Assembly: GCA_020073215.1 (NCBI GenBank)
Contig: JAIQFO010000006.1
Coordinates: 1-64,000, forward strand
DNA from: Terriglobia bacterium
GTDB lineage: Bacteria; Acidobacteriota; Terriglobia; Terriglobales; Acidobacteriaceae
Direction of reading: 5' to 3'
Length of the DNA: 64,000 bases
Positions within the stretch are counted from its first letter, which is position 1. Each line of letters starts with the position of its first letter. Below are positions 1-64,000 of this stretch, one piece after another. The notes beneath the pieces are model-generated. The model had not been told where the DNA came from. It did no database searches and worked only from the letters and a program-made list of their open reading frames with translations. A program made the translations under genes and the position numbers.

Positions 1-36
1 CGACGATCTCGAGCGCGTGGTCGCCGATCTCGGCAA

Positions 37-576
37 TCAGGGCAACCGGGTGATGCGGGCAGTGCTGGCACCGTCGGCACTGTCGCCGGAAGCGCGCCCG
101 GAAGCGATCCTGATCCGCGCCCGCAAGCTCGGCCTCAATCTCATGTCTTTCTTGACCGCCACCAGCAACACATCCATCTGCGGGCTGGTCGCGTCGTCGG
201 AAAGAATCTGGTAGTCGAGGTTCACATCCGCCAGATCGAACGGAATGTGCTGCGCCGCTTCCTTCTGGATGGTCTCCGCCAGTTCCTGATCGCTCATCGA
301 GGGCAGCGAGATCTTCTTCACGATCACCGAGTGTCCGCTGACTGCGGTCGCCACCGACTTCGATTTGATCTGGGTGTCGGTAAACAATTTGGCGATGGCG
401 CTCGAGACCGTGCCCGAGTCCACGATCATGGAATCGACCACGATGTCGGGAGCGATCGGCTCCAGGCCAAGGTGTGCGACTTCGATTCCACCGCGTGTCT
501 TCCTGAGCTCGACGGCCTTGATGCTCGAGGAGCCCACATCCAGCCCCACTATCGTCTTCGATCCCATTCCAAACAT
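37..576 (-). CDS. pilM: Type IV pilus assembly protein PilM, N-terminal part only (truncated after ~residue 145)
   Basis: MFGMGSKTIVGLDVGSSSIKAVELRKTRGGIEVAHLGLEPIAPDIVVDSMIVD...VKKD matches the PilM actin-like N-terminus. Similarity is lost after VKKD (~pos 143) and the ORF stops at 37. Confidence 0.8.
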   Translation of the reverse strand: MFGMGSKTIVGLDVGSSSIKAVELRKTRGGIEVAHLGLEPIAPDIVVDSMIVDSGTVSSAIAKLFTDTQIKSKSVATAVSGHSVIVKKISLPSMSDQELAETIQKEAAQHIPFDLADVNLDYQILSDDATSPQMDVLLVAVKKDMRLRPSLRARIRIASGRASGDSADGASTARITRLP

Positions 577-617
577 GTGCCCGCCCTTCTTGTGCCGATG
601 TTCGTGTTCCGAATTCT

Positions 618-854
618 CTACGGAGTTCCGGCAGCCTTCACCGCCGCCTTGATTTTCTTGCCGCTCCGTGTTTCCGTTTCCACCGACTTCTCTTCCATCC
701 ACTGATCCAGCTTCGATTTTTTGAAGCGCCAGCGATTGCCCAACTTGAACGCCGGAATCTGCTGCTCGTTCACGTACTTGTACAAAGTGTCCGGACTCAC
801 TCCCAGATACTGCGAAGCTTGGCGAATGTTCATCACTTCTCGCGAGTCGGCCAT
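618..854 (-). CDS. Excisionase/MerR-type helix-turn-helix DNA-binding protein
   Basis: MADSREVMNIRQASQYLGVSPDTLYKYVNEQQIPAFKLGNRWRFKKSKLDQWMEE is the classic HTH_17 motif. Confidence 0.85.
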   Translation of the reverse strand: MADSREVMNIRQASQYLGVSPDTLYKYVNEQQIPAFKLGNRWRFKKSKLDQWMEEKSVETETRSGKKIKAAVKAAGTP

Positions 855-1512
855 TAACGTTTCCCTACGCGTTCGAGCGTATTTTGGTGTGCTGAGCATA
901 TCTCAAACGGTAGCGCGGGCCTCTTCCCGTGAATTTCCCGGTTTTGCTGGGTTTTATGGGGTTTTTCTGGATTCCACAAAATGCGGACTTGCAGTGTTTC
1001 TCTGCAGGTTGTACGTGTAGAAGCGAATACCACAACCGCTAGTAGTTTATACGCATATCAGGCATCGGTCACCCGAATCACGGTAACCAAGGTACTAGAG
1101 ACGGTACGGAGGTACCTGAACGGCTGCGCAAGCCATTGAAAACGGGGCGATCCGCCCCCGCTGCCCGGCCGCGATTTCAGGCCTCATTTCGTTCACTTTC
1201 CGGGTTAATCTTCGCGTTCCCAAACCCGCGCACGCCAGGGAAACGCAGCCGTCGATCATGCGATGTCATTCTGATTCCCGCGCTCGCCGCGGTTGCTGTC
1301 CAGGGTTCGTCCACCGTGGAAAACCGTCAAGAGCCAGAAAGCGCTTTGCGGGAATTCTGCGGGATTAGAGATTTGGAGAAGAGGACCCCACTCCGCAGGC
1401 TCGACCGAAATGCTTCCCGTCGGCTTTCTAAGAGTCTGTTCAACAGACGATGATCCTGTGGTCACATTCGCCGTAAGTTAAGCAGACTATAATCTTTATT
1501 GTCAGGATTATA

Positions 1513-1528
1513 TGTGACATGGATCACT
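1513..1528. promoter_or_regulatory. CRP/FNR-like palindrome TGTGACATGGATCACT
   Basis: Fits TGTGA-N6-TCAC; about 60 bp upstream of the 1589 CDS. Confidence 0.45.
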
Positions 1529-1588
1529 TATATTTATGGGTCATTTTGGTACTCTGAATTCGGTACAAAACTAGAACGGAGCATTCCT

Positions 1589-2779
1589 ATGAAACTACTC
1601 GTCATCGGTTCCGGCATGATGGGATCCGCCGCCGCCTACGATATGGCCCGCCAGGGCCAAGTCGATTCCGTCACTCTAGCCGACAGCAACCTCAAACTCG
1701 CCAAGGATGTCGCAGCCCGAGTCAACCGCATCACCAACGACAAAAAAGTCCGGGCCGTCGCGCTCGACGCAGCGAAAGAGAAGGACGCCGCGCGTCTGAT
1801 GAAAGGCCACGATGGCGCGCTCTCCGCGGTTCCCTACTTCCTGAACCTCGGCCTGGCCAAAGCCGCCATCACCGCCGGATGCCATTTCGCCGATCTCGGC
1901 GGAAACAACACGGTAGTCCGCCAGGAACTGGCGCTCGCCAAGCAAGCCGAGAAACGCGGCATCGGAATCGCTCCCGATTGCGGCCTCTCGCCCGGCATGG
2001 CTTCCATCCTCGGTGGAGAATTAGTTCGCCGCCTCGACGGACGTGCCGACGCCCTCAAACTCTACGTGGGCGGCCTTCCCGAAAAACCGATGCCTCCGTT
2101 TCACTATCAGCTCGTATTCTCCGTCGAAGGACTCATCAACGAATACGTGGAGCCAGCCCGCATCCTCCGCAAAGGCAAGCTGATCACCATCGAGCCTCTC
2201 ACCGAACCCGAACCGTTTCACATGAACGGCTTCGCGCCGCTCGTGGCCTTTCAAACCTCTGGCGGAACCTCGACCTTGCCCGAAACCTTTGAGGGAAGAG
2301 TCGGCGAGTGCTTCGAGAAAACTCTGCGTTATCCCGGCCACTACGATCTGCTCTGCGAATTGAAAGACCTGGGCCTGTTTTCGAATGAGAAAATGCGGGT
2401 TGGCGACGTGGACGTCGCGCCGCGCGCCGTCCTGTCCAAGGTCTTCGAAGGCAAGTTCGCCGGCAAAGGCCCCGACCTTTGCATCATGCGCCTCGAAGCT
2501 CACGAATCGGTGAAGGCCCCCGGAGTCCGCGGCCTGCTCGGCGGAAAACTCAAAGGCCGGGTAGCGACGTTTACCATGGTCGACCACTACGATCCCAAGA
2601 GCGACATGAGCGCCATGATGCGCACCACCGCCTTCCCTGCCTCGATTGTCCTGCAGATGATGTGCGCGGGCGCCGTCAGCAAACACGGAGCGGTCTTGCA
2701 GGAGCGCGACGTCCCCGCCGAAGCCTTCCTCGAAGAAATCGCGCGCCGGGGAATCAAGATCGAGTACCGCATCGAGTAG
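1589..2779 (+). CDS. Saccharopine dehydrogenase family / L-lysine 6-dehydrogenase-like protein
   Basis: N-terminal Rossmann motif MKLLVIGSGMMGSAAAYDMARQG; saccharopine DH C-terminal layout. Confidence 0.8.
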   Translation: MKLLVIGSGMMGSAAAYDMARQGQVDSVTLADSNLKLAKDVAARVNRITNDKKVRAVALDAAKEKDAARLMKGHDGALSAVPYFLNLGLAKAAITAGCHFADLGGNNTVVRQELALAKQAEKRGIGIAPDCGLSPGMASILGGELVRRLDGRADALKLYVGGLPEKPMPPFHYQLVFSVEGLINEYVEPARILRKGKLITIEPLTEPEPFHMNGFAPLVAFQTSGGTSTLPETFEGRVGECFEKTLRYPGHYDLLCELKDLGLFSNEKMRVGDVDVAPRAVLSKVFEGKFAGKGPDLCIMRLEAHESVKAPGVRGLLGGKLKGRVATFTMVDHYDPKSDMSAMMRTTAFPASIVLQMMCAGAVSKHGAVLQERDVPAEAFLEEIARRGIKIEYRIE

Positions 2780-2833
2780 GACTTGCCCGTGTAGAGGCCT
2801 TGCTCGTGCGGGGACGGGAGGGTGAGGAAGGGA

Positions 2834-2885
2834 GTGTGGGGACGGGCGACTCGCCCGTCCAGTTCGAGTAGGGACAGCCGCCCCC
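2834..2885 (+). repeat. GTGTGGGGACGGGCG palindrome family, copy 1
   Basis: GTGTGGGGACGGGCGACTCGCCCGTCC, then AGTTCGAGTAGGGACAGCCGCC. Confidence 0.8.
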
Positions 2886-3052
2886 GGCCTGGTCCTCAGA
2901 CCGCGCGCTTGTCGCGGGCTGGGGTGGTCGGCCGCCCCAGCCATTTAGCTGTCAGCCGTAGTTTGCTGCCCGTCTTCTCAGGGTGTCAGCGTCGACGCAT
3001 GTAACCAAGATTGCCATCGACAACCGGGCACGAGAGAGCGAAAACAAAGGGC

Positions 3053-3307
3053 ATGAGGAAAGGCTGGCTGGTATTTTGCCTGCTTCTGGCCGGTTGCGCG
3101 GCGAAGAAGCAGCCGGTTGCGGCAACCCCGCCTCCCATCCGGAGCCAGCAGCCACCACCCACTGCCGAACTCATCGAACACTGTGTAGTAGTCAAGCAGG
3201 AAAACGCCAACACAGTGACCTGTAGTTGTCTGCCCGTGACCACCGTGATCGATTCAAAAACAGGACACACCAAAATAGTTTGCAAGAAAATGAAAGAAGA
3301 AAAATGA
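3053..3307 (+). CDS. Small putative lipoprotein
   Basis: MRKGWLVFCLLLAGCAAKK lipobox (LAGC). Confidence 0.55.
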   Translation: MRKGWLVFCLLLAGCAAKKQPVAATPPPIRSQQPPPTAELIEHCVVVKQENANTVTCSCLPVTTVIDSKTGHTKIVCKKMKEEK

Positions 3308-3390
3308 GGTCGGGAGCGGAGACTGGAAGGCAAAGTGATTCAGACGCTATCCTGATCGCAGAAGGGTAAGGTGGAAGAACGCTGCCATGG

Positions 3391-5553
3391 CTAAGTCTTG
3401 GGTGTTTGCATCAGGGCGCGGAAGCGCGGATGCTCACGCACCGGGGCGAGATCAGGGTCATGTTCCATCCATTCGCGTTGGCCCCATCCGTGCGTAATGG
3501 ATTTCTCGAGGCAGTCCACAGCCTTGTCAGACTCGCCCAGCAGGGCAAATACGCAAGCCACGTTGTACAGAACCTGGGGCTCTTCTCCTTCCAGAGCCAA
3601 AGCTCGCTCCGCCCACTCCATGCTCTTTTCCCGTTCCTTCAACTGCGACAAAGCATTCGCGCCAAAATACAGCGCGCGAGAATCACCGGGATGTAGTTCC
3701 AAATGTTTTTCCGCGGCTGCCAGCCCACGCCGGTAAGCAGCCTGCGCTTCCGGTTTGAGTCCGAGCCCGTTCAGAGCGCTGGCTAGCAGCATGGGTGCCT
3801 GATAGTCCTCAGGACTAACCCTGCTAGCCTGCTCGAACCAGGCCACAGCATCCTCAAATTTTCCCTGAGCGTAGCAGTTGCGGGCGAAGAAGTAATAGGG
3901 TTCGAACAGCCGGGGTCCGAGCCGCATGGCCGTCCGAAATTCGCGCTCAGCTTCCGCATAGTCCTTTTTCATCGAGGCAGTGAGACCACACGAAGCGTGC
4001 GCCTCTGCCAGGTCGGGATCAATTTCCAAGGCCCTTCGACTGGCTTGATCCGCCTGCTCCAGATTGCCCTTGCTCGAATCCCAGTAGAAGTAGAGAAACG
4101 CGGAGCAATCGGCAATGCCGGCGTAAGCCCTCGCGTAGCCGGGATCGATCTCGATTGCCTTGGCGAACATCTCCCGTGCGAAGTCAAAGCCCTTGCGCCG
4201 AAACTGGTGGAAGAACTGGCGACCCCGCAGGTAGAAATCGTAAGCGCGCACGTCCGCGGTGGGAATTTTTGCAATGGCTTTCCTCTCGGTTTCGGTCAGG
4301 ACCACTTGGAGTTCATGCGCAATGTTCGTCGCGATCTCGTCCTGGATGGCGAACACATCTTCGAGTTTCCGGTCGTACCTTTCCGCCCAGACGCAGTGGC
4401 CGCTACGAGTCTCCACCAGTTTGGCCGTGATGCGCAGGCGGTCGGCACCGCGGCGCAGGCTGCCTTCCAGAAGGTAACGCGCATTCAACTGTTGGCCCAC
4501 TTGGGCGGGTGTGACCGGCCTGTCACGGAAACCCAGAACAGCGGAACGGGAGAAGACTCGCAGCTCTTTGATCTTCGAGAGCTCGGTCGTTATGTCCTCG
4601 GTGATGCCGTCCCGGAAATACTCGTCTTCCCGCTGACCGCTGAGATTCTCAAAATACAGCACCGCCACTGATTTCTCTTGCGTTGCCGCCCGGCCCGCTC
4701 TTCGCAGGTCTGTCAGCAGTTCGAGAGCGGATTGATAGCGGTGCGCCGGCTCTTTCTCGAGACACTTCAGGATGATCTGCTCAAGTTGAGTCGAGAGTTC
4801 GGGGCGCACGCGTGCGGGTGGGAGTGGGGTTTTATGCAGAATGGCCTCGATCAGGTTAGTGATGATTGCCGATTCAAATGGATGGCACCCGGTCGCCATC
4901 TCGTACAACACCACCCCGATGGAGTAGATATCACCGCGCACGTCCGCGGGGTCGCCCCGCAGTTGCTCGGGCGACATGTAGATAAGTGTGCCTGCTACCG
5001 CCGGAGCAACAGTACTTTCCGTTGGGCTTCCTGGCCCCAGCACCGCCAGCGGTCTGGCCAAGCCGAAATCAAGAATCTTTAGCCTTCCATCGGGCATAAC
5101 TCGCAAATTGCCGGGTTTGAGATCGCGGTGGACGATGCCTTGGCCATGAGCCGCGGCGATACCTTCAGCCAGTTGCATGGCGAGCCGGAGAATGTCGTCC
5201 TCGGGCAGAGGACCTTTTGCCAGTTGCTCGTTCAGGGAGACGCCGGGAACATACTCGGTCACAAGAAAGTCCGTCTCCTCGTGAGTGTCAAAATCGTGGA
5301 CGGTAGCGATGGTCGGATGGTTGAGCTGGGAAAGGGTCAAGGCCTCGTGGCGGAAGTTGTGGCGGGCTTCTTCATCAGCGAGGGTGCCTTCGGGAAGAAC
5401 TTTGATTGCCACTTCCCGAGCAAGGTGCTCATCTCGAGCACGGTACACTTCACCAATGCCACCTGCACCGATCTTTTCCAGGATCAAGTAGTGTCCCAAC
5501 CGCTCGCCAACAAGTTGCCGTTCCGCAACCGCCTGGCGGTTCATGGGGAACAC
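3391..5553 (-). CDS. Serine/threonine protein kinase with TolB-like domain and C-terminal TPRs
   Basis: GAGGIGEVYRARD, VAIK, HRDLKPGN, DFGLARP, SPEQLRGD kinase motifs; SVAVLYFENLSG...YLLEGSLRR TolB-like domain; TPR units. Confidence 0.92.
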   Translation of the reverse strand: MFPMNRQAVAERQLVGERLGHYLILEKIGAGGIGEVYRARDEHLAREVAIKVLPEGTLADEEARHNFRHEALTLSQLNHPTIATVHDFDTHEETDFLVTEYVPGVSLNEQLAKGPLPEDDILRLAMQLAEGIAAAHGQGIVHRDLKPGNLRVMPDGRLKILDFGLARPLAVLGPGSPTESTVAPAVAGTLIYMSPEQLRGDPADVRGDIYSIGVVLYEMATGCHPFESAIITNLIEAILHKTPLPPARVRPELSTQLEQIILKCLEKEPAHRYQSALELLTDLRRAGRAATQEKSVAVLYFENLSGQREDEYFRDGITEDITTELSKIKELRVFSRSAVLGFRDRPVTPAQVGQQLNARYLLEGSLRRGADRLRITAKLVETRSGHCVWAERYDRKLEDVFAIQDEIATNIAHELQVVLTETERKAIAKIPTADVRAYDFYLRGRQFFHQFRRKGFDFAREMFAKAIEIDPGYARAYAGIADCSAFLYFYWDSSKGNLEQADQASRRALEIDPDLAEAHASCGLTASMKKDYAEAEREFRTAMRLGPRLFEPYYFFARNCYAQGKFEDAVAWFEQASRVSPEDYQAPMLLASALNGLGLKPEAQAAYRRGLAAAEKHLELHPGDSRALYFGANALSQLKEREKSMEWAERALALEGEEPQVLYNVACVFALLGESDKAVDCLEKSITHGWGQREWMEHDPDLAPVREHPRFRALMQTPKT

Positions 5554-5743
5554 TCCTTCCCTCTTATCTGAATCTTAGGTACAGCCTGCGGGTAAAGTCA
5601 AAGGCAACCGTCACACCGTAGGAGGACGAAAGAGGAGTATATGTGTTGGCGATAAACCGTATCACTCATTGACCGGTTCTGAGTGTTAACGATTTCACCA
5701 GCAGACCGCCAGGGAACAGCGCCCCTACGAAACAGACTCGCCC

Positions 5744-6748
5744 TCACTGCTCGCGGATCTCCTCCCCCACCACCGTAATCTTCGTAGCCGTGCGGAATTT
5801 CTTGTAATCGCGGAAGTTCACTTCGACATCCTCGTTGTATCCCTTGAAGAGAGCAATCCGCGCGTCGAGGTGGAACTGAACGTGTTTGGGCAGCCAAACT
5901 TCGTCGTTCACCTTGGTCTGCTCGGCCAGAACACGCGTGCCTTTGTGGATTCTTGCCAGCACGAAGCCAAACGATAGGGTGTCAACGGCGACGATGTCGA
6001 GCTTCACCCATTGCGCTTCGGATTTGTCGATCCAGACGCGCCCTTTGAACTTGCTCAGCATCTTGGCGGCGCGCTCCTTGGCCTGGTAGCCGGGACGTGG
6101 CTCGCCCTCGAGCACCCAGGTATCGCGCCCGTCGATCTCTTCCGAGCCGACGAGCCGGAAGTTGAACGCGTCGGCAATCTCCGCCACAAACTTGCGGGCC
6201 TCTTCGCGGTTCTTCTCGTCTTTCTCCCGGCGCTTGCGGCGGTCTTCCTCCGATTCGTTCTTGCGTTTGTCGATGATCTTCTGAATCTTGTCGTCTTCCT
6301 TCTTCGCCTCGTCGGCCGACAGCGGCTTGTCATCCTTGGCGGTCAGCCGCTCGACCAATTCTCCATAAATCTCGAGGATCTCCGACGTTCGGGATTCGGA
6401 CTTCTTCACCCCACCGTGCCCATCGAGTTTGTGCTCTTCTTCGCGCTGGATGAAGGTGTAATCGCGCTGCCGCTTCTCGTTTTCCAGTTCTTTCGCTTCG
6501 GCGCGAAGCAGCAGTTCCCGAATCTGGTCCGGCGGCACCACGCCACTGGCGTCGGGTTTCAGATCGATGGGCTTCAGATCTGTGTGCTTGAGATCAACCG
6601 GCGGAGGAACCGGCGCAGCGGGGGTTGAAGGAGGACTCGAAGGTGGAGCCGGAGGCGAATCCTGACCGAAAGCGCAGCCCGCCAGCAGAACCACCGTAAA
6701 GAGGAGCCCGGCCAAGATCGGCCCAACGCAAGAACGCAAGACAGCCAT
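5744..6748 (-). CDS. Exported hypothetical protein, LolA/outer-membrane-lipoprotein-sorting-like
   Basis: Signal/lipobox MAVLRSCVGPILAGLLFTVVLLAGC; C-terminal beta-rich domain with VWIDKSEAQWVKLDIV...VWLPKHVQFHLDAR. Confidence 0.6.
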   Translation of the reverse strand: MAVLRSCVGPILAGLLFTVVLLAGCAFGQDSPPAPPSSPPSTPAAPVPPPVDLKHTDLKPIDLKPDASGVVPPDQIRELLLRAEAKELENEKRQRDYTFIQREEEHKLDGHGGVKKSESRTSEILEIYGELVERLTAKDDKPLSADEAKKEDDKIQKIIDKRKNESEEDRRKRREKDEKNREEARKFVAEIADAFNFRLVGSEEIDGRDTWVLEGEPRPGYQAKERAAKMLSKFKGRVWIDKSEAQWVKLDIVAVDTLSFGFVLARIHKGTRVLAEQTKVNDEVWLPKHVQFHLDARIALFKGYNEDVEVNFRDYKKFRTATKITVVGEEIREQ

Positions 6749-6818
6749 ACGAAACAACCCGCGAAGCCGTTCGCTCACAAATGCAGCTCTCCCCAGAGCA
6801 CCCCTGTGCCCCCCGTGG

Positions 6819-7448
6819 TTAAGGCTCTTTCTCCGCCCGTTCCAGGCACCCGGCCCGGAACGACCGCCCATCCAGCCGATGCAAGCGCCGAGCCTGAGCG
6901 CGAGTGATCAGCGAAGTATGAGAAATCGTGAACAGATATTCCGCCACAAACCACACCGGCTTCTCGGTCGTCATCCAGTCCAGGGGATCGAAGCGCTTCA
7001 TATGCACCGGCCGGGAAAAAGTCCGCAAAGTCCGCTCTCCGCGCAAGTTGAAATAAACGTCAAAGTAACTCAAAGCCAGTTCGCGCAGCGACCGATATAC
7101 CGGTTCGCGATAGCGGCATCCGGTGTAGTTCGATTTGGCCACCGCCCCCCAGTGCCCGTCGTTGGGACTGCGATACACCGCAATCACATGATCGGTATCG
7201 TGCTCGGCCTCGAGGTCAACGATCAGCGGAGGATACCCATTCGCCCGCAAAGCCGCCGCCGCAAACAGCGCTCCCTCATAACAATGCGACGTATTCTCCC
7301 GAAGCACAAGTCGCGGAGACCAGGCACTGTCCTCAAGGTGATAAGGCATGTCGTCCAACAAGCGCTGAATGCCATGTGGAGTCTTCAACCCACGCAGCTT
7401 GCGAAGTTCGGCCGGGGTCAGGCCCCAGGAATTGGTGTCGGCGCTCAT
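6819..7448 (-). CDS. Conserved hypothetical protein, possible transglutaminase-like fold
   Basis: Long ORF with Cys (ENTSHCYEGALFAAAALRANG) and a later DHV.AVY motif. Confidence 0.5.
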   Translation of the reverse strand: MSADTNSWGLTPAELRKLRGLKTPHGIQRLLDDMPYHLEDSAWSPRLVLRENTSHCYEGALFAAAALRANGYPPLIVDLEAEHDTDHVIAVYRSPNDGHWGAVAKSNYTGCRYREPVYRSLRELALSYFDVYFNLRGERTLRTFSRPVHMKRFDPLDWMTTEKPVWFVAEYLFTISHTSLITRAQARRLHRLDGRSFRAGCLERAEKEP

Positions 7449-7518
7449 TCTCTGATTCGAAGGTAGCAGGAGAACACAATGTTTGAAAATAGAGCGGGGA
7501 GTTCGCGGCTCGTGGCGA

Positions 7519-8544
7519 TTACCTCACCGGCTCCGTTTGTTGGCAGTTGCGGAGCGTCGCGTTGACTCTTGAGAGTTCTTCTTCATTCCGCTTCCTGAAA
7601 GGGGCAAGCCGGACCGTTCTCCCCTGTGTTTCGGCGCGGTCCCCTTGCAGGCGCGGAGCGAGGCTCTCAAACACCGCCTGTGCTTTGCGGTAGTATTCGC
7701 ATCCACCGGTATCGAGGTCTTCACCCACAATCCTGTAGTTCAGCCCAACGTTGAACACATTTGCCACGTCCATCGGGTTAAAGTCCATGGCTTTTTGCGA
7801 GTACTCGGCGCCGAGCTTCATCCATTTTCCACGCTGGTCTGTGTCTTGGAAGGCGCGCATGAAGTATGTAGTAGCAATCGTTTGAAAGATGAAATCATCC
7901 CCCGGCTGGCCCTTTGCAGACCGCAACCCAAGTTCGACGGCATCGTCAAAGCGACCTCTGTCTCTAAGCTCGGCGATTCGTGTCGCCGCTTCAACCTGTT
8001 GACTGGGAGTAACCAACGACCAAGGCGCATCGAGAGCGTCGCGGTAAAGCTTGATTGCGATAATTGCGACCACCACTATTATCACCACGGCGGCGACCAC
8101 CACCCATCTCCGACGGCCTTCGGCCTTTTCTGCTGGCATCTGCGGTCGCGTTCCCCTAAAGCGGGCGATGATGAGCGCACTCGCGACGCAAGCGATAACT
8201 GGCCACAACATGTCAGCACCCTGCGACCAACGATCCCACGTGGTCGGAGGGAGATAAGAGTGGTAATGCCCTCTGCCTCGCATCGCGTAGAGTAACGCGG
8301 CGACAACCGCCCACCACTGCGGTCGCGTGCTAGCTACTAAGAACATGATGAGCGCCGCGGCGACGGCTGCAGCCACGGCCATACCCATCGAAGTCATTAC
8401 ACCCATCGCAACTGCGGCAAGAAGACTGTCCCCATAAGTAATCCCGCTGTTGAGCCCTGCGAACAACCAAATGAACAGAACCGCTGCTTGACTCGAAAGC
8501 CAGAACGCCCCGAAAGTGATGAAGAGATTTCGGATCCAAGACAT
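7519..8544 (-). CDS. Membrane protein with C-terminal TPR-like region
   Basis: Several N-terminal TM segments, then helical repeats (AMDFNPMDVANVFNVGLNYRI). Confidence 0.55.
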   Translation of the reverse strand: MSWIRNLFITFGAFWLSSQAAVLFIWLFAGLNSGITYGDSLLAAVAMGVMTSMGMAVAAAVAAALIMFLVASTRPQWWAVVAALLYAMRGRGHYHSYLPPTTWDRWSQGADMLWPVIACVASALIIARFRGTRPQMPAEKAEGRRRWVVVAAVVIIVVVAIIAIKLYRDALDAPWSLVTPSQQVEAATRIAELRDRGRFDDAVELGLRSAKGQPGDDFIFQTIATTYFMRAFQDTDQRGKWMKLGAEYSQKAMDFNPMDVANVFNVGLNYRIVGEDLDTGGCEYYRKAQAVFESLAPRLQGDRAETQGRTVRLAPFRKRNEEELSRVNATLRNCQQTEPVR

Positions 8545-8754
8545 GTAAATCATGCTAATGCCTGTCGAGGTCAGAAACGTGTGATTTGAAGCGGGAACTT
8601 TGTTATTGCTGATTACTGTCGTAATCGGCCGAAGCTTGCGACGCTACCTGATGCGCCATTAGCGGGTTGTGGAGTGATCGGCTGGAGTGAGTCCCTCATC
8701 GTCCAGTGCTTTTGGATCGGTACCCAAGCACCTCGAATGAATACCCAGGTCTTT

Positions 8755-9468
8755 CTACCGCAACAACTCCCCCAGTTCCCTTGGTGTCTCCACCACCACA
8801 TCCGGAGCCACCGCTTCCAGCGTGTGCGGCGCAAATCCGTAAGTCACGCCGCAAGTCCACAACCCGGCATTGCGCCCCGTCAAAACGTCAACCGACGAAT
8901 CTCCAATGATCAGCGCCTCATCCGCGGCCACGCCTACTTCCTGCAGGATGGTCCGCACCCCCAGCGGATCGGGCTTCTTCGTCGTAAAGCTGTTGCCGCC
9001 GTACACGCTCACGAAGAAATCCCCCAGCCCCAGGGCCTGCACAATCTGGCGCGAAGGATTGACCGGCTTGTTCGAGAGCACGGCCATCTGGCGTGGCAAA
9101 CGTTGGCGGACAGGAGTGTCCGCCCTACATGTGCCGTTAGCCAGCGCCGCCAGCACCTCCGGAATCCCCTCATAAACCGTGGTGTGGTCAAGCTTGTGCA
9201 CCCGGTAGTAGGCCAGAAAATACTCCATCGCGCCCTGAAGGAGCGCCTCGTCATCCGTGTCCGCAAGCGCGCGGCGCACCAGCGTCGGGGCGCCGTCTCC
9301 GACATAGCTGGCAATGACATCGCCGTCCAGTTCCGGACGCCCAAAATGCCGCAACATCGCATTCACCGAGTGAATCAAATCCAGCCGGGAGTCAATCAGC
9401 GTGCCATCCAGGTCAAACACCAGCAAGCGGACAAGATGCGGATCAAACGGATGCAGGAAACGAATCAT
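8755..9468 (-). CDS. gph: HAD-superfamily phosphoglycolate phosphatase-like hydrolase
   Basis: LLVFDLDGTLIDS, MAVLSNKP, KKPDPLGV, IIGDSSVDVLTGRNAG HAD motifs I-IV. Confidence 0.88.
   Translation of the reverse strand: MIRFLHPFDPHLVRLLVFDLDGTLIDSRLDLIHSVNAMLRHFGRPELDGDVIASYVGDGAPTLVRRALADTDDEALLQGAMEYFLAYYRVHKLDHTTVYEGIPEVLAALANGTCRADTPVRQRLPRQMAVLSNKPVNPSRQIVQALGLGDFFVSVYGGNSFTTKKPDPLGVRTILQEVGVAADEALIIGDSSVDVLTGRNAGLWTCGVTYGFAPHTLEAVAPDVVVETPRELGELLR
9105..9128 (-). repeat. GTAG-headed palindrome inside gph
   Basis: Minus strand GTAG-GGCGGACA-CTCC-TGTCCGCC. Confidence 0.85.
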
Positions 9469-9485
9469 GAGCTTTCAGGATAACG

Positions 9486-9557
9486 CAGTACCCAGTACCC
9501 AGTAGCCATCACCCAGAAAAAGAAAACTGGGTACCGGCTACTGGGTACTGGGTACTG
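9486..9557. repeat. Perfect 22-bp inverted repeat built from CAGTACC heptamers
   Basis: CAGTACCCAGTACCCAGTAGCC (9486-9507) / GGCTACTGGGTACTGGGTACTG (9536-9557). Confidence 0.9.
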
Positions 9558-9612
9558 ACTTCCTGATTTACAATGTTCCGGGGCTGAAACTCCGTGGGGT
9601 GAGAACCGCAGC

Positions 9613-11862
9613 ATGGCCACGACCAAAGTCGATCCCAAGCTGAACGAAACCGACATCGCGAAGAAGGCCAAAATCTTTCAGGGCCTGACCGGCCAGCAAC
9701 TCATCGATGCGTATCGCATCATGTTCACCTCGCGCCGCGTGGACGACCGCGAGATCCTGCTCAAGCGCCAGCAAAAGGTCTTCTTCCAGATTTCGGGCGC
9801 CGGCCACGAAGCCCTGGGGGTCGCTGCGGCTCTTGCCCTGAAGCCGGCCTACGACTGGTTCTATCCTTATTATCGCGACCGGGCGCTGTGTCTCGCCCTG
9901 GGCGCAACCCCGCTCGAAATGCTGCTCGGCGCTGTGGGCGCGGCCGACGATCCCAGTTCCGGCGGACGCCAGATGCCCTCGCACTGGGCCTTCAAGCGGC
10001 TCAACGTTGTCACCCAGTCGTCTTGCACCGGCACCCAGATTCTGCAAGCCGTCGGATGCGCCGAAGCCGGCCGCTATTTAGCCAGGCATCCGCACGCCTC
10101 GCAAAAAGCCGCGGGCGATTACCGCCAGTTCAAGGACGTGCAGTTCCAGGGCGACGAAATCACCTACGTCTCGCTCGGCGAGGGCACCTCGAGTGAAGGT
10201 GAATTCTGGGAGGCGCTGAACACCGCCGCCAACCGCCGACTGCCGGTAATTTTTTGCGTGGAAGACAACCAATACGCGATTTCCGTGCCCGTCGAAGTGC
10301 AGACCGCCGGCGGCAATATTTCGCGCCTGGTTTCCGGCTTCCCCAACTTCCATTTCGAAGAAATTGACGGCACCGATCCCGTCGTCGCCTACGCGGCCTT
10401 CCGGCGCGCGGCCGACTATTGCCGCGCCGGCAACGGCCCGGCGTTTGTCCACGCCCATGTGATCCGTCCTTATTCCCACTCGCTCTCCGACGACGAGCGC
10501 CTTTACCGCCCTGACTCCGAACGCCAGGCTGATGCCGCGCGCGACCCAGTTCCGCGCCTGCAAATGTTCCTGCTGCGCGAGGGGATCCTGGACGAAAAAG
10601 GGATCAACCAAATCGAGAAGGAAGTCGAAGAACAGATTCAGGCCGATGCCGACCGCGCCCTCGATGCCGCCATACCGCAGCCGGAAACCATCTACCACTA
10701 CGTGTACTCGCCCGATCTTGATCCCACGTCCGCGGCTTTTGAAACTCATCCGGCATTGGCCGCTCCCGAGGCCCATGCCGAGGCCAAACGCTCCGCCGTG
10801 CCCGACAAGGCACCGCACAACAAGACGTCGCAAAATAAAACCATGGCGGACCTGATCAACGCCACCTTGCGCGACGAGATGCGCCGCGATGAGCGCATTG
10901 TTATTTTCGGCGAAGACGTCGCCGACGCCAGCCGCGACCAATATCTGAAGCAGAAGCTGATCAAGGGTAAGGGCGGAGTCTTCAAGCTGACCTCGGGCCT
11001 GCAAATGGAATTTGGCTCCGACCGCGTCTTCAACTCTCCGCTGGCCGAAGCCAACATCATCGGCCGCGCCACCGGCATGGCCACCCGGGGATTGAAGCCC
11101 GTGGTCGAGATCCAGTTCTTCGATTACATCTGGCCGGCGATGATGCAGCTGCGCGACGAACTTCCCATCATCCGCTGGCGCTCGAACAACGCCTACTCTG
11201 CGCCCGCCGTGGTCCGCGTCGCGATTGGCGGCTATCTGACGGGCGGCGCGATTTATCATTCGCAGTGCGGCGAGAGCATCTTCACCCATACCCCAGGATT
11301 GCGCGTCGTCTTCCCTTCCAACGCCCTCGACGCCGCGGGCCTGCTGCGTACGGCGATCCGGTGCGATGACCCGGTCCTGTTTCTCGAACACAAACGCCTC
11401 TACCGCGAAACCTACGGCCGCGCGCCCTATCCCGGCCCGGAGTACATGATCCCGTTCGGAAAAGCGAAAGTCGTGCAGCCCGGAACCGACCTGACCGTCA
11501 TCACCTACGGCGCGGTGGTTCCCCGTGCGCTGCAAGCCGCGCAAAAACTCGAGCGCGAGCATCACGTCAGCGTCGAGCTGATCGACCTGCGCTGCTTAAA
11601 TCCGTTTGACTGGGATGCGATTGCCGCGTCGGTCAAGAAGACCAACCGCGCCTTGATTGCCTACGAAGACTCGCTGAGCTGGGGATACGGGGCCGAAATC
11701 GCCGCCCGCATCGCCGACCAGCTCTTCCATCACCTCGATGCTCCGGTGAAGCGAGTGGCCGCCACCGACACTTTCGTCGCCTATCAGCCAATTCTGGAGA
11801 ACGCCATCCTGCCGCAAGCCAGCGATCTGTTCCGGGCGATGAAAGAGTTGGCGGAATTCTGA
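9613..11862 (+). CDS. Fused alpha/beta subunits of branched-chain 2-oxoacid (or pyruvate) dehydrogenase E1
   Basis: E1-alpha ([13 protein letters not shown]..., [15 protein letters not shown]) followed in one ORF by E1-beta ([11 protein letters not shown]..., [12 protein letters not shown]). Confidence 0.9.
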
Positions 11863-11994
11863 AAGTCATGCTGTTCGCTATTAGCTCTTAGCGGTTAGGA
11901 TTCGACAGCCTCGGAGGGGCGACCGACCTTAGTCCCGCGCTTCAGCGCGGGGTAAAGTGGAATGCGAGATCAAGTCTCGGAGGGACGCCCGAGC

Positions 11995-12417
11995 CTACCC
12001 CTTCCTCGCTTTGCTCGGACCGCCCCCGCCTTTCCCGAAATTAAATCCCCATGGCCCGCCGCCAAAACAAAGCAGCGCCAACGCAATCGTAGCCACCGCC
12101 ATGGGAAATTCGTACCCGCCATTGCCCACGAGCCCGTTTTTGAAGTGCACCTTCCAGATGGCGACCCCCATCTCGATGGCGAACGCAAGCGAGAAAAAGC
12201 GCGTGCCCAATCCCAGCACAATCCCAATTCCGCCAAAGAATTCTGTCCCGGTGGAAAGATAGGCCATCCAGCGAGGGAGGCCGAGCGAACCCACCATGTC
12301 CATGTGGTGATGGAATCCACCAAACACTTTGTGATAGCCGTGCGCGATCAGGATGGCTCCGAGAACGAGTCGCATCACAAGCAGCGCCAAAGGCTGCAGC
12401 CGATTGAGAAAATTCAC
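11995..12417 (-). CDS. DoxX family membrane protein
   Basis: LRLVLGAILIAHGYHKVFGG...EFFGGIGIVLGLGTRFFSLAFAIEM DoxX pattern. Confidence 0.85.
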   Translation of the reverse strand: MNFLNRLQPLALLVMRLVLGAILIAHGYHKVFGGFHHHMDMVGSLGLPRWMAYLSTGTEFFGGIGIVLGLGTRFFSLAFAIEMGVAIWKVHFKNGLVGNGGYEFPMAVATIALALLCFGGGPWGFNFGKGGGGPSKARKG

Positions 12418-12453
12418 GCAAACCCCTCCAGATAGGTCTTAGTGCCGGGTCTT

Positions 12454-12560
12454 AGGTGTCAGGTGTCAGGTGTCAGGTGTCAGGTCTCAGGAAATCCATC
12501 CCGACCCGATGCCAGCCAAGTTGTGAGGGGCGCCGGTCTTCCTGAGATCTGACACCTGGT
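12454..12560. repeat. AGGTGTC heptamer array with inverted counterpart
   Basis: TAGGTGTCAGGTGTCAGGTGTCAGGTGTCAGGTCTCAGGAA ... TTCCTGAGATCTGACACCTG (19/20 complementary). Confidence 0.85.
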
Positions 12561-12561
12561 C

Positions 12562-12993
12562 TTACCAGGTCGAGTACGCGGTGCCATCGCTGCTTGCCTG
12601 TTCCGAACCGCTATGGCAACCCACAATGCCAGGCTCGGTCTGGTCGATGGACTTGAGCGAGTCTTCCTGTTCGCACTGCCAGGTGTCGCTGCTGCCGGTA
12701 ATGTCTTTCGGGACCGTTTTCAGATATCCCGCCGAGACCAGGTCGGCCAGCGACTGCGGCGCTTTTTGCTTGTCGAGCGTGTACTGATCGATGACTTTGT
12801 TCAGCGTCGCCAGATTCTGTCTCAGCGTGGTTTCGCGCGCCCGGATGATGCTCTGGTTGTACATCGGCAGCGCAATCGACAGCAGAATCAGGATCAGGCT
12901 GATGACCACCACCATTTCAATCAGGGTGAAGCCCCGATGACGGAATTTGGCATTGCGGAATTTGGGTTGTGCCGCTTTGGACTCGAATTTCAT
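12562..12993 (-). CDS. Type II secretion / type IV pilin-like pseudopilin (GspG-like)
   Basis: Prepilin motif RGFTLIEMVVVISLILILLSIALP. Confidence 0.88.
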   Translation of the reverse strand: MKFESKAAQPKFRNAKFRHRGFTLIEMVVVISLILILLSIALPMYNQSIIRARETTLRQNLATLNKVIDQYTLDKQKAPQSLADLVSAGYLKTVPKDITGSSDTWQCEQEDSLKSIDQTEPGIVGCHSGSEQASSDGTAYSTW

Positions 12994-13479
12994 CTACCAG
13001 TCCTTATACTTTGTACCGTCCAAAGCGGTTTTGTCCGACTTGGTGTAAACGTCGAACACGTTCTGACCACCCCAGGAATCGGAGTCTTTATCATCCTGCA
13101 TGGAGCGCAATCCCCATTCCTGTTTGGTCATGGGATCGACCGGGATGCGGCGGAGAAACTTTACCTTCTTGCCGGCAACATCCACGCCATTCACCAGCGT
13201 GTCCAGATCCGGAGGATAGTTTTCGCTCCCCACCTTGGTTTGGAAGCCACCCCGATCGGCAGCGTCTTTGTAGCGATCGATGGCGTCGCGCATCATCCAC
13301 AAGTCTTCGCGCAATTCGTGCTCGCGCTCACGGTAGATCGTCATTCTTACTAGCGGAAACGCCGCCCCCACCAGGATGCCCAGGATGGCGGTCGCAACAA
13401 TCAACTCGATCAGCGTAAACCCGCGCTGTCGCCTGGAAACCACGAACCTGGTGTTTGTCGACTGGCTCATAATACCCAT
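12994..13479 (-). CDS. Type II secretion / type IV pilin-like pseudopilin
   Basis: Prepilin motif RGFTLIELIVATAILGILVGAAFP; directly abuts the 12562 ORF. Confidence 0.88.
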   Translation of the reverse strand: MGIMSQSTNTRFVVSRRQRGFTLIELIVATAILGILVGAAFPLVRMTIYREREHELREDLWMMRDAIDRYKDAADRGGFQTKVGSENYPPDLDTLVNGVDVAGKKVKFLRRIPVDPMTKQEWGLRSMQDDKDSDSWGGQNVFDVYTKSDKTALDGTKYKDW

Positions 13480-13488
13480 AAGTATCGG

Positions 13489-13566
13489 CTGTCATCCTGA
13501 GCAAGCGAAGGACCTATGTATTTGGCGGCGCAATGCATGGGTCGTTCGCTTCGCTCAGGATGACAG
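13489..13566. repeat. CTGTCATCCTGAGC-type inverted repeat
   Basis: CTGTCATCCTGAGCAAGCGAAGGACC / GTCGTTCGCTTCGCTCAGGATGACAG. Confidence 0.85.
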
Positions 13567-13604
13567 TGTGTATTTATGCCGCGAACCTGCGGACATCACA
13601 CTGC

Positions 13605-15953
13605 CTACTGAATCGTAATCGCCGCCTGCGCTCCGTTCATCGCAATCGGCTGCATGGCCGGATCGCGAGCTCCGCCTCGAGTGATGATCAGCGCCGACTG
13701 GCCCGGTGCCTTCGCCATGAAGGTGAGGGTCACGACCGCGCCTTGTCCGGAAACGCCTCCGGCGCCCGGAGGCCGGGTGGCGGTGATTTGCAACGTGCCC
13801 GTGGCCGGATCGTCGCGATGCACCAGCGCCACCGCTTGCCCGTCCTGCGACAGGAATCCGCCGTTCGAGACATTCACCACCGCCAACTGATTTGGATCGT
13901 AGCTCAGTTGCACCGGTACCGAGTACACGTTCTGCCCGCCCGAAACCAGCACATTCACCGTAAAGGTCGACCCCTTGGCCTGGGTCAAAGCAGGCGGATC
14001 AAACAGGAACCCTCCCACCCCGCCCGCCTGATTTTGCGGCGCCGCTCCCTGGGGAGGCGGCGGAGCCGGCGTTGGGGGCGTCGCCGCTTGCGGCGGCGGA
14101 GCCGGCGTTGGGGGCGTCGCCGCTTGCGGCTGCGGAGCGGCCACGGCCGCGCCCGGTGCAGGCGCGGTTTGCGATACTGGGGTTACCGCTGCCGGCTTGC
14201 TGTTGCTGCGTCTCAACTCGATGGCATTCGCCGTACCCACGTCGAGCATGTCCAGATCGCGCGGCGTGTCGCGCCCGCGGATAATATGCGGGATCAGGAC
14301 AAATACGATTTCGTTCTCACGGTGCTCCGTGTCGGTCTCCCCAAAAAGGTATTTCAGGATCGGGATCTGCGCCAGTCCCGGAATCCCGTTCAGCGACCTC
14401 GTCTGCGTGTCCTCCATCATGCCGCCCAGCAGGCTGACTTCGCCATCCTTCAGACGAATCTCGTTCTCGATTTTGCGCTGGCCGATCACCGGCTGGTCGA
14501 TGCCGCCGATGCTCACGTGCGAGGTCACCGCCGAAACGTCCATCGTCAGCTTCAATGAGATTTCCCGCTCCGCTTGCACCCGCGGCGTGATGTCGATGTT
14601 CACGCCCACATCCAGGTATTGAAACTGCGTATTGACCAGCGGGTTGATCCCGACTCCGCCAATGCCCGGCTGGAACGACCCGGTCGCCACCGGCACCCGA
14701 TCGCCAATCTTCAGCGTCGCCTTCTGCCCGTCCAGTGCCCGGATCTGCGGATTCTGGATGAGCTTCGTGTTCGAGTCGCCCAACAATGCCGTCGCGGTTG
14801 CCTGCGGAATCGTCACTTGGAAGTCGGTGGCGTTCAGGTTGGCCAAGGTATTCAGATTGATGCCGTTCGTCGATGGATTTGTAGTACTCGTCGTCGTGGT
14901 GGTAGTGGTATTAGTGTTCACATTGGGCTGCAGTTGCACCGAGGCGCTGGTCGGAGGGTTGATTCCAAGCTTGCGTGTTTTGTCGCGGCTCACCTGCATC
15001 ACCGCCACTTCAATCAGCACCTCGGGCTTCGCCTTATCGAGATCGTCCACCAGCTTCTGCGCCAGCGCCATCTGGTCCGGCGTGCCCCGCACCACAATCG
15101 CTCCCTGCGAGGGCAACTGCTGAATCCGGCTCACTTCGAGGATGGTGCGCATCGCGTTCACTACATCCTGCAACTCGGTGGGCTGGGAAAGGTTCGAAAG
15201 GTAAAAGGTTTTGATGACGTTTTGTTCCAGCTCTTTCCGCTTCGCGGGATTGTCTTGCGCCACAAAAATCGTATTCGGCGTCACCGGGCGCCAAAAGGTT
15301 TTAGTCTCGAACGAGATGACTTCGAGCGCGTCTTCGAGCGTCACCCCATTCAGCTCAATGCGCGCCTGTTTCGGCGCGTAATCCGGATCGAAAAGCACGT
15401 TGATGCCGGCCAGTTTGCCCACCGTCTCGTAGATCACATTGGTTTTTTCCGTGACCTTGAGCGTGATCGGCACGTTGGCCAGCGGAGCCAGTTCCACCGG
15501 GCCCTGCGCCGATTCCAATCGCCGGCGCAGCGGGGTCGCGCGCGCCGCCGAGGCCTGCGGTTGCGGATTCTGCGCCTCCCGAATCATCTGCTGGGTGCGC
15601 TTCAGTTCCTGCTGGGCGATGAACGAAGAAGGATCGGTCTCGAGCGCCTTCTGGAACTGCGCCAGCGCCTCGTCGAGCTTCCCCGCATCGCGCAAAATCT
15701 GCCCGCGATGCACCTCGGACGCAGCCGCCAGAAAACGGTTCCGCTCGAACGCGGTCCGATATCTCAGGTCTTTCGGCTTGAGGTTGTAGGCTTGCTTGAA
15801 ATAGTCGAAAGCCTGCTCGTAGTTCTGCCGCGCCTCGGCATCTTGACCCTTATCGTAAAGCGCCTTGGCAGAATCTATCTTCTTGGCGAAAGCGGGAAGG
15901 CTTAAACAGAGCATCAGCAGTACAACCGGGGCCGGACGGATCAGGCGTCTCAT
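13605..15953 (-). CDS. Secretin (GspD/PilQ type) with N-terminal TPR/STN region and C-terminal cohesin-like domain
   Basis: Signal peptide, TPR, STN-like VPITLKVTEKTNVIYETVGKLAGINVLFDPDY, secretin core VPVATGSFQPG...EVSLLGGMMEDTQTRSLNGIPGLAQIPILKYLF, Pro-rich linker, cohesin-like FLFDPPALTQAKGSTFTVNVLVSGGQNVYSVPVQLSYDPNQL. Confidence 0.9.
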   Translation of the reverse strand: MRRLIRPAPVVLLMLCLSLPAFAKKIDSAKALYDKGQDAEARQNYEQAFDYFKQAYNLKPKDLRYRTAFERNRFLAAASEVHRGQILRDAGKLDEALAQFQKALETDPSSFIAQQELKRTQQMIREAQNPQPQASAARATPLRRRLESAQGPVELAPLANVPITLKVTEKTNVIYETVGKLAGINVLFDPDYAPKQARIELNGVTLEDALEVISFETKTFWRPVTPNTIFVAQDNPAKRKELEQNVIKTFYLSNLSQPTELQDVVNAMRTILEVSRIQQLPSQGAIVVRGTPDQMALAQKLVDDLDKAKPEVLIEVAVMQVSRDKTRKLGINPPTSASVQLQPNVNTNTTTTTTTSTTNPSTNGINLNTLANLNATDFQVTIPQATATALLGDSNTKLIQNPQIRALDGQKATLKIGDRVPVATGSFQPGIGGVGINPLVNTQFQYLDVGVNIDITPRVQAEREISLKLTMDVSAVTSHVSIGGIDQPVIGQRKIENEIRLKDGEVSLLGGMMEDTQTRSLNGIPGLAQIPILKYLFGETDTEHRENEIVFVLIPHIIRGRDTPRDLDMLDVGTANAIELRRSNSKPAAVTPVSQTAPAPGAAVAAPQPQAATPPTPAPPPQAATPPTPAPPPPQGAAPQNQAGGVGGFLFDPPALTQAKGSTFTVNVLVSGGQNVYSVPVQLSYDPNQLAVVNVSNGGFLSQDGQAVALVHRDDPATGTLQITATRPPGAGGVSGQGAVVTLTFMAKAPGQSALIITRGGARDPAMQPIAMNGAQAAITIQ
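14065..14136 (-). repeat. Two 36-bp tandem units in the secretin Pro/Ala linker
   Basis: GCCGGCGTTGGGGGCGTCGCCGCTTGCGGCGGCGGA x2, offset 36 bp (14065, 14101), encoding (AATPPTPAPPPQ)n. Confidence 0.85.
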
Positions 15954-16186
15954 CAAGAAGTCCTCATGAAAATCTCTCTCGCCGGGCGGCGACACCGGCC
16001 CAAGCTCGCCCACCCCGTTTCGTCCAACCAGGACCCATTTCGCCAGCCGAAATCGCAAACGGGCTGTCGGTCCCAGGGGCCGTCACGCGCAAAAGTACCG
16101 GAAAATCGGATTATAGCATTGCCTCAAGGTGCATCCGAAGTGATTGGTAGGGCGGTGTTTACACTCATTAGTACCTGTCCTACCAG

Positions 16187-16295
16187 GTGTCAGTCTCAGG
16201 TCTTAGGTCTCAGGACAAACCCAGATCTCGAAACGCACCTGTGGTTCGCCTTTCCCGAGACCTTGGACCTGACACCTGAGACCGGCCGTGTTACT
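16187..16295. repeat. CAGGTGTCAG/AGGTCTC array with inverted counterpart
   Basis: CAGGTGTCAGTCTCAGGTCTTAGGTCTCAGGA ... TCCCGAGACCTTGGACCTGACACCTGAGACC. Confidence 0.75.
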
Positions 16296-16309
16296 TTCTT
16301 TTTAATACC

Positions 16310-16840
16310 ATGGCCAAGCAGACTACTCACCAGATCCAGCCCAATCGGGAGAAGAATCCGCGCCGCCAGCCCACGGCTTCCGGCGAAAAGGACGCCGCTG
16401 TCAACAGGAACGCCAGCCACAACTATTTCTTGCTGGAAAAATTCGAGGCCGGAGTCGCGCTCACCGGAACCGAGGTCAAATCCATCCGCTCGGGCAAGAC
16501 CAATCTTAAGGACGCCTACGGCCTGATCAAAGACGGCGAACTCTGGCTCCTCAACTGCCACATCGGCCCCTACGACCATGGCAATTACGCCAATCATGCC
16601 GCCCTGCGCACCCGCAAGCTCCTGGTTCACAAGGAAGAAATTCGCAAGCTCGTCGGCAAAACCCAGCAAAAGGGACTCACGCTGATCCCCACCCGCGTGT
16701 ATTTCAAGAACGGAAAAATTAAAGTCGAACTCGCCCTCGCCAAGGGCAAACAGTTATGGGACAAGCGCGAAACCGAGCGCCGTCGCACCGCCGACAAGGA
16801 AGCCCGCGAGGCCATCTCCAGGGGAAGAAAACAAGGTTAG
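16310..16840 (+). CDS. smpB: SsrA-binding protein SmpB
   Basis: NYFLLEKFEAGVALTGTEVKSIRSGKTNLKDAYGLIKDGELWLLNCHI...GLTLIPTRVYFKNGKIKVELALAKGKQLWDKRE. Confidence 0.98.
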   Translation: MAKQTTHQIQPNREKNPRRQPTASGEKDAAVNRNASHNYFLLEKFEAGVALTGTEVKSIRSGKTNLKDAYGLIKDGELWLLNCHIGPYDHGNYANHAALRTRKLLVHKEEIRKLVGKTQQKGLTLIPTRVYFKNGKIKVELALAKGKQLWDKRETERRRTADKEAREAISRGRKQG

Positions 16841-16946
16841 GGCGAGGGCGAAGGCTCTTTCCTCCCCACGAACCTCAGTGCCTGCGCGGCCCATTCTCCG
16901 CATCTTACTCAACGTGCTACCCTCGAACCCGGAGACGAACACTGCC

Positions 16947-17921
16947 GTGAAACCGATTTTGAACCTTCTGCTCTTGACCGCCCTGCTCGTGCTGGGAAAC
17001 TCCCGTCTGCTGGCCGCCGATCGCGGTGTCCTGGTGCGCGAGGCCGTCATCTACCTGTCTCCCGACACCGGTTCCAGCAAGCTTGGCCAGGCCGAACGTG
17101 GACGCGAACTGGTTCTCCTCGACAAAACCCGAAACTGGCTGCACGTGGAAGCTCTGCTCGGCTTCAAGCAAACTCCCGACCCCGCTTTTGTCGAAGACGA
17201 AGACGTCGAGGGCAAGACCGTCAGCGGCTGGGTTCTCGATACCGGCATCGTCTGGGCGTCGACTACGAACGGCGACCGCATCCTGTTCGGCGCCGCCGTG
17301 GATTCCGAGGACGAAGCCAGCCGCCGCCACGGACGCCGCGGCGCAGCCCAGGACGCCTTGCGCCTCTATCGCCGCGTCTTCGATTTGTTTCCCAACGCGG
17401 CCCTGGCCGGCGAAGCCCTTTACCGTGCCGCCGACATCAAGTGGCAGATCGACAAAGCCGATATGCGGTCCCGGCCTTCTGCCCGCGAGAAGGAAAACTA
17501 CCTTCGCTCCGGCATTGACGAGGAGTCCATGAAGCAGGTGATGAAGAAATTCCCCAGCAGCAAGTGGGCCCAACTCGCCGCCTTTCACCTGATCGACAAT
17601 AAACTCTGCGGCGACTGGCAGGGCTCTTCCAAGTGCCCCGACAAGGAAGCCGACATCTACGAAAAATATGTAAAGGAGCACCCCGAATCTCCCGCCGCTC
17701 CCGAAGCGCTGTATAACGCCGCTTCTCGCCGGGCCGCTCTGATCGAGATTTATAAGACGGAAGAACAACCCAAGAAATCCGAGCAGTCGAAAGGCTCGGC
17801 CATGGCGCTCGCCCAACAGCTCATCTCCCAGTATCCGCAAAGCGACTGGTCGTCACGCGGACAAACCCTGCTCTTCCTGGTACAGCAAGGGGTGCCGACC
17901 TACGGGAACGCGATGCAGTAG
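16947..17921 (+). CDS. Exported SH3-like/TPR protein of unknown function
   Basis: GTG start followed by signal peptide VKPILNLLLLTALLVLGNSRLLAADRG; repeat-rich helical C-terminus. Confidence 0.6.
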   Translation: MKPILNLLLLTALLVLGNSRLLAADRGVLVREAVIYLSPDTGSSKLGQAERGRELVLLDKTRNWLHVEALLGFKQTPDPAFVEDEDVEGKTVSGWVLDTGIVWASTTNGDRILFGAAVDSEDEASRRHGRRGAAQDALRLYRRVFDLFPNAALAGEALYRAADIKWQIDKADMRSRPSAREKENYLRSGIDEESMKQVMKKFPSSKWAQLAAFHLIDNKLCGDWQGSSKCPDKEADIYEKYVKEHPESPAAPEALYNAASRRAALIEIYKTEEQPKKSEQSKGSAMALAQQLISQYPQSDWSSRGQTLLFLVQQGVPTYGNAMQ

Positions 17922-17971
17922 GATTGGGGGCACGCCAAAAGGAAGTCCTGTGTTGCTGTGACCGCGGGCGG

Positions 17972-18020
17972 CTGCCGAGCTTCGCTCGGCTCGGACGGGC
18001 GAGGGCGCCCGTCCCCACAC
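17972..18020 (-). repeat. GTGTGGGGACGGGCG palindrome family, copy 2 (double hairpin)
   Basis: GCCGAGC-TTC-GCTCGGC then GGACGGGCG-AGGG-CGCCCGTCC-CCACAC. Confidence 0.85.
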
Positions 18021-18030
18021 AAGCAGTCCG

Positions 18031-18837
18031 TCAGGAATGAACCACAGGCACTTCGCCCAGTTTTCCCTCGCGAAAAGCGCGGACGTAATTCTTGCAGTGC
18101 GTATCGCGCCCGAGCAGCGCTTCGGTGGCGATGATGTTCATCATCAGTTGCTGGTCGCGAGGATCGACAATTGCCGCATCCAGTCCATGCGCCATCAGCA
18201 ACAGCAGGAACGTTTCATTCAGCAGCTTGCGAACCGGCAGGCCAAAGGAAACATTGCTGACGCCGGCGCTGATGTGAACTCCCGGATACCTCGTCACAAT
18301 CTGGGCAACGCTCGCCATCAAGTTCTTGCCATGCGGACCGGTAGCCAGAGGCATCACGCAGGGGTCAACATAAATATCGTCCAGGGCAAAGCCCTCGGCG
18401 GTGAGGCGATCGATCAGACGGCTGGCGGTGGCTACTCGATCCTCTACGCCGTTCGGCATTCCGCCTTCTGACAGGCACAGGGCGATCACTCTGGGACGGT
18501 GTTCCTTGAGCACGGGCAGCATTTTCCAGCGCGCGGGTTCATCGCTGATCGAGTTGACCATCGGCCTCTGCTTGCAGCGAGGGAGCGCTTGCATCAAGGC
18601 TTCCGGGTCGGCGCTGTCCAGGCAGAGCGGAATGTCCACCGCGGCTTGCACCAGGTCCACCAGCCAACTCAGAAGCTCCACTTCCTGTTGAGGAAGTCCG
18701 CCGTTCACATCCAGCATGTGGGCTCCGGCACTGGCTTGCTTGCGCGCCAGGTCCCGGAAGAACTCCTCATCCCGTTTTTCCGCGGCCTCGCCGACTTTCT
18801 TCCGCGTGCAGTTGATGAGTTCTCCAATGATCAGCAT
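18031..18837 (-). CDS. Methyltetrahydrofolate:corrinoid methyltransferase-like protein (AcsE/MtgA, pterin-binding fold)
   Basis: MLIIGELINCTRKKV, AGAHMLDVNGG, PLCLDSADPEAL, HISAGVSNVSFGLPVR motifs. Confidence 0.88.
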   Translation of the reverse strand: MLIIGELINCTRKKVGEAAEKRDEEFFRDLARKQASAGAHMLDVNGGLPQQEVELLSWLVDLVQAAVDIPLCLDSADPEALMQALPRCKQRPMVNSISDEPARWKMLPVLKEHRPRVIALCLSEGGMPNGVEDRVATASRLIDRLTAEGFALDDIYVDPCVMPLATGPHGKNLMASVAQIVTRYPGVHISAGVSNVSFGLPVRKLLNETFLLLLMAHGLDAAIVDPRDQQLMMNIIATEALLGRDTHCKNYVRAFREGKLGEVPVVHS

Positions 18838-20462
18838 GGTTTTGTCTCCTTCAAGTGGCCCTCGTCAACGGGACTCCCGAGATCGATTCTTTTACCGAGG
18901 TTATCCAGCCCCGCGAAGCGGTTGGCCAAAGCGTTGGTGCGGTCCAGGCACCAGTCGCGCGGAGGAACTAGTACGTGGGCGAACTTCCGGGGGTCATCGC
19001 CCATCGCCAGCGCGCCGAGATAAATGAGGTTCCAGATGCAGGGCCGCTCGGCGCGAGCTTCGCAGTTGCCGTCCGTTCTTGAACCTCCGCACGGACCGTT
19101 GCGCAATTCCTTGTAGCACCCTTGCATCGAGCATCCGGCATAGTTGAGGTGGTCCTGGATGCAATCTCCACAACTGACGCAGCCCAAAGTCGCCTTCCGG
19201 TAAAGAGTCGCAGGCTCCAGCAGCCCGTACCACAAACCATGCCGCCAGAAACCGTTCTTGCCGGGCTGGCCTCCGGTCCCCTTCAATAATCCCGCAGCGA
19301 ATCTCGCTCCGAAAAAGCGCGCCCCGAAACTGCCTTCTCGAATCAAGTGCCGGTGCACACTCGCTGAGAGGCGCTGCGCCCACGACGGGTGAGGCTTGAC
19401 GCCGCTGACCTGATAATCCGATGCGCAGTCACTGAGGCCGTCGCCGCCCTGGGGCAAAAGGTAAAACTCGTTTGGGATCGGGAAAACCAGTTCATCGATC
19501 CGCCCGCGCCAGTCCTTCCCAATCGCGGCCGCGCCCTCGATGATCGTCATGAAATCTTTGTGCGTGAGGCCGAAGCCACCGATATGGGCGCCGGCAAAAC
19601 CAAGGTCTTTCACTGCGGCCACCATCAGTGCGGCGCGCTCCAGGCGCTGTGGCTTCTTTTCTTGCTCCAGCCGCTGAATGAACTCGTCCGCGATCACGCA
19701 ACCCGCCAACTCGCCAGTCTGCATCAGTCGCGCGATTTTCGCGGTCGGCACATAGACGTTCGCCAGCACAGGGATATGGCCCAGACCCTCCATGCTCATG
19801 TACTGCTTTAACTCGTAAAGCTTGCGCAGGTTATACCCCAGCTGAGTAATGATGTACTGCGCGCCTGCCGCCACTTTTAATTGCAGTTTGTAAAACTGCA
19901 TCCTGAGATCCGGTTCGCGGACCTTGAACGGGTTCACCACCGCGCCGCCAAAGAAATCGAAGGGTGTGGTGCGCGCGGTTTTCGGCCCCAGGTTGTATTC
20001 CAGACCGCCGCGCAGGGCGCGAAGCAGCCAAAGAATGAGGACGGAATCCAGATCGTAAACCGGCTTCGGCTTACCGGCGAATCCCTCTTTCTGCGCATCT
20101 CCGGTCAGGGCCAGGATATTTTCCACGCCGAGGCGCGCCAGCGCGTGAATGCGAGCCTCCAACGAGGCGCGGTTTCCGTCTTTGCCCGTCAGATGCGCGA
20201 TCGGCGTGAGCTTGTGCTCAAGCACATAGGCAACAAAAGCCTCAGGCGGCAGCGCGGGATTGCCTCCAGGAAGATCGGTCAGACTGATAGCCTCGATCCC
20301 ATGCTCCTGCTTGGACGCTTCTTTTACGAAGACTTCAGCCTCCACCGCACTGTGATCGCGGCCCAGTACGAGTTCGGCCGTGCACACGAATTCGCCCTGC
20401 GCAAGCGTCGATCGAAAGCGGTTCGGGACTTCGCAGCACCCGCCTGTGCTCATTGGCATCAC
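18831..20462 (-). CDS. metF: Methylenetetrahydrofolate reductase with C-terminal MetV-like zinc/Fe-S cysteine domain
   Basis: N-terminal MTHFR fold (LTGDAQKEGFAGKPKPVYDLDSV); C-terminal CVSCGDCIQDHLNYAGCSMQGCYKELRNGPCGGSRTDGNCEA. Confidence 0.88.
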   Translation of the reverse strand: MMPMSTGGCCEVPNRFRSTLAQGEFVCTAELVLGRDHSAVEAEVFVKEASKQEHGIEAISLTDLPGGNPALPPEAFVAYVLEHKLTPIAHLTGKDGNRASLEARIHALARLGVENILALTGDAQKEGFAGKPKPVYDLDSVLILWLLRALRGGLEYNLGPKTARTTPFDFFGGAVVNPFKVREPDLRMQFYKLQLKVAAGAQYIITQLGYNLRKLYELKQYMSMEGLGHIPVLANVYVPTAKIARLMQTGELAGCVIADEFIQRLEQEKKPQRLERAALMVAAVKDLGFAGAHIGGFGLTHKDFMTIIEGAAAIGKDWRGRIDELVFPIPNEFYLLPQGGDGLSDCASDYQVSGVKPHPSWAQRLSASVHRHLIREGSFGARFFGARFAAGLLKGTGGQPGKNGFWRHGLWYGLLEPATLYRKATLGCVSCGDCIQDHLNYAGCSMQGCYKELRNGPCGGSRTDGNCEARAERPCIWNLIYLGALAMGDDPRKFAHVLVPPRDWCLDRTNALANRFAGLDNLGKRIDLGSPVDEGHLKETKPC

Positions 20463-20507
20463 CGATTAGTGGCGCCTCCATTGGAGCATTCTTACTAACT
20501 CTCGGGC

Positions 20508-20523
20508 GGTGATTTGCATCACG
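20508..20523. promoter_or_regulatory. CRP/FNR-like palindrome GGTGATTTGCATCACG
   Basis: Between divergent metF and the ArsB/NhaD-like gene. Confidence 0.45.
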
Positions 20524-20593
20524 AGGCGGTGTCTAAAATCGAACTAAGTATGACTCTTAGTCTCGCCCGAGTCTCAGGTACACTGCATTCGTC

Positions 20594-21868
20594 ATGAACT
20601 CGCCCGCGCTCCTGCTAGCTGCCGTACCGTTTCTAACTCGCCCTCTTGCCGAGTGGCAGGTCTCTGCCGGCTACGTCGTTTTCGCTGTTAGCTACCTCGT
20701 GTTCGCCTTAGGCAAGCTCCCTGGGATGAAGATCGATCGCCCCGGTATGGCGATCATCGGCGCCGTACTGATGGTTGCTTTCCGCATTGTGCCCGCCGCC
20801 GAAGCGCTGCGCTTCATCGACTTCGGCACGCTGGTGCTTCTGTTTTCGATGATGGTGGTGGTCGGCTGCCTACACCTGACGGGCTTTTTTGACTGGGTAA
20901 CCGAGCAAATCGTAATACGTTTGAAACCGCACCATCTGCTCCCCACCGTCATCTTTATCACCGGCTTGCTCTCGGCCTTTTTCGTCAACGACATCATTTG
21001 CCTGGTCACGGTGCCGTTCGCACTTCTCGCGACTCGCCGCATGGGATTGAAACCGTTGCCCTACCTGCTCGCCGTGGCAACTTCGGCCAACATCGGCAGC
21101 GTCGCCACCATTACCGGAAACCCCCAGAACATGCTGATCGGCTCATTCTCGGGGCTGACGTACCGCCACTTCCTCTTGCACCTGGGACCGGTGGCGCTGA
21201 TCGGCCTGGGGCTGGATTGGCTGATCATCCACCGAATGTGTGGCAACGATTTTGTGCCCGGAGACGCCGAAGCGGTCGCAGTTGCGGCGCCGCATGTCTC
21301 GACTCGCCAGCTGCGCAAGCCCGCCATTGTGATTGCCCTGGTGCTCGCCGGTTTTCTTGCGGGCGTGCCGCCGGCCATGATGGCCGCGATCGGGGCCGCG
21401 CTCATGCTGATCACGCGCACGCGCAATCCGCGGCTGGTCTATGACGAAGTCGATTGGGGGCTGCTGGTGTTCTTCGTCGGTCTATTCCTGATCGTGGGCG
21501 GTGCGGAGAACTCCGGGTTGACCCGCCACCTGTTCGCGATCGCGGAGCGCTCCAATCTTCAGAACGCGGGGATCTTTACCGCGGTGACCGCGGTGTTGTC
21601 GAACCTGGTCAGTAATGTGCCCGCCGTGATGCTGCTCAAAACCCTCGTACCGGGTTTCCGCGATCCGCACACGGGTTGGCTGGTGCTCGCCATGGCCAGC
21701 ACGCTAGCGGGAAACCTGACCATCACAGGTTCAGTCGCGAACCTGATCGTCGTGGAGCGCGCACACGGCGAAGTCCACATCGGTTTTTGGGACTACTCAC
21801 GCGTCGGTATTCCAGTCACGCTGGTAACGCTCGCGGTCGGATGGGCTTGGTTAGTCTGGGTGCGTTGA
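20594..21868 (+). CDS. ArsB/NhaD-type anion/Na+ transporter family protein
   Basis: Multiple TM segments; FVNDIICLVTVPFALL, NIGSVATITGNPQNMLIG, NLVSNVPAVMLL motifs. Confidence 0.85.
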   Translation: MNSPALLLAAVPFLTRPLAEWQVSAGYVVFAVSYLVFALGKLPGMKIDRPGMAIIGAVLMVAFRIVPAAEALRFIDFGTLVLLFSMMVVVGCLHLTGFFDWVTEQIVIRLKPHHLLPTVIFITGLLSAFFVNDIICLVTVPFALLATRRMGLKPLPYLLAVATSANIGSVATITGNPQNMLIGSFSGLTYRHFLLHLGPVALIGLGLDWLIIHRMCGNDFVPGDAEAVAVAAPHVSTRQLRKPAIVIALVLAGFLAGVPPAMMAAIGAALMLITRTRNPRLVYDEVDWGLLVFFVGLFLIVGGAENSGLTRHLFAIAERSNLQNAGIFTAVTAVLSNLVSNVPAVMLLKTLVPGFRDPHTGWLVLAMASTLAGNLTITGSVANLIVVERAHGEVHIGFWDYSRVGIPVTLVTLAVGWAWLVWVR

Positions 21869-21983
21869 GCTCGAGTGCCGGGCCGGGTCCACCTTTAGAC
21901 AGGGACTTCCAGCCAGGTGCGAGATGACCTCCCTCCAGGCTGCTACCTGCTATCCTAGAAATCTTCTCCAACTGAAGAACGTC

Positions 21984-23615
21984 ATGAAAATCAAGTCATC
22001 GACTTTACTGCTCGCGCTGCTGTTCGCGGTCCCCGCCGCCGCCCAGAGTCCTGCTCATTTCGACGGCCAGACCTGGTGGAGTCACGTCAAAGTTCTGGCC
22101 GACGACAAACTCGAAGGTCGCGACACCGGAAGCCGTGGCGAGCGCGCCGCACAGGCCTACGCCGTCGCGCAACTCCAGAGCGCGGGCGCGGAACCTGCGG
22201 GCGTCAATGGCAATGGCTTCTACCAGCCCGTCAGGTTCGTCTCCCGCGAAATCGTCGAGAAGGATTGCAGCCTCACCCTTATCCGCAAGAACGGGGATAA
22301 GGACGAACGCGAGCCGCTCACGCTGGGCGAAGATGCCATCATCAGTACGCGCGTCATGCCCGCGCCCGAGGTGGAAGCGCCGCTGGTTTTCGTAGGCTAC
22401 GGCCTCAAAGTCCCCGAGAAGAATTATGACGACTTCGCCGGCGTCGATATTCGAGGCAAGATCGTCGTCATCTTTTCCGGATCGCCCTCCGAGATTCCTG
22501 GTGCGCTGGCTTCGCACTACCAGACCCCGGCCGAGCGATGGAAAGTGCTGCGCGCCGCAGGCGCTCTGGGCATGGTTTTCCTGATCAACCCCGCCTCCAT
22601 GGACATCCCCTGGTCCCGCATCGGGCTCAACCGCGCGCATCCCTCCATGGAACTCGACGATCCCGAGTTCAACGAAACCGAAGGCGCGAAGCTAGCCGCC
22701 TACGTCAACCCCGCCCACGCCGAGAAATTCTTCGCCGGCTCCGGCCACACCTTCGAAGAAATCGCCGCCCTCGGCAAAGATCGCAAGCCGCTGCCCCACT
22801 TTCCGCTAGCTTTTTCGCTGGCCGCGAAAACGAAAGTTGAAGTCACCAAGATAGAGGCGGCCAACCTGGTCGCGAAACTTCCCGGCAGCGATCCCGCTCT
22901 GAAAAACGAATACGTGGTGCTCTCCGCCCACCTCGATCACATCGGCATAGGAGAACCCATTAACGGCGACCGCATTTACAACGGGGCCATGGACAACGGC
23001 TCCGGCAGCGCCCTCGTCCTCGACATGGCTGCCAGCTTCAAGAAGAATCCCGAAAAGCTGCGCCGGTCGATCCTCCTGGTCTTAGTGACTGGCGAAGAAA
23101 AAGGCCTGCTCGGCTCCAAGTACTTTGCCGCTCATCCCACGGTCGCGCCGCAATCCATCGCCGCTGACGTCAACGTCGACATGTTTCTGCCCATCGTGCC
23201 CTTGAAGGTTCTCACCGTGCTCGGCCTTGACGACAGCGATCTTGGCGATCGCGCCCGCGAAATCGCGCAATCGCAGGGAGTGAAGGTTCAGCCCGATCCC
23301 GAGCCGTTGCGCAATCTTTTCATCCGCAGCGATCAGTACAACTTCATCCGCCACGGCGTGCCCTCATTGGTCATGGGCGTTGCTCCCGAGCCCGGCTCGC
23401 CCGAACAACGGAAGCTATTCAAAGACTGGCTGACCCAGCGCTATCACGCGCCTTCAGACGACGTGAACCAACCAGTCAATCTCGCTACCGCTGCGAAATA
23501 CGAAGAGATCGTCAGAGCCTTGCTCCTCAACATCGCCAATGACGGCCATCGCCCCCAGTGGAAACCAGATAGTTTCTTCCGGCGCTATGCGGGATCTGCC
23601 AAGCTTGGACAATGA
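21984..23615 (+). CDS. M28 family zinc metallopeptidase (exported)
   Basis: Signal peptide; VLSAHLDHIGIG, NGAMDNGSGSALVLDMA, LVTGEEKGLLGSKYFA motifs. Confidence 0.92.
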   Translation: MKIKSSTLLLALLFAVPAAAQSPAHFDGQTWWSHVKVLADDKLEGRDTGSRGERAAQAYAVAQLQSAGAEPAGVNGNGFYQPVRFVSREIVEKDCSLTLIRKNGDKDEREPLTLGEDAIISTRVMPAPEVEAPLVFVGYGLKVPEKNYDDFAGVDIRGKIVVIFSGSPSEIPGALASHYQTPAERWKVLRAAGALGMVFLINPASMDIPWSRIGLNRAHPSMELDDPEFNETEGAKLAAYVNPAHAEKFFAGSGHTFEEIAALGKDRKPLPHFPLAFSLAAKTKVEVTKIEAANLVAKLPGSDPALKNEYVVLSAHLDHIGIGEPINGDRIYNGAMDNGSGSALVLDMAASFKKNPEKLRRSILLVLVTGEEKGLLGSKYFAAHPTVAPQSIAADVNVDMFLPIVPLKVLTVLGLDDSDLGDRAREIAQSQGVKVQPDPEPLRNLFIRSDQYNFIRHGVPSLVMGVAPEPGSPEQRKLFKDWLTQRYHAPSDDVNQPVNLATAAKYEEIVRALLLNIANDGHRPQWKPDSFFRRYAGSAKLGQ

Positions 23616-23623
23616 ATTCTCGA

Positions 23624-23648
23624 AGAGACGGGCTCGTCCCGTCTCTAC
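23624..23648 (-). repeat. GTAG-headed palindrome
   Basis: AGAGACGGG-CTCGT-CCCGTCTCTAC; minus strand begins GTAGAGACGGG. Confidence 0.7.
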
Positions 23649-23684
23649 TCAAAACGCAGTTATTCTCTACATTGGAGAAGACAC

Positions 23685-24581
23685 TTGAACGACTATTTTT
23701 TGTCCGTGCTGCTCGGCATCGTCGAAGGCCTCACGGAGTTCCTGCCCGTCAGTTCCACCGCCCATCTCCGCATTTCCGAAGCTTTGCTGCACGTACCGCT
23801 CTCGAGCGGATACTGGAAGATGTATTCGATCGTCATCCAACTGGGCGCAATCCTGACGCTCCCCGTCTATTTCCGCCAGCACATTGCCAAGCTCCTCTCA
23901 ACCTTTCCCGAAGGTGAGAAGAAAGACTGCACCGTCCTCACGCATCCACTCAGCCTGGTCATGATCGCGTTCGTAGTAACGGCCGGCCCGTCTTACCTGC
24001 TGACCAAAGTGATCGGCAAGAATCTTGAGAGCCTCTACGTGATGGGCGTATCGCTGTTGATCGGCGGCATCGTGATGTGGGTCATCGATGCCATGAAAGC
24101 GCCCTGGGAAAAAGCGGGTCAGGGCGCCGCCGGTTCCCCCATTCACACCTGGAACATGGACGACATCCACGGCGGCCAAGCTATCTGGATCGGCGCCTGC
24201 CAGATTCTCTCCGCCGTTTTCCCCGGCACCTCGCGTTCCATGTCCACGATTGCCGCCGGACAACTGTGGGGAATGTCGCGCGCCGCCGCGCTTGAATTTT
24301 CTTTCTTCCTCTCCATGCCCACCATGGCCATGGCCACGCTCTACACGCTCTACAAATCGATTTCCGGCAAAGAAGAAAATCCCATCGGCGTCGCCGAAAT
24401 CACCTCTCATCAATGGGTCATCCTCATCATTGGTTTCGTCGTCTCCTTCATCGTCGCCTACGGATCCGTCGCCTGGTTCATGGCCTGGGTCCGCAAGCGC
24501 GGCTTCGCACCCTTCGCCGTGTATCGCATCGTAATTGGAATCGCCGTGCTGGCTTGGGCCGCTGGAATGCTGGGAAAGTGA
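23685..24581 (+). CDS. uppP: Undecaprenyl-diphosphatase UppP/BacA
   Basis: TTG start; LLGIVEGLTEFLPVSSTAHL, AVFPGTSRSMSTIAAG motifs. Confidence 0.96.
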   Translation: MNDYFLSVLLGIVEGLTEFLPVSSTAHLRISEALLHVPLSSGYWKMYSIVIQLGAILTLPVYFRQHIAKLLSTFPEGEKKDCTVLTHPLSLVMIAFVVTAGPSYLLTKVIGKNLESLYVMGVSLLIGGIVMWVIDAMKAPWEKAGQGAAGSPIHTWNMDDIHGGQAIWIGACQILSAVFPGTSRSMSTIAAGQLWGMSRAAALEFSFFLSMPTMAMATLYTLYKSISGKEENPIGVAEITSHQWVILIIGFVVSFIVAYGSVAWFMAWVRKRGFAPFAVYRIVIGIAVLAWAAGMLGK

Positions 24582-24852
24582 CTCTTGAAACCCATGGCGG
24601 AAGTGGGATTCGTATCGTTGAAGATGTGTCCGCGCTTCAGTGCCCGAGGTAAGCTGTTTGCCCCCCGGGCCACCTTCGAACTCTCCGTTACCCTAACTGC
24701 CGTTCCACTGCCGTCCACCACACGCTAAAGTGTCGCGACCGTTGCGCCGATAAAAAACAAGGGTAGCGGTCAGACGCCAGACGCCGTCTCATCCCGCAAG
24801 CCTGCTCACCTGGTCTGTGCCAGGGCACTGGAATATGGAGCAAACTCGGGCC

Positions 24853-25212
24853 ATGCCAGAACTGGAAATACTTGGAATACCGTTCGCTAAGAATTCATAT
24901 CCAATGTGGATTTACGATCGGGAAACGCTAGCCTTCCTTGACGTGAACGACGCTGCCGTTCAAGCGTATGGTTTTTCCCGACAAGAATTCCTGACGCTCA
25001 CGCTTTGCGACATACGTCCGCCTGAAGATATACCGGAACTGCTCCGACAAACAGAACATCCGCGACCGCAAGGGCAGAGCACAGCCGAGAAGTGGCGGCA
25101 CGCCGGCAAAGATGGATGGGCTTTCCCGGTGACCATCACCAGTTGGGAACTGACTTTTCTCGGGCGCCCCGCTGAACTCGTCCTTGCCAGAAGGGAGAAC
25201 CCTGACCTATAA
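24853..25212 (+). CDS. Stand-alone PAS domain protein
   Basis: PMWIYDRETLAFLDVNDAAVQAYGFSRQEFLTLTLCDIRPPEDIPEL. Confidence 0.7.
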   Translation: MPELEILGIPFAKNSYPMWIYDRETLAFLDVNDAAVQAYGFSRQEFLTLTLCDIRPPEDIPELLRQTEHPRPQGQSTAEKWRHAGKDGWAFPVTITSWELTFLGRPAELVLARRENPDL

Positions 25213-25290
25213 CCAAAGACTGAAATCGCCGATAACTCCTGATCTTCGGAAGGCAATGCCAAGGGCACAGTGATTGGTCGAGGTTGGGTC

Positions 25291-25830
25291 ATGCAAGGCG
25301 GGCAGTGGAAAACGAATATCAAGGATGCGGTAAGCAACGAGGACTGGAGCGGCCTGGTTCAACTTGCAAGGCAAGAACCTGCCAAGACCCTTCGTTATCT
25401 TACCGGCCGCCTTAGTTCTGCCGATGCGCGGTTGAAATGGAAGGCGGTCCGGGCCCTGTCCGCCGTCGCTGCTGACCGCGAAGGGATGAGCGAGCATCGC
25501 ATCCGCAGGCTACTGCAACGCTTCCTGTGGCTGCTCACCGACGAATCGGGCAACGTGCCCTTCGGCATCCCCGAAGCGTTCGGCGAAGTCCTGGTGGCCC
25601 GGCCCGAATTCCAGGCAGAATTCTTACCCTTGCTTTGCTCGCTGGCCTACGACCCGGAGCGGATTCAAACCGGAGCCATTGAGCAAGGTGTTTTCTGGGC
25701 CCTGGGACGAGTCGGACACCCCGCCGCGGCTTGCTCGCCAGAAGCCGTCGAGGTTGTGGTCCGAGCCGCTCAAGAGCATCCGGAACCCGAAACCCGAAGC
25801 ATCGCCACCTGGGCGCGGAGCCGCTTCTAA
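25291..25830 (+). CDS. HEAT-repeat-like (DVU0298-type) protein
   Basis: DARLKWKAVRALSAVAAD...GNVPFGIPEAFGEVLVARPEFQAEFLPLL; recognised by resemblance only. Confidence 0.6.
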   Translation: MQGGQWKTNIKDAVSNEDWSGLVQLARQEPAKTLRYLTGRLSSADARLKWKAVRALSAVAADREGMSEHRIRRLLQRFLWLLTDESGNVPFGIPEAFGEVLVARPEFQAEFLPLLCSLAYDPERIQTGAIEQGVFWALGRVGHPAAACSPEAVEVVVRAAQEHPEPETRSIATWARSRF

Positions 25831-26185
25831 CCGATACAACGCTTCGTGGCTATCCAATCGCAGAATAACTGTTGAGAAATCGTGATCACTCTCATTGACG
25901 TGGTTTGAGCGCGAACGCCTGATAACAGAAGTTAGCCGAACCATTCCAGCGGGATGCGAAAGAAAAGCCGCCCAAACAGCGGGCGGCTGCTTTTGCTGTC
26001 AGCGTGCAGAGCAACATTGATGCTTATTGGTTAACCATCACATTGTCATAGAACGCCTCGACTTGTGCGATGTCTGAGCACTAGTGCAAAGCGCACGTAA
26101 CTGTTGCTATATGTACACTCATTGACCTTGGGTCAGCCAAAAGCGGCGTAAACTAACGGTTCAGGCGCATGCACTCGCGGAAACA

Positions 26186-26884
26186 ATGAACTGGAAATCT
26201 CATAGCAGAGCACTCAAATGGCTCGGGCCGATCTCAGTGTTGGTGGCAGGTCTGTGGATGTCGGCGCCGGTTCGTGCCCAGTCCGGTTCCGCTGCGCCGT
26301 CGACACAACGCAAGACCAGCACTCCTTACACTGGCGATCTCTCCATTTTCGAAGCCCCAGGGCGGGATGAGCGCCTGCAGATCAACCGCGTCATGGATAT
26401 GCTTGGCATTGAGCCCGGCAAAAGCGTTGCCGACATCGGTGCCGGATCGGGCTGGTTTACGGTGCGCGCCGCTCGGCGCGTCACGGGCTCCGGTAGGGTT
26501 TATGCCGTGGACATCAACCCGGAGGCAATTCATTACATAGACCAGCGCGCGAAGAAAGAGCAACTCCAGAACATAAAGACGATCCTCAGCACGCCCGACG
26601 ATCCACAGGTCCCACCCATCAGCATCGACGCCGTGTTGTTGCTCAAGACCTACCACGAGGTAGCCCATCCGGTTGTACTACTCAGGAACCTTCGCTCATC
26701 GCTAAGACCAGGAGCCAAGATCGGCATCATTGATCGCAATGGCAACGGAGAAAATCATGGCGTGAGTAAAGACGTGGTTGTTCGCGAGGCCGCCCAAGCC
26801 GGATACGAACTGCGCGACTCGCAGGATTTCGTGAAAGCCGACGGCATGGACTATTTTCTGATCTTCACTGCGAAGCCGGAGTAG
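26186..26884 (+). CDS. Exported class I SAM-dependent methyltransferase
   Basis: MLGIEPGKSVADIGAGSGWFTVRAARRV SAM motif I; VDINPEAI; N-terminal signal-like segment. Confidence 0.85.
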   Translation: MNWKSHSRALKWLGPISVLVAGLWMSAPVRAQSGSAAPSTQRKTSTPYTGDLSIFEAPGRDERLQINRVMDMLGIEPGKSVADIGAGSGWFTVRAARRVTGSGRVYAVDINPEAIHYIDQRAKKEQLQNIKTILSTPDDPQVPPISIDAVLLLKTYHEVAHPVVLLRNLRSSLRPGAKIGIIDRNGNGENHGVSKDVVVREAAQAGYELRDSQDFVKADGMDYFLIFTAKPE

Positions 26885-26947
26885 GGCACGCCTCTTTCTG
26901 GCCAGGACCTCGGCAGACGATTCCGGTTGTGAGTGAGATCGCCTGTG

Positions 26948-27011
26948 GGTGTTGAAAAAGGGGTGCTCAGAAGCGAAGGTTGGTGAGTGTGAGCACCCCT
27001 TTTTCAACACC
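26948..27011. terminator. Perfect 22-bp inverted repeat with U-tract on both strands; candidate bidirectional intrinsic terminator
   Basis: GGTGTTGAAAAAGGGGTGCTCA (26948-26969), 20-nt loop, TGAGCACCCCTTTTTCAACACC (26990-27011). Confidence 0.75.
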
Positions 27012-27175
27012 TACTCCCGATTACACTCACTGATCCTCGCGGGTTTGCCCGTACCCAACTCGCCACTCCGCCCCCTTTCCCGCATTGCCCGAACCGCCGC
27101 TCCTTGTCATAATGATGAAGCTCTGGCTTCGATACGGCGCTGCGGGTATCATGGACCCGACGCCGTCGTTGCCAC

Positions 27176-29611
27176 ATGACATTTTTCTCGAAGATTTTTG
27201 CGCCCACCCGGAACCGGCGTCTGAACGAGCTCGTCGGACTCGTCTTGTCGGTCTCCGCGCTCCTCCTTTTCCTGGCGCTCGCCTCCTATTCGCCGCTCGA
27301 TCCCTCGCTGAACAGCGCCTCCATCCTCACCAAATCGCACGCTGCCCGCAACTGGATCGGCATCTTCGGAGCCTATCTTTCCGACTTGGTCCTGCAATTC
27401 TGGGGGATCGGATCGTTTCTCCTCCCCATCTTCATGGGCATGCTCGGTGTGCGCTGGTTTCGCTCGCGAGCCGTGCAATCTCCGGTAGCGAAGACCCTCG
27501 GCGGAATCTGGCTGCTCATGTTCGTGCCCGCGCTGCTAGCTATTCTGCCCGGACACTTCCGCTGGATGGGCTCGATCCCCGTCGAAGGCCTCGCCGGGCG
27601 CATCGTCGGCGACGTCTTAATCCGTTACCTTAACCTTGCCGGCGCTTATATTGTCTGCACAACGGTTCTGGCCGTAGCCCTTTACCTCACCACCGCCTTC
27701 TCGTTCGCGGCGATTGAAGTCTGGGCGCCGACCCGTTTCGCCTTCATCGTGGCCCTCAAGGATCGCTTCAAAGACTGGCAGCTTGAGCGCGAGCGCAAAC
27801 GTCAACAAAAGGAACTGGAAAAACGGCGCGCCGAAAAGCCGACCGTCACCGCTCAACTCGTGCCCGCTCGTCCCGCGCCGCCGCGCCCGGAAGCCTCGCG
27901 CCAGGATTCGGAGATCCCCGGCGTGCAGTCCCCGGCTCCTCTTTCCCGCACCGGCATCGAACGCATGATGGCCGAGGAAACGACGGCCGAGCCACAGGAC
28001 CACTCCGCTCCCGCGCCGCCGCAGCAGGATGCGCAGGCGCCCGCCGCCGGCTCCGAAGTCGCTGTCACCGACCGCGCCGACTCCGAGCACAAACCAAAAA
28101 CGACCCTCCCGAAAATTGCCGGCAGCTACAAACTGCCGCCGTCGAGCCTGCTGCACCGTCCCGACGAGCAGCAATCGGTGAACGAAGAAGAGCTCAAGGT
28201 TGTCGCCCAGGTTCTGACCGATAAGTACGCGGAATTCGAAGTCCACGGCCAAGTCACGCAGATCAATCCCGGCCCGGTCGTCACCACCTTCGAATTCAAG
28301 CCGGAAGCCGGCATCAAATACAGCCGCATCGTCAGCCTCAGCGACGATCTCTGCCTCGCCTTGCGCGCCGAAAGCATCCTGATCGAACGCATGCCCGGCA
28401 AGAGCACGGTCGGCGTCCAAGTACCGAACCGCGAGCGCGAAATCATCTGGCTGCGCGAGAACATCGAGTCGCAGGAATTCCTCGGCTCCAAATCGAAGCT
28501 GACCGTTGCCATGGGCAAAGACATCAACGGACGCATAGCCGCCGCCGACTTGGCGGGAATGCCCCACCTGCTCATTGCCGGCTCGACCGGCACGGGCAAG
28601 AGCGTGGCCATCAACGCCATGATCATGTCGATTCTCTACAAATCGACCCCCGAGGAAGTACGGCTCGTGCTCGTCGACCCCAAGCGCCTCGAACTCGGCA
28701 ACTATGAAGGAGTTCCGCATCTCTACACGCCCATCATCACCGAGCCCAAACTCGCCGCCAACGCGCTGCGCAACGCCGTCCGCGAAATGGAGCGCCGCTT
28801 AAAACTGCTGGCCGCCAAGGGCGTCCGCAACATCGACAGCTACAACCGCCTGTTCGACGACACACCCAGCCTGTTCAGCGAGCAAACGAATGGCAATTCC
28901 GACGATGGTCCCATTCCCAAAATCGTCATCATCATCGACGAGTTAGCCGACCTGATGATGCTCGACGGCCACAACGTGGAAGAGTCGATAACTCGTCTCG
29001 CGCAGATGGCCCGAGCCGTAGGCATTCACTTAGTGCTAGCCACGCAGCGCCCATCGGTCGATGTGATCACTGGCTTAATCAAGGCGAACTTCCCTGCCCG
29101 TGTCTCGTTCCGCGTCGCCACCAAAGTTGACTCGCGCACCATTCTCGACGCCAACGGCGCCGAATCGCTCCTCGGACGCGGCGACATGCTCTACCTCCCC
29201 GCCGGCTCCGCCCGCGTCCACCGCCTGCATGCTCCGTATGTGACCGAAAAGGAAATCGCCGCGGTGGTCGAATTTTGGAAGGCGCAGGCCGTGGTGCAGT
29301 ACCAGGAGAAATTCCTCGAAACTCCGAAAGAAGATAGCGAGCTATCGGCCGGCGCCGCCGATGATTCCGGAGAACTTTCGGCCGACGACAACGATCCCTT
29401 ATTCAATGACGCGGTGCGCCTGGTAATCGAGTTCGGCAAAGCCTCCACCTCGCTCTTGCAGCGCCGCCTCCGCATCGGCTACGGACGCGCCGCCCACCTC
29501 ATCGACCTCATGGAGCGAGACGGCATCGTAGGCGCGGCCGACGGTCCGAAACCTCGCGAAGTCCTGAAGCGCCCCGACTGGATCTCGGAAATCGAAGAGT
29601 CGATGCGATAG
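27176..29611 (+). CDS. ftsK: DNA translocase FtsK/SpoIIIE
   Basis: N-terminal TMs, Walker A IAGSTGTGKSVAINAMI, LVLVDPKRLELGNYEGVPHLYTPIIT, C-terminal gamma winged helix LQRRLRIGYGRAAHLIDLMERDGIVG. Confidence 0.97.
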   Translation: MTFFSKIFAPTRNRRLNELVGLVLSVSALLLFLALASYSPLDPSLNSASILTKSHAARNWIGIFGAYLSDLVLQFWGIGSFLLPIFMGMLGVRWFRSRAVQSPVAKTLGGIWLLMFVPALLAILPGHFRWMGSIPVEGLAGRIVGDVLIRYLNLAGAYIVCTTVLAVALYLTTAFSFAAIEVWAPTRFAFIVALKDRFKDWQLERERKRQQKELEKRRAEKPTVTAQLVPARPAPPRPEASRQDSEIPGVQSPAPLSRTGIERMMAEETTAEPQDHSAPAPPQQDAQAPAAGSEVAVTDRADSEHKPKTTLPKIAGSYKLPPSSLLHRPDEQQSVNEEELKVVAQVLTDKYAEFEVHGQVTQINPGPVVTTFEFKPEAGIKYSRIVSLSDDLCLALRAESILIERMPGKSTVGVQVPNREREIIWLRENIESQEFLGSKSKLTVAMGKDINGRIAAADLAGMPHLLIAGSTGTGKSVAINAMIMSILYKSTPEEVRLVLVDPKRLELGNYEGVPHLYTPIITEPKLAANALRNAVREMERRLKLLAAKGVRNIDSYNRLFDDTPSLFSEQTNGNSDDGPIPKIVIIIDELADLMMLDGHNVEESITRLAQMARAVGIHLVLATQRPSVDVITGLIKANFPARVSFRVATKVDSRTILDANGAESLLGRGDMLYLPAGSARVHRLHAPYVTEKEIAAVVEFWKAQAVVQYQEKFLETPKEDSELSAGAADDSGELSADDNDPLFNDAVRLVIEFGKASTSLLQRRLRIGYGRAAHLIDLMERDGIVGAADGPKPREVLKRPDWISEIEESMR

Positions 29612-29634
29612 CGCTGGGCCCCATGGAGACCCAA

Positions 29635-29715
29635 TTCACCACAGAGACACGGAGAACACCTAAGGTGTTCTTAAAAATCAAGAATTTCTCTGCGTCTCTG
29701 TGACTCTGTGGTGAG
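29635..29715. repeat. Imperfect inverted repeat of the ACAGAGACACGGAGAA type
   Basis: TTCACCACAGAGACACGGAGAACACC...GGTGTTCTT...AAGAATTTCTCTGCGTCTCTGTGACTCTGTGGTGA. Confidence 0.75.
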
Positions 29716-29782
29716 ATAAGGATTTCCCCGCGTTACCCTGTGTCCCCTTTGGCTATCGCTTTTTGTGTTTAAGATAAGACCC

Positions 29783-30196
29783 ATGATATTCCACACCGAA
29801 TACTTGACCCTGCACACGAAAACCAAGCGAGCCTACGTTCACCTGACCCCGCAGGTAGAGAGTGCCCTGAAAAAGTCCGGAATCAAGGATGGCATGATCC
29901 TGGTCTCCGCCATGCACATCACCGCCGGAGTCTACGTCAACGACAACGAGGGCGGCCTGATCAAAGACATCGACCAGTGGCTGGAAACGCTAGCCCCCTT
30001 CCGCCAGAACTATCAGCATCACCAGACCGGAGAAGACAACGGAGACGCCCACCTGAAATCCCTCCTCATTCACCACCAAGTCATCGTCCCCGTCACCAGC
30101 GGAAGACTAGACTTCGGCCCCTGGCAGCAGATTTTCTACGCCGAATTCGACGGCCAGCGCGACAAAAGAGTGCTCATTAAAGTGATGGGAGAATAG
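29783..30196 (+). CDS. YjbQ/UPF0047 family protein
   Basis: [36 protein letters not shown]...[37 protein letters not shown]. Confidence 0.93.
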
Positions 30197-30276
30197 GAAT
30201 CTGGTTTATCCTCAAAGCTCGCCGAAACAAGGCGAGTAGCCAGTAGCTAGTAGCCAACAACCGGAGCCTCGCACCC

Positions 30277-30861
30277 ATGACCGAAGAACTCAGCGAACTG
30301 CACGAGCACGCCGAACACGCCCGCGAGCATCCCGATCTCGCCCCCGTCACGCTCACCATGGCGGTGTTGGCCGTCCTGGTGGCCACCGTGTCACTGCTCG
30401 GCCATCGCACCCATACTGAAGAAATCATCTTGAAAAACGAAGAAGTTCTTCTGCAGAACAAGGTCACGGATCAGTGGGCTTATTACCAAGCCAAGAACAT
30501 CCGCCGCCACAACGACGAACTGTTCGCCGATCTCGCCACCGTCGTTGCCACTAAGGATGTGGAAGGTGCCGCCAAGCTAAGGGAAAAATACCGGGCCGAA
30601 GCGGATCGCTACAAAGACGAGCAAAAAGAGCTCGACGCTAAAGCACGCGAACTGGAGAATGAAGGCAAACTGACCCGACACGAAGGCGATCTTACCCGCC
30701 GTAAAGCTGATCGTTTCGACCTGGGGGAAGTCTTCCTGGAGATCGCCCTCGTGATCACCTCAATCACCCTGCTCTCCGGCCGCCGCATATTCTGGCACCT
30801 CGGCCTGCTGATGGCAGTCGCCGGCATTGTTGTAGCCTCCTCCGGTTGGGTCGTCCACTAA
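30277..30861 (+). CDS. DUF4337 family membrane protein
   Basis: VATVSLLGHRTHTEEIILKNEEVLLQNKVTDQWAYYQAKNIRRH; C-terminal TMs. Confidence 0.8.
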   Translation: MTEELSELHEHAEHAREHPDLAPVTLTMAVLAVLVATVSLLGHRTHTEEIILKNEEVLLQNKVTDQWAYYQAKNIRRHNDELFADLATVVATKDVEGAAKLREKYRAEADRYKDEQKELDAKARELENEGKLTRHEGDLTRRKADRFDLGEVFLEIALVITSITLLSGRRIFWHLGLLMAVAGIVVASSGWVVH

Positions 30862-31171
30862 CCGATCGCGCGCGAACCCGTCGTGGAGTGCCGGCGTCCC
30901 CGCCCGGCTGGGACGGGCAAGGCGAGTGTGTGTTGCAACCCCGGCCGGCTCGAAAAAGCGTACGGATTCAATCACTCCAGCCGCGAAGCGGCGTAAGAAT
31001 GCAGCCCACGGCGCAACCGGCTGCGGAAAAAGTCAGGAAGGGCGCAAAAAGCTAACCTCGGGCGCTGAAGCGCGGACACATTTTCAGAGGCTTAACGGCA
31101 CGAGTAAACTCGTGCCCTTCCCAAAACCTGCTTGAACTGGATTTTTCCGCAAGCTGGCAAGCCGTGGGTGC

Positions 31172-31356
31172 TTCATCGACCAAGTCGACATGGCCGCCGC
31201 CCGCGATGTAAAATTTCTTCGCGAAAACATTCGCAAACGCAATCCTAAGGCAACGATTCTCAAAACTGCCTGCCGCGCGCCCCGGGTCACGTGCCCGAAT
31301 CCATCCAGGGACGCCGCGTGCGGGTGGTGGAAGACGGTCCCACGCTCACTCACGAA
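31172..31356 (+). pseudogene. Frameshifted remnant of a cyclic 2,3-diphosphoglycerate synthetase-like GTPase
   Basis: Frame 1: IDQVDMAAARDVKFLRENIRKRNPKATILKTA; after a frameshift (~31285): VPESIQGRRVRVVEDGPTLTHE. Confidence 0.6.
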
Positions 31357-31412
31357 ATCCTTACCGCGTTTACCGCAAGAACAAAATCGCTGCCTCGCAA
31401 GGTGACTAATAA

Positions 31413-32381
31413 ATGACCCCGAACGATTTTCTCTCCATCAAAGATTTTTCACCCCAGCAGATTCGCAGTTTCCTCGACCTCGCCCGCCACATTAAGGCGC
31501 GCCCCGATGATTACGTGCAGAAGCTCAAGGGCAAGACCCTGGCCCTGATCTTCGAGAAGCCTTCGCTGCGTACGCGGGTCAGTTTTGATGTCGGTATCCA
31601 CCAGCTTGGGGGGTTTTCCCTCTACCTCTCGCCTGCGGAAATCAACCTGGGCAAGCGCGAGTCGGTCTATGACGTGGCGAAGAATCTCGAGCGCATGGTG
31701 CAGGGCATCATGATCCGCACTTTTGCCCACGAGATCGTCGACCGAATGGCCGAGTACGCCAGCATCCCGATCATCAACGGCCTCACCGACTACAGCCACC
31801 CCTGCCAGGCTATGGCCGACTACATGACCATTCTCGAGATCAAAGGGAAAGTAGCGGGCCTGAAACTAGCCTACATTGGCGACGGAAACAACGTGGCCCA
31901 TTCCCTGATGTTCGCCGGTGCGCAATTGGGAGCTCACGTCTGGGTGGCAACTCCGCCGAACTACGAGCCCAAAGCCGACGCCATCCACTGGGCCCAGAAG
32001 CGTGGCGCCGAGACGGGCGGCACTTGCACCATCACCAACGATCCGGTTGCCGCAGCCCAGGGCGCCGACGCCATCTACACCGACGTCTGGGCCAGCATGG
32101 GCCAGGAAGCGGAGGCCGAAAAACGACGTAAGATATTCCGGCCCTACCAGGTGAATGGCGTTCTTTTCGGACGCGCCAAGCCCGATGCCTTATTCCTGCA
32201 CTGCTTGCCTGCCCACCGCGGCGACGAGGTCACCAATGAAGTGATCGATTCTCCCCGGTCGGTCGTCTTCCAGGAAGCCGAGAACCGCTTGCACTCGCAG
32301 AAGGCGATTATGCTGGAACTGATGGAGCACGGGAGCGCTACCACTCCTGGTGTTACCGCTGCAGAATCGGTGCACGTATAA
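31413..32381 (+). CDS. argF: Ornithine carbamoyltransferase
   Basis: FEKPSLRTRVSFDVG, NGLTDYSHPCQAMADYMTI, LHCLPAHRGDEVTNEV motifs. Confidence 0.95.
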   Translation: MTPNDFLSIKDFSPQQIRSFLDLARHIKARPDDYVQKLKGKTLALIFEKPSLRTRVSFDVGIHQLGGFSLYLSPAEINLGKRESVYDVAKNLERMVQGIMIRTFAHEIVDRMAEYASIPIINGLTDYSHPCQAMADYMTILEIKGKVAGLKLAYIGDGNNVAHSLMFAGAQLGAHVWVATPPNYEPKADAIHWAQKRGAETGGTCTITNDPVAAAQGADAIYTDVWASMGQEAEAEKRRKIFRPYQVNGVLFGRAKPDALFLHCLPAHRGDEVTNEVIDSPRSVVFQEAENRLHSQKAIMLELMEHGSATTPGVTAAESVHV

Positions 32382-32398
32382 AGAGAGAGTAGGAACCA

Positions 32399-32501
32399 AA
32401 AGTAGCGCCGGCATCCTGCCGGCTGTCCCGAGGGCGTCTCGCCCTCGGTGCGGCGGGCGAGGACGCCCGCCGGACAGCCGCCGGGACGGCGGCGCTACTT
32501 T
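32399..32501. repeat. Composite palindrome: 28-bp outer inverted repeat enclosing two perfect 9-bp hairpins (BIME-like)
   Basis: Arms 32399-32426 and 32474-32501 (24/28 complementary); inner hairpins 32428-32448 (CCGAGGGCG-TCT-CGCCCTCGG) and 32451-32472 (CGGCGGGCG-AGGA-CGCCCGCCG). Confidence 0.9.
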
Positions 32502-32526
32502 CAGCGGCTCCTGGCGACTGACTACC

Positions 32527-33531
32527 ATGAAGACCATGCTGATTGCCGTGGGCGGCAACTCCCTGATTCGCGCAGGCGAAAAGGGAACGGTCAACGAGCA
32601 GTTGGCCAACGCCCGCCGCACCGCCGCCGCCATTATCGGCCTTATCCGCCGCGACTATCGGCTGGTGGTGACTCACGGCAACGGTCCTCAAGTGGGCGCA
32701 GCTCTGCTCCGTTCGGAATCGGCTTCCAGCCAGGTACCCGGCCACACTCTGGATGTCTGTGGCGCGGCGACGCAAGGCGAGATCGGCTACCTGCTGTCCC
32801 AGGCACTGAACAGCGAGCTCGCAGCGGCAGGTCTGCGGGTGCCCGTGGTGAGCGTCGTCACGCAGACCCTCGTCTCCCAGGACGACCCCGCCATGCAGCA
32901 CCCCACAAAACCGGTCGGCCCTTTTTATTCTCGCGCCGATGCCGAGGAACGCCGGCGTTTGCTGGGATGGCAAATCGTTGAGGACGCCGCTCGCGGCTAT
33001 CGCCGGGTCGTGCCTTCGCCCGAGCCTATTGAGATCGTCGAGTTGGAAGTGATTCGCGACCTGGTTAACGCTGGAGTTCTGGTGGTTGCCTGCGGAGGTG
33101 GCGGCATCCCCGTCGTACGTTCCAACGGAGGTGTAAGAGGTGTAGAGGCGGTGATCGACAAGGATCGCGCGTCGGCTCTTCTGGCCACTCAGCTCGGCGC
33201 TGACGTTTTCGCCATTTCCACCGACACCGATTACGTCTACCTCGATTACAAGAAGCCAGCGCAGCGGCCCCTCAAGTCGGCCACCGCGTCCGAGATGGAA
33301 GCCTATTACAAGGCTGGGCATTTCCCGCCGGGCAACATGGGACCCAAAGTCGAATCCGTGCTGCGGTTCCTGCGCGGCGGCGGAAAAGAAGCCGTCATCA
33401 CTTCCTACGCTCATCTGTGCGACGCCCTCGACGGCGCCGCCGGCACTCGTATCATTTCTGATCCGGTACCGCCGCTGGTAACGCCTCTAGCCTTTCCTCT
33501 GACCTCCCAACGAGAGGACGGTAGCGCATGA
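32527..33531 (+). CDS. arcC: Carbamate kinase
   Basis: LIAVGGNSLIRAGEKGT, VTHGNGPQVG, VPSPEPIEIVE, VVACGGGGIPVV, VIDKDRASALLATQLGAD. Confidence 0.95.
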   Translation: MKTMLIAVGGNSLIRAGEKGTVNEQLANARRTAAAIIGLIRRDYRLVVTHGNGPQVGAALLRSESASSQVPGHTLDVCGAATQGEIGYLLSQALNSELAAAGLRVPVVSVVTQTLVSQDDPAMQHPTKPVGPFYSRADAEERRRLLGWQIVEDAARGYRRVVPSPEPIEIVELEVIRDLVNAGVLVVACGGGGIPVVRSNGGVRGVEAVIDKDRASALLATQLGADVFAISTDTDYVYLDYKKPAQRPLKSATASEMEAYYKAGHFPPGNMGPKVESVLRFLRGGGKEAVITSYAHLCDALDGAAGTRIISDPVPPLVTPLAFPLTSQREDGSA

Positions 33532-34514
33532 AAATCTCGAATTCCGCTTCTGCCAAAGGTGCTGATCCCGAGCGTTTACAATCAGACATGGGACCGGACC
33601 CGATGAAACTGAGACATGTGGTGGAGTCGCAGCAGTTCACCGTCCCCGTGTTGATGGAGCTCTTTGTCCGCGCCCGCGGCATGGAGCGGCTGGTAGCCCG
33701 GGGAGGCTCGCTCGATTACCAGAACCGGATCATGGCGACGGTGTTCTACGCACCCTCGACGCGCACGCGCTTTTCCTTCGAAGCTGCCATGCATCGTTTG
33801 GGCGGCCATGTGCTTTCGACCGAGCAGGCCCAAGTGTTCTCCTCAGAGATCGAAGGCGAGCAAGTCGAGGATTCCATCCGCGTCATTGCCAGCTATTGCG
33901 ACCTCATCGTCATTCGCCACCATGAAGAAGGCGGCGCCCAGCGTGCCGCACAGGTTTCCCCGGTTCCGGTGATCAACGCCGGGGACGGCAACGGCGGCCA
34001 GCATCCCACGCAGGCTCTCCTCGATCTTTACACCATCTACCGCGAGCGGCCTCTCGACGGCTTGAGTGTGGCCATCATCGGCGAACTGGATAAGGGGCGC
34101 ACCGCCCGCTCGCTAGCCTACCTGTTGGCGAAGTTCGAACGGGTAAAGATCTTTTTCGTCAGCCCCCCCGAACTCCAGATGAAGCCCGATATTCTGGAAT
34201 ACCTGGACGAACATGACGTCCGCTACGAACTTGAGTCCGACCTCGACCGTGTCATCCGCGAGGTCGACGTGGTCTACCAGACCCGAGTCAAACCCGAGCG
34301 GGTACACGACGTCAAAGCTCTGAAGCGGTTCGCGATTGACTCAGCGGTCCTGCAGCGCATGAAACCGGATGCCATGATCCTTCATCCGCTTCCTCGCACG
34401 GTTGAGCTCGACAAGACCGTCGACGATGATCCCAGAGCCCACTACTTCCGCCAGGCCGTCAACGGCCTCTACGTCCGCATGGCCCTGCTCACCATGCTGC
34501 TGGATAAAGACTAG
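33528..34514 (+). CDS. pyrB: Aspartate carbamoyltransferase catalytic subunit; ATGA overlap with arcC
   Basis: VFYAPSTRTRFSFEAAMHRLGG, NAGDGNGGQHPTQALLDLYTI, LHPLPRTVELDKTVDDDPRAHYFRQAVNGLYVRMALL. Confidence 0.93.
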   Translation: MKISNSASAKGADPERLQSDMGPDPMKLRHVVESQQFTVPVLMELFVRARGMERLVARGGSLDYQNRIMATVFYAPSTRTRFSFEAAMHRLGGHVLSTEQAQVFSSEIEGEQVEDSIRVIASYCDLIVIRHHEEGGAQRAAQVSPVPVINAGDGNGGQHPTQALLDLYTIYRERPLDGLSVAIIGELDKGRTARSLAYLLAKFERVKIFFVSPPELQMKPDILEYLDEHDVRYELESDLDRVIREVDVVYQTRVKPERVHDVKALKRFAIDSAVLQRMKPDAMILHPLPRTVELDKTVDDDPRAHYFRQAVNGLYVRMALLTMLLDKD

Positions 34515-34766
34515 ACAGTTCTTGATTTGTACTCGGCTTGGCCTTACGGGCAACGCTGAGTCACGCAGTGAAAGTGGTATTTCTTTGCTCCGCTAAGTGG
34601 ATATTGATTTCCGGCAGGTCGCGCTCCCACACTACTGCAACAGAATCGTTAACCAAATCTGACGTGGCATTTTTCGTGGCCAGAACCTCTAGTGCTCAAG
34701 GGGCCGCCGTGGAGGACATCTTGATGTCGTGAACCTCGGGCTACAATTGTCCCTTCGAAAGGCACT

Positions 34767-37157
34767 ATGAAGACCCACCGTATGTTCCCTTGCATTCTCC
34801 TGGTTGTCTTGTTCTCGGCGGCCGTAATTCCAACTGGGGCTGAGGCAGGCGCCGCCGAACTCGCAACCAACACCGCACTCTTGCCCACAGGAGTGCGTCT
34901 GGACGCGGTTGGAGACGCGATCGATTTGGGCAGCATGCCGCTGGCGATGGCCCTCGCGCCCGGCGGCGACAAACTCGTCGTCGTTCTCAGTGGCTGGCGC
35001 GAGCAGGGCGTGCAGATCGTCGATCTGAAATCGCGTCAGGTCCTGCAGACGTTGATCCAGCCCGCGGCCTTCTTTGGCATTGCGTTCTCTCGCGACGGCA
35101 GGGAACTCTTCGTATCGGGCGGCAATGATGACACGATTTTCTGCTACTCGTGGCGAGATGGGGCCGCAGCCATGCAACGGAAGATCGTGCTCGCCGAGAA
35201 AGCGCCGGAGAAGCCTGGTTCCCGGTATCCTGCAGGCCTCGCCGTCTCGCGAACGGGCAACTACCTGTATGTTGCCGAGAACGTGGCGGACAGCCTTGCG
35301 GTGGTTGATCTCGCCACTGCAAAAGTCGTGCAGCGGTTTCCGACCGATCATTACCCCTATGCCGTCGAAACTGCCGCCAACGGAAAAGTGTACGTTTCTG
35401 CGTGGGCAGCCGATACGGTCGCGGAATTTCAGACGAAGCCGGACGGGCTGCTGACTCCCATGGGCAAGCTGAAGGTTGGACCTCGCCCCTCGGCTCTGCT
35501 TTCGAATCGGTCCGGCTCCCGGTTGTTTGCCGCGCTGGCAGGTACCGATCAGATCGCCGTCGTCGACACCGCGCGTAGGACGGTCCTGCGCTACCTGAGC
35601 GATGCCGCACCTGCCGGGCCCGCCGAAGGAAGCACACCGAATGCGTTGGCTCTGTCGCCTGATGAGTCGCAGCTTTTCGTGGCCGAGGCCGACAACAATG
35701 CCGTGGCCGTCTTCGACGTTTCTGAAAAGCGCTCGGGCTCCGTGCCGTCGCTATTGCAGGGCCGCATACCAACCGATTGGTACCCAACCGCGGTCCTCGA
35801 TGCCGGGGGCCAACTTCTCGTGCTCAATGGCAAGGGCCACGGAAGTCATGCCAATCCTGACGGCCCCATTCCAGGGGAAGGGCTCAAGCGACCGTTGGGT
35901 TATGACTTAGGGCAGCTCAATGGGACCCTGCGCTCGAGTCCGGACCAACTCTCTTCCAGTACGTTGGCCGGGTACTCGCGGCGAGTTGCGGAAGCGAACA
36001 ACTGGCAGGCCCCGCGGAGACATAAAGACTATCCGCCTTTCAAACACGTGGTCTACATCATCAAGGAGAATCGCACCTATGACCAGGTGTTAGGTGACAT
36101 GAAAGAAGGCGACGGTGATCCCTCGCTGGTCTTTTTCGGACAAGCCATATCTCCCAATCATCACGCCCTCGCTTTACGTTTCGGACTGTTCGACCGGTTT
36201 TTTACGAATGCGGAGGTGAGCTCGCAAGGTCACATCTGGTCAACGGCGGCCTACGTCACCGATTTCGGAGAGAAGGTAATCCCTTCCGCCTACTCCGACA
36301 GGCGTGAAGGTGTGGATGGCGAGGAAATCGACGAACCCATCAACGGCTTTCTCTGGACGCTGGCCAGGAAAAAGGGAATCAGTTTTCGTGATTACGGCGA
36401 AATGGTCAAAGTGCCCGAGGGGTGGCCGGTAACCCAGAAGGAGGTAGCGTCTAGCGTCAGTCCAACGTACCCTGCCTTTGACTTGAAGACTCCCGACCAG
36501 GCGCGGGCCGATGCCTGGATCGCCGAACTCGGAGAGTTTGTCCGCAAGGGAGAAATGCCAAAGCTCGAAGTCATGCACTTGCCCAGCGATCACACCGCCG
36601 GCGGACGCGCGGGCTATCGAACCCCCCGCGCCTTCATGGCCGACAACGATCTAGCGCTCGGCAGGATTGTCGAAGCGCTCTCGAAATCGCCTTTCTGGAA
36701 AGACACTGTGATCTTTGTGCTCGAGGATGATTCGCAGTCAGGACCAGACCACATCGACTCCCATCGCTCGTGTTTCTTCGCCATCTCCGCTTACAGCCGC
36801 GCCGGCACCATCCACCGCTTTGTCAATACGACGGACGTGGTAGCCGCGATTGAAGACATTCTGGGATTGGAGCGGCTCTCCAAGTTCGACTACTTCAGCC
36901 GACCTTTATCCGACATCTTTGTCGGGACCCCGGACCTTACTCCGTGGACGTCGATTGTTCCTCAAGTAGATATGAACGAGACCAACGCCCCCGCAACGGC
37001 AGCGGCCCGAGCGTCCGCGAGGTTGGATTTCAGCGCACCGGATCGCGTCGATGACGCCATGTTCAATGAAATACTCTGGAGCATGATGAAAGGATCGGAA
37101 CCTTTGCCGGAGACCCATGCCAAAGCGCCGCTGCACGCCTATCGAGCCGGCCGCTGA
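34767..37157 (+). CDS. YVTN beta-propeller / alkaline-phosphatase-like phosphoesterase fusion protein
   Basis: N-terminal propeller repeats (SRTGNYLYVAENVADSLAVVDLATAKVVQRF); phosphoesterase motifs HVVYIIKENRTYDQVLGDM, MHLPSDHTAG, VLEDDSQSGPDHIDSHR. Confidence 0.85.
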   Translation: MKTHRMFPCILLVVLFSAAVIPTGAEAGAAELATNTALLPTGVRLDAVGDAIDLGSMPLAMALAPGGDKLVVVLSGWREQGVQIVDLKSRQVLQTLIQPAAFFGIAFSRDGRELFVSGGNDDTIFCYSWRDGAAAMQRKIVLAEKAPEKPGSRYPAGLAVSRTGNYLYVAENVADSLAVVDLATAKVVQRFPTDHYPYAVETAANGKVYVSAWAADTVAEFQTKPDGLLTPMGKLKVGPRPSALLSNRSGSRLFAALAGTDQIAVVDTARRTVLRYLSDAAPAGPAEGSTPNALALSPDESQLFVAEADNNAVAVFDVSEKRSGSVPSLLQGRIPTDWYPTAVLDAGGQLLVLNGKGHGSHANPDGPIPGEGLKRPLGYDLGQLNGTLRSSPDQLSSSTLAGYSRRVAEANNWQAPRRHKDYPPFKHVVYIIKENRTYDQVLGDMKEGDGDPSLVFFGQAISPNHHALALRFGLFDRFFTNAEVSSQGHIWSTAAYVTDFGEKVIPSAYSDRREGVDGEEIDEPINGFLWTLARKKGISFRDYGEMVKVPEGWPVTQKEVASSVSPTYPAFDLKTPDQARADAWIAELGEFVRKGEMPKLEVMHLPSDHTAGGRAGYRTPRAFMADNDLALGRIVEALSKSPFWKDTVIFVLEDDSQSGPDHIDSHRSCFFAISAYSRAGTIHRFVNTTDVVAAIEDILGLERLSKFDYFSRPLSDIFVGTPDLTPWTSIVPQVDMNETNAPATAAARASARLDFSAPDRVDDAMFNEILWSMMKGSEPLPETHAKAPLHAYRAGR

Positions 37158-37266
37158 ACATTGGGGTGCAGGATCGAGACCCGGCAGCGCTCTCTCGGCC
37201 CGCGTAAGCGAGCCTTCGCCACTGGCAGGCCCGAGGGGACGGAGCCTGCCGATCGCTTCCCTGTGC

Positions 37267-38481
37267 CTATCGCTTCTCGATTACCTTCTTGATGCGCTCG
37301 AACGCCCAGTCGATTTCTTCGCGCGTAATGACCAGGGGCGGCGCGATCCGGATCACGCGGTCATGCGTTTCCTTGCAGAGCAGGCCTTCCTCTTTCAGCG
37401 CCTCGCAGTACGGCCGTGCCGGGCTGTGCAGTTCGATGCCAATCCAGAGGCCGCGGCCGCGCACCTCTTTCAGATCCGGGCTGCGCAACGTGCACAGTTT
37501 CTCCAGGAAGTAGCCGCCCAGCTCGGCCGAGCGCTCGGGCAGTTTTTCTTCGATCAGTACCCGCAGCGCCGCCCGCGCCACGGCGCAGGCCAGCGGATTG
37601 CCGCCAAAGGTGCTGCCGTGGTCGCCGGGATGAAACACGCCCAGGATTTCCTTGGACGCAAGCACGGCGGACACCGGATAAAAGCCGCCGGAAAGCGCTT
37701 TGCCCACGATGATGGCGTCAGGCCGTATGCCCTCGTGCATGTAGGCGAACAGCTTGCCGGTGCGGCCGAGGCCGGACTGGATCTCGTCGGCAATCAGAAG
37801 CACGCGATTCTGCTGGCAGATGGCCGCCGCCTCTTTCAGGAATCCGGCGGGCGGAATCACAATGCCCGCTTCTCCCTGGATGGGCTCGACCAGGAACGCA
37901 CACGTATTCGGAGTAATCGCGCCGCGCAACGCCGCCGCATCGCCGTACGGGATAATCTTGAACCCGGGCGTGAACGGGCCGAAGCCGTCGCGGTACTGCT
38001 CGTCGGTCGAGAAGCCGACAATCGTTACCGTGCGTCCGTGAAAATTGTTGGCGCACACAATAATCTCGGCCTTGCCGTCCGGAATGCCCTTGACCTTGTG
38101 CCCCCACTTGCGGGCGGCCTTGACCGCGGTCTCTACCGCCTCGGCGCCCGAGTTCATGGGCAGCGTCATCTCGAAGCCGGTAAGCTCATGCAGTTGCTGG
38201 AGGAGCAAGGGCAGCTGGTCGTTGCGGAAAGCCCGCGAAGTGAGCGTGACTTTGTGCGCCTGATCAACCAGGGCGCTGAGGATCTTGGGGTGGCAGTGGC
38301 CCTGGTTCACCGCGGAATAAGCGGCCAGGCAGTCCAGATACTTCTTGCCTTCCACGTCATAGACCCAGCAGCCCTGGGCGCGGTCAATGACGACATCGAG
38401 CGGATGGTAGTTATGAGCTCCGTATTGTTCTTCGAGCTGTATGAATTCCTGGGTCTGGTTCTTTTCTTCGGTGACGGGCAT
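37267..38481 (-). CDS. rocD: Ornithine--oxo-acid aminotransferase
   Basis: [44 protein letters not shown]; class III aminotransferase Lys region [20 protein letters not shown]. Confidence 0.93.
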
Positions 38482-38713
38482 GTGCCTTCTCTCTTTCCTT
38501 ACCTGTCTTAAACTTTGGGGGTCAGTTGTCTATTCTACGGATCGGCGTCTGTTTCCCTCTAAGGATACGCCTTGTCCGCTGGGCTTGCACCAACCATGCG
38601 GGGATTCTTTGCTTCGATCACATCCGAACTACGCAGGAGGATAACGCAAAGTAGTCTTGCGCATTTTCACTTTGGGAATTTTCTCATGATTTCCTCTCGA
38701 TCGCCAACTCGCT

Positions 38714-38729
38714 TGTGATCTACATCACG
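38714..38729. promoter_or_regulatory. CRP/FNR-like palindrome TGTGATCTACATCACG
   Basis: Between divergent rocD and the 38953 ORF. Confidence 0.5.
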
Positions 38730-38952
38730 TCCGCAGCGGTGGGGAGTGACGGACGAGCATTCGTCGGACGCGCCCGCTCTCCGTCAGCATAACTCCGCGT
38801 AGTCAAATCGAAGCTGCGTCTCAACCGTCTAACTCACAGTAACTACGGGTCATAAACTTCTGGTATCTCTGTGTTCTTTTCGGCCTGTCGCGTGCTATGC
38901 CCTCGGTATCTCTCTGGCCGAAGTTTCACAGAAGAGAAGACTGGACCCAGCC

Positions 38953-39228
38953 ATGCTGCATAAATGTGCCAACCCCGAGTGCTCAGCGCCCTTCCTCTCC
39001 CTTCGGGAAGGGAAGCTGTTCCTAGCCGAAACTTTTCCTTCCCAGAATGGCTTCGCATTCAACGGCAACCGGCGAAAGCCGCGCCAGCGCGAGCACTTCT
39101 GGCTCTGCGATGCCTGCTCCGCTCACTTCACGCTGCGCTTCGACAACACTCTTGGGATGTTGACCGTTCCCCTCAGCATCCGCTCCGCTCCGCGCTACCT
39201 CACTCGCGCCGCTGGCAGCGCGAGTTGA
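38953..39228 (+). CDS. Small hypothetical protein with paired Cys motifs
   Basis: MLHKCANPECSAPFLSLREGKLF...FWLCDACSAHFTLRFD. Confidence 0.55.
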   Translation: MLHKCANPECSAPFLSLREGKLFLAETFPSQNGFAFNGNRRKPRQREHFWLCDACSAHFTLRFDNTLGMLTVPLSIRSAPRYLTRAAGSAS

Positions 39229-39246
39229 TCATCAGGGAGCCCTGTG

Positions 39247-39741
39247 ATGGATAACCCAATCCGAAAAAATTGTCCTTGCCTGGTTTGCGGTCGCGACTCG
39301 TTCCGCCACACTGGATGGTTCCTCGTCATCGAGAATCGCTGGCTCGACCGTCTCAAGATCCTTTCCTGGCATCCTTCGCTCGCCAAGCACAAAGACGTGC
39401 ACAGCGTCTGCTGCCGGCGGCATCTCAAAACGCTCATCGCCCACTGGCTCACCGAAGCCAGCCTTCATCTTCCTCCAGCGAACCGTCTTCCCATGCCCAT
39501 CGGCAGCGACCCGGTTCTCACCGATGTCGATCTCGGCCCCCAATCGGTGGGCCGCCTGATCGGCGAATTAGCGGTTCATCGCGAAGCCTTTTCCAGCGGC
39601 TGGTCCGGTTCTCCCGCTGCCCTCGAATGCATCCTCGACGCCCTCGTCACCCCCGGAGAGGAGAACGAACCCCGCGCGCTGAAGTTCCATCCTCAGCTCT
39701 TCGATCCACCCAAGCCTCGGCACGAATTATCCCTCCAATAA
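39247..39741 (+). CDS. Hypothetical protein
   Basis: Open 165-codon frame after the 38953 ORF; N-terminal CPCLVCGRD. Confidence 0.5.
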   Translation: MDNPIRKNCPCLVCGRDSFRHTGWFLVIENRWLDRLKILSWHPSLAKHKDVHSVCCRRHLKTLIAHWLTEASLHLPPANRLPMPIGSDPVLTDVDLGPQSVGRLIGELAVHREAFSSGWSGSPAALECILDALVTPGEENEPRALKFHPQLFDPPKPRHELSLQ

Positions 39742-39755
39742 GGCGCCGGCGGAGT

Positions 39756-40841
39756 CTAGCTCCGCCGGCGCTCCTTCCACACTCGCCAGTCTTTCTCCAT
39801 CGCGTCTGCCATCGCCTGCGCCGCTCCCGCCAGCCAGCCCCTTTTTCGCCCCCGTAAATCTTTCAGGATTGCCTTCCGCTTCTCCGCCGTTCCCAGATGA
39901 ACATTCGCAGTCTCTCTGCCCATCGCCTCCAGCAGCCGCAGTTCCCTTTTGCTCGTCTTTAATTCATCCAGTTCGATGCGCGAGCAATGCGGCGACAGCC
40001 GCCGCACAATCCAGCTTCCCCGCATCTGCACGTACGGATCGGGACAGCGCACCGCCTCCTTCAGAATCGCGCCATACAGAATCTCTGCCGTCGCTTGCTT
40101 CGGATTCACCCAGTGCAACGCCGAGGGCAACAGCGCCTTCGCTTCCCGCGCCACACGCGCGCCCCTCCACTCCGCGATCGCTACCAACCGCACCCGTCCC
40201 AGGCTTCCCAGCCCGGCCCTTCGCCGTGCCAGCCGATACGGGATCCCGCGCTCCGGCAGCAGATGCTCAATCGCCTCGCGCGCGCTTTCTGGAACTTCTC
40301 CCTTGGCCGTAGGCAGACGATCCATCTTCCCCCAGAACACAGCCGGATCGCGCAGCTTGCTCTCCGCGATCGCCCGCAACTACTCATGATTCTCGCCCAA
40401 CACAAATGCCCGCCCGCCCGACTCCATGCTGCGCTCGTATCCCGCCAAAATCGCCGCCACTGACTCTTTCGGCTTCATCGCCAGGCGATGCGCCCGTATC
40501 GCCAGCAGCGCGCTCGCCGCGAGCCGGACCAGATCCATGGTGTAGGGATACACACCGGCTTCGTCAAAATCGTTGATCCCCCACACCAGCCGCCCCTCAC
40601 AATCTCGCCAGGTGCCAAAATTCTCCACGTGCAGATCGCCCACCGACAAAAGACGAGGCGCCTGGTCGAGTTTCGCACACACCTCCGGCCACAGCTGCAA
40701 CCACCGGTAAAACGTAGCCCGCAGGAACGGAAACGGACCCCCCGCCATCTGTTCGTGCTTGAACTTAAGATCGGGCTCCACAATTCGGATGTGCGACCCC
40801 AGCCAATCCTCATACTTCTGGGTAGCCTTAACAATATTCAT
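39756..40841 (-). pseudogene. DUF2252-like protein interrupted by an in-frame TAG
   Basis: ORF 40380-40853 (LSVGDLHVENFGTWRDCEGRLVWGINDFDEAGVYPYTMDLVRLAASALLA) ends ...GENHE-TAG; the same frame continues -LRAIAESKLRDPAVFWGKMDRL to 39756. Confidence 0.75.
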
Positions 40842-40923
40842 GGCCGCTAACAATAGGAACGCAGCTCTACCTTGTCAAGGCAGATGGAACCGCGCACTCC
40901 GTCCTGTTATGATGTGCGCGCCC

Positions 40924-43128
40924 ATGTTGCGAAATTCTCATCTGGAATTGTGGGGACGGGTGCGAGTGTGGGGACGGGCGTCCTCGCCCGTCCAAGCCGA
41001 GCGAACCGGGGTCCCGGTCAAGCCCGGTTTTGGCTTGACGGGGTGGAGGAGCTCGGCAGCCGCCAGTGGCCACCGTAACTCTGGACTCGCTCTTGCCCTC
41101 TTTCTGCTCGCAGTCTCCCCAACCCTCCAAGCCCTCCCCGCCCCGAAAACGCCGCCGCCGGCGCCGCACCCCGTCCGCCTGGTCCAGCAATCGATCCCCA
41201 TGCCCGACGGCGTCCACCTCGCTGCCACGCTCTACATGCCCAGCGACGCCAAGCCCGGCGAAAAATTTCCCGCCCTGCTCGAATATCTCCCCTATCGCAA
41301 AGACGATGCCACTGCCGCCCGCGACTATCCCATCCACGCCTGGTTCGCCGCCCGCGGATACGTCAGCGTCCGAGTGGATATCCGAGGCTTCGGCGCGAGC
41401 GAAGGTAGGCCCACCGACCGGGAATATTCCGAGCAGGAGCAACGCGACGGGGAGCAAGTCATCGCCTGGCTGGCCGCTCAGCCCTGGTCCACCGGCAAAG
41501 TGGGAATGTTCGGCATTTCCTGGGGAGGCTTCAACTCCATCCAGATGGCTATGCGTCATCCGCCCGCGCTCAAAGCCATCCTGGCCGTCGACGCCACCGA
41601 GCAACTCTTCCACGATGACATCCACTACATCGACGGCATGATGCACTTCGACGAGTTCGAACTGAACATGGACCTCGCCCCCGCCATGACCGCAGCCCCC
41701 GACTACTCGCTCGACGAAAAAGTTCTAGGTCCGCGCTTCGACTCCGCGCCCTGGTCCCTGCTCTACCTCAAGCATCAGCGCGACGGCGAATTCTGGCGCG
41801 CCCCCGTCCGCCCGCTAAGCGAAATCAAAATCCCCTGCTTCCTGATCGGAGGCCTGCTCGATGGCTATCGCGATTCCATCCCCCGCATGTTCGAGCAAGT
41901 CAAAGCTCCGGTCAAAGCCATCATCGGCCCATGGAATCACACCTTCCCCCACGACGCCGAACCCGGCCCCCAAATCGAATGGCGAGATCAGGCCCTCCGC
42001 TGGTGGGATTACTGGCTCAAAAACCGCAACACCGGAATCATGGAAGAGCCGCCGCTATCCATTTATATGCAAGACTGGCACGCCCCCGACGCGCACCTCA
42101 AAACCGTACCGGGAAAATGGCGAGGTGAAATTGGGTGGCCACCCAGGAACGTGGCGAACACGACCCTCTACCTCTACGATACTCACGCCCTCTACACCGA
42201 TGCCGCCAAGCCCGCCGTCCATCAACTCCGCTACATTCCAAGCGTTGGCGTAGAAGCCGGATTCTGGTGGGGAGAGTTGCTCACCGACCAGCGCCCCGCC
42301 GACGCTTTCAGCCTAACCTACGATTCCGCCCCGCTGAAAACAGAACTTACCATCCTAGGACGCCCCCACGCCCTGCTTCAAGCAAGTTCGTCCGCCCCGC
42401 TCGCCAACTGGTTCGTGCGCCTCTCCGATGTAGCTCCCGACGGCACCACAACCCAAGTTACGGGAGCGGGACTGAACGGCACGCAGCGCGACAACGCCTC
42501 CGACCCCAAGGACCTGGTCCCGAATCAGACTTACTCGCTAGATATAGAAATGCATCTCACCACCTGGACCTTCCCCAAAGGCCATCGCATTCGCCTCGCA
42601 ATCTCGAACGCGCTCTGGCCCATGATCTGGCCAACTCCCTATGCGATGACGACCACCCTGCAACTGGGCGGCGACACCGGATCACGCTTGACCGTGCCGC
42701 TAGTCCCACCCTCGATGTACGCCGCTCCCGAATTCGCGCCTCCCGAGCCCTCCGAGCAGCGCAATGACTTTCAGTCCGTAGGTTTCCCCTGGCCCGGCGA
42801 TTGGAAAACCGAACGCGACGAGCTCGACGGTAAAACAAAAGTGACGTGGAAGGGAAAGTCCGAAGAGATTTACCCCTGGGGAAAAGAAACCGACTTAGAA
42901 GACCTGACCTACGTTGCCGATGACAAGCACCCCGAAACTAGCTCCGTCGAAGGCGAAGCCAAAATCGTGATGGCCCTGAAGCAGCAAACCCTAACCTGGC
43001 AAGGCCACCTAACCCTAACCAGCGATGCCCAGAACTTCTACTACAAGTACACCCGCCAGCTATTCAAAGACGGCCAGCAGATCAAAGAGAAAACCTGGCA
43101 GGAAACGATTCCGCGAGACCACCAGTGA
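40924..43128 (+). CDS. CocE/NonD family hydrolase (X-Pro dipeptidyl-peptidase S15-like)
   Basis: MPDGVHLAATLYMPS, FAARGYVSVRVDIRGFGASEG, VGMFGISWGGFNSIQMA, IGPWNHTFP; C-terminal jelly-roll. Confidence 0.85.
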   Translation: MLRNSHLELWGRVRVWGRASSPVQAERTGVPVKPGFGLTGWRSSAAASGHRNSGLALALFLLAVSPTLQALPAPKTPPPAPHPVRLVQQSIPMPDGVHLAATLYMPSDAKPGEKFPALLEYLPYRKDDATAARDYPIHAWFAARGYVSVRVDIRGFGASEGRPTDREYSEQEQRDGEQVIAWLAAQPWSTGKVGMFGISWGGFNSIQMAMRHPPALKAILAVDATEQLFHDDIHYIDGMMHFDEFELNMDLAPAMTAAPDYSLDEKVLGPRFDSAPWSLLYLKHQRDGEFWRAPVRPLSEIKIPCFLIGGLLDGYRDSIPRMFEQVKAPVKAIIGPWNHTFPHDAEPGPQIEWRDQALRWWDYWLKNRNTGIMEEPPLSIYMQDWHAPDAHLKTVPGKWRGEIGWPPRNVANTTLYLYDTHALYTDAAKPAVHQLRYIPSVGVEAGFWWGELLTDQRPADAFSLTYDSAPLKTELTILGRPHALLQASSSAPLANWFVRLSDVAPDGTTTQVTGAGLNGTQRDNASDPKDLVPNQTYSLDIEMHLTTWTFPKGHRIRLAISNALWPMIWPTPYAMTTTLQLGGDTGSRLTVPLVPPSMYAAPEFAPPEPSEQRNDFQSVGFPWPGDWKTERDELDGKTKVTWKGKSEEIYPWGKETDLEDLTYVADDKHPETSSVEGEAKIVMALKQQTLTWQGHLTLTSDAQNFYYKYTRQLFKDGQQIKEKTWQETIPRDHQ
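40966..41064 (+). repeat. GTGTGGGGACGGGCG palindrome family, copy 3 (four hairpins), inside the 40924 CDS
   Basis: GGACGGGCG-TCCT-CGCCCGTCC; GCCGAGC...GCTCGGC enclosing ACCGGG-GT-CCCGGT and GTCAAGCC...GGCTTGAC. Confidence 0.85.
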
Positions 43129-43225
43129 GACTCAGGCGTCACAACGGAGGCGATGAGTGAAATCTGATTTCGTCAACTAGCGCAAGCCTATGGAAGACCG
43201 CCCAACTTCGGCGTAAAGTGCTGGC

Positions 43226-44329
43226 ATGAAAGCAGCATTCATTCTTGGATGTCTAATCGTGGCTGTCCTGCCCCTACTCGCACGCGCCCAAAATGGTCAT
43301 CCTAGCGTTCGTGAGCCCCTTGTTGTTGTCCAAGACGGAAAGTACGGGTACATCGACCACAACGGCGCGATGTTGATACCGCCGCAGTTTTGGTGGGGAG
43401 CAGATTTCGAGCATGGGTTTGGTGCGGTCTACGTTTGTGGACGTGTGGTCTCCGTCGATGCGAGCGGGAATCTGGTGCCGCTGCGAGCTAGGCCAGAACA
43501 TGAGCTTAGACCGAAGCTGGTGGGCGGCAAATTCGGGTTCGTTGACGGTTCAGGACAGTTCAAGATACCCGCCGCGTTCGAGGATGCGTTGCCGTTCTCT
43601 GACGGAATGGCCGCAGTTCGTCTGCGTGATAAATGGGGCTTCATCGACTCGACTGGTCGCGTAGTTATTCCCCCTGCGTTTGAGGCTGCGTATTACTTCC
43701 GCGAGGGAGTAGCCATCGCGACGACTGGGGGGACCGAAGTGCTCATCGACAAAACCGGAAAAGTGCTCGCACGCGGGTTTAAGCAACTTCGGGGCGTAAC
43801 CGCGGAACGGCGTGTGCCGGTAAGCAGGGATGAGAAGTACGGATACTTAGACGTAACCGGCACCATCGCCATTCCTTTGGTGTATGACGATGCCGACTCA
43901 TTCAGCGAGGGACTGGCCCCGGTGAAGAAATATGGAAAGTGGGGCTATATAGATAGAAATGGAGCTACAACAATCCCATTAGAATTCGACTCGGCTGGTG
44001 TATTCGGCAGTGGGTTGGCGCCGGTTAAAATTGGACGTGAGTCGGGCTTTATTGAAGTCTCGGGCAAGTTTGCGTTTCGCATCGCGTTCGAGTACTCGCC
44101 CGGATTTTGGGGCATAGACGGGGACACCGACGTGTCGCGCTTCTGGACGAAAGACGGAGCATTCGGCTACGTAAACACTTCGGGCAAGGTGATATGGGGA
44201 CCGATTAGGGGCAGCCCAGACCACGCTCCCATATTAGGCTGGTCCGAACAGGACAGAGTCAAGAGCTGCGAGGGTGTGCCAGATGCCACTCGCAATACAG
44301 TCGCCGCTTTCCCAAAAGGTGATGATTAG
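43226..44329 (+). CDS. WG-repeat-containing protein
   Basis: Repeated GKYGYIDHNGAMLIPPQF / DKWGFIDSTGRVVIPPAF / GKWGYIDRNGATTIPLEF units. Confidence 0.9.
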   Translation: MKAAFILGCLIVAVLPLLARAQNGHPSVREPLVVVQDGKYGYIDHNGAMLIPPQFWWGADFEHGFGAVYVCGRVVSVDASGNLVPLRARPEHELRPKLVGGKFGFVDGSGQFKIPAAFEDALPFSDGMAAVRLRDKWGFIDSTGRVVIPPAFEAAYYFREGVAIATTGGTEVLIDKTGKVLARGFKQLRGVTAERRVPVSRDEKYGYLDVTGTIAIPLVYDDADSFSEGLAPVKKYGKWGYIDRNGATTIPLEFDSAGVFGSGLAPVKIGRESGFIEVSGKFAFRIAFEYSPGFWGIDGDTDVSRFWTKDGAFGYVNTSGKVIWGPIRGSPDHAPILGWSEQDRVKSCEGVPDATRNTVAAFPKGDD

Positions 44330-44733
44330 TTCGGATGATTGTTGATAATCCCGATTTCACTCGTTGACCGGGTCAATGAGCGGTTAGAGTATTGCCTCCT
44401 GAAGCGGGCTTGCCCCATGACCAAAGCAGCGAAGAACCGCCTATCCGCAGTCCTTCGCGCGACCGAGTACCTGTTCCTTGGAAAACATCGCGCTCAAATT
44501 TTGTCCTCGAATACCGCGCCGTCCCCAACTGGCAAAGACTGCTTGAGAGCCTCCTGGATCACCAGGAAATGACGACAAGGAAATGTTGGCCGGAGTGCGT
44601 CTGAAATTTCGAGATCTCTACGACCAACTGGCAGGGGTCCGCAGATCCGTCCGGCGCCCTCGAAGCCCTTTTAGCCGAACTCCCGGCTCCGAAGAAACCG
44701 CACTAGTACCGCGACCGCGTGAAATCTTCACTT

Positions 44734-44931
44734 CCTGTCACCCTGAGCGGAGGTGGCCGCGTCCGAAGGGAGCGGCCGCCGGAGTCGCAGGGCCCCTATT
44801 CCGCCCGTGGTCCCTCTCCTGCGATGCATGGCGCAGTGTTTGCAGAAAAGAAAGAACGAAGCGGGGGGGTGCTTCGACTCCGGGAGAGGGTCCGCCATGC
44901 GGACCCTCTCGCTTCGCTCAGCACGACAGGA
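44734..44931. repeat. Long imperfect inverted repeat of the CTGTCATCCTGAGCGAAG class with inner hairpins
   Basis: TCCTGTCACCCTGAGCGGAGG ... CGCTTCGCTCAGCACGACAGGA; inner GAGAGGGTCCGC-CAT-GCGGACCCTCTC (44884-44910). Confidence 0.7.
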
Positions 44932-45089
44932 CCGATAACCCACGGCAAAGATAATTCCACGCGATCACGGTCCTAGCACTCTGGGGAAGGCCCGCTTTAA
45001 TACGCTGCCCAAAACCGAATTCGTCCCGTTACCTCAGTTACCTTCCGGTCGTTCTGAACCGCAAGATACGCTGCTAACGGAGGTCAACC

Positions 45090-45440
45090 ATGCGACGCCG
45101 TACCGCTGCCGCGCTCCTGGCCCTACTTTTGGGAGCGGCCGCATTCTCCCCATCCTTGGCCCTGGCGCAAGACTCTTCCACTCAAAACCAGACGGAAACC
45201 AAGCGGAAGATTGTGAACAAAGTGGTCCCAGCGTATCCAGATCTAGCCCGCAAGATGCATCTCAGTGGAACCGTCAGAGTGGAAGTTGTAATTGCGCCCG
45301 GCGGAAAAGTGAAGACGACTCAAGTGATTGGCGGCAATCCCGTGTTGGCACAATCCGCGGTGGATGCCATCGAGCACTGGAAATGGACACCGGCGTCGCA
45401 GGAAACCCAAGAACTGATCGAACTCAGTTTTCACCCCTAG
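45090..45440 (+). CDS. Periplasmic TonB C-terminal-domain protein (copy 1)
   Basis: Signal peptide then KVVPAYPDLARKMHLSGTVRVEVVIAPGGKVKTTQVIGGNPVLAQSAVDAIEHWKWTPA. Confidence 0.85.
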   Translation: MRRRTAAALLALLLGAAAFSPSLALAQDSSTQNQTETKRKIVNKVVPAYPDLARKMHLSGTVRVEVVIAPGGKVKTTQVIGGNPVLAQSAVDAIEHWKWTPASQETQELIELSFHP

Positions 45441-45598
45441 GAACCTGCAGCACAAGTGACAGGCAACTCCGGGCCTTTTAACCAGCACCGCTTGAGTGCT
45501 GTTCTTGTACTTTATGCCAAAAGCGAATTCGTGCCGTTACTTCGGTCACTTTTCTAAGCTCCCGACCGAGCGGTAGGCTAGTCGCGGTGAGGTTACTC

Positions 45599-45934
45599 AT
45601 GCGAAGTCTTGCCGCAACCGCGCTCCTGGCGTTATTTTCGGGAGCGGTTGTATTGTCCCCATCTTTCGCCCACACTCAAGATCAGCCGGAAGCCAAGCGC
45701 AAGATTGTGAACAAAGTGCTCCCGGTGTATCCAGAGTTAGCGCGCAGAATGCAAAGCGTTGGAACTGTCAGGGTGGAAGCCGTCGTGGCACCCAACGGAA
45801 AATTGAAGTCCACCACGGTGCTGGGCGGCAACCCGGTGTTGGCACTCGCTGCGGTCGATGCCATCGAAAAATGGAAATGGGCGCCGGCTCCTCAGGAAAC
45901 CAGAGAAATCATAGAACTCAATTTCCATCCCTAG
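45599..45934 (+). CDS. Periplasmic TonB C-terminal-domain protein (copy 2, tandem paralogue)
   Basis: KVLPVYPELARRMQSVGTVRVEAVVAPNGKLKSTTVLGGNPVLALAAVDAIEKWKWAPA. Confidence 0.85.
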   Translation: MRSLAATALLALFSGAVVLSPSFAHTQDQPEAKRKIVNKVLPVYPELARRMQSVGTVRVEAVVAPNGKLKSTTVLGGNPVLALAAVDAIEKWKWAPAPQETREIIELNFHP

Positions 45935-46004
45935 GCGGGCGCCCCGCTTCTCGCGCTTTTCGATTGGGCTGTGTGTTTGCACGCTCCGCCATCCCGGTGA
46001 GTAA

Positions 46005-47300
46005 CTACTGCGCGCCAACCGCCGCCTCACCTGACTTATAAACCTTCCCATCCTTCATCACAAACTCGACCTGCTCCAGCAAGCGGATGTCCTTCAGCGG
46101 ATCCCCGCTCACCGCAATCAAGTCCGCATACTTCCCCGCCTTGATCGACCCCACTTCGTTCGCATGTCCCAGCAGGTCCGCCGCACTCGAAGTCGCTGCC
46201 TGAATCGCCTGCATCGGCGTCATCCCGTACTTCACCATGAACACAAACTGCTTGCCGCTCGTCCCGTAGGGGCATACGCCCGCATCGGTACCGAAGGCCA
46301 TCTTCACGCCCGCTCGCACCGCTTTGCCGAAGTTATCGCGCTGCACCTGCGCCAGTCCAACCTCGTGCTGCAGGAAGTCCACCGGAGTCTGTCCCGTCTT
46401 TCCGCCCGCCTGGATGCATTCATCGTCGTAAATATCCATCACCACATAGGTGCCATGCTGTTTCGCCAGCGCGATCAGGTCGCCATCCAAATATTCCGCG
46501 TGTTCCACCGAGGCCGCGCCCGCCAGAATCGCATTCCGGATTCCCTCCGCCGCATGAGCATGCACAGCTACCCGCAATCCGAAGCGGCGTGCTTCATCCA
46601 CTCCCGCCTGCAACTCCTCCTCCGTAAACTCAATCGACGCCGGATTACTCCCATGTGTCAGCACCGCTCCGGTCGACAGCATCTTGATCAAGTCCACGCC
46701 GTCGTGCGCGAGCAACCGCACCTTCTGCCGCACTTCCCACGGACTGTTCGCCTCGCCGTAATGCAAGTCCCACGGCAACTGAATATCCGGAGCCTGTCCC
46801 GTCATAGCTCCCGCGCCGCCGGTAATGGTGATGTAAGCTCCCGCCACAAACATCCGCGGACCGATGACATCTCCCCGCGCAATCGCATCCCGCAGCGCGA
46901 TATCGTTCAAAGCCCGATACGTCCCCACATCCCGCACCGTAGTGAATCCCGAAAGCAACATCGCCCGCGCATTCGGAACCGACTCCAGCGCAATCTGCGA
47001 CGCCGTCTTCCGCAGCACATTAAACGGTTCTCCGTCCCCCTGCCCATCTGCCACATGCGTGTGACAATCAATCAGCCCCGGCAACACGGTCTTATCCGAA
47101 AGATCGATCACCTTCGCATCCGTCGGAAGCGCCAGTTCTTTCCCCACCGCCTGAACCTTGCCATCCTTAATCATGATCACCTGATTCGTCAGCACCGTTC
47201 CCGAATCCGGATCAATCAGCCGCCCCGCCCGAACCACCGTAACCTGCGCTCCCGCCAACTGCACGAGCGCTGCGACAAATATCAAAACAATGTTTTTCAA
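46005..47300 (-). CDS. Exported amidohydrolase family protein
   Basis: Signal peptide; LPGLIDCHTHVADG, VAVHAHAAEGIRNAI, FGTDAGVCPYG, KAGKYADLIAVSGDPLKDI. Confidence 0.92.
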   Translation of the reverse strand: MKNIVLIFVAALVQLAGAQVTVVRAGRLIDPDSGTVLTNQVIMIKDGKVQAVGKELALPTDAKVIDLSDKTVLPGLIDCHTHVADGQGDGEPFNVLRKTASQIALESVPNARAMLLSGFTTVRDVGTYRALNDIALRDAIARGDVIGPRMFVAGAYITITGGAGAMTGQAPDIQLPWDLHYGEANSPWEVRQKVRLLAHDGVDLIKMLSTGAVLTHGSNPASIEFTEEELQAGVDEARRFGLRVAVHAHAAEGIRNAILAGAASVEHAEYLDGDLIALAKQHGTYVVMDIYDDECIQAGGKTGQTPVDFLQHEVGLAQVQRDNFGKAVRAGVKMAFGTDAGVCPYGTSGKQFVFMVKYGMTPMQAIQAATSSAADLLGHANEVGSIKAGKYADLIAVSGDPLKDIRLLEQVEFVMKDGKVYKSGEAAVGAQ

Positions 47301-47345
47301 AGTCCCCCCAAGTTAGAGGCCAGAATTGCACCGCCGTCCCCTGTG

Positions 47346-47379
47346 CTCCGGAGCCTGCCCTGAGCGAAGTCGAAGGGTG
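47346..47379 (+). repeat. 34-bp CCTGCCCTGAGCGAAGTCGAAGGG-type element interrupting another repeat
   Basis: CCCCTGTG|CTCCGGAGCCTGCCCTGAGCGAAGTCGAAGGGTG|CCCCCCGTGGTT versus uninterrupted CCCCTGTGCCCCCCGTGGTT at 6801-6820. Confidence 0.8.
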
Positions 47380-47425
47380 CCCCCCGTGGTTCAAGCCTTC
47401 TCCGCGTACTCCGCGCCCTCTGCGG

Positions 47426-48562
47426 TCAAATCTCACCGCGAGCGCCCGCCTCTAGTCCCAACCCGCTCTTCAAATCCGCCGCCAGCAACCGATGAAACAA
47501 CTGCTCCCCCGCTTCCCGCCGCACCGAAAGCCGTCCCGCTCCGTAAGCCCGCGACTTCAGCCCTCGCTGCACTGCCTCACAGATCCCCAAGTCCTCATCC
47601 TGCACCCGATTCCCCACCGCCACGCTCTGCTCGTTATAAGCGCGCGCCGCCTCGCTCACGTCGCTGAAGTAGAAATCAAAAACCACCCGGCAATGATCCA
47701 CATCAATCGGAATCACCAGATTCGTATCCAGATAACCCTCGTAGCAGTTGAACATGAAATTCGGATGCAGCCAGAAATACCAGGCCCGGTCGCCGCGCCG
47801 CGTTGTACCCGTAGCCGCATCTTCATCCGAGCTCACCATCGGACTGGACTGCAAGCAATACCGGTCTTCATTCTCGATCGTATACTGTTTGTAATCCAGC
47901 ACCGAACTAAGTCCCTTATGCAGGTGCGGGACGTGATAGCCACCGTCCAGATAGTTATCGACGAATACTTTCCAGTTACAGTCGATGTCATAACTCTTAC
48001 TTGTAAAGTAGTGCAGCTTACTCAACCCCAGCGGCGCCACGCGCTTCACCAATCCACCAAGAAACTCTGCCAGCGGAGCTGCGTCCGCGTCCAGATTCAC
48101 AAACACAAACTTCTCCCACGACTCGACCTTTACTGGGACCAGCCCGTGGTCCTTGCGGTCAAAGTTCTTCACCCCGTCGAACTCGGGCATACCCTTGAGC
48201 GTTCCATCCAGCCCGTAATTCCATCCGTGATACGGACAATGCAAAATCGAAGCCTGCCCGCACGGTTCGGTCACCACCGCCGCCGCATGATGCCGGCAAA
48301 CGTTATAAAACGCCCGCAGCACCCCATCGTTTCCGCGGACCGCCACCAGCGGCTCACCCGCTACTGTCGCGGTCACAAACTGTCCTGGCTTCCCCACCTG
48401 GTCCACTCGCCCCAGCACCTGCCAGGTCCGCGAGAAGACCGTCTGCCGTTCCAGTTCCGCAATCCGCGCATCCACATACCATGGCGCCGGGATGGTCGAC
48501 GCTTCGGGCAAGGGGGCCGCGTCGTCATAACTGGCAACAATCTGCCCCACGCCCACCTTCAT
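47426..48562 (-). CDS. Rieske [2Fe-2S] ring-hydroxylating oxygenase alpha subunit (choline-monooxygenase-like)
   Basis: Rieske CRHHAAAV...CPYHGWNYGLDGTLKG; mononuclear iron region DNYLDGGYHVPHLHKG. Confidence 0.9.
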   Translation of the reverse strand: MKVGVGQIVASYDDAAPLPEASTIPAPWYVDARIAELERQTVFSRTWQVLGRVDQVGKPGQFVTATVAGEPLVAVRGNDGVLRAFYNVCRHHAAAVVTEPCGQASILHCPYHGWNYGLDGTLKGMPEFDGVKNFDRKDHGLVPVKVESWEKFVFVNLDADAAPLAEFLGGLVKRVAPLGLSKLHYFTSKSYDIDCNWKVFVDNYLDGGYHVPHLHKGLSSVLDYKQYTIENEDRYCLQSSPMVSSDEDAATGTTRRGDRAWYFWLHPNFMFNCYEGYLDTNLVIPIDVDHCRVVFDFYFSDVSEAARAYNEQSVAVGNRVQDEDLGICEAVQRGLKSRAYGAGRLSVRREAGEQLFHRLLAADLKSGLGLEAGARGEI

Positions 48563-49269
48563 GCTTTCTTCCCCTTACCTTGTACTTTCTCCGACCCAAT
48601 CGCCCGCCGCAACAACTCCACAAACTGTTCGATCCGCGCTTCTTTCTCCTCCGGGACCGGTCCGGATTTCCGGAACAATCCCGGATCCAGTTCCTCGGTG
48701 AGCAACGCATCCTGAAAGCGGTCGATCGTCCACTCCAGGATCGATCCGATCATGTCCACATCCAGGTCCGGCCGCAACTCTCCCCGCTTGACGCCGAAGG
48801 CCACAAAGTCACGCCAGCCGTATGGATCCTCCGCCACCAGGAACCGGTTGATCTCCCGCCGCAGCGCCAGATCCGTCCCATAATTCCCCACCAGATAAAT
48901 CCGGTAGGACGACCAGTTATCCCGCACCATATTTTCCGTGCGCCCCAGCCAGTAGCGCAGCACTTCAAAAAATCCGCGCTCCTGCGCCGCCGCGGGAGCC
49001 TGCATGTACTTGGGAAACGATTGCACCGCCTTTTTGTAAGCTTCGAAGAACAAACCGTCCTTGCTCTTGAAGTGCTGGAACACCGAGCCCTTGGCAATGC
49101 CCAACTGCGCCGCGATATCTTCCACCCGCGCCGCGCTGTACCCGCGCTCGGCAAAATGCCGGATCGCGGCTTCGACTATCCGCGCCCGTTTCGCTTCCGA
49201 GCGCGGACGCGGCTTCCCGTCCCGCCTCATTTGCGTTGGTTTCGCCAGACTGGTTGTGATTCCTTCCAT
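48559..49269 (-). CDS. TetR family transcriptional regulator
   Basis: ARIVEAAIRHFAERGYSAARVEDIAAQLGIAKGSVFQHFKSKDGLFFEAY; ATGA overlap with the Rieske gene. Confidence 0.93.
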   Translation of the reverse strand: MEGITTSLAKPTQMRRDGKPRPRSEAKRARIVEAAIRHFAERGYSAARVEDIAAQLGIAKGSVFQHFKSKDGLFFEAYKKAVQSFPKYMQAPAAAQERGFFEVLRYWLGRTENMVRDNWSSYRIYLVGNYGTDLALRREINRFLVAEDPYGWRDFVAFGVKRGELRPDLDVDMIGSILEWTIDRFQDALLTEELDPGLFRKSGPVPEEKEARIEQFVELLRRAIGSEKVQGKGKKA

Positions 49270-49290
49270 GGCCCACCCCTTCGCGACTCT

Positions 49291-49305
49291 TTGACCGCCG
49301 GTCAA
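49291..49305. promoter_or_regulatory. Palindromic candidate TetR operator TTGACC-GCC-GGTCAA
   Basis: Perfect 6-bp dyad 22 bp upstream of the TetR start codon. Confidence 0.7.
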
Positions 49306-49389
49306 CAAAACATACAGCACTCCGGAAGCATTTTTCAATGCCTTTTTTACGGGCTTTGGTCACTTTCTTGTACTGGACCCCGCGTTGTT

Positions 49390-49404
49390 TTGACCATAGG
49401 TCAA
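49390..49404. promoter_or_regulatory. Second candidate operator TTGACC-ATA-GGTCAA
   Basis: Identical half-sites and spacing to 49291-49305; centre-to-centre 99 bp. Confidence 0.65.
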
Positions 49405-49532
49405 CCGCATGCCAAGCCGCCCAAAATCGCAGCAATACGTGTTTCGCATCCGGGCCACACTCTACCGGGGCCAAAAATACTTAGTCCTGAAAGGAAGGAC
49501 CGACCTCTAAGAAAGGCGAAAGGAAATTCCAA

Positions 49533-50039
49533 ATGTCCGAAACCGCTCAGCAGTACACCCAACGCATCCTGGCCAACGCCGAGGGACAGGATCCGGTTAA
49601 ACTCCAATCCGGCACCAATAAGAAACTAACTCGTCTGGTCAAAGGCCTCTCCGCTGCCAAACTCCGCAAGCGCCCCGCGCCCGACAAGTGGTCAATCGCC
49701 GAAATCCTGGCCCACCTCGCCGACGTCGAAATCGTCATCGGCTGGCGCATGCGGTCCATCCTCGGAGCCCCGGGAACCCCCGTTCAAGCCTACGATCAGA
49801 ACGCCTGGGTCATTGCCGGACATTACGACAAACGCGATCCGCGTGAGTCCCTCGAACTGCACCGCGCCGTACGCGTAGCGAATCTTGCGCTCCTCAAGTC
49901 GCTTTCCCCCGATCAATGGAAGCTCTACGGCCAGCACTCCGAGCGCGGACAGGAATCGATCGAGCATATCGTCCGCATGGTAGCCGGACACGACGTCAAC
50001 CATATCCAGCAAATCGAGCGCATCCTGGGATCGAAGTGA
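49533..50039 (+). CDS. DinB-family protein
   Basis: KWSIAEILAHLADVEIVIGWRMRSIL...GQESIEHIVRMVAGHDVNHIQQIERI. Confidence 0.85.
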   Translation: MSETAQQYTQRILANAEGQDPVKLQSGTNKKLTRLVKGLSAAKLRKRPAPDKWSIAEILAHLADVEIVIGWRMRSILGAPGTPVQAYDQNAWVIAGHYDKRDPRESLELHRAVRVANLALLKSLSPDQWKLYGQHSERGQESIEHIVRMVAGHDVNHIQQIERILGSK

Positions 50040-50074
50040 GGGCAGAGGGCAGATTGTAGAGGTGAAAACCGGTA

Positions 50075-51031
50075 CTAGCGGTCGGCCAATTCTTGCAGGG
50101 GTTTCATCAGGGGCGGGGCGGCGGGCTTGGTGGCGCGGGTGGCGGTGATCACAATCACGCTGACCAGCACCAGAAGCGTTCCGAGCAGAGTTCTCGGGCC
50201 CACGGTTTCTCCGCCGAGAAAATAGCCGACGATCACAGCTACGACCGGATTGACGTACGCGTAGGTACCAACCTTGGTTGGCGATTCGTGATGGATAAGC
50301 CAGACGTAGGCGGTGAATCCGACGATGGAGCCGGCGACAATCAAGTAGGCGAGTGCGAACCACGCGCCGCGTGACACTGTTTGCATGTGGAATCCGCGAA
50401 ACTCTCCGAAGATGGCCGCGGCCAAGGCAAGCAAGATTCCTCCTACCAGCATCTGCGCTCCGGAACTCATGGCTTTTGAAGTCGGCAGCGTCAGCTTGCG
50501 AGTAAGAACGGAAGCGACGGACCAGCTCATGGCAGCGACCACCAGAGCCACTGCGCCGCGAGGATCGATCGGGACTTCGCCCAAGCCGAGCGAGCGGCTG
50601 ACCAGAACCGATACCCCGCCGATCCCGACCAAAAGGGCGAACGCGAGCCGCAACGTGAGGCGCTGCGAGCGCAGGAAAACGATCTCCGAAAGCGCCATGA
50701 AAGCCGGGATGGTCGCCAGCATGACGGCGGCAATTCCCGAAGGCACGCGTTGTTCGGCCCAGAACAGCAGGCCGTAATCGAACACGAAAATGCAAATCGC
50801 GAGAACGGAAGCGGAGACCCACTCGCGGCGCGACGGCGACGGAGTACCCTTCAGCCGCAACCATCCAAAGAGCACGATTCCAGCAATGAAGAAACGCATG
50901 CTCGCAAGAAGAAGCGGCGGAACTTCACGCACCCCCACGCGGATGGCCAGGAAGGTCGAGCCCCACACAAAATAAATGATGGAGAACGCCAGCACGGTCT
51001 TCCATGCCGGCGGACTAACCGTGGCTTCCAT
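50075..51031 (-). CDS. EamA/DMT family transporter (YedA-like)
   Basis: IIYFVWGSTFLAIRVGVREVPPLLLASMRFFIAG...; repeated TM segments. Confidence 0.9.
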   Translation of the reverse strand: MEATVSPPAWKTVLAFSIIYFVWGSTFLAIRVGVREVPPLLLASMRFFIAGIVLFGWLRLKGTPSPSRREWVSASVLAICIFVFDYGLLFWAEQRVPSGIAAVMLATIPAFMALSEIVFLRSQRLTLRLAFALLVGIGGVSVLVSRSLGLGEVPIDPRGAVALVVAAMSWSVASVLTRKLTLPTSKAMSSGAQMLVGGILLALAAAIFGEFRGFHMQTVSRGAWFALAYLIVAGSIVGFTAYVWLIHHESPTKVGTYAYVNPVVAVIVGYFLGGETVGPRTLLGTLLVLVSVIVITATRATKPAAPPLMKPLQELADR

Positions 51032-51462
51032 AGGAAATAGATCGTCGGCGGGGCTGCGGGGACGCAGAGATTTTCAGTCCGCCATCCTTCAATGGAATCC
51101 GCCAGACTGGCCTGGCACGCCTTGCTTTCGGACCAGGCAAGACGTTTCGGTTGCGCTACGCCATCTTCGTAATTTCCGGTTTGCCCGTGACTCGCCCGCA
51201 ACCCGCAGCAAGCAGCAAAGGAATTCCCGACTTCCCATAGCTTCGCGGCGCGATCTCCTCTTATCCCGCCCTTCCCGGCCCTTCCAACGAGAAATGCGAT
51301 CATGCCGCACGTACCGGCACGTGGCGGAACGACTCCCCAGAAGAGTCAAGGCTGAAGGCTCAGCACTGGTCAGTGCGGCAATCCAACGCGGCGCAGCAAG
51401 TCTTCAAACCGAGGGTCGCTCCTCAGCGAGTCGAATCGGGGATCCACCCCGATAAAAGGCAT

Positions 51463-53304
51463 TCAATCTGAGCGGTCACGATAGCCTCGCTCCAGTGAGG
51501 TCAGCGCTCGCTCCTTATCTCCAAGCACGGCATAAAGGCCGCCTAAATTCACTCCGCAAATGTAGCGTTGCGCAGCCTGTCGTTCGATCCGCTGCAGCAA
51601 TTCCTCGGCCTTATCCTTTCTTCCGGCGAGCGCAAAGGCAGCTGCGACATGAGAGATCGTGACTGGATTCGAAGTGGACCTCGCGATTCGATCAGCCGCA
51701 TCAATCGCCTCTGCCGACCGGCCGAGCTCTGCCAACGCCAGCGGGAGAGCACTTTCGTCCGTCTGTGTAGATCTTTGCGCCGCCTCGATCGCTTGATCAT
51801 ATCGCCGCAGTTCGAACAGGTATAACGGCAAGGCTCCGTGCGCTACCGGCAGCAGAGGATCCAACTCCTGGGCGCGACGGAGTTCGCGAATGGCGTCATC
51901 CCCACGGTTTTGCGTTTGCAAGTACTCCGCGTACCCGGCATGGGCCGAGGAAAGGTTGGGATTCAGTTCTAGCGCGCGGCGGAATTCTCGTTCGGCACCG
52001 GCCCAGTCCCAGTCGAAACTAAGCTTAATCTTGCCGAGCGAAGCGTGCGCATCGGCGAGGGTTTCGTCGAGTTCTATCGCCCGCGCAGCGGCGGCTTTTG
52101 CCTGGGGCATCACGGCAAGCGGAGGCTTGTAAATCGTGCTTTGGTAGTAATAAGCCTCCGCAAGGCGCGCATACGCGATCGCATTGTCCGGTTCGCGGGC
52201 GAGTGCTTGTTGAAAATATTGGATCGCACTTTCAAGGCTTTCAGCGGTATTCTTCCGCAGTTCGTACACGCCGCGCAGATAAGCCTCAAGAGCGTCGGCA
52301 TTGACGATGCGCGCGCTTGCCAGCCGCGCTTGCTCCGGCATCGTCAGGGTCACTCCAACCCCGCGCGCAATTGCCTGCGCGATCTTCGCCTGCAGAATGA
52401 CTACATCGCGCAGGTCGCCCTCGAACTCCTCCGCCCACACCGACGACTGGTCGCGGATTCGAATGAGCTGCACGTTGACGCGTACGCGATTCCGGGCCCG
52501 CAGCACGGCTCCCTCCACCGCGTACTCCGCCCCGAGGTCGCGCCCGATATCGCTGATGGGCTTGCCGCTCTGTTTGTAGCGAACGGCCGAGGTGCGCGCG
52601 ATAACGCCGAGCCTGGCGGGCACGAGCCCGGATAACTGACTAGTGATCTCTTCTGTAAGGCCGGCACTGAAGTAGTCCTGCTTGGGACTGCCTAGATTAT
52701 CGAAGGGCAGGACAACGAGCATGCGTCGCGCCAGGTCTGCCGAAGCGGTCGTTGCGGGGACAGGAGAGCTGTGATCGCCAAGCAAAACAGCGCGCCAATG
52801 CAACGGAGTCGTGATTGCCAGCGTGCCGGCAAAGCCCACGATGATGGCCGCCACAACCGCGAGCCCGGTCCATAACAGCCGCTGCGAACCGTTCGGCCGA
52901 GCCGCCGCGTCGCGCCGCGTATCAGGCTCAATCTCATTACTGCTCGGCTCTGTTTGCCCGTTGTCGTTTTGAACGGGAGCGATGAAGCGGTACCCGTGCC
53001 GCGGGAGCGTCTCGATAAAGCGCGGCGTGTCGGCATCATCGCCCAGTGCCGCCCGAATTTGCCGGATGCACAGATTCAGTCCGTGCTCAAAATCAACAAA
53101 GGTGTCGGGACCCCAGATTTCGTTTTTGAGCTCTTCGCGTGTGACCAGTTGTGCGGGGCGCGTGGTGAGCAGGACAAGAACCTTCGCAGCCTGCGGGCGC
53201 AGCGCAGTTCTGTGCCCCGACTTACACAACTCGCCGCTGTGCAGGTCGAGTTCAAAGACGCCGAAATGCAACACGCCATCTTCCGGCGAAGGGGCCATAC
53301 TCAC
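51463..53304 (-). CDS. CadC-like transmembrane regulator: OmpR-type winged helix + TM + TolB-like domain + TPR
   Basis: FGVFELDLHSGELCKSGHRTALRPQAAKVLVLLTTRP...FVDFEHGLNLCIRQIRAALGDDADTPRFIETLPRHGYRFI; VLPFDNLGSPKQDYFSAGLTEEITSQL. Confidence 0.9.
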   Translation of the reverse strand: MSMAPSPEDGVLHFGVFELDLHSGELCKSGHRTALRPQAAKVLVLLTTRPAQLVTREELKNEIWGPDTFVDFEHGLNLCIRQIRAALGDDADTPRFIETLPRHGYRFIAPVQNDNGQTEPSSNEIEPDTRRDAAARPNGSQRLLWTGLAVVAAIIVGFAGTLAITTPLHWRAVLLGDHSSPVPATTASADLARRMLVVLPFDNLGSPKQDYFSAGLTEEITSQLSGLVPARLGVIARTSAVRYKQSGKPISDIGRDLGAEYAVEGAVLRARNRVRVNVQLIRIRDQSSVWAEEFEGDLRDVVILQAKIAQAIARGVGVTLTMPEQARLASARIVNADALEAYLRGVYELRKNTAESLESAIQYFQQALAREPDNAIAYARLAEAYYYQSTIYKPPLAVMPQAKAAAARAIELDETLADAHASLGKIKLSFDWDWAGAEREFRRALELNPNLSSAHAGYAEYLQTQNRGDDAIRELRRAQELDPLLPVAHGALPLYLFELRRYDQAIEAAQRSTQTDESALPLALAELGRSAEAIDAADRIARSTSNPVTISHVAAAFALAGRKDKAEELLQRIERQAAQRYICGVNLGGLYAVLGDKERALTSLERGYRDRSD

Positions 53305-53516
53305 CGCAAGGTTCCCTCTTGGGAAGTCGCGCGCATTATACGTCCAAAGGCGACCTCGTAGATGTGAGAAGTTAAGATACTCCGATTCAGCAACTTAGGC
53401 GCTCACCAACAACTAACCAACCGGCCCTTGATCCCCTTCTGCGCTTGCTCCATAGTCCGCTGCGTTCGGCACCAACCGAAATAACCAAGCCCAAATCGCT
53501 TGTACAAGGAGGCATT

Positions 53517-54374
53517 ATGAAGGGATCAAGGACTCAACACCTGAAGGCACGCGGAGCGGCCACTGCAGTGCTGATTTTGTTGCTGTTCGTATCGCTCGCA
53601 TCGGTTGCACCTGCGGCGGCGCAGAAAACACTCGACTACCCGAACGCCGCGGCTACCGTCGCCAGCGGTATCAACGATTCGGGAACCATTGTCGGCAATT
53701 ACTACAACAGCGATGGTTCTGAACACAGCTTTGTTTCCGACGGGCAAAGCTTCACCAACATCGACGTCCCCAAGGCCGTCTGGACCGAAGCTGCGGGCAT
53801 CAATCAGGGTGGCGACGTGGTCGGCTATTACGGCAATGTCGCCGACAGCCTGATGCACGGCTTCTTGCGCACCGCTGATGGAAAGTTTTCCACCATTGAT
53901 CGCCTGGGACGCTTCAACACTATGCCGTTAGGAATCAATTCTTCCCGCACCATCGTTGGCTGTATGCACAACCCGGGCACGATGCATGGCTGGGTGTGGC
54001 AGAACGGCGCCTTCGTTTCGCTCAGTCCCGCCTATGCGATGTATAACGCGATCAACGATGCCGGAACCATCGCCGGCTGGTATTACGCCGCCCCGGCCAG
54101 CATCCGCAGCTTCGTGTTGAGCGGCACGGGAAAGACGGATGTCGCTTTTCCCGGCTCGGCTGATACTGAGGCTTATGGCATCAACGACTTCGGGGCCGTG
54201 GTGGGCTGGTACGCTGGGGCGGGCACGAGCCACGGCTTCCTGTTAGAGAACGGCCAGTTCACAACCATTAACGTTGCCGGCGCGAACCTTACGCACGCGC
54301 TCGGAATCAATACCGCGGGCACCATCGTCGGCTACTTCAAGGACGCAAGCGGCTATCACGGCTTCGTTCTATAG
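53517..54374 (+). CDS. Exported HAF-repeat-containing protein
   Basis: Signal peptide; repeated GINDSGTIVGNYY / GINQGGDVVGYYG / GINTAGTIVGYFKD...HGFVL. Confidence 0.85.
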   Translation: MKGSRTQHLKARGAATAVLILLLFVSLASVAPAAAQKTLDYPNAAATVASGINDSGTIVGNYYNSDGSEHSFVSDGQSFTNIDVPKAVWTEAAGINQGGDVVGYYGNVADSLMHGFLRTADGKFSTIDRLGRFNTMPLGINSSRTIVGCMHNPGTMHGWVWQNGAFVSLSPAYAMYNAINDAGTIAGWYYAAPASIRSFVLSGTGKTDVAFPGSADTEAYGINDFGAVVGWYAGAGTSHGFLLENGQFTTINVAGANLTHALGINTAGTIVGYFKDASGYHGFVL

Positions 54375-54775
54375 GCCGTCGAGCTGTAAGCGAACCAGCT
54401 AAACGCCGAGGAATCGGTAGAACGGCAGCGACCCAGGGCGCTGCCCTTCATTTCGAGCTGACAGCACTCCGGATGCCTCTGGGCTTGGTCCGCGACTAGC
54501 CAGCTCGAGATCCGGCACGCGCCGGGGAGTCCCTGCGCGTGTCGGACCCAGTGGTTTTCCGTAGTTCGTTTTTCCAAGGACAAACGCAACAGTTATTGTC
54601 AGACTGAGTTTTCATCTGATGGGACTTAGCGTGATCGTGGAGGGTTTTCGGCTATGTTCTGATCGAGTGGTCGGCTAGCCGGAAGTTGGGAATTCCGACC
54701 AGGAATCCTGCTCGCTGTCTGACAACTGGCGGCCCGTCCCACTGTTCGTAGGGTCGAGTTCAAATTATTACTCCT

Positions 54776-54825
54776 CAAATTACCAATTACAAATTACCCA
54801 ATTACCCAATTACCAAATTCCCTCA
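54776..54825. repeat. AT-rich AATTACC 7/8-mer array
   Basis: CAAATTACCAATTACAAATTACCCAATTACCCAATTACCAAATTCC. Confidence 0.8.
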
Positions 54826-55779
54826 CGAGCTCCCAATCCAAATCCCCACCGCGAACACCAGCACGCCGCCCACCACCACCTGAAACGCCGCCGACAGCAG
54901 CGGAGTATCCATATATCGATTCCGAACCCAGGCGATCGTAGCCAGCTCCGCCGCCACCACAATTACCGCCGCGATGAACGCAACATGGAAGTCTTTTATC
55001 AAGAAGGGAAGCGTGTGCCCGATCCCGCCCGCCGCGGTCATCAATCCCGTTACCGCGCCACGCAGCATCGGACGCCCGCGCCCCGTCATTGATCCGTCAT
55101 CCGACAGCGCCTCCGCAAATGCCATTGAGATTCCCGCGCCGATCGAAGCCGCGAGGCCCACCAAAAACGCATCGCCGCTGCTTTTTGTAGCAAACGCCGC
55201 CGCGAACACCGGAGCCAGCGTCGATACCGAACCATCCATCAACCCCGCCAGTCCCGGCTGCACAATCTGCAACACAAACAGACGCCGCTGCGCTTCCTCC
55301 TCGGTTTTCTGCACCGTCTGAGTAATGCTCTCCGACATCGCTTCCGCCGCCACCTGGTGCTTGCGCTCGACCTCTTCCAGATCGCCCAGCAGTTTGCGGA
55401 TGCCCGCGTCCGTCACCTGCCCAATCGCCTTCTGATAGAACTGGCGCGTCTCCAGTTCCATGATCTCGGCCTGCTTCCGCACCTCCGAAATCTTCAGAGG
55501 ACGCGTCAGCCAGAATGGCCTCCGCTGCACAAACCCCTTCACATCCTGCCGCCGGATCAGCGGAATGTGTTCCCCAAAACGCTCCCGATACGTCGCAATC
55601 AGCGAGGACCGATGCTCCGATTCCTCCGCTCCCATGTCATCGAACAGCTTCGCCGTTGCCGGATACGTCTCCCTCAGTCCGTCGGCAAAATCCGCATACA
55701 CCCGGCCATCTTCTTCCTCGAGGGAAACAGCCAGCGCTAGAATCTCGCGCTCCGTCAAGTCTTTGAAGTTTCGCGCCAT
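54823..55779 (-). CDS. mbfA: Membrane-bound ferritin (rubrerythrin-like domain fused to VIT1/CCC1 domain), MbfA-like
   Basis: [31 protein letters not shown]...GAEESEHR; C-terminal VIT1-like [25 protein letters not shown]. Confidence 0.9.
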
Positions 55780-55895
55780 GCCGACCAGTGTACTGATTCT
55801 CGATTCGGTTTCAAGATTGTGATTTCGATACCTGTAAGGGCCCTGTGGTGACGCCGAGAGCCGCCTGGAGAGGCTGCGGAAAAAGTCAGGAACGT

Positions 55896-55919
55896 GTAGC
55901 GCGGACACTCTTGTCCGCG
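55896..55919 (+). repeat. GTAG-headed palindrome
   Basis: GTAG-CGCGGACA-CTCT-TGTCCGCG. Confidence 0.85.
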
Positions 55920-56264
55920 CAGGCCTTCGCTCTTTCCACCGTCATGACCCCTAAAGTATTTATTTCTCAAAGACTTGGCGGGAAACGACCGAAAAACCAA
56001 CCAAAAGTCCTGCCTAACCTATTGATTTATAAATATCTTACGAGTAAGTCCTTATTCCTCAAAGACCTGCCAACCACCAACCCTAAGTCTTTGATTCCAA
56101 AAGACCGCTCTAGGAGGGGTCCAACCCAGGATCTGCGCGCAAGCGCCTACGAACCCTACTTTCACGATGGGCTGCGAACTGTCTCAATACCTCCGTAACA
56201 TTCCCCACCTCTGCCCAAATCGGTTTTAATCACACATCCCCTGAAGACACTTCGAGGAGACTTT

Positions 56265-56678
56265 ATGAAACGAATCGCGTTGTTCGCCTTGCTCTGCGCC
56301 TCTGTTGCCTACGCGCGGGACCAGCGCCCCGCGCAGTCGGGCACGCTCCTGCAGATGGACTCGGTCGAATGCGGCACCGACCAGAAGAGCGCCAAGACTT
56401 TCGGCGGTGAGATCATCGGCACCGACAATGCTCATCAGAAGATGCACACCCTGCTCTGCCAGGAATATCTCTTGCAGACGGACCGCATCATCTACCGCAT
56501 TCGCCCCAAGGACGACAAGCATCCCGTCCTGCTGCCCGTCGGCGAAAAGGCGCAGCTCCGCATCGAGAAGGACCACATGAAGCTGCGCGTCGAAGACCTC
56601 GACAACAAAGAGCGGGAGTACGTCGTCGTCTCCATGACACCGCGGATGGAAGCTCAAACCGCCGACAACCGCAAATAG
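56265..56678 (+). CDS. Exported hypothetical protein
   Basis: MKRIALFALLCASVAYARDQ signal peptide, well-defined ORF. Confidence 0.65.
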   Translation: MKRIALFALLCASVAYARDQRPAQSGTLLQMDSVECGTDQKSAKTFGGEIIGTDNAHQKMHTLLCQEYLLQTDRIIYRIRPKDDKHPVLLPVGEKAQLRIEKDHMKLRVEDLDNKEREYVVVSMTPRMEAQTADNRK

Positions 56679-56728
56679 TCTGCGGGGTTCCCGTGTAGTG
56701 GGAACTCTCTTGTCCGCAAAAGAAAAAA

Positions 56729-56798
56729 CAGCCATCCGCCGTCAGTCAGGCTCCCCCTGACGGCCGATGGCTGATGTCTGATCGCTGATCGCTGAAAA
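56729..56798. repeat. 17-bp imperfect hairpin followed by CTGATCG heptamers
   Basis: CAGCCATCCGCCGTCAG / CTGACGGCCGATGGCTG (16/17), then CTGATGT-CTGATCG-CTGATCG-CTGAAAA. Confidence 0.8.
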
Positions 56799-56802
56799 GC
56801 TC

Positions 56803-57063
56803 CTAGCGTGCTGCCTTGGCCGCTTCGATTGCCTCGTGCAGCTCGCGCTCGGCCGCCCGCAGATGCTCTTCCGCCTTCACGCCATGCCCGGCCATATCGT
56901 AGTGGTTGGCGGCGCGGGCCCGGTCCATCTCATGGATCGCTTCTTGCACATGGTTATGGGCCGATTCCAGGTCTGCCCAGTCACGGACCTTGTCGGCGAC
57001 CGCAATTCCAGCAACAAACGACAGACACAGGGAAAGAACGGCAACCGCAATCGCTCTGGTCAT
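56803..57063 (-). CDS. Small exported helical protein
   Basis: MTRAIAVAVLSLCLSFVAGIAVADK signal peptide; HLRAAERELHEAIEAAK helix. Confidence 0.6.
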   Translation of the reverse strand: MTRAIAVAVLSLCLSFVAGIAVADKVRDWADLESAHNHVQEAIHEMDRARAANHYDMAGHGVKAEEHLRAAERELHEAIEAAKAAR

Positions 57064-57259
57064 AATTTTCCTTTCAAAGCTGTGGATTAGGGTTTCCCAG
57101 CACTCACGGATTTTCGCCATTGTCCCTGACCACCCACCGACTGTCAAACGCATCGCAGCGTGACAACAGGTTCGTGTGGCGCGGGCGCCCACGCCCGCGG
57201 CGTTGGATCTGCGTCTGACCGATGTACCCGGAAATACGGGTGATCTGGGTCACAGCCTC

Positions 57260-57724
57260 ATGTCCGCTGCTTCCGTTACAGTGTGGACACGCATGGGCGG
57301 ATTCTCCATCCTCACTAACCGCAAACGCGCCATCGTTGCCCTGGTGCATTCCGTAGTGTTCCTGATGATTGCGGTCCGGCAAATGATTGCCGTCCAGCCT
57401 GCCGCCGGCCTCTGGGTGGCATCCACGGTGTCCCGCGGCACGTGGATTCTTTGCGGGATCTTTGCCCTGGTCTCCGTAATTCTTCTCTGGCTTTTCGTCA
57501 TTTCCTGCGGATGGATGGAAAAATTCTATTTCGGACTCTGCACCGTCAGCGCCGCCTCGGGCCTGCTGCGAACCGCGGCCGGCGACCAGGCATTTCACGC
57601 CGGCCTCTACCTAAGAGTTGTCATGCTGGTCAGTGCGATTCTGGTGGGACTGTTGATCGTTCGAGAGCACTCGCGCACCCCATCCGGCGTGTCGGTGGAG
57701 TACGCCGAAGGTGGTAACTCCTAA
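57260..57724 (+). CDS. Hypothetical membrane protein
   Basis: Four hydrophobic segments (AIVALVHSVVFLMIAV, ILCGIFALVSVILLWLFVISCG, etc.). Confidence 0.6.
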   Translation: MSAASVTVWTRMGGFSILTNRKRAIVALVHSVVFLMIAVRQMIAVQPAAGLWVASTVSRGTWILCGIFALVSVILLWLFVISCGWMEKFYFGLCTVSAASGLLRTAAGDQAFHAGLYLRVVMLVSAILVGLLIVREHSRTPSGVSVEYAEGGNS

Positions 57725-57972
57725 GGGCGTCTAAGGCATAGCAGCCATAAGGGTTACCAAAAGCAAGCTGCAGGCGGCCGATTGGTGGCCACGGGACTCT
57801 GATAGAATCTACCCAAGACCGAGGGCGAGGTTGCTGAACTCGGACGACTCCATGGGCCCATTTTAGGGGAGCTTTGCGAAGCCTCGGGGGATATAATTCG
57901 GGGCCGCCGCGGGAACCTGATCTGGCCGATCGATAACTTGGGATTCCAAGCGGCGCTCTTTGGGGTGCAGCC

Positions 57973-60270
57973 ATGGCATCACACCCTGGGCAACAGAAGC
58001 GCCATTCGGCGGAGGAGTCGCCAGTCGCCTGGGACCCGATCCGGCGGGACCTGGAAGAAGACAACGACTGGTATCGCGATCTGGTCGAGCACAGCCAAGA
58101 CCTGCTGTGTGTCCACGACCTGGAAGGCCGACTCCTGTCGGTTAATCCCGTTCCCGCGCGTCTGCTGGGTTACACGGTAGAGGAAATACTGCGAACGCCG
58201 ATGCGGGATCTTATCGATCCGCAATTCCGCGAACAATTCGATGCCTATCTGCGCGAGGTCGCGCGCACGGGGGAGTCGCACGGGCTGATGGCGGTGCTGA
58301 CGCGCTCGGGAGAGCGGCGGATCTGGGAGTATCACAACACCCTCCGAACCGAGGGAGTGGAGCGACCAATTGTGCGCGGGATCGCACACGACGTCACGGA
58401 ACAGGTGCGGGCGTCGAAGGCGCTGCGCGCGAGCAACGAACAACTGCTGCAGACGGCGCGGGAACGGGAGCGGATGCTCGGCGACCTGACGCTGTTCCGG
58501 ACGCTGCTCGACCAATCGAACGATGCCATTCAGGTAGTCGATCCCGAGACGCTGCGTTTTCTCGACGTGAATGAGAGGGCGTGCGTGGAGCTTGGATACA
58601 GCCGGGAAGAGCTTTTGTCGATGTCGGTTCTTGATATCGACACTGACCCCAGCGAAGGTATGCGGGCGGAAGTGGAGAAGCGGTTGCGTGAGTCGGGCTT
58701 CATAATCATGGAACGAGTACAACGGCGGAAGAATGGAACGACGTTTCCGGTCGAGGTAAATTTGCGAAAGGTGCGACTGGACCGCGAGTATGACGTGGCG
58801 CTGTCGCGGAACATCACGGCACGGAAACAGGCGGAGAAGGCCTTACGGGAAAGCGAACGGCGCTTCCGGGCGGTGTACGAGCGGTCCCCGATGGGCATTG
58901 CTCTGGTGGATTCAGCTAACGGACGAATCCTGCAAGTCAATCCGAAGTACTGCGAGATCGCCGGGCGTGGCGAAGAAGAACTGGTAGGGATCGACGTAAG
59001 AAGCATTACCCATCCCGATGATGTTGGGCAAACCAGTGAACAGTTGCGCCAACTGGCCGCAGAAGAACTGGCAAGTTACGAGATGGAGAAACGGTATGTG
59101 CGCCCCGACGGATCGGTGCGCTGGGTAAAGGTTCAGGTGGCGCCGATGTGGGGCGAAGGAGAGAGGGGCCGATGGCACATGGGGCTGGTGCAGGACATCA
59201 CCGAACGGAAGCAGTCGGAGGAGGCGATCGTTGCCCTGGTGCAAGAAGTGTCTGAAGCCAGGAAGAAGCTTGCCGAAGAAAAGCTTTATCTGGAGCAGGA
59301 AATTGATACCGAACTGGGGTTCGGGGAAATCATCGGAAAGAGCAAAGCCTTGCAGGCGGTCATGGGGCAGGTGGGAAAAGTGGCGGCCAGCGATGCTACC
59401 GTGCTCCTGCTCGGCGAAACCGGAACCGGCAAGGAACTGGTGGCGCGGGCCATCCACCGGCTGAGCCTGCGCTCCGGCAGCAGTTTCATCAAATTGAATT
59501 GTGCGGCGATTCCGTCGGGGCTGTTGGAAAGCGAGTTGTTCGGCAACGAAAAGGGCGCCTTCACCGGGGCGGTGAACAAGAAAATTGGGCGGCTCGAACT
59601 TGCCGACAAGGGCACGCTCTTTCTGGACGAGATCGGAGAGATTCCGCTGGCGTTGCAGCCGAAGCTGCTGCGGGTATTGCAGGATCAGGAGTTCGAGCGG
59701 TTGGGCGGAATTCACACGCTGAAGGTCGACTTTCGTTTGATTGCGGCGACGAACCGCGATTTGGCTGATGCCGTCCGTGAGAACGAGTTCCGCAGCGATT
59801 TGTATTACCGGCTGAATGTGTTTCCCATCCGCTTGCCACCATTACGGGAACGGCAAGAAGACATCCGGTTGCTGGTGGAGCATTTTGTGCGGCAGTTCTC
59901 TCAGCGGATGAACAAGTCGATTACTAGCATACCCAAGAGAACCGTGGATGCCCTGATGGGTTGGGAGTGGCCGGGGAACGTGCGGGAGTTGGAGAATTTT
60001 GTCGAGCGCTCGGTGATTCTGACCCAAGGTTCGGTGCTGGTCGCGCCGTTAAGTGAACTGAAGCCCATGACCGCGACGAAAGAAGAAGTCGTGGATGAAA
60101 GCCTGGAGGCGGCGGAACGCGACCATATTCTGCGCGCGTTGCGGGAGAGTCACGGGCAAATTGGCGGCCCGCGAGGCGCAGCCATGCGGTTGGGATTAAA
60201 GCGGACCACTCTGCAATCGAAGCTGAAGCAGTTGGGGATCAATCCGCGGTCGACGCCTCCGGAACATTAG
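57973..60270 (+). CDS. Multi-PAS sigma-54-dependent transcriptional activator with Fis-type HTH
   Basis: Three PAS units; [46 protein letters not shown]-terminal [22 protein letters not shown]. Confidence 0.96.
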
Positions 60271-60409
60271 GCCAGGGGTCAGTGGCCATGTTCTCAGCCT
60301 CTCGCAAATTTCCTGCTTACATGTGGTCTGCCCGATCTCTCCCCAAACTTGGTTGACCCGGCCGGGATGACAGCCTACCATTACGCCTTCACCTGCTCGC
60401 AACACTTCT

Positions 60410-62824
60410 ATGGAAATCGTTGGGCAGACAGTATCCCATTACCGCGTGCTATCAAAGCTGGGCGTTGGTGGCATGGGAGTGGTTTACGAAGCGGAAGACA
60501 CCCGCCTGGGCCGGCATGTCGCGCTGAAATTCATTCCCGAACATCTGGCGACCGACCAACGCTCGCTGGAGCGCTTTACGCGGGAGGCGCGCGCCGCATC
60601 GCAGCTCAACCACCCAAACATCTGCACCATCCACGACATTGAGGACAACAACGGACACCCGTTCATCGTCATGGAAAAGCTGGAAGGCGAAAGCCTGAAG
60701 CACCGGATCCACGGCAATGCCCTAGACCTTGACGACCTGCTGGACATCGCAGTGCAGGTTGCGGACGCGCTGGCGGCGTCGCATGCCAAGGGGATTGTGC
60801 ACCGCGACATCAAGCCGGCAAACATTTTTCTGACTCCGAATGGGCAAGTGAAGATTTTGGACTTTGGGCTGGCAAAGCTGGCCAAGGATGGGAGTGTGGG
60901 CACGTCGACGGACTCGTCGCTGGAGGAATCGCTGACCCAGGTGGGAGTGATTCCAGGGACGGCGGTGTATATGTCGCCGGAGCAGGCGCGGTCGGAAGAT
61001 CTGGACGTGCGCAGCGACATATTCTCGTTTGGCGTGGTGCTGTTCGAGATGGCAACCGGCAAGAAACCGTTTACCGGGTCGAACGTGGTGACGACGCTGC
61101 ATGCCGTGATGAATTCGAAGCCGGCATCGCCGCGGTCCATCAATCCGGCGGTACCGGCGGAACTCGAAGCCGTTATCGGAAAGGCAATGGAGAAAGACCG
61201 CAACCAGCGCTACCAGAACGCGGCGGAGATGAAGGCCGACCTGATGCGATTGAAGAAAGCAACGGATCCGACGCTGCGCAGCGGGTTTCGCCAGGTGACC
61301 GGGCTGCACGCGGTGCCGCACACGTTCCAGAAGCCGAGTTCGAAGCTGAGATGGATCGCCGTTGGACTGACGGCGGCGCTGCTGACGGTAGTGGCGGCGG
61401 GGACGTGGTGGCTGAAACATAGGATGGCAACCGTCGAGGCGAGTCATCGATCGATCGCGGTGCTGCCCCTGCAGAATATGAATAGCGATGCGGAAAGCGA
61501 GTTTCTGCGGTTTGCGCTGGCGGACGAGATTTCGAATGCGCTGACCTATGCGCATTCGCTGGAAATCCGGCCCTCGACGGCAACCCAGAAATACGCCAAC
61601 GCCGAAGCCGACCCGGCAAAAGCCGGGCGAGAGTTGGGTGTGGGCACGGTGGTCCTGGGCCACTTTCTGCGGCAAGACAAGACGGTGATGGTGACGCTAG
61701 AGGCCGTGGACGTGAAAGACAACAAGGTGATCTGGAGCGGCAGGCTAAACTCGTCGGCCGATAACTTGATCGCCCTGCAGAATCAGATGGCGAAAAGAGT
61801 GCGGCAGGAACTGGTGCCCGCGTTGGGCCTCGCGCGCGGTGCGGTGGAAACCAGCAGCACTCCGGCGAATCGCGAAGGGTATGAGCTGTATTTGCGCAGC
61901 GTGTCATTGGCGCACGATGGGGCCGCGAATAAGGACGCGATCGCGATGCTGGAGCGGGCGGTGGCACTGGATTCGAATTACGCTCCGGCATGGGAAGCGC
62001 TGGGACGGCGGCGTTACTTCGACGCCATCTATTCGGGCGGCGGGACGGCGGGGTATCAGCGCTCGAATGCGGCCTACCAGCGGGCGCTTTCCCTGGAACC
62101 GGGGCGGGTAAGCGCGGCTGGATTTCTGGCCGCGAACGAAGTAGAAGCCGGAAACCTGGACAAGGCTTATGAAGATGCGTGGGCGCTGGTGCGGAAGCGG
62201 CCGGATAATGCGTTCGCGCATTATTCGGTGGCCTATGTACTGCGCTATGCCGGGTTGCTGGACATGGCACAGAGCGAGTGCGATCAGGCGTTGGCGATCG
62301 ATTCGAAGAACTTCAACTGGCGTTCGTGCTCGTTCGCTTTCTTTGAGCAGGGCAAGTCGGCTCGGGCAATGGAATACTTGAACCTTGATGCCGGCTCGGA
62401 GTGGTCGAACGCGGTGCGAGTTTCGGTGCTGATGCGTCAGGGGAAGGCGACGGAGGCGCAGCAGGCGGCGCAACAGATGACGGACAATGCGATGTGGATG
62501 CGGGGAGTGTTGCAGGCTTGCCTGAACAAGGCGGCGGCAACGGAGATCCACCGCTTCGCAGAGCTGGCACAGAACGAATTATTGCCGGAGCAGGATTCGG
62601 AGTTGAAGTACTACCAGGGTACCTTGCTGGCGGCTTGCGGCGAAAAGCAAATCGCTTACACGTTTCTGCGCAAGGCGGTGGTCGAGAATTATTGCGCGCA
62701 CGAGGCATTGCTGTCGGATCCGCTGCTGGCGGGCGTGCGCGAGGATGCGGAGTTCCGGCAGATAGTGCAGGCGGCGGCGGATTGCCAGCAGAAGTTCGCG
62801 GCCGCGCAGGGGATGAGGCGATAG
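60410..62824 (+). CDS. Serine/threonine protein kinase with TM, TolB-like domain and TPRs
   Basis: GVGGMGVVYEAEDTRLGRHVALK, HRDIKPANIF, DFGLAKL, GTAVYMSPEQAR; TM IAVGLTAALLTVVAAGTWWL. Confidence 0.94.
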   Translation: MEIVGQTVSHYRVLSKLGVGGMGVVYEAEDTRLGRHVALKFIPEHLATDQRSLERFTREARAASQLNHPNICTIHDIEDNNGHPFIVMEKLEGESLKHRIHGNALDLDDLLDIAVQVADALAASHAKGIVHRDIKPANIFLTPNGQVKILDFGLAKLAKDGSVGTSTDSSLEESLTQVGVIPGTAVYMSPEQARSEDLDVRSDIFSFGVVLFEMATGKKPFTGSNVVTTLHAVMNSKPASPRSINPAVPAELEAVIGKAMEKDRNQRYQNAAEMKADLMRLKKATDPTLRSGFRQVTGLHAVPHTFQKPSSKLRWIAVGLTAALLTVVAAGTWWLKHRMATVEASHRSIAVLPLQNMNSDAESEFLRFALADEISNALTYAHSLEIRPSTATQKYANAEADPAKAGRELGVGTVVLGHFLRQDKTVMVTLEAVDVKDNKVIWSGRLNSSADNLIALQNQMAKRVRQELVPALGLARGAVETSSTPANREGYELYLRSVSLAHDGAANKDAIAMLERAVALDSNYAPAWEALGRRRYFDAIYSGGGTAGYQRSNAAYQRALSLEPGRVSAAGFLAANEVEAGNLDKAYEDAWALVRKRPDNAFAHYSVAYVLRYAGLLDMAQSECDQALAIDSKNFNWRSCSFAFFEQGKSARAMEYLNLDAGSEWSNAVRVSVLMRQGKATEAQQAAQQMTDNAMWMRGVLQACLNKAAATEIHRFAELAQNELLPEQDSELKYYQGTLLAACGEKQIAYTFLRKAVVENYCAHEALLSDPLLAGVREDAEFRQIVQAAADCQQKFAAAQGMRR

Positions 62825-63003
62825 GCCTAGGCGGCAGGTTGCTCACCGACGATGGGGCGGATAGTCAAACCGAGGTGTGTAAGAAACGAAGAGCACAGGC
62901 AACTCCGGCGGCAGGTGCTCGCTCGGAACAGTTCGCGGGCAGGAGTGCCCGCGCCACACCCAACGGAATATATTTGCTCCTTTCTTTGAGGAAAATCCAT
63001 CAG

Positions 63004-64000
63004 ATGGTCATGTTTGCGATCTTGACAAAGCTCGGGTTTGGAGTGCGGTGCAAAAGGCTTGCGACGGCAACGCTGCCGGTTCTGCTGGCGGCTTCAATCG
63101 TGGTGCCAGCCGCGGCGCGGCCCGCCGACACGACTCCGGCCGACCACAACGCCAATCACGCCGTCGATCATTATTATGAGCCGCTGCCGCAGGAAACGGG
63201 TGCGGCGGGGCTGAAGTTGATGCTGCGGCGCCTGAACACCACGGGGCGGCTGATGCAGGTGGATGCGCATCCCGATGACGAAGACGGCGGTATGCTGACG
63301 CTCGAATCGCGCGGCCGGGGAGTTTCGACCTTATTGATGACACTGACGCGTGGCGAAGGCGGGCAGAACGAACTGGGCAGCAATCTGTTCGACGTGCTGG
63401 GCGTGGTGCGGACGCTGGAGGTGCTGGCAGCGGACCGCTACTACGGCGTGGAGCAGCGATTTTCGCGAGTCGCGGATTTCGGATATTCGAAAACTCCAGA
63501 AGAGACTTTTCAGAAATGGCAAGGGCATGACGTCGCCCTCGCTGATATCGTGCGCGTAGTCCGCACCTTTCGTCCGGATGTGCTGATTGCGCGCTTCTCA
63601 GGTACGGAGCGCGACGGGCACGGGCATCACCAGGCATCTGCGATTCTAACGAAGGAAGCCTTTCGAGCGGCTGCCGATCCGAAGCGTTTTCCGGACCAGA
63701 TCAAAGAAGGATTGCAGCCCTGGCAGCCGAAGAAGCTGTACATCGGGAACGTGTGCGGCTTCGGAGCCTCCAGTTGCGATGCGGGAAACTACACGGTCAA
63801 ACTGAACACGGGAAAAGAAGATCCGCTGCTGGGCGAATCGTACGTGCAATTTGCGGTCGAGGGATTGCGGCATCAGCGATCGCAAGCGCTGGGCGGCGTT
63901 TCGATCCCCAAGGGCGACCGGTTTGCCTATTACAAGCTGGCGGATTCGGTCGTTGCATCGCCGAAGGACAAAGACGGACACGAGCAGGACTTCTTCGATG
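63004..64000 (+). CDS. PIG-L family deacetylase (exported), 3' end beyond window
   Basis: MQVDAHPDDEDGG motif, TLTRGEGGQNELG, FSGTERDGHGHHQAS. Confidence 0.88.
   Translation, partial: MVMFAILTKLGFGVRCKRLATATLPVLLAASIVVPAAARPADTTPADHNANHAVDHYYEPLPQETGAAGLKLMLRRLNTTGRLMQVDAHPDDEDGGMLTLESRGRGVSTLLMTLTRGEGGQNELGSNLFDVLGVVRTLEVLAADRYYGVEQRFSRVADFGYSKTPEETFQKWQGHDVALADIVRVVRTFRPDVLIARFSGTERDGHGHHQASAILTKEAFRAAADPKRFPDQIKEGLQPWQPKKLYIGNVCGFGASSCDAGNYTVKLNTGKEDPLLGESYVQFAVEGLRHQRSQALGGVSIPKGDRFAYYKLADSVVASPKDKDGHEQDFFD

Follow-up and report, generated by a model that had tools for sequence, protein, structure and literature searches.

The locus described here raises the question of whether a dispersed palindromic repeat that lies directly behind the start codon of a gene for an exported enzyme has become part of the protein. 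In-frame intragenic repeats have been described mainly in Rickettsia and a few REP-rich genomes. In the window, by which we mean the whole 64,000-nucleotide stretch of DNA from a soil acidobacterium that was analysed, an open reading frame (MLRNSHLELWGR...RNSGLALALFLLAVSPTLQALPAP) starts at ATG 40924, continues uninterrupted into a Peptidase_S15/PepX_C hydrolase and ends at 43128. The domain assignments are strong (Pfam; Peptidase_S15, E = 2.5e-55; PepX_C, E = 1.4e-35). Our preferred reading, to which we give a probability of about 0.75, is that a REP-like element entered this gene in frame, just after its first codons, and was kept as translated residues, as one instance of a process that operates throughout the genus.

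A repeat behind the first codons of a secreted hydrolase

The features of the locus, all on the plus strand, are as follows.

40905..40913, plus strand: extended -10 promoter element TGTTATGAT, 10 nt 5' of ATG 40924
40924..43128, plus strand: coding sequence of a CocE/NonD-type secreted hydrolase with insert, 734 aa (Pfam, genus orthologues)
40924..40946, plus strand: host start and first codons MLRNSHL, flanking the insertion on its 5' side (alignable with G004, G005 and G017)
40947..41097, plus strand: REP-like element, long variant, in frame (borders good to a few bases, from the 72-copy consensus, genome copies and empty sites)
40949..40964, plus strand: extra partial element head TGTGGGGACGGGTGCG, like the doubled heads in copies L008-L011, L014 and L015
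40966..40993, plus strand: GTGTGG tag and stem 1 (GGACGGGCG-TCCT-CGCCCGTCC)
40996..41057, plus strand: stem 2 with arms GCCGAGC (40996-41002) and GCTCGGC (41051-41057), enclosing a nested hairpin
about 41013-41044, plus strand: nested hairpin inside the stem 2 arms, present also in L002-L007
41058..41097, plus strand: 3' tail of the element, encoding AAASGHRNSGLALA, the first residues of the hydrophobic core (consensus tail CAGCAACTCTGGATTCGCTATAG)
41086..41136, plus strand: hydrophobic core from residue 54 onwards, with the likely cleavage region (GLALALFLLAVSPTLQA; hydropathy scan)

The preliminary description had placed a repeat insertion near the hydrolase start at 40939-41082. Both the insertion and the repeat are real, and the borders move to 40947-41097. 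On the 5' side, comparison with G005 (CGAAGTTCTCAGCCGG) and G004 (CGAAGTTCGTATCGG) shows host sequence running to about 40946. On the 3' side, the sequence 'cgtaactct|ggactcgct' belongs to the element tail, and the 72-copy alignment extends the element to about 41097. The second RNS and the GLALA that follows it (SGLALA) are thus encoded by the element, and SGLALA enters the hydrophobic core.

The proposed size of exactly 48 codons stands, since the distance from the ATG to the mature domain is 255 nt here and 111 nt in each of five relatives with an empty site (G017, G020, G006, G010 and G001), a net gain of 144 nt. No copy of the element is present at the site in 14 aligned hydrolase orthologues, and the empty site that had been predicted is found among them (for example MFLRSRVAFAILAPLAVSASLCALPVPK in G017), which bears out an in-frame repeat behind the start codon of a signal-peptide gene. 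A target duplication had also been suggested from the two RNS-encoding boundaries, and this we reject: one of the two is host sequence, the other ('cgtaactct') is part of the element consensus, and the clean empty-site comparison available at argJ, described below, shows no visible target duplication either.

Consensus, fold and abundance of the repeat family

The palindrome GTGTGGGGACGGGCG-TCCT-CGCCCGTCC noted earlier in the inserted segment does belong to a family, with 43 blast matches to the focal region in the genome (5.6 Mb, 111 contigs). Searches with the core palindrome at up to 2 mismatches returned 62 forward and 86 reverse matches, a total of 148 in which some sites are counted twice due to the core being nearly self-complementary; the reversed control returned 0, which excludes chance as the source of the repeat. 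The tagged palindrome GTGTGGGGACGGGCGNCCTCGCCCGTCC occurs in 51 exact copies. In a sample of 120 genomes, the exact pattern is limited to the genus, save for four other genera of the family with 1 to 3 copies apiece.

Alignment of 72 copies from this genome defines a unit of about 87 bp, bounded sharply on the 5' side at (TC)GTGTGGGG and less sharply on the 3' side at ...CAGCAACTCTGGATTCGCTATAG; the long focal variant measures about 150 bp. The unit forms three hairpins, with a 9-bp stem (GGACGGGCG/CGCCCGTCC), a 7-bp stem (GCCGAGC/GCTCGGC) and a third around GTTGC/GCAAC, and it folds far better than shuffled sequences (z = -4.20 for the consensus, -3.48 for the focal copy). Some copies carry one or two additional heads, and several, including the focal one and L002-L007, have the nested hairpin in the second loop. 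A sister form combines GTAG with GGACAGCCG...CGGCTGTCC, in which both arms of stem 1 have changed in step. Rfam offered one sub-threshold match to CRISPR-DR29 (21.7 bits against a gathering score of 39), which we take as a chance hit produced by the palindrome.

The window holds a second copy, of the canonical short type and detected as inverted repeats I2/I3, whose flanks are coding on opposite strands and which is not in frame with a gene.

17936..18025, minus strand: second, canonical short copy of the element

Two further observations concern other parts of the window. At 39756-40853 on the minus strand, two abutting ORFs of 157 and 207 aa occur. The match of the first to the DUF2252 model (392 positions) covers only positions 5-121, so a stop or a frameshift may have divided this neighbouring gene. 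At 45179-45441 and 45673-45935, a tandem repeat of 77% identity covers two adjacent small ORFs with TonB-like C-terminal domains and is a local gene duplication.

History of the insertion

The preliminary description implied an event confined to a single genome. The two nearest relatives, G004 (93% amino acid identity) and G008 (91%), each have a copy at this position as well; both copies are in frame, and they have diverged and differ in composition. An N-terminal extension made of non-repeat DNA in such relatives had been raised as evidence against an insertion, and what both sharers carry is related repeat DNA. In the nucleotide tree, the three carriers form one clade, with support of 100/100 for our genome plus G004 and 63/84 for the addition of G008. 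The protein tree is too weak to place G008; the carrier clade was taken from the nucleotide tree and the protein tree set aside. The simplest reading is that there was probably one insertion in the ancestor of the three species, followed by in-frame remodelling, with moderate support for the single origin (63/84).

These comparisons also bear on whether the insertion could be an assembly or binning artefact of a metagenome-assembled genome. The assembly is a draft of 111 contigs with 5.65% contamination, and the named relatives, members of Terriglobia/Acidobacteriaceae, are themselves MAGs. Against an artefact, two other genomes have diverged copies with open frames at the same site, and the DNA match to G004 covers the whole region, promoter included; we consider this explanation to have almost no chance of being correct.

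A separate case is G018, where the ancestral ATG of the hydrolase is lost and about 100 nt of other sequence stands in its place (L025/L133). The hydrolase of this genome seems to start at a downstream ATG.

Promoter and start codon

The meaning of the insertion depends on where translation begins. A motif of the form TGnTAT[GC]AT lies 8 to 13 nt upstream of an in-frame ATG in 16 of the 18 hydrolase orthologues, and the same kind of extended -10 motif precedes only 1 of the 1,682 ATGs in the window. Leaderless genes have been found in all 3 Acidobacteria studied, using a -10-like signal about 10 to 12 nt before the start codon as the criterion (PMC3160421), and a signal with this spacing is present at the hydrolase ATG. 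The promoter before ATG 40924 therefore predicts a leaderless or near-leaderless mRNA, on which the start would be set by the 5' end of the message. Since the insertion lies just 3' of the promoter and start codon, both are intact, and everything downstream must keep the frame.

The alternative to translation through the repeat is that the element is extragenic in practice, sitting in a 5' leader upstream of a true start, with the open frame being fortuitous. Di Nocera et al. (PMC3733652) caution that N-terminal intragenic REPs often reflect mis-annotated starts and hence may be extragenic. In-frame candidates within the insert are TTG 40948, GTG 40960, GTG 40966 and TTG 41035, the last of which would give an n-region of 15 residues; G004 has an internal in-frame ATG directly before the hydrophobic core that yields a normal signal peptide, MRAILVLLAISASLHALPVPK. 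The element core is also often stop-poor by composition. Selection of the element for openness in all six frames was considered as well and discarded; the core is stop-free in every frame, yet so are 11.6% of dinucleotide shuffles.

Several observations oppose a downstream start. The conserved promoter stands right before the upstream ATG and leaves hardly any leader, and three alleles of unlike length all keep the upstream frame open. No Shine-Dalgarno sequence was found at TTG 41035, the last in-frame start in the insert, so an alternative start near 41083 with its own ribosome-binding site, which had been named as a finding that would speak against the insertion being translated, is not there. 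In G008, the stretch from the first bases of the element to the mature domain contains no ATG, GTG or TTG. The preliminary description had left two outcomes side by side, a long n-region or a downstream start. Judging by the leaderless-type promoter and the G008 allele, we favour read-through from ATG 40924 and regard a downstream start as unlikely. Read-through predicts peptides from LWGRVRVWGRASSPVQAER...

Consequences for the signal peptide

With translation from ATG 40924, the hydrophobic core begins at residue 54, compared with residues 44 and 48 in the carrier relatives and residue 7 in the empty-site G017 (hydropathy scan). The net charge ahead of the core is +5 to +6, and AlphaFold gives pLDDT values below 50 for nearly all of residues 1-74. 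We infer translation from ATG 40924 and export with a long n-region.

Signal-peptide regions have been struck at least three times in this genome, in the hydrolase, in CcmH and in an SBP_bac_5 protein. The last of these has a short signal peptide, MRRIAFLFLAAISLASTATA, in G001; here and in about eight relatives, the protein begins with MRRIAYRFLAAIS, followed by the repeat and then by a new hydrophobic stretch. Across the SBP_bac_5 carriers (L309-L326), the original hydrophobic stretch is weakened and the new one lies 3' of the repeat, which gives the impression of a rebuilt signal peptide. The n-region of ccmH varies in length and content throughout the genus (L255-L278) and includes repeat-like sequences such as CHPERSEGPAF and LKGRGFSRAV...AALAAEG. 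A translated sequence of this other kind appears to be present in the window as well, at 44583-44954 on the plus strand, where an ORF containing SCHPERRWPRPKGAAAGVAGP looks like a translated member of another dispersed repeat family (CHPERSEGP type).

The recurrence in signal-peptide regions, together with the folding of the element far beyond that of shuffles, could be taken to mean that the insert is translated and kept as a regulator, either through hairpins in the early RNA that tune translation or mRNA stability, or through an n-region that alters targeting. The content of the insert differs strongly among the three species, and most copies elsewhere lie in unrelated enzymes or between genes; both fit tolerance better than function, and we judge a regulatory role to be improbable.

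In-frame copies in other genes

In-frame copies are not confined to the hydrolase. About 75 copies were sampled through loci, a sample rather than a census, with three copies that have indels in the core added by hand. A codon-usage scan of both flanks of 72 copies found 19 with coding on the same strand and in the same frame on both sides versus 4 with a shifted frame, and 14 of the 19 have an open frame across the element. Three of the shifted copies (L003, L017 and L078) had been candidates for out-of-frame intragenic copies, and each turned out to be intergenic, with a gene on either side; the fourth, L055, extends a GtrA-type protein at its N-terminus. None of the approximately 75 sampled copies proved to be both intragenic and out of frame.

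Besides the one in the hydrolase, 18 in-frame intragenic copies in the same sample have Pfam support. They lie in metH, an HGSNAT/acyltransferase-like membrane protein, ubiD, an FGE-sulfatase, a MacB/FtsX permease, a GHMP kinase, prmC, an ADH-Gfo/Idh fusion (two copies), lipB, phosphoglucomutase, aconitase, mutS2, two molybdopterin oxidoreductases, an ABC exporter, mnmE and argJ. Many of these are housekeeping genes. In mnmE, a second copy is found further along the gene.

A clean case is argJ, in which 15 genus relatives have RPDLAL.....ATAAALF-like sequence free of the element. Here the protein reads LALVE-VWGRPCVGTGASPVQAERSSAVAGG-ASAAALF, and G003 has a shorter copy at the same place. The interrupted gene is the sole full-length argJ match in the assembly. 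In lipB, likewise represented by a single full-length match, the repeat sits between GVWT and KIAAIG, within the region that aligns to the solved lipoyltransferase 1w66. In relatives (L329-L351), the corresponding gap either is empty (EAEPAA) or holds other repeat-like sequences, in every case in frame, among them SVGPGSFGSAQDKLRPGLGGSETRPHT, SVGPGSFGSAQDKLRPG... and SAGQPGAAVPT. This gap appears to be a hot spot for several repeat families.

Relation to known repeats and a candidate mobiliser

In format, the family is close to the GTAG/GTRG REPs (PMC3733652, PMC2817692). A GTRG tag, which is GTGG abutting GGACGGGCG...CGCCCGTCC in the main form and GTAG in the sister form, stands at the 5' foot of the palindrome; the GC-rich stem-loop that follows is short and present in tens of scattered copies. 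Doubled heads, subfamilies with paired stem changes and some copies inside ORFs are shared as well, and the REP of Pseudomonas putida, TGTGGGAGCGGGC.TGCCCGCGAA (PMC2817692), has nearly the same layout. The acidobacterial unit differs in having three hairpins, in its repeated strikes on signal-peptide regions, and in its length. REP units measure 20 to 40 bp, and here the tagged stem 1 takes up 28 bp with conservation reaching about 87 bp, two to four times the length of a REP; we therefore class the element as a REP variant that works like a REP rather than as a standard member. Acidobacteria are absent from the phyla given for GTAG repeats in the 2013 survey (PMC3733652), and our literature search on acidobacterial palindromic repeats found nothing specific to this GTGG-tagged family.

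Two other classes invite comparison. The Rickettsia palindromic elements (RPEs) occur as in-frame insertions in many apparently functional genes that are unrelated to one another (PMC10969869), as do the 18 Pfam-supported copies here. Compared by description, RPEs have a CGTC tag (Di Nocera et al.) and belong to obligate intracellular Alphaproteobacteria, whereas the present family has a GTGG tag and a free-living acidobacterial host. MITEs such as ERIC and Correia/NEMIS are similarly short, non-autonomous and hairpin-forming, and in-frame gene fusions are known for them. Unlike MITEs, the element has its hairpins internally, with no terminal inverted repeats that span the unit, and left no target-site duplication at argJ. 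Since REPs include intragenic copies (PMC3733652) and RPEs have been described, the phenomenon is not new in kind; what is new is an acidobacterial, three-hairpin REP family found repeatedly in signal-peptide regions.

No transposase was found next to the focal repeat, and no Y1/RAYT gene flanked by the exact repeat was found at 8 loci of this genome and 20 of the genus, all in draft assemblies. At L253 (G000:C46:1-3400), a Y1_Tnp (RAYT-like) gene has GTGTGG/GTGTAG-tagged GCGGGCG...CGCCCGC palindromes on both sides. This locus is possibly a REPtron of a sister family, and its gene a plausible mobiliser of that sister family.

From insertion to protein segment

The course of events that we propose begins with mobilisation, presumably by a RAYT-like enzyme or by recombination. 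The element would have entered behind the first codons of the hydrolase signal-peptide region, probably a single time, before the three species separated. With the promoter and start upstream of the insertion fixing the point of initiation, on an mRNA that is probably leaderless, a working enzyme would have been made only where the insertion and later indels kept the frame. The insert would then have stayed as about 50 translated residues forming a long, positively charged and disordered n-region, and the tail of the element would provide the residues with which the hydrophobic core opens. The same process would be at work across the genus, copies in coding DNA surviving where they are in frame.

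A broader proposal, which we put forward tentatively and consider somewhat doubtful, is that short palindromic repeats from several unrelated families repeatedly give rise to new protein sequence in this genus. Certain permissive sites (the gap in lipB before KIAAIG, the ccmH and SBP signal peptides, and argJ) would be entered many times over with only in-frame copies persisting, and in exported proteins the signal peptide would be rebuilt, with the repeat serving as a long basic n-region and a new hydrophobic core arising downstream.

With at least 18 copies in one genome and many empty-site relatives, the question of whether mobile repeats can add new protein segments becomes testable gene by gene, and several of the in-frame copies are in enzymes that have a single full-length match in the assembly, as in argJ and lipB. 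The signal-peptide cases offer a direct test of how long an n-region is still compatible with Sec export, and of the limits that a leaderless start sets on insertions.
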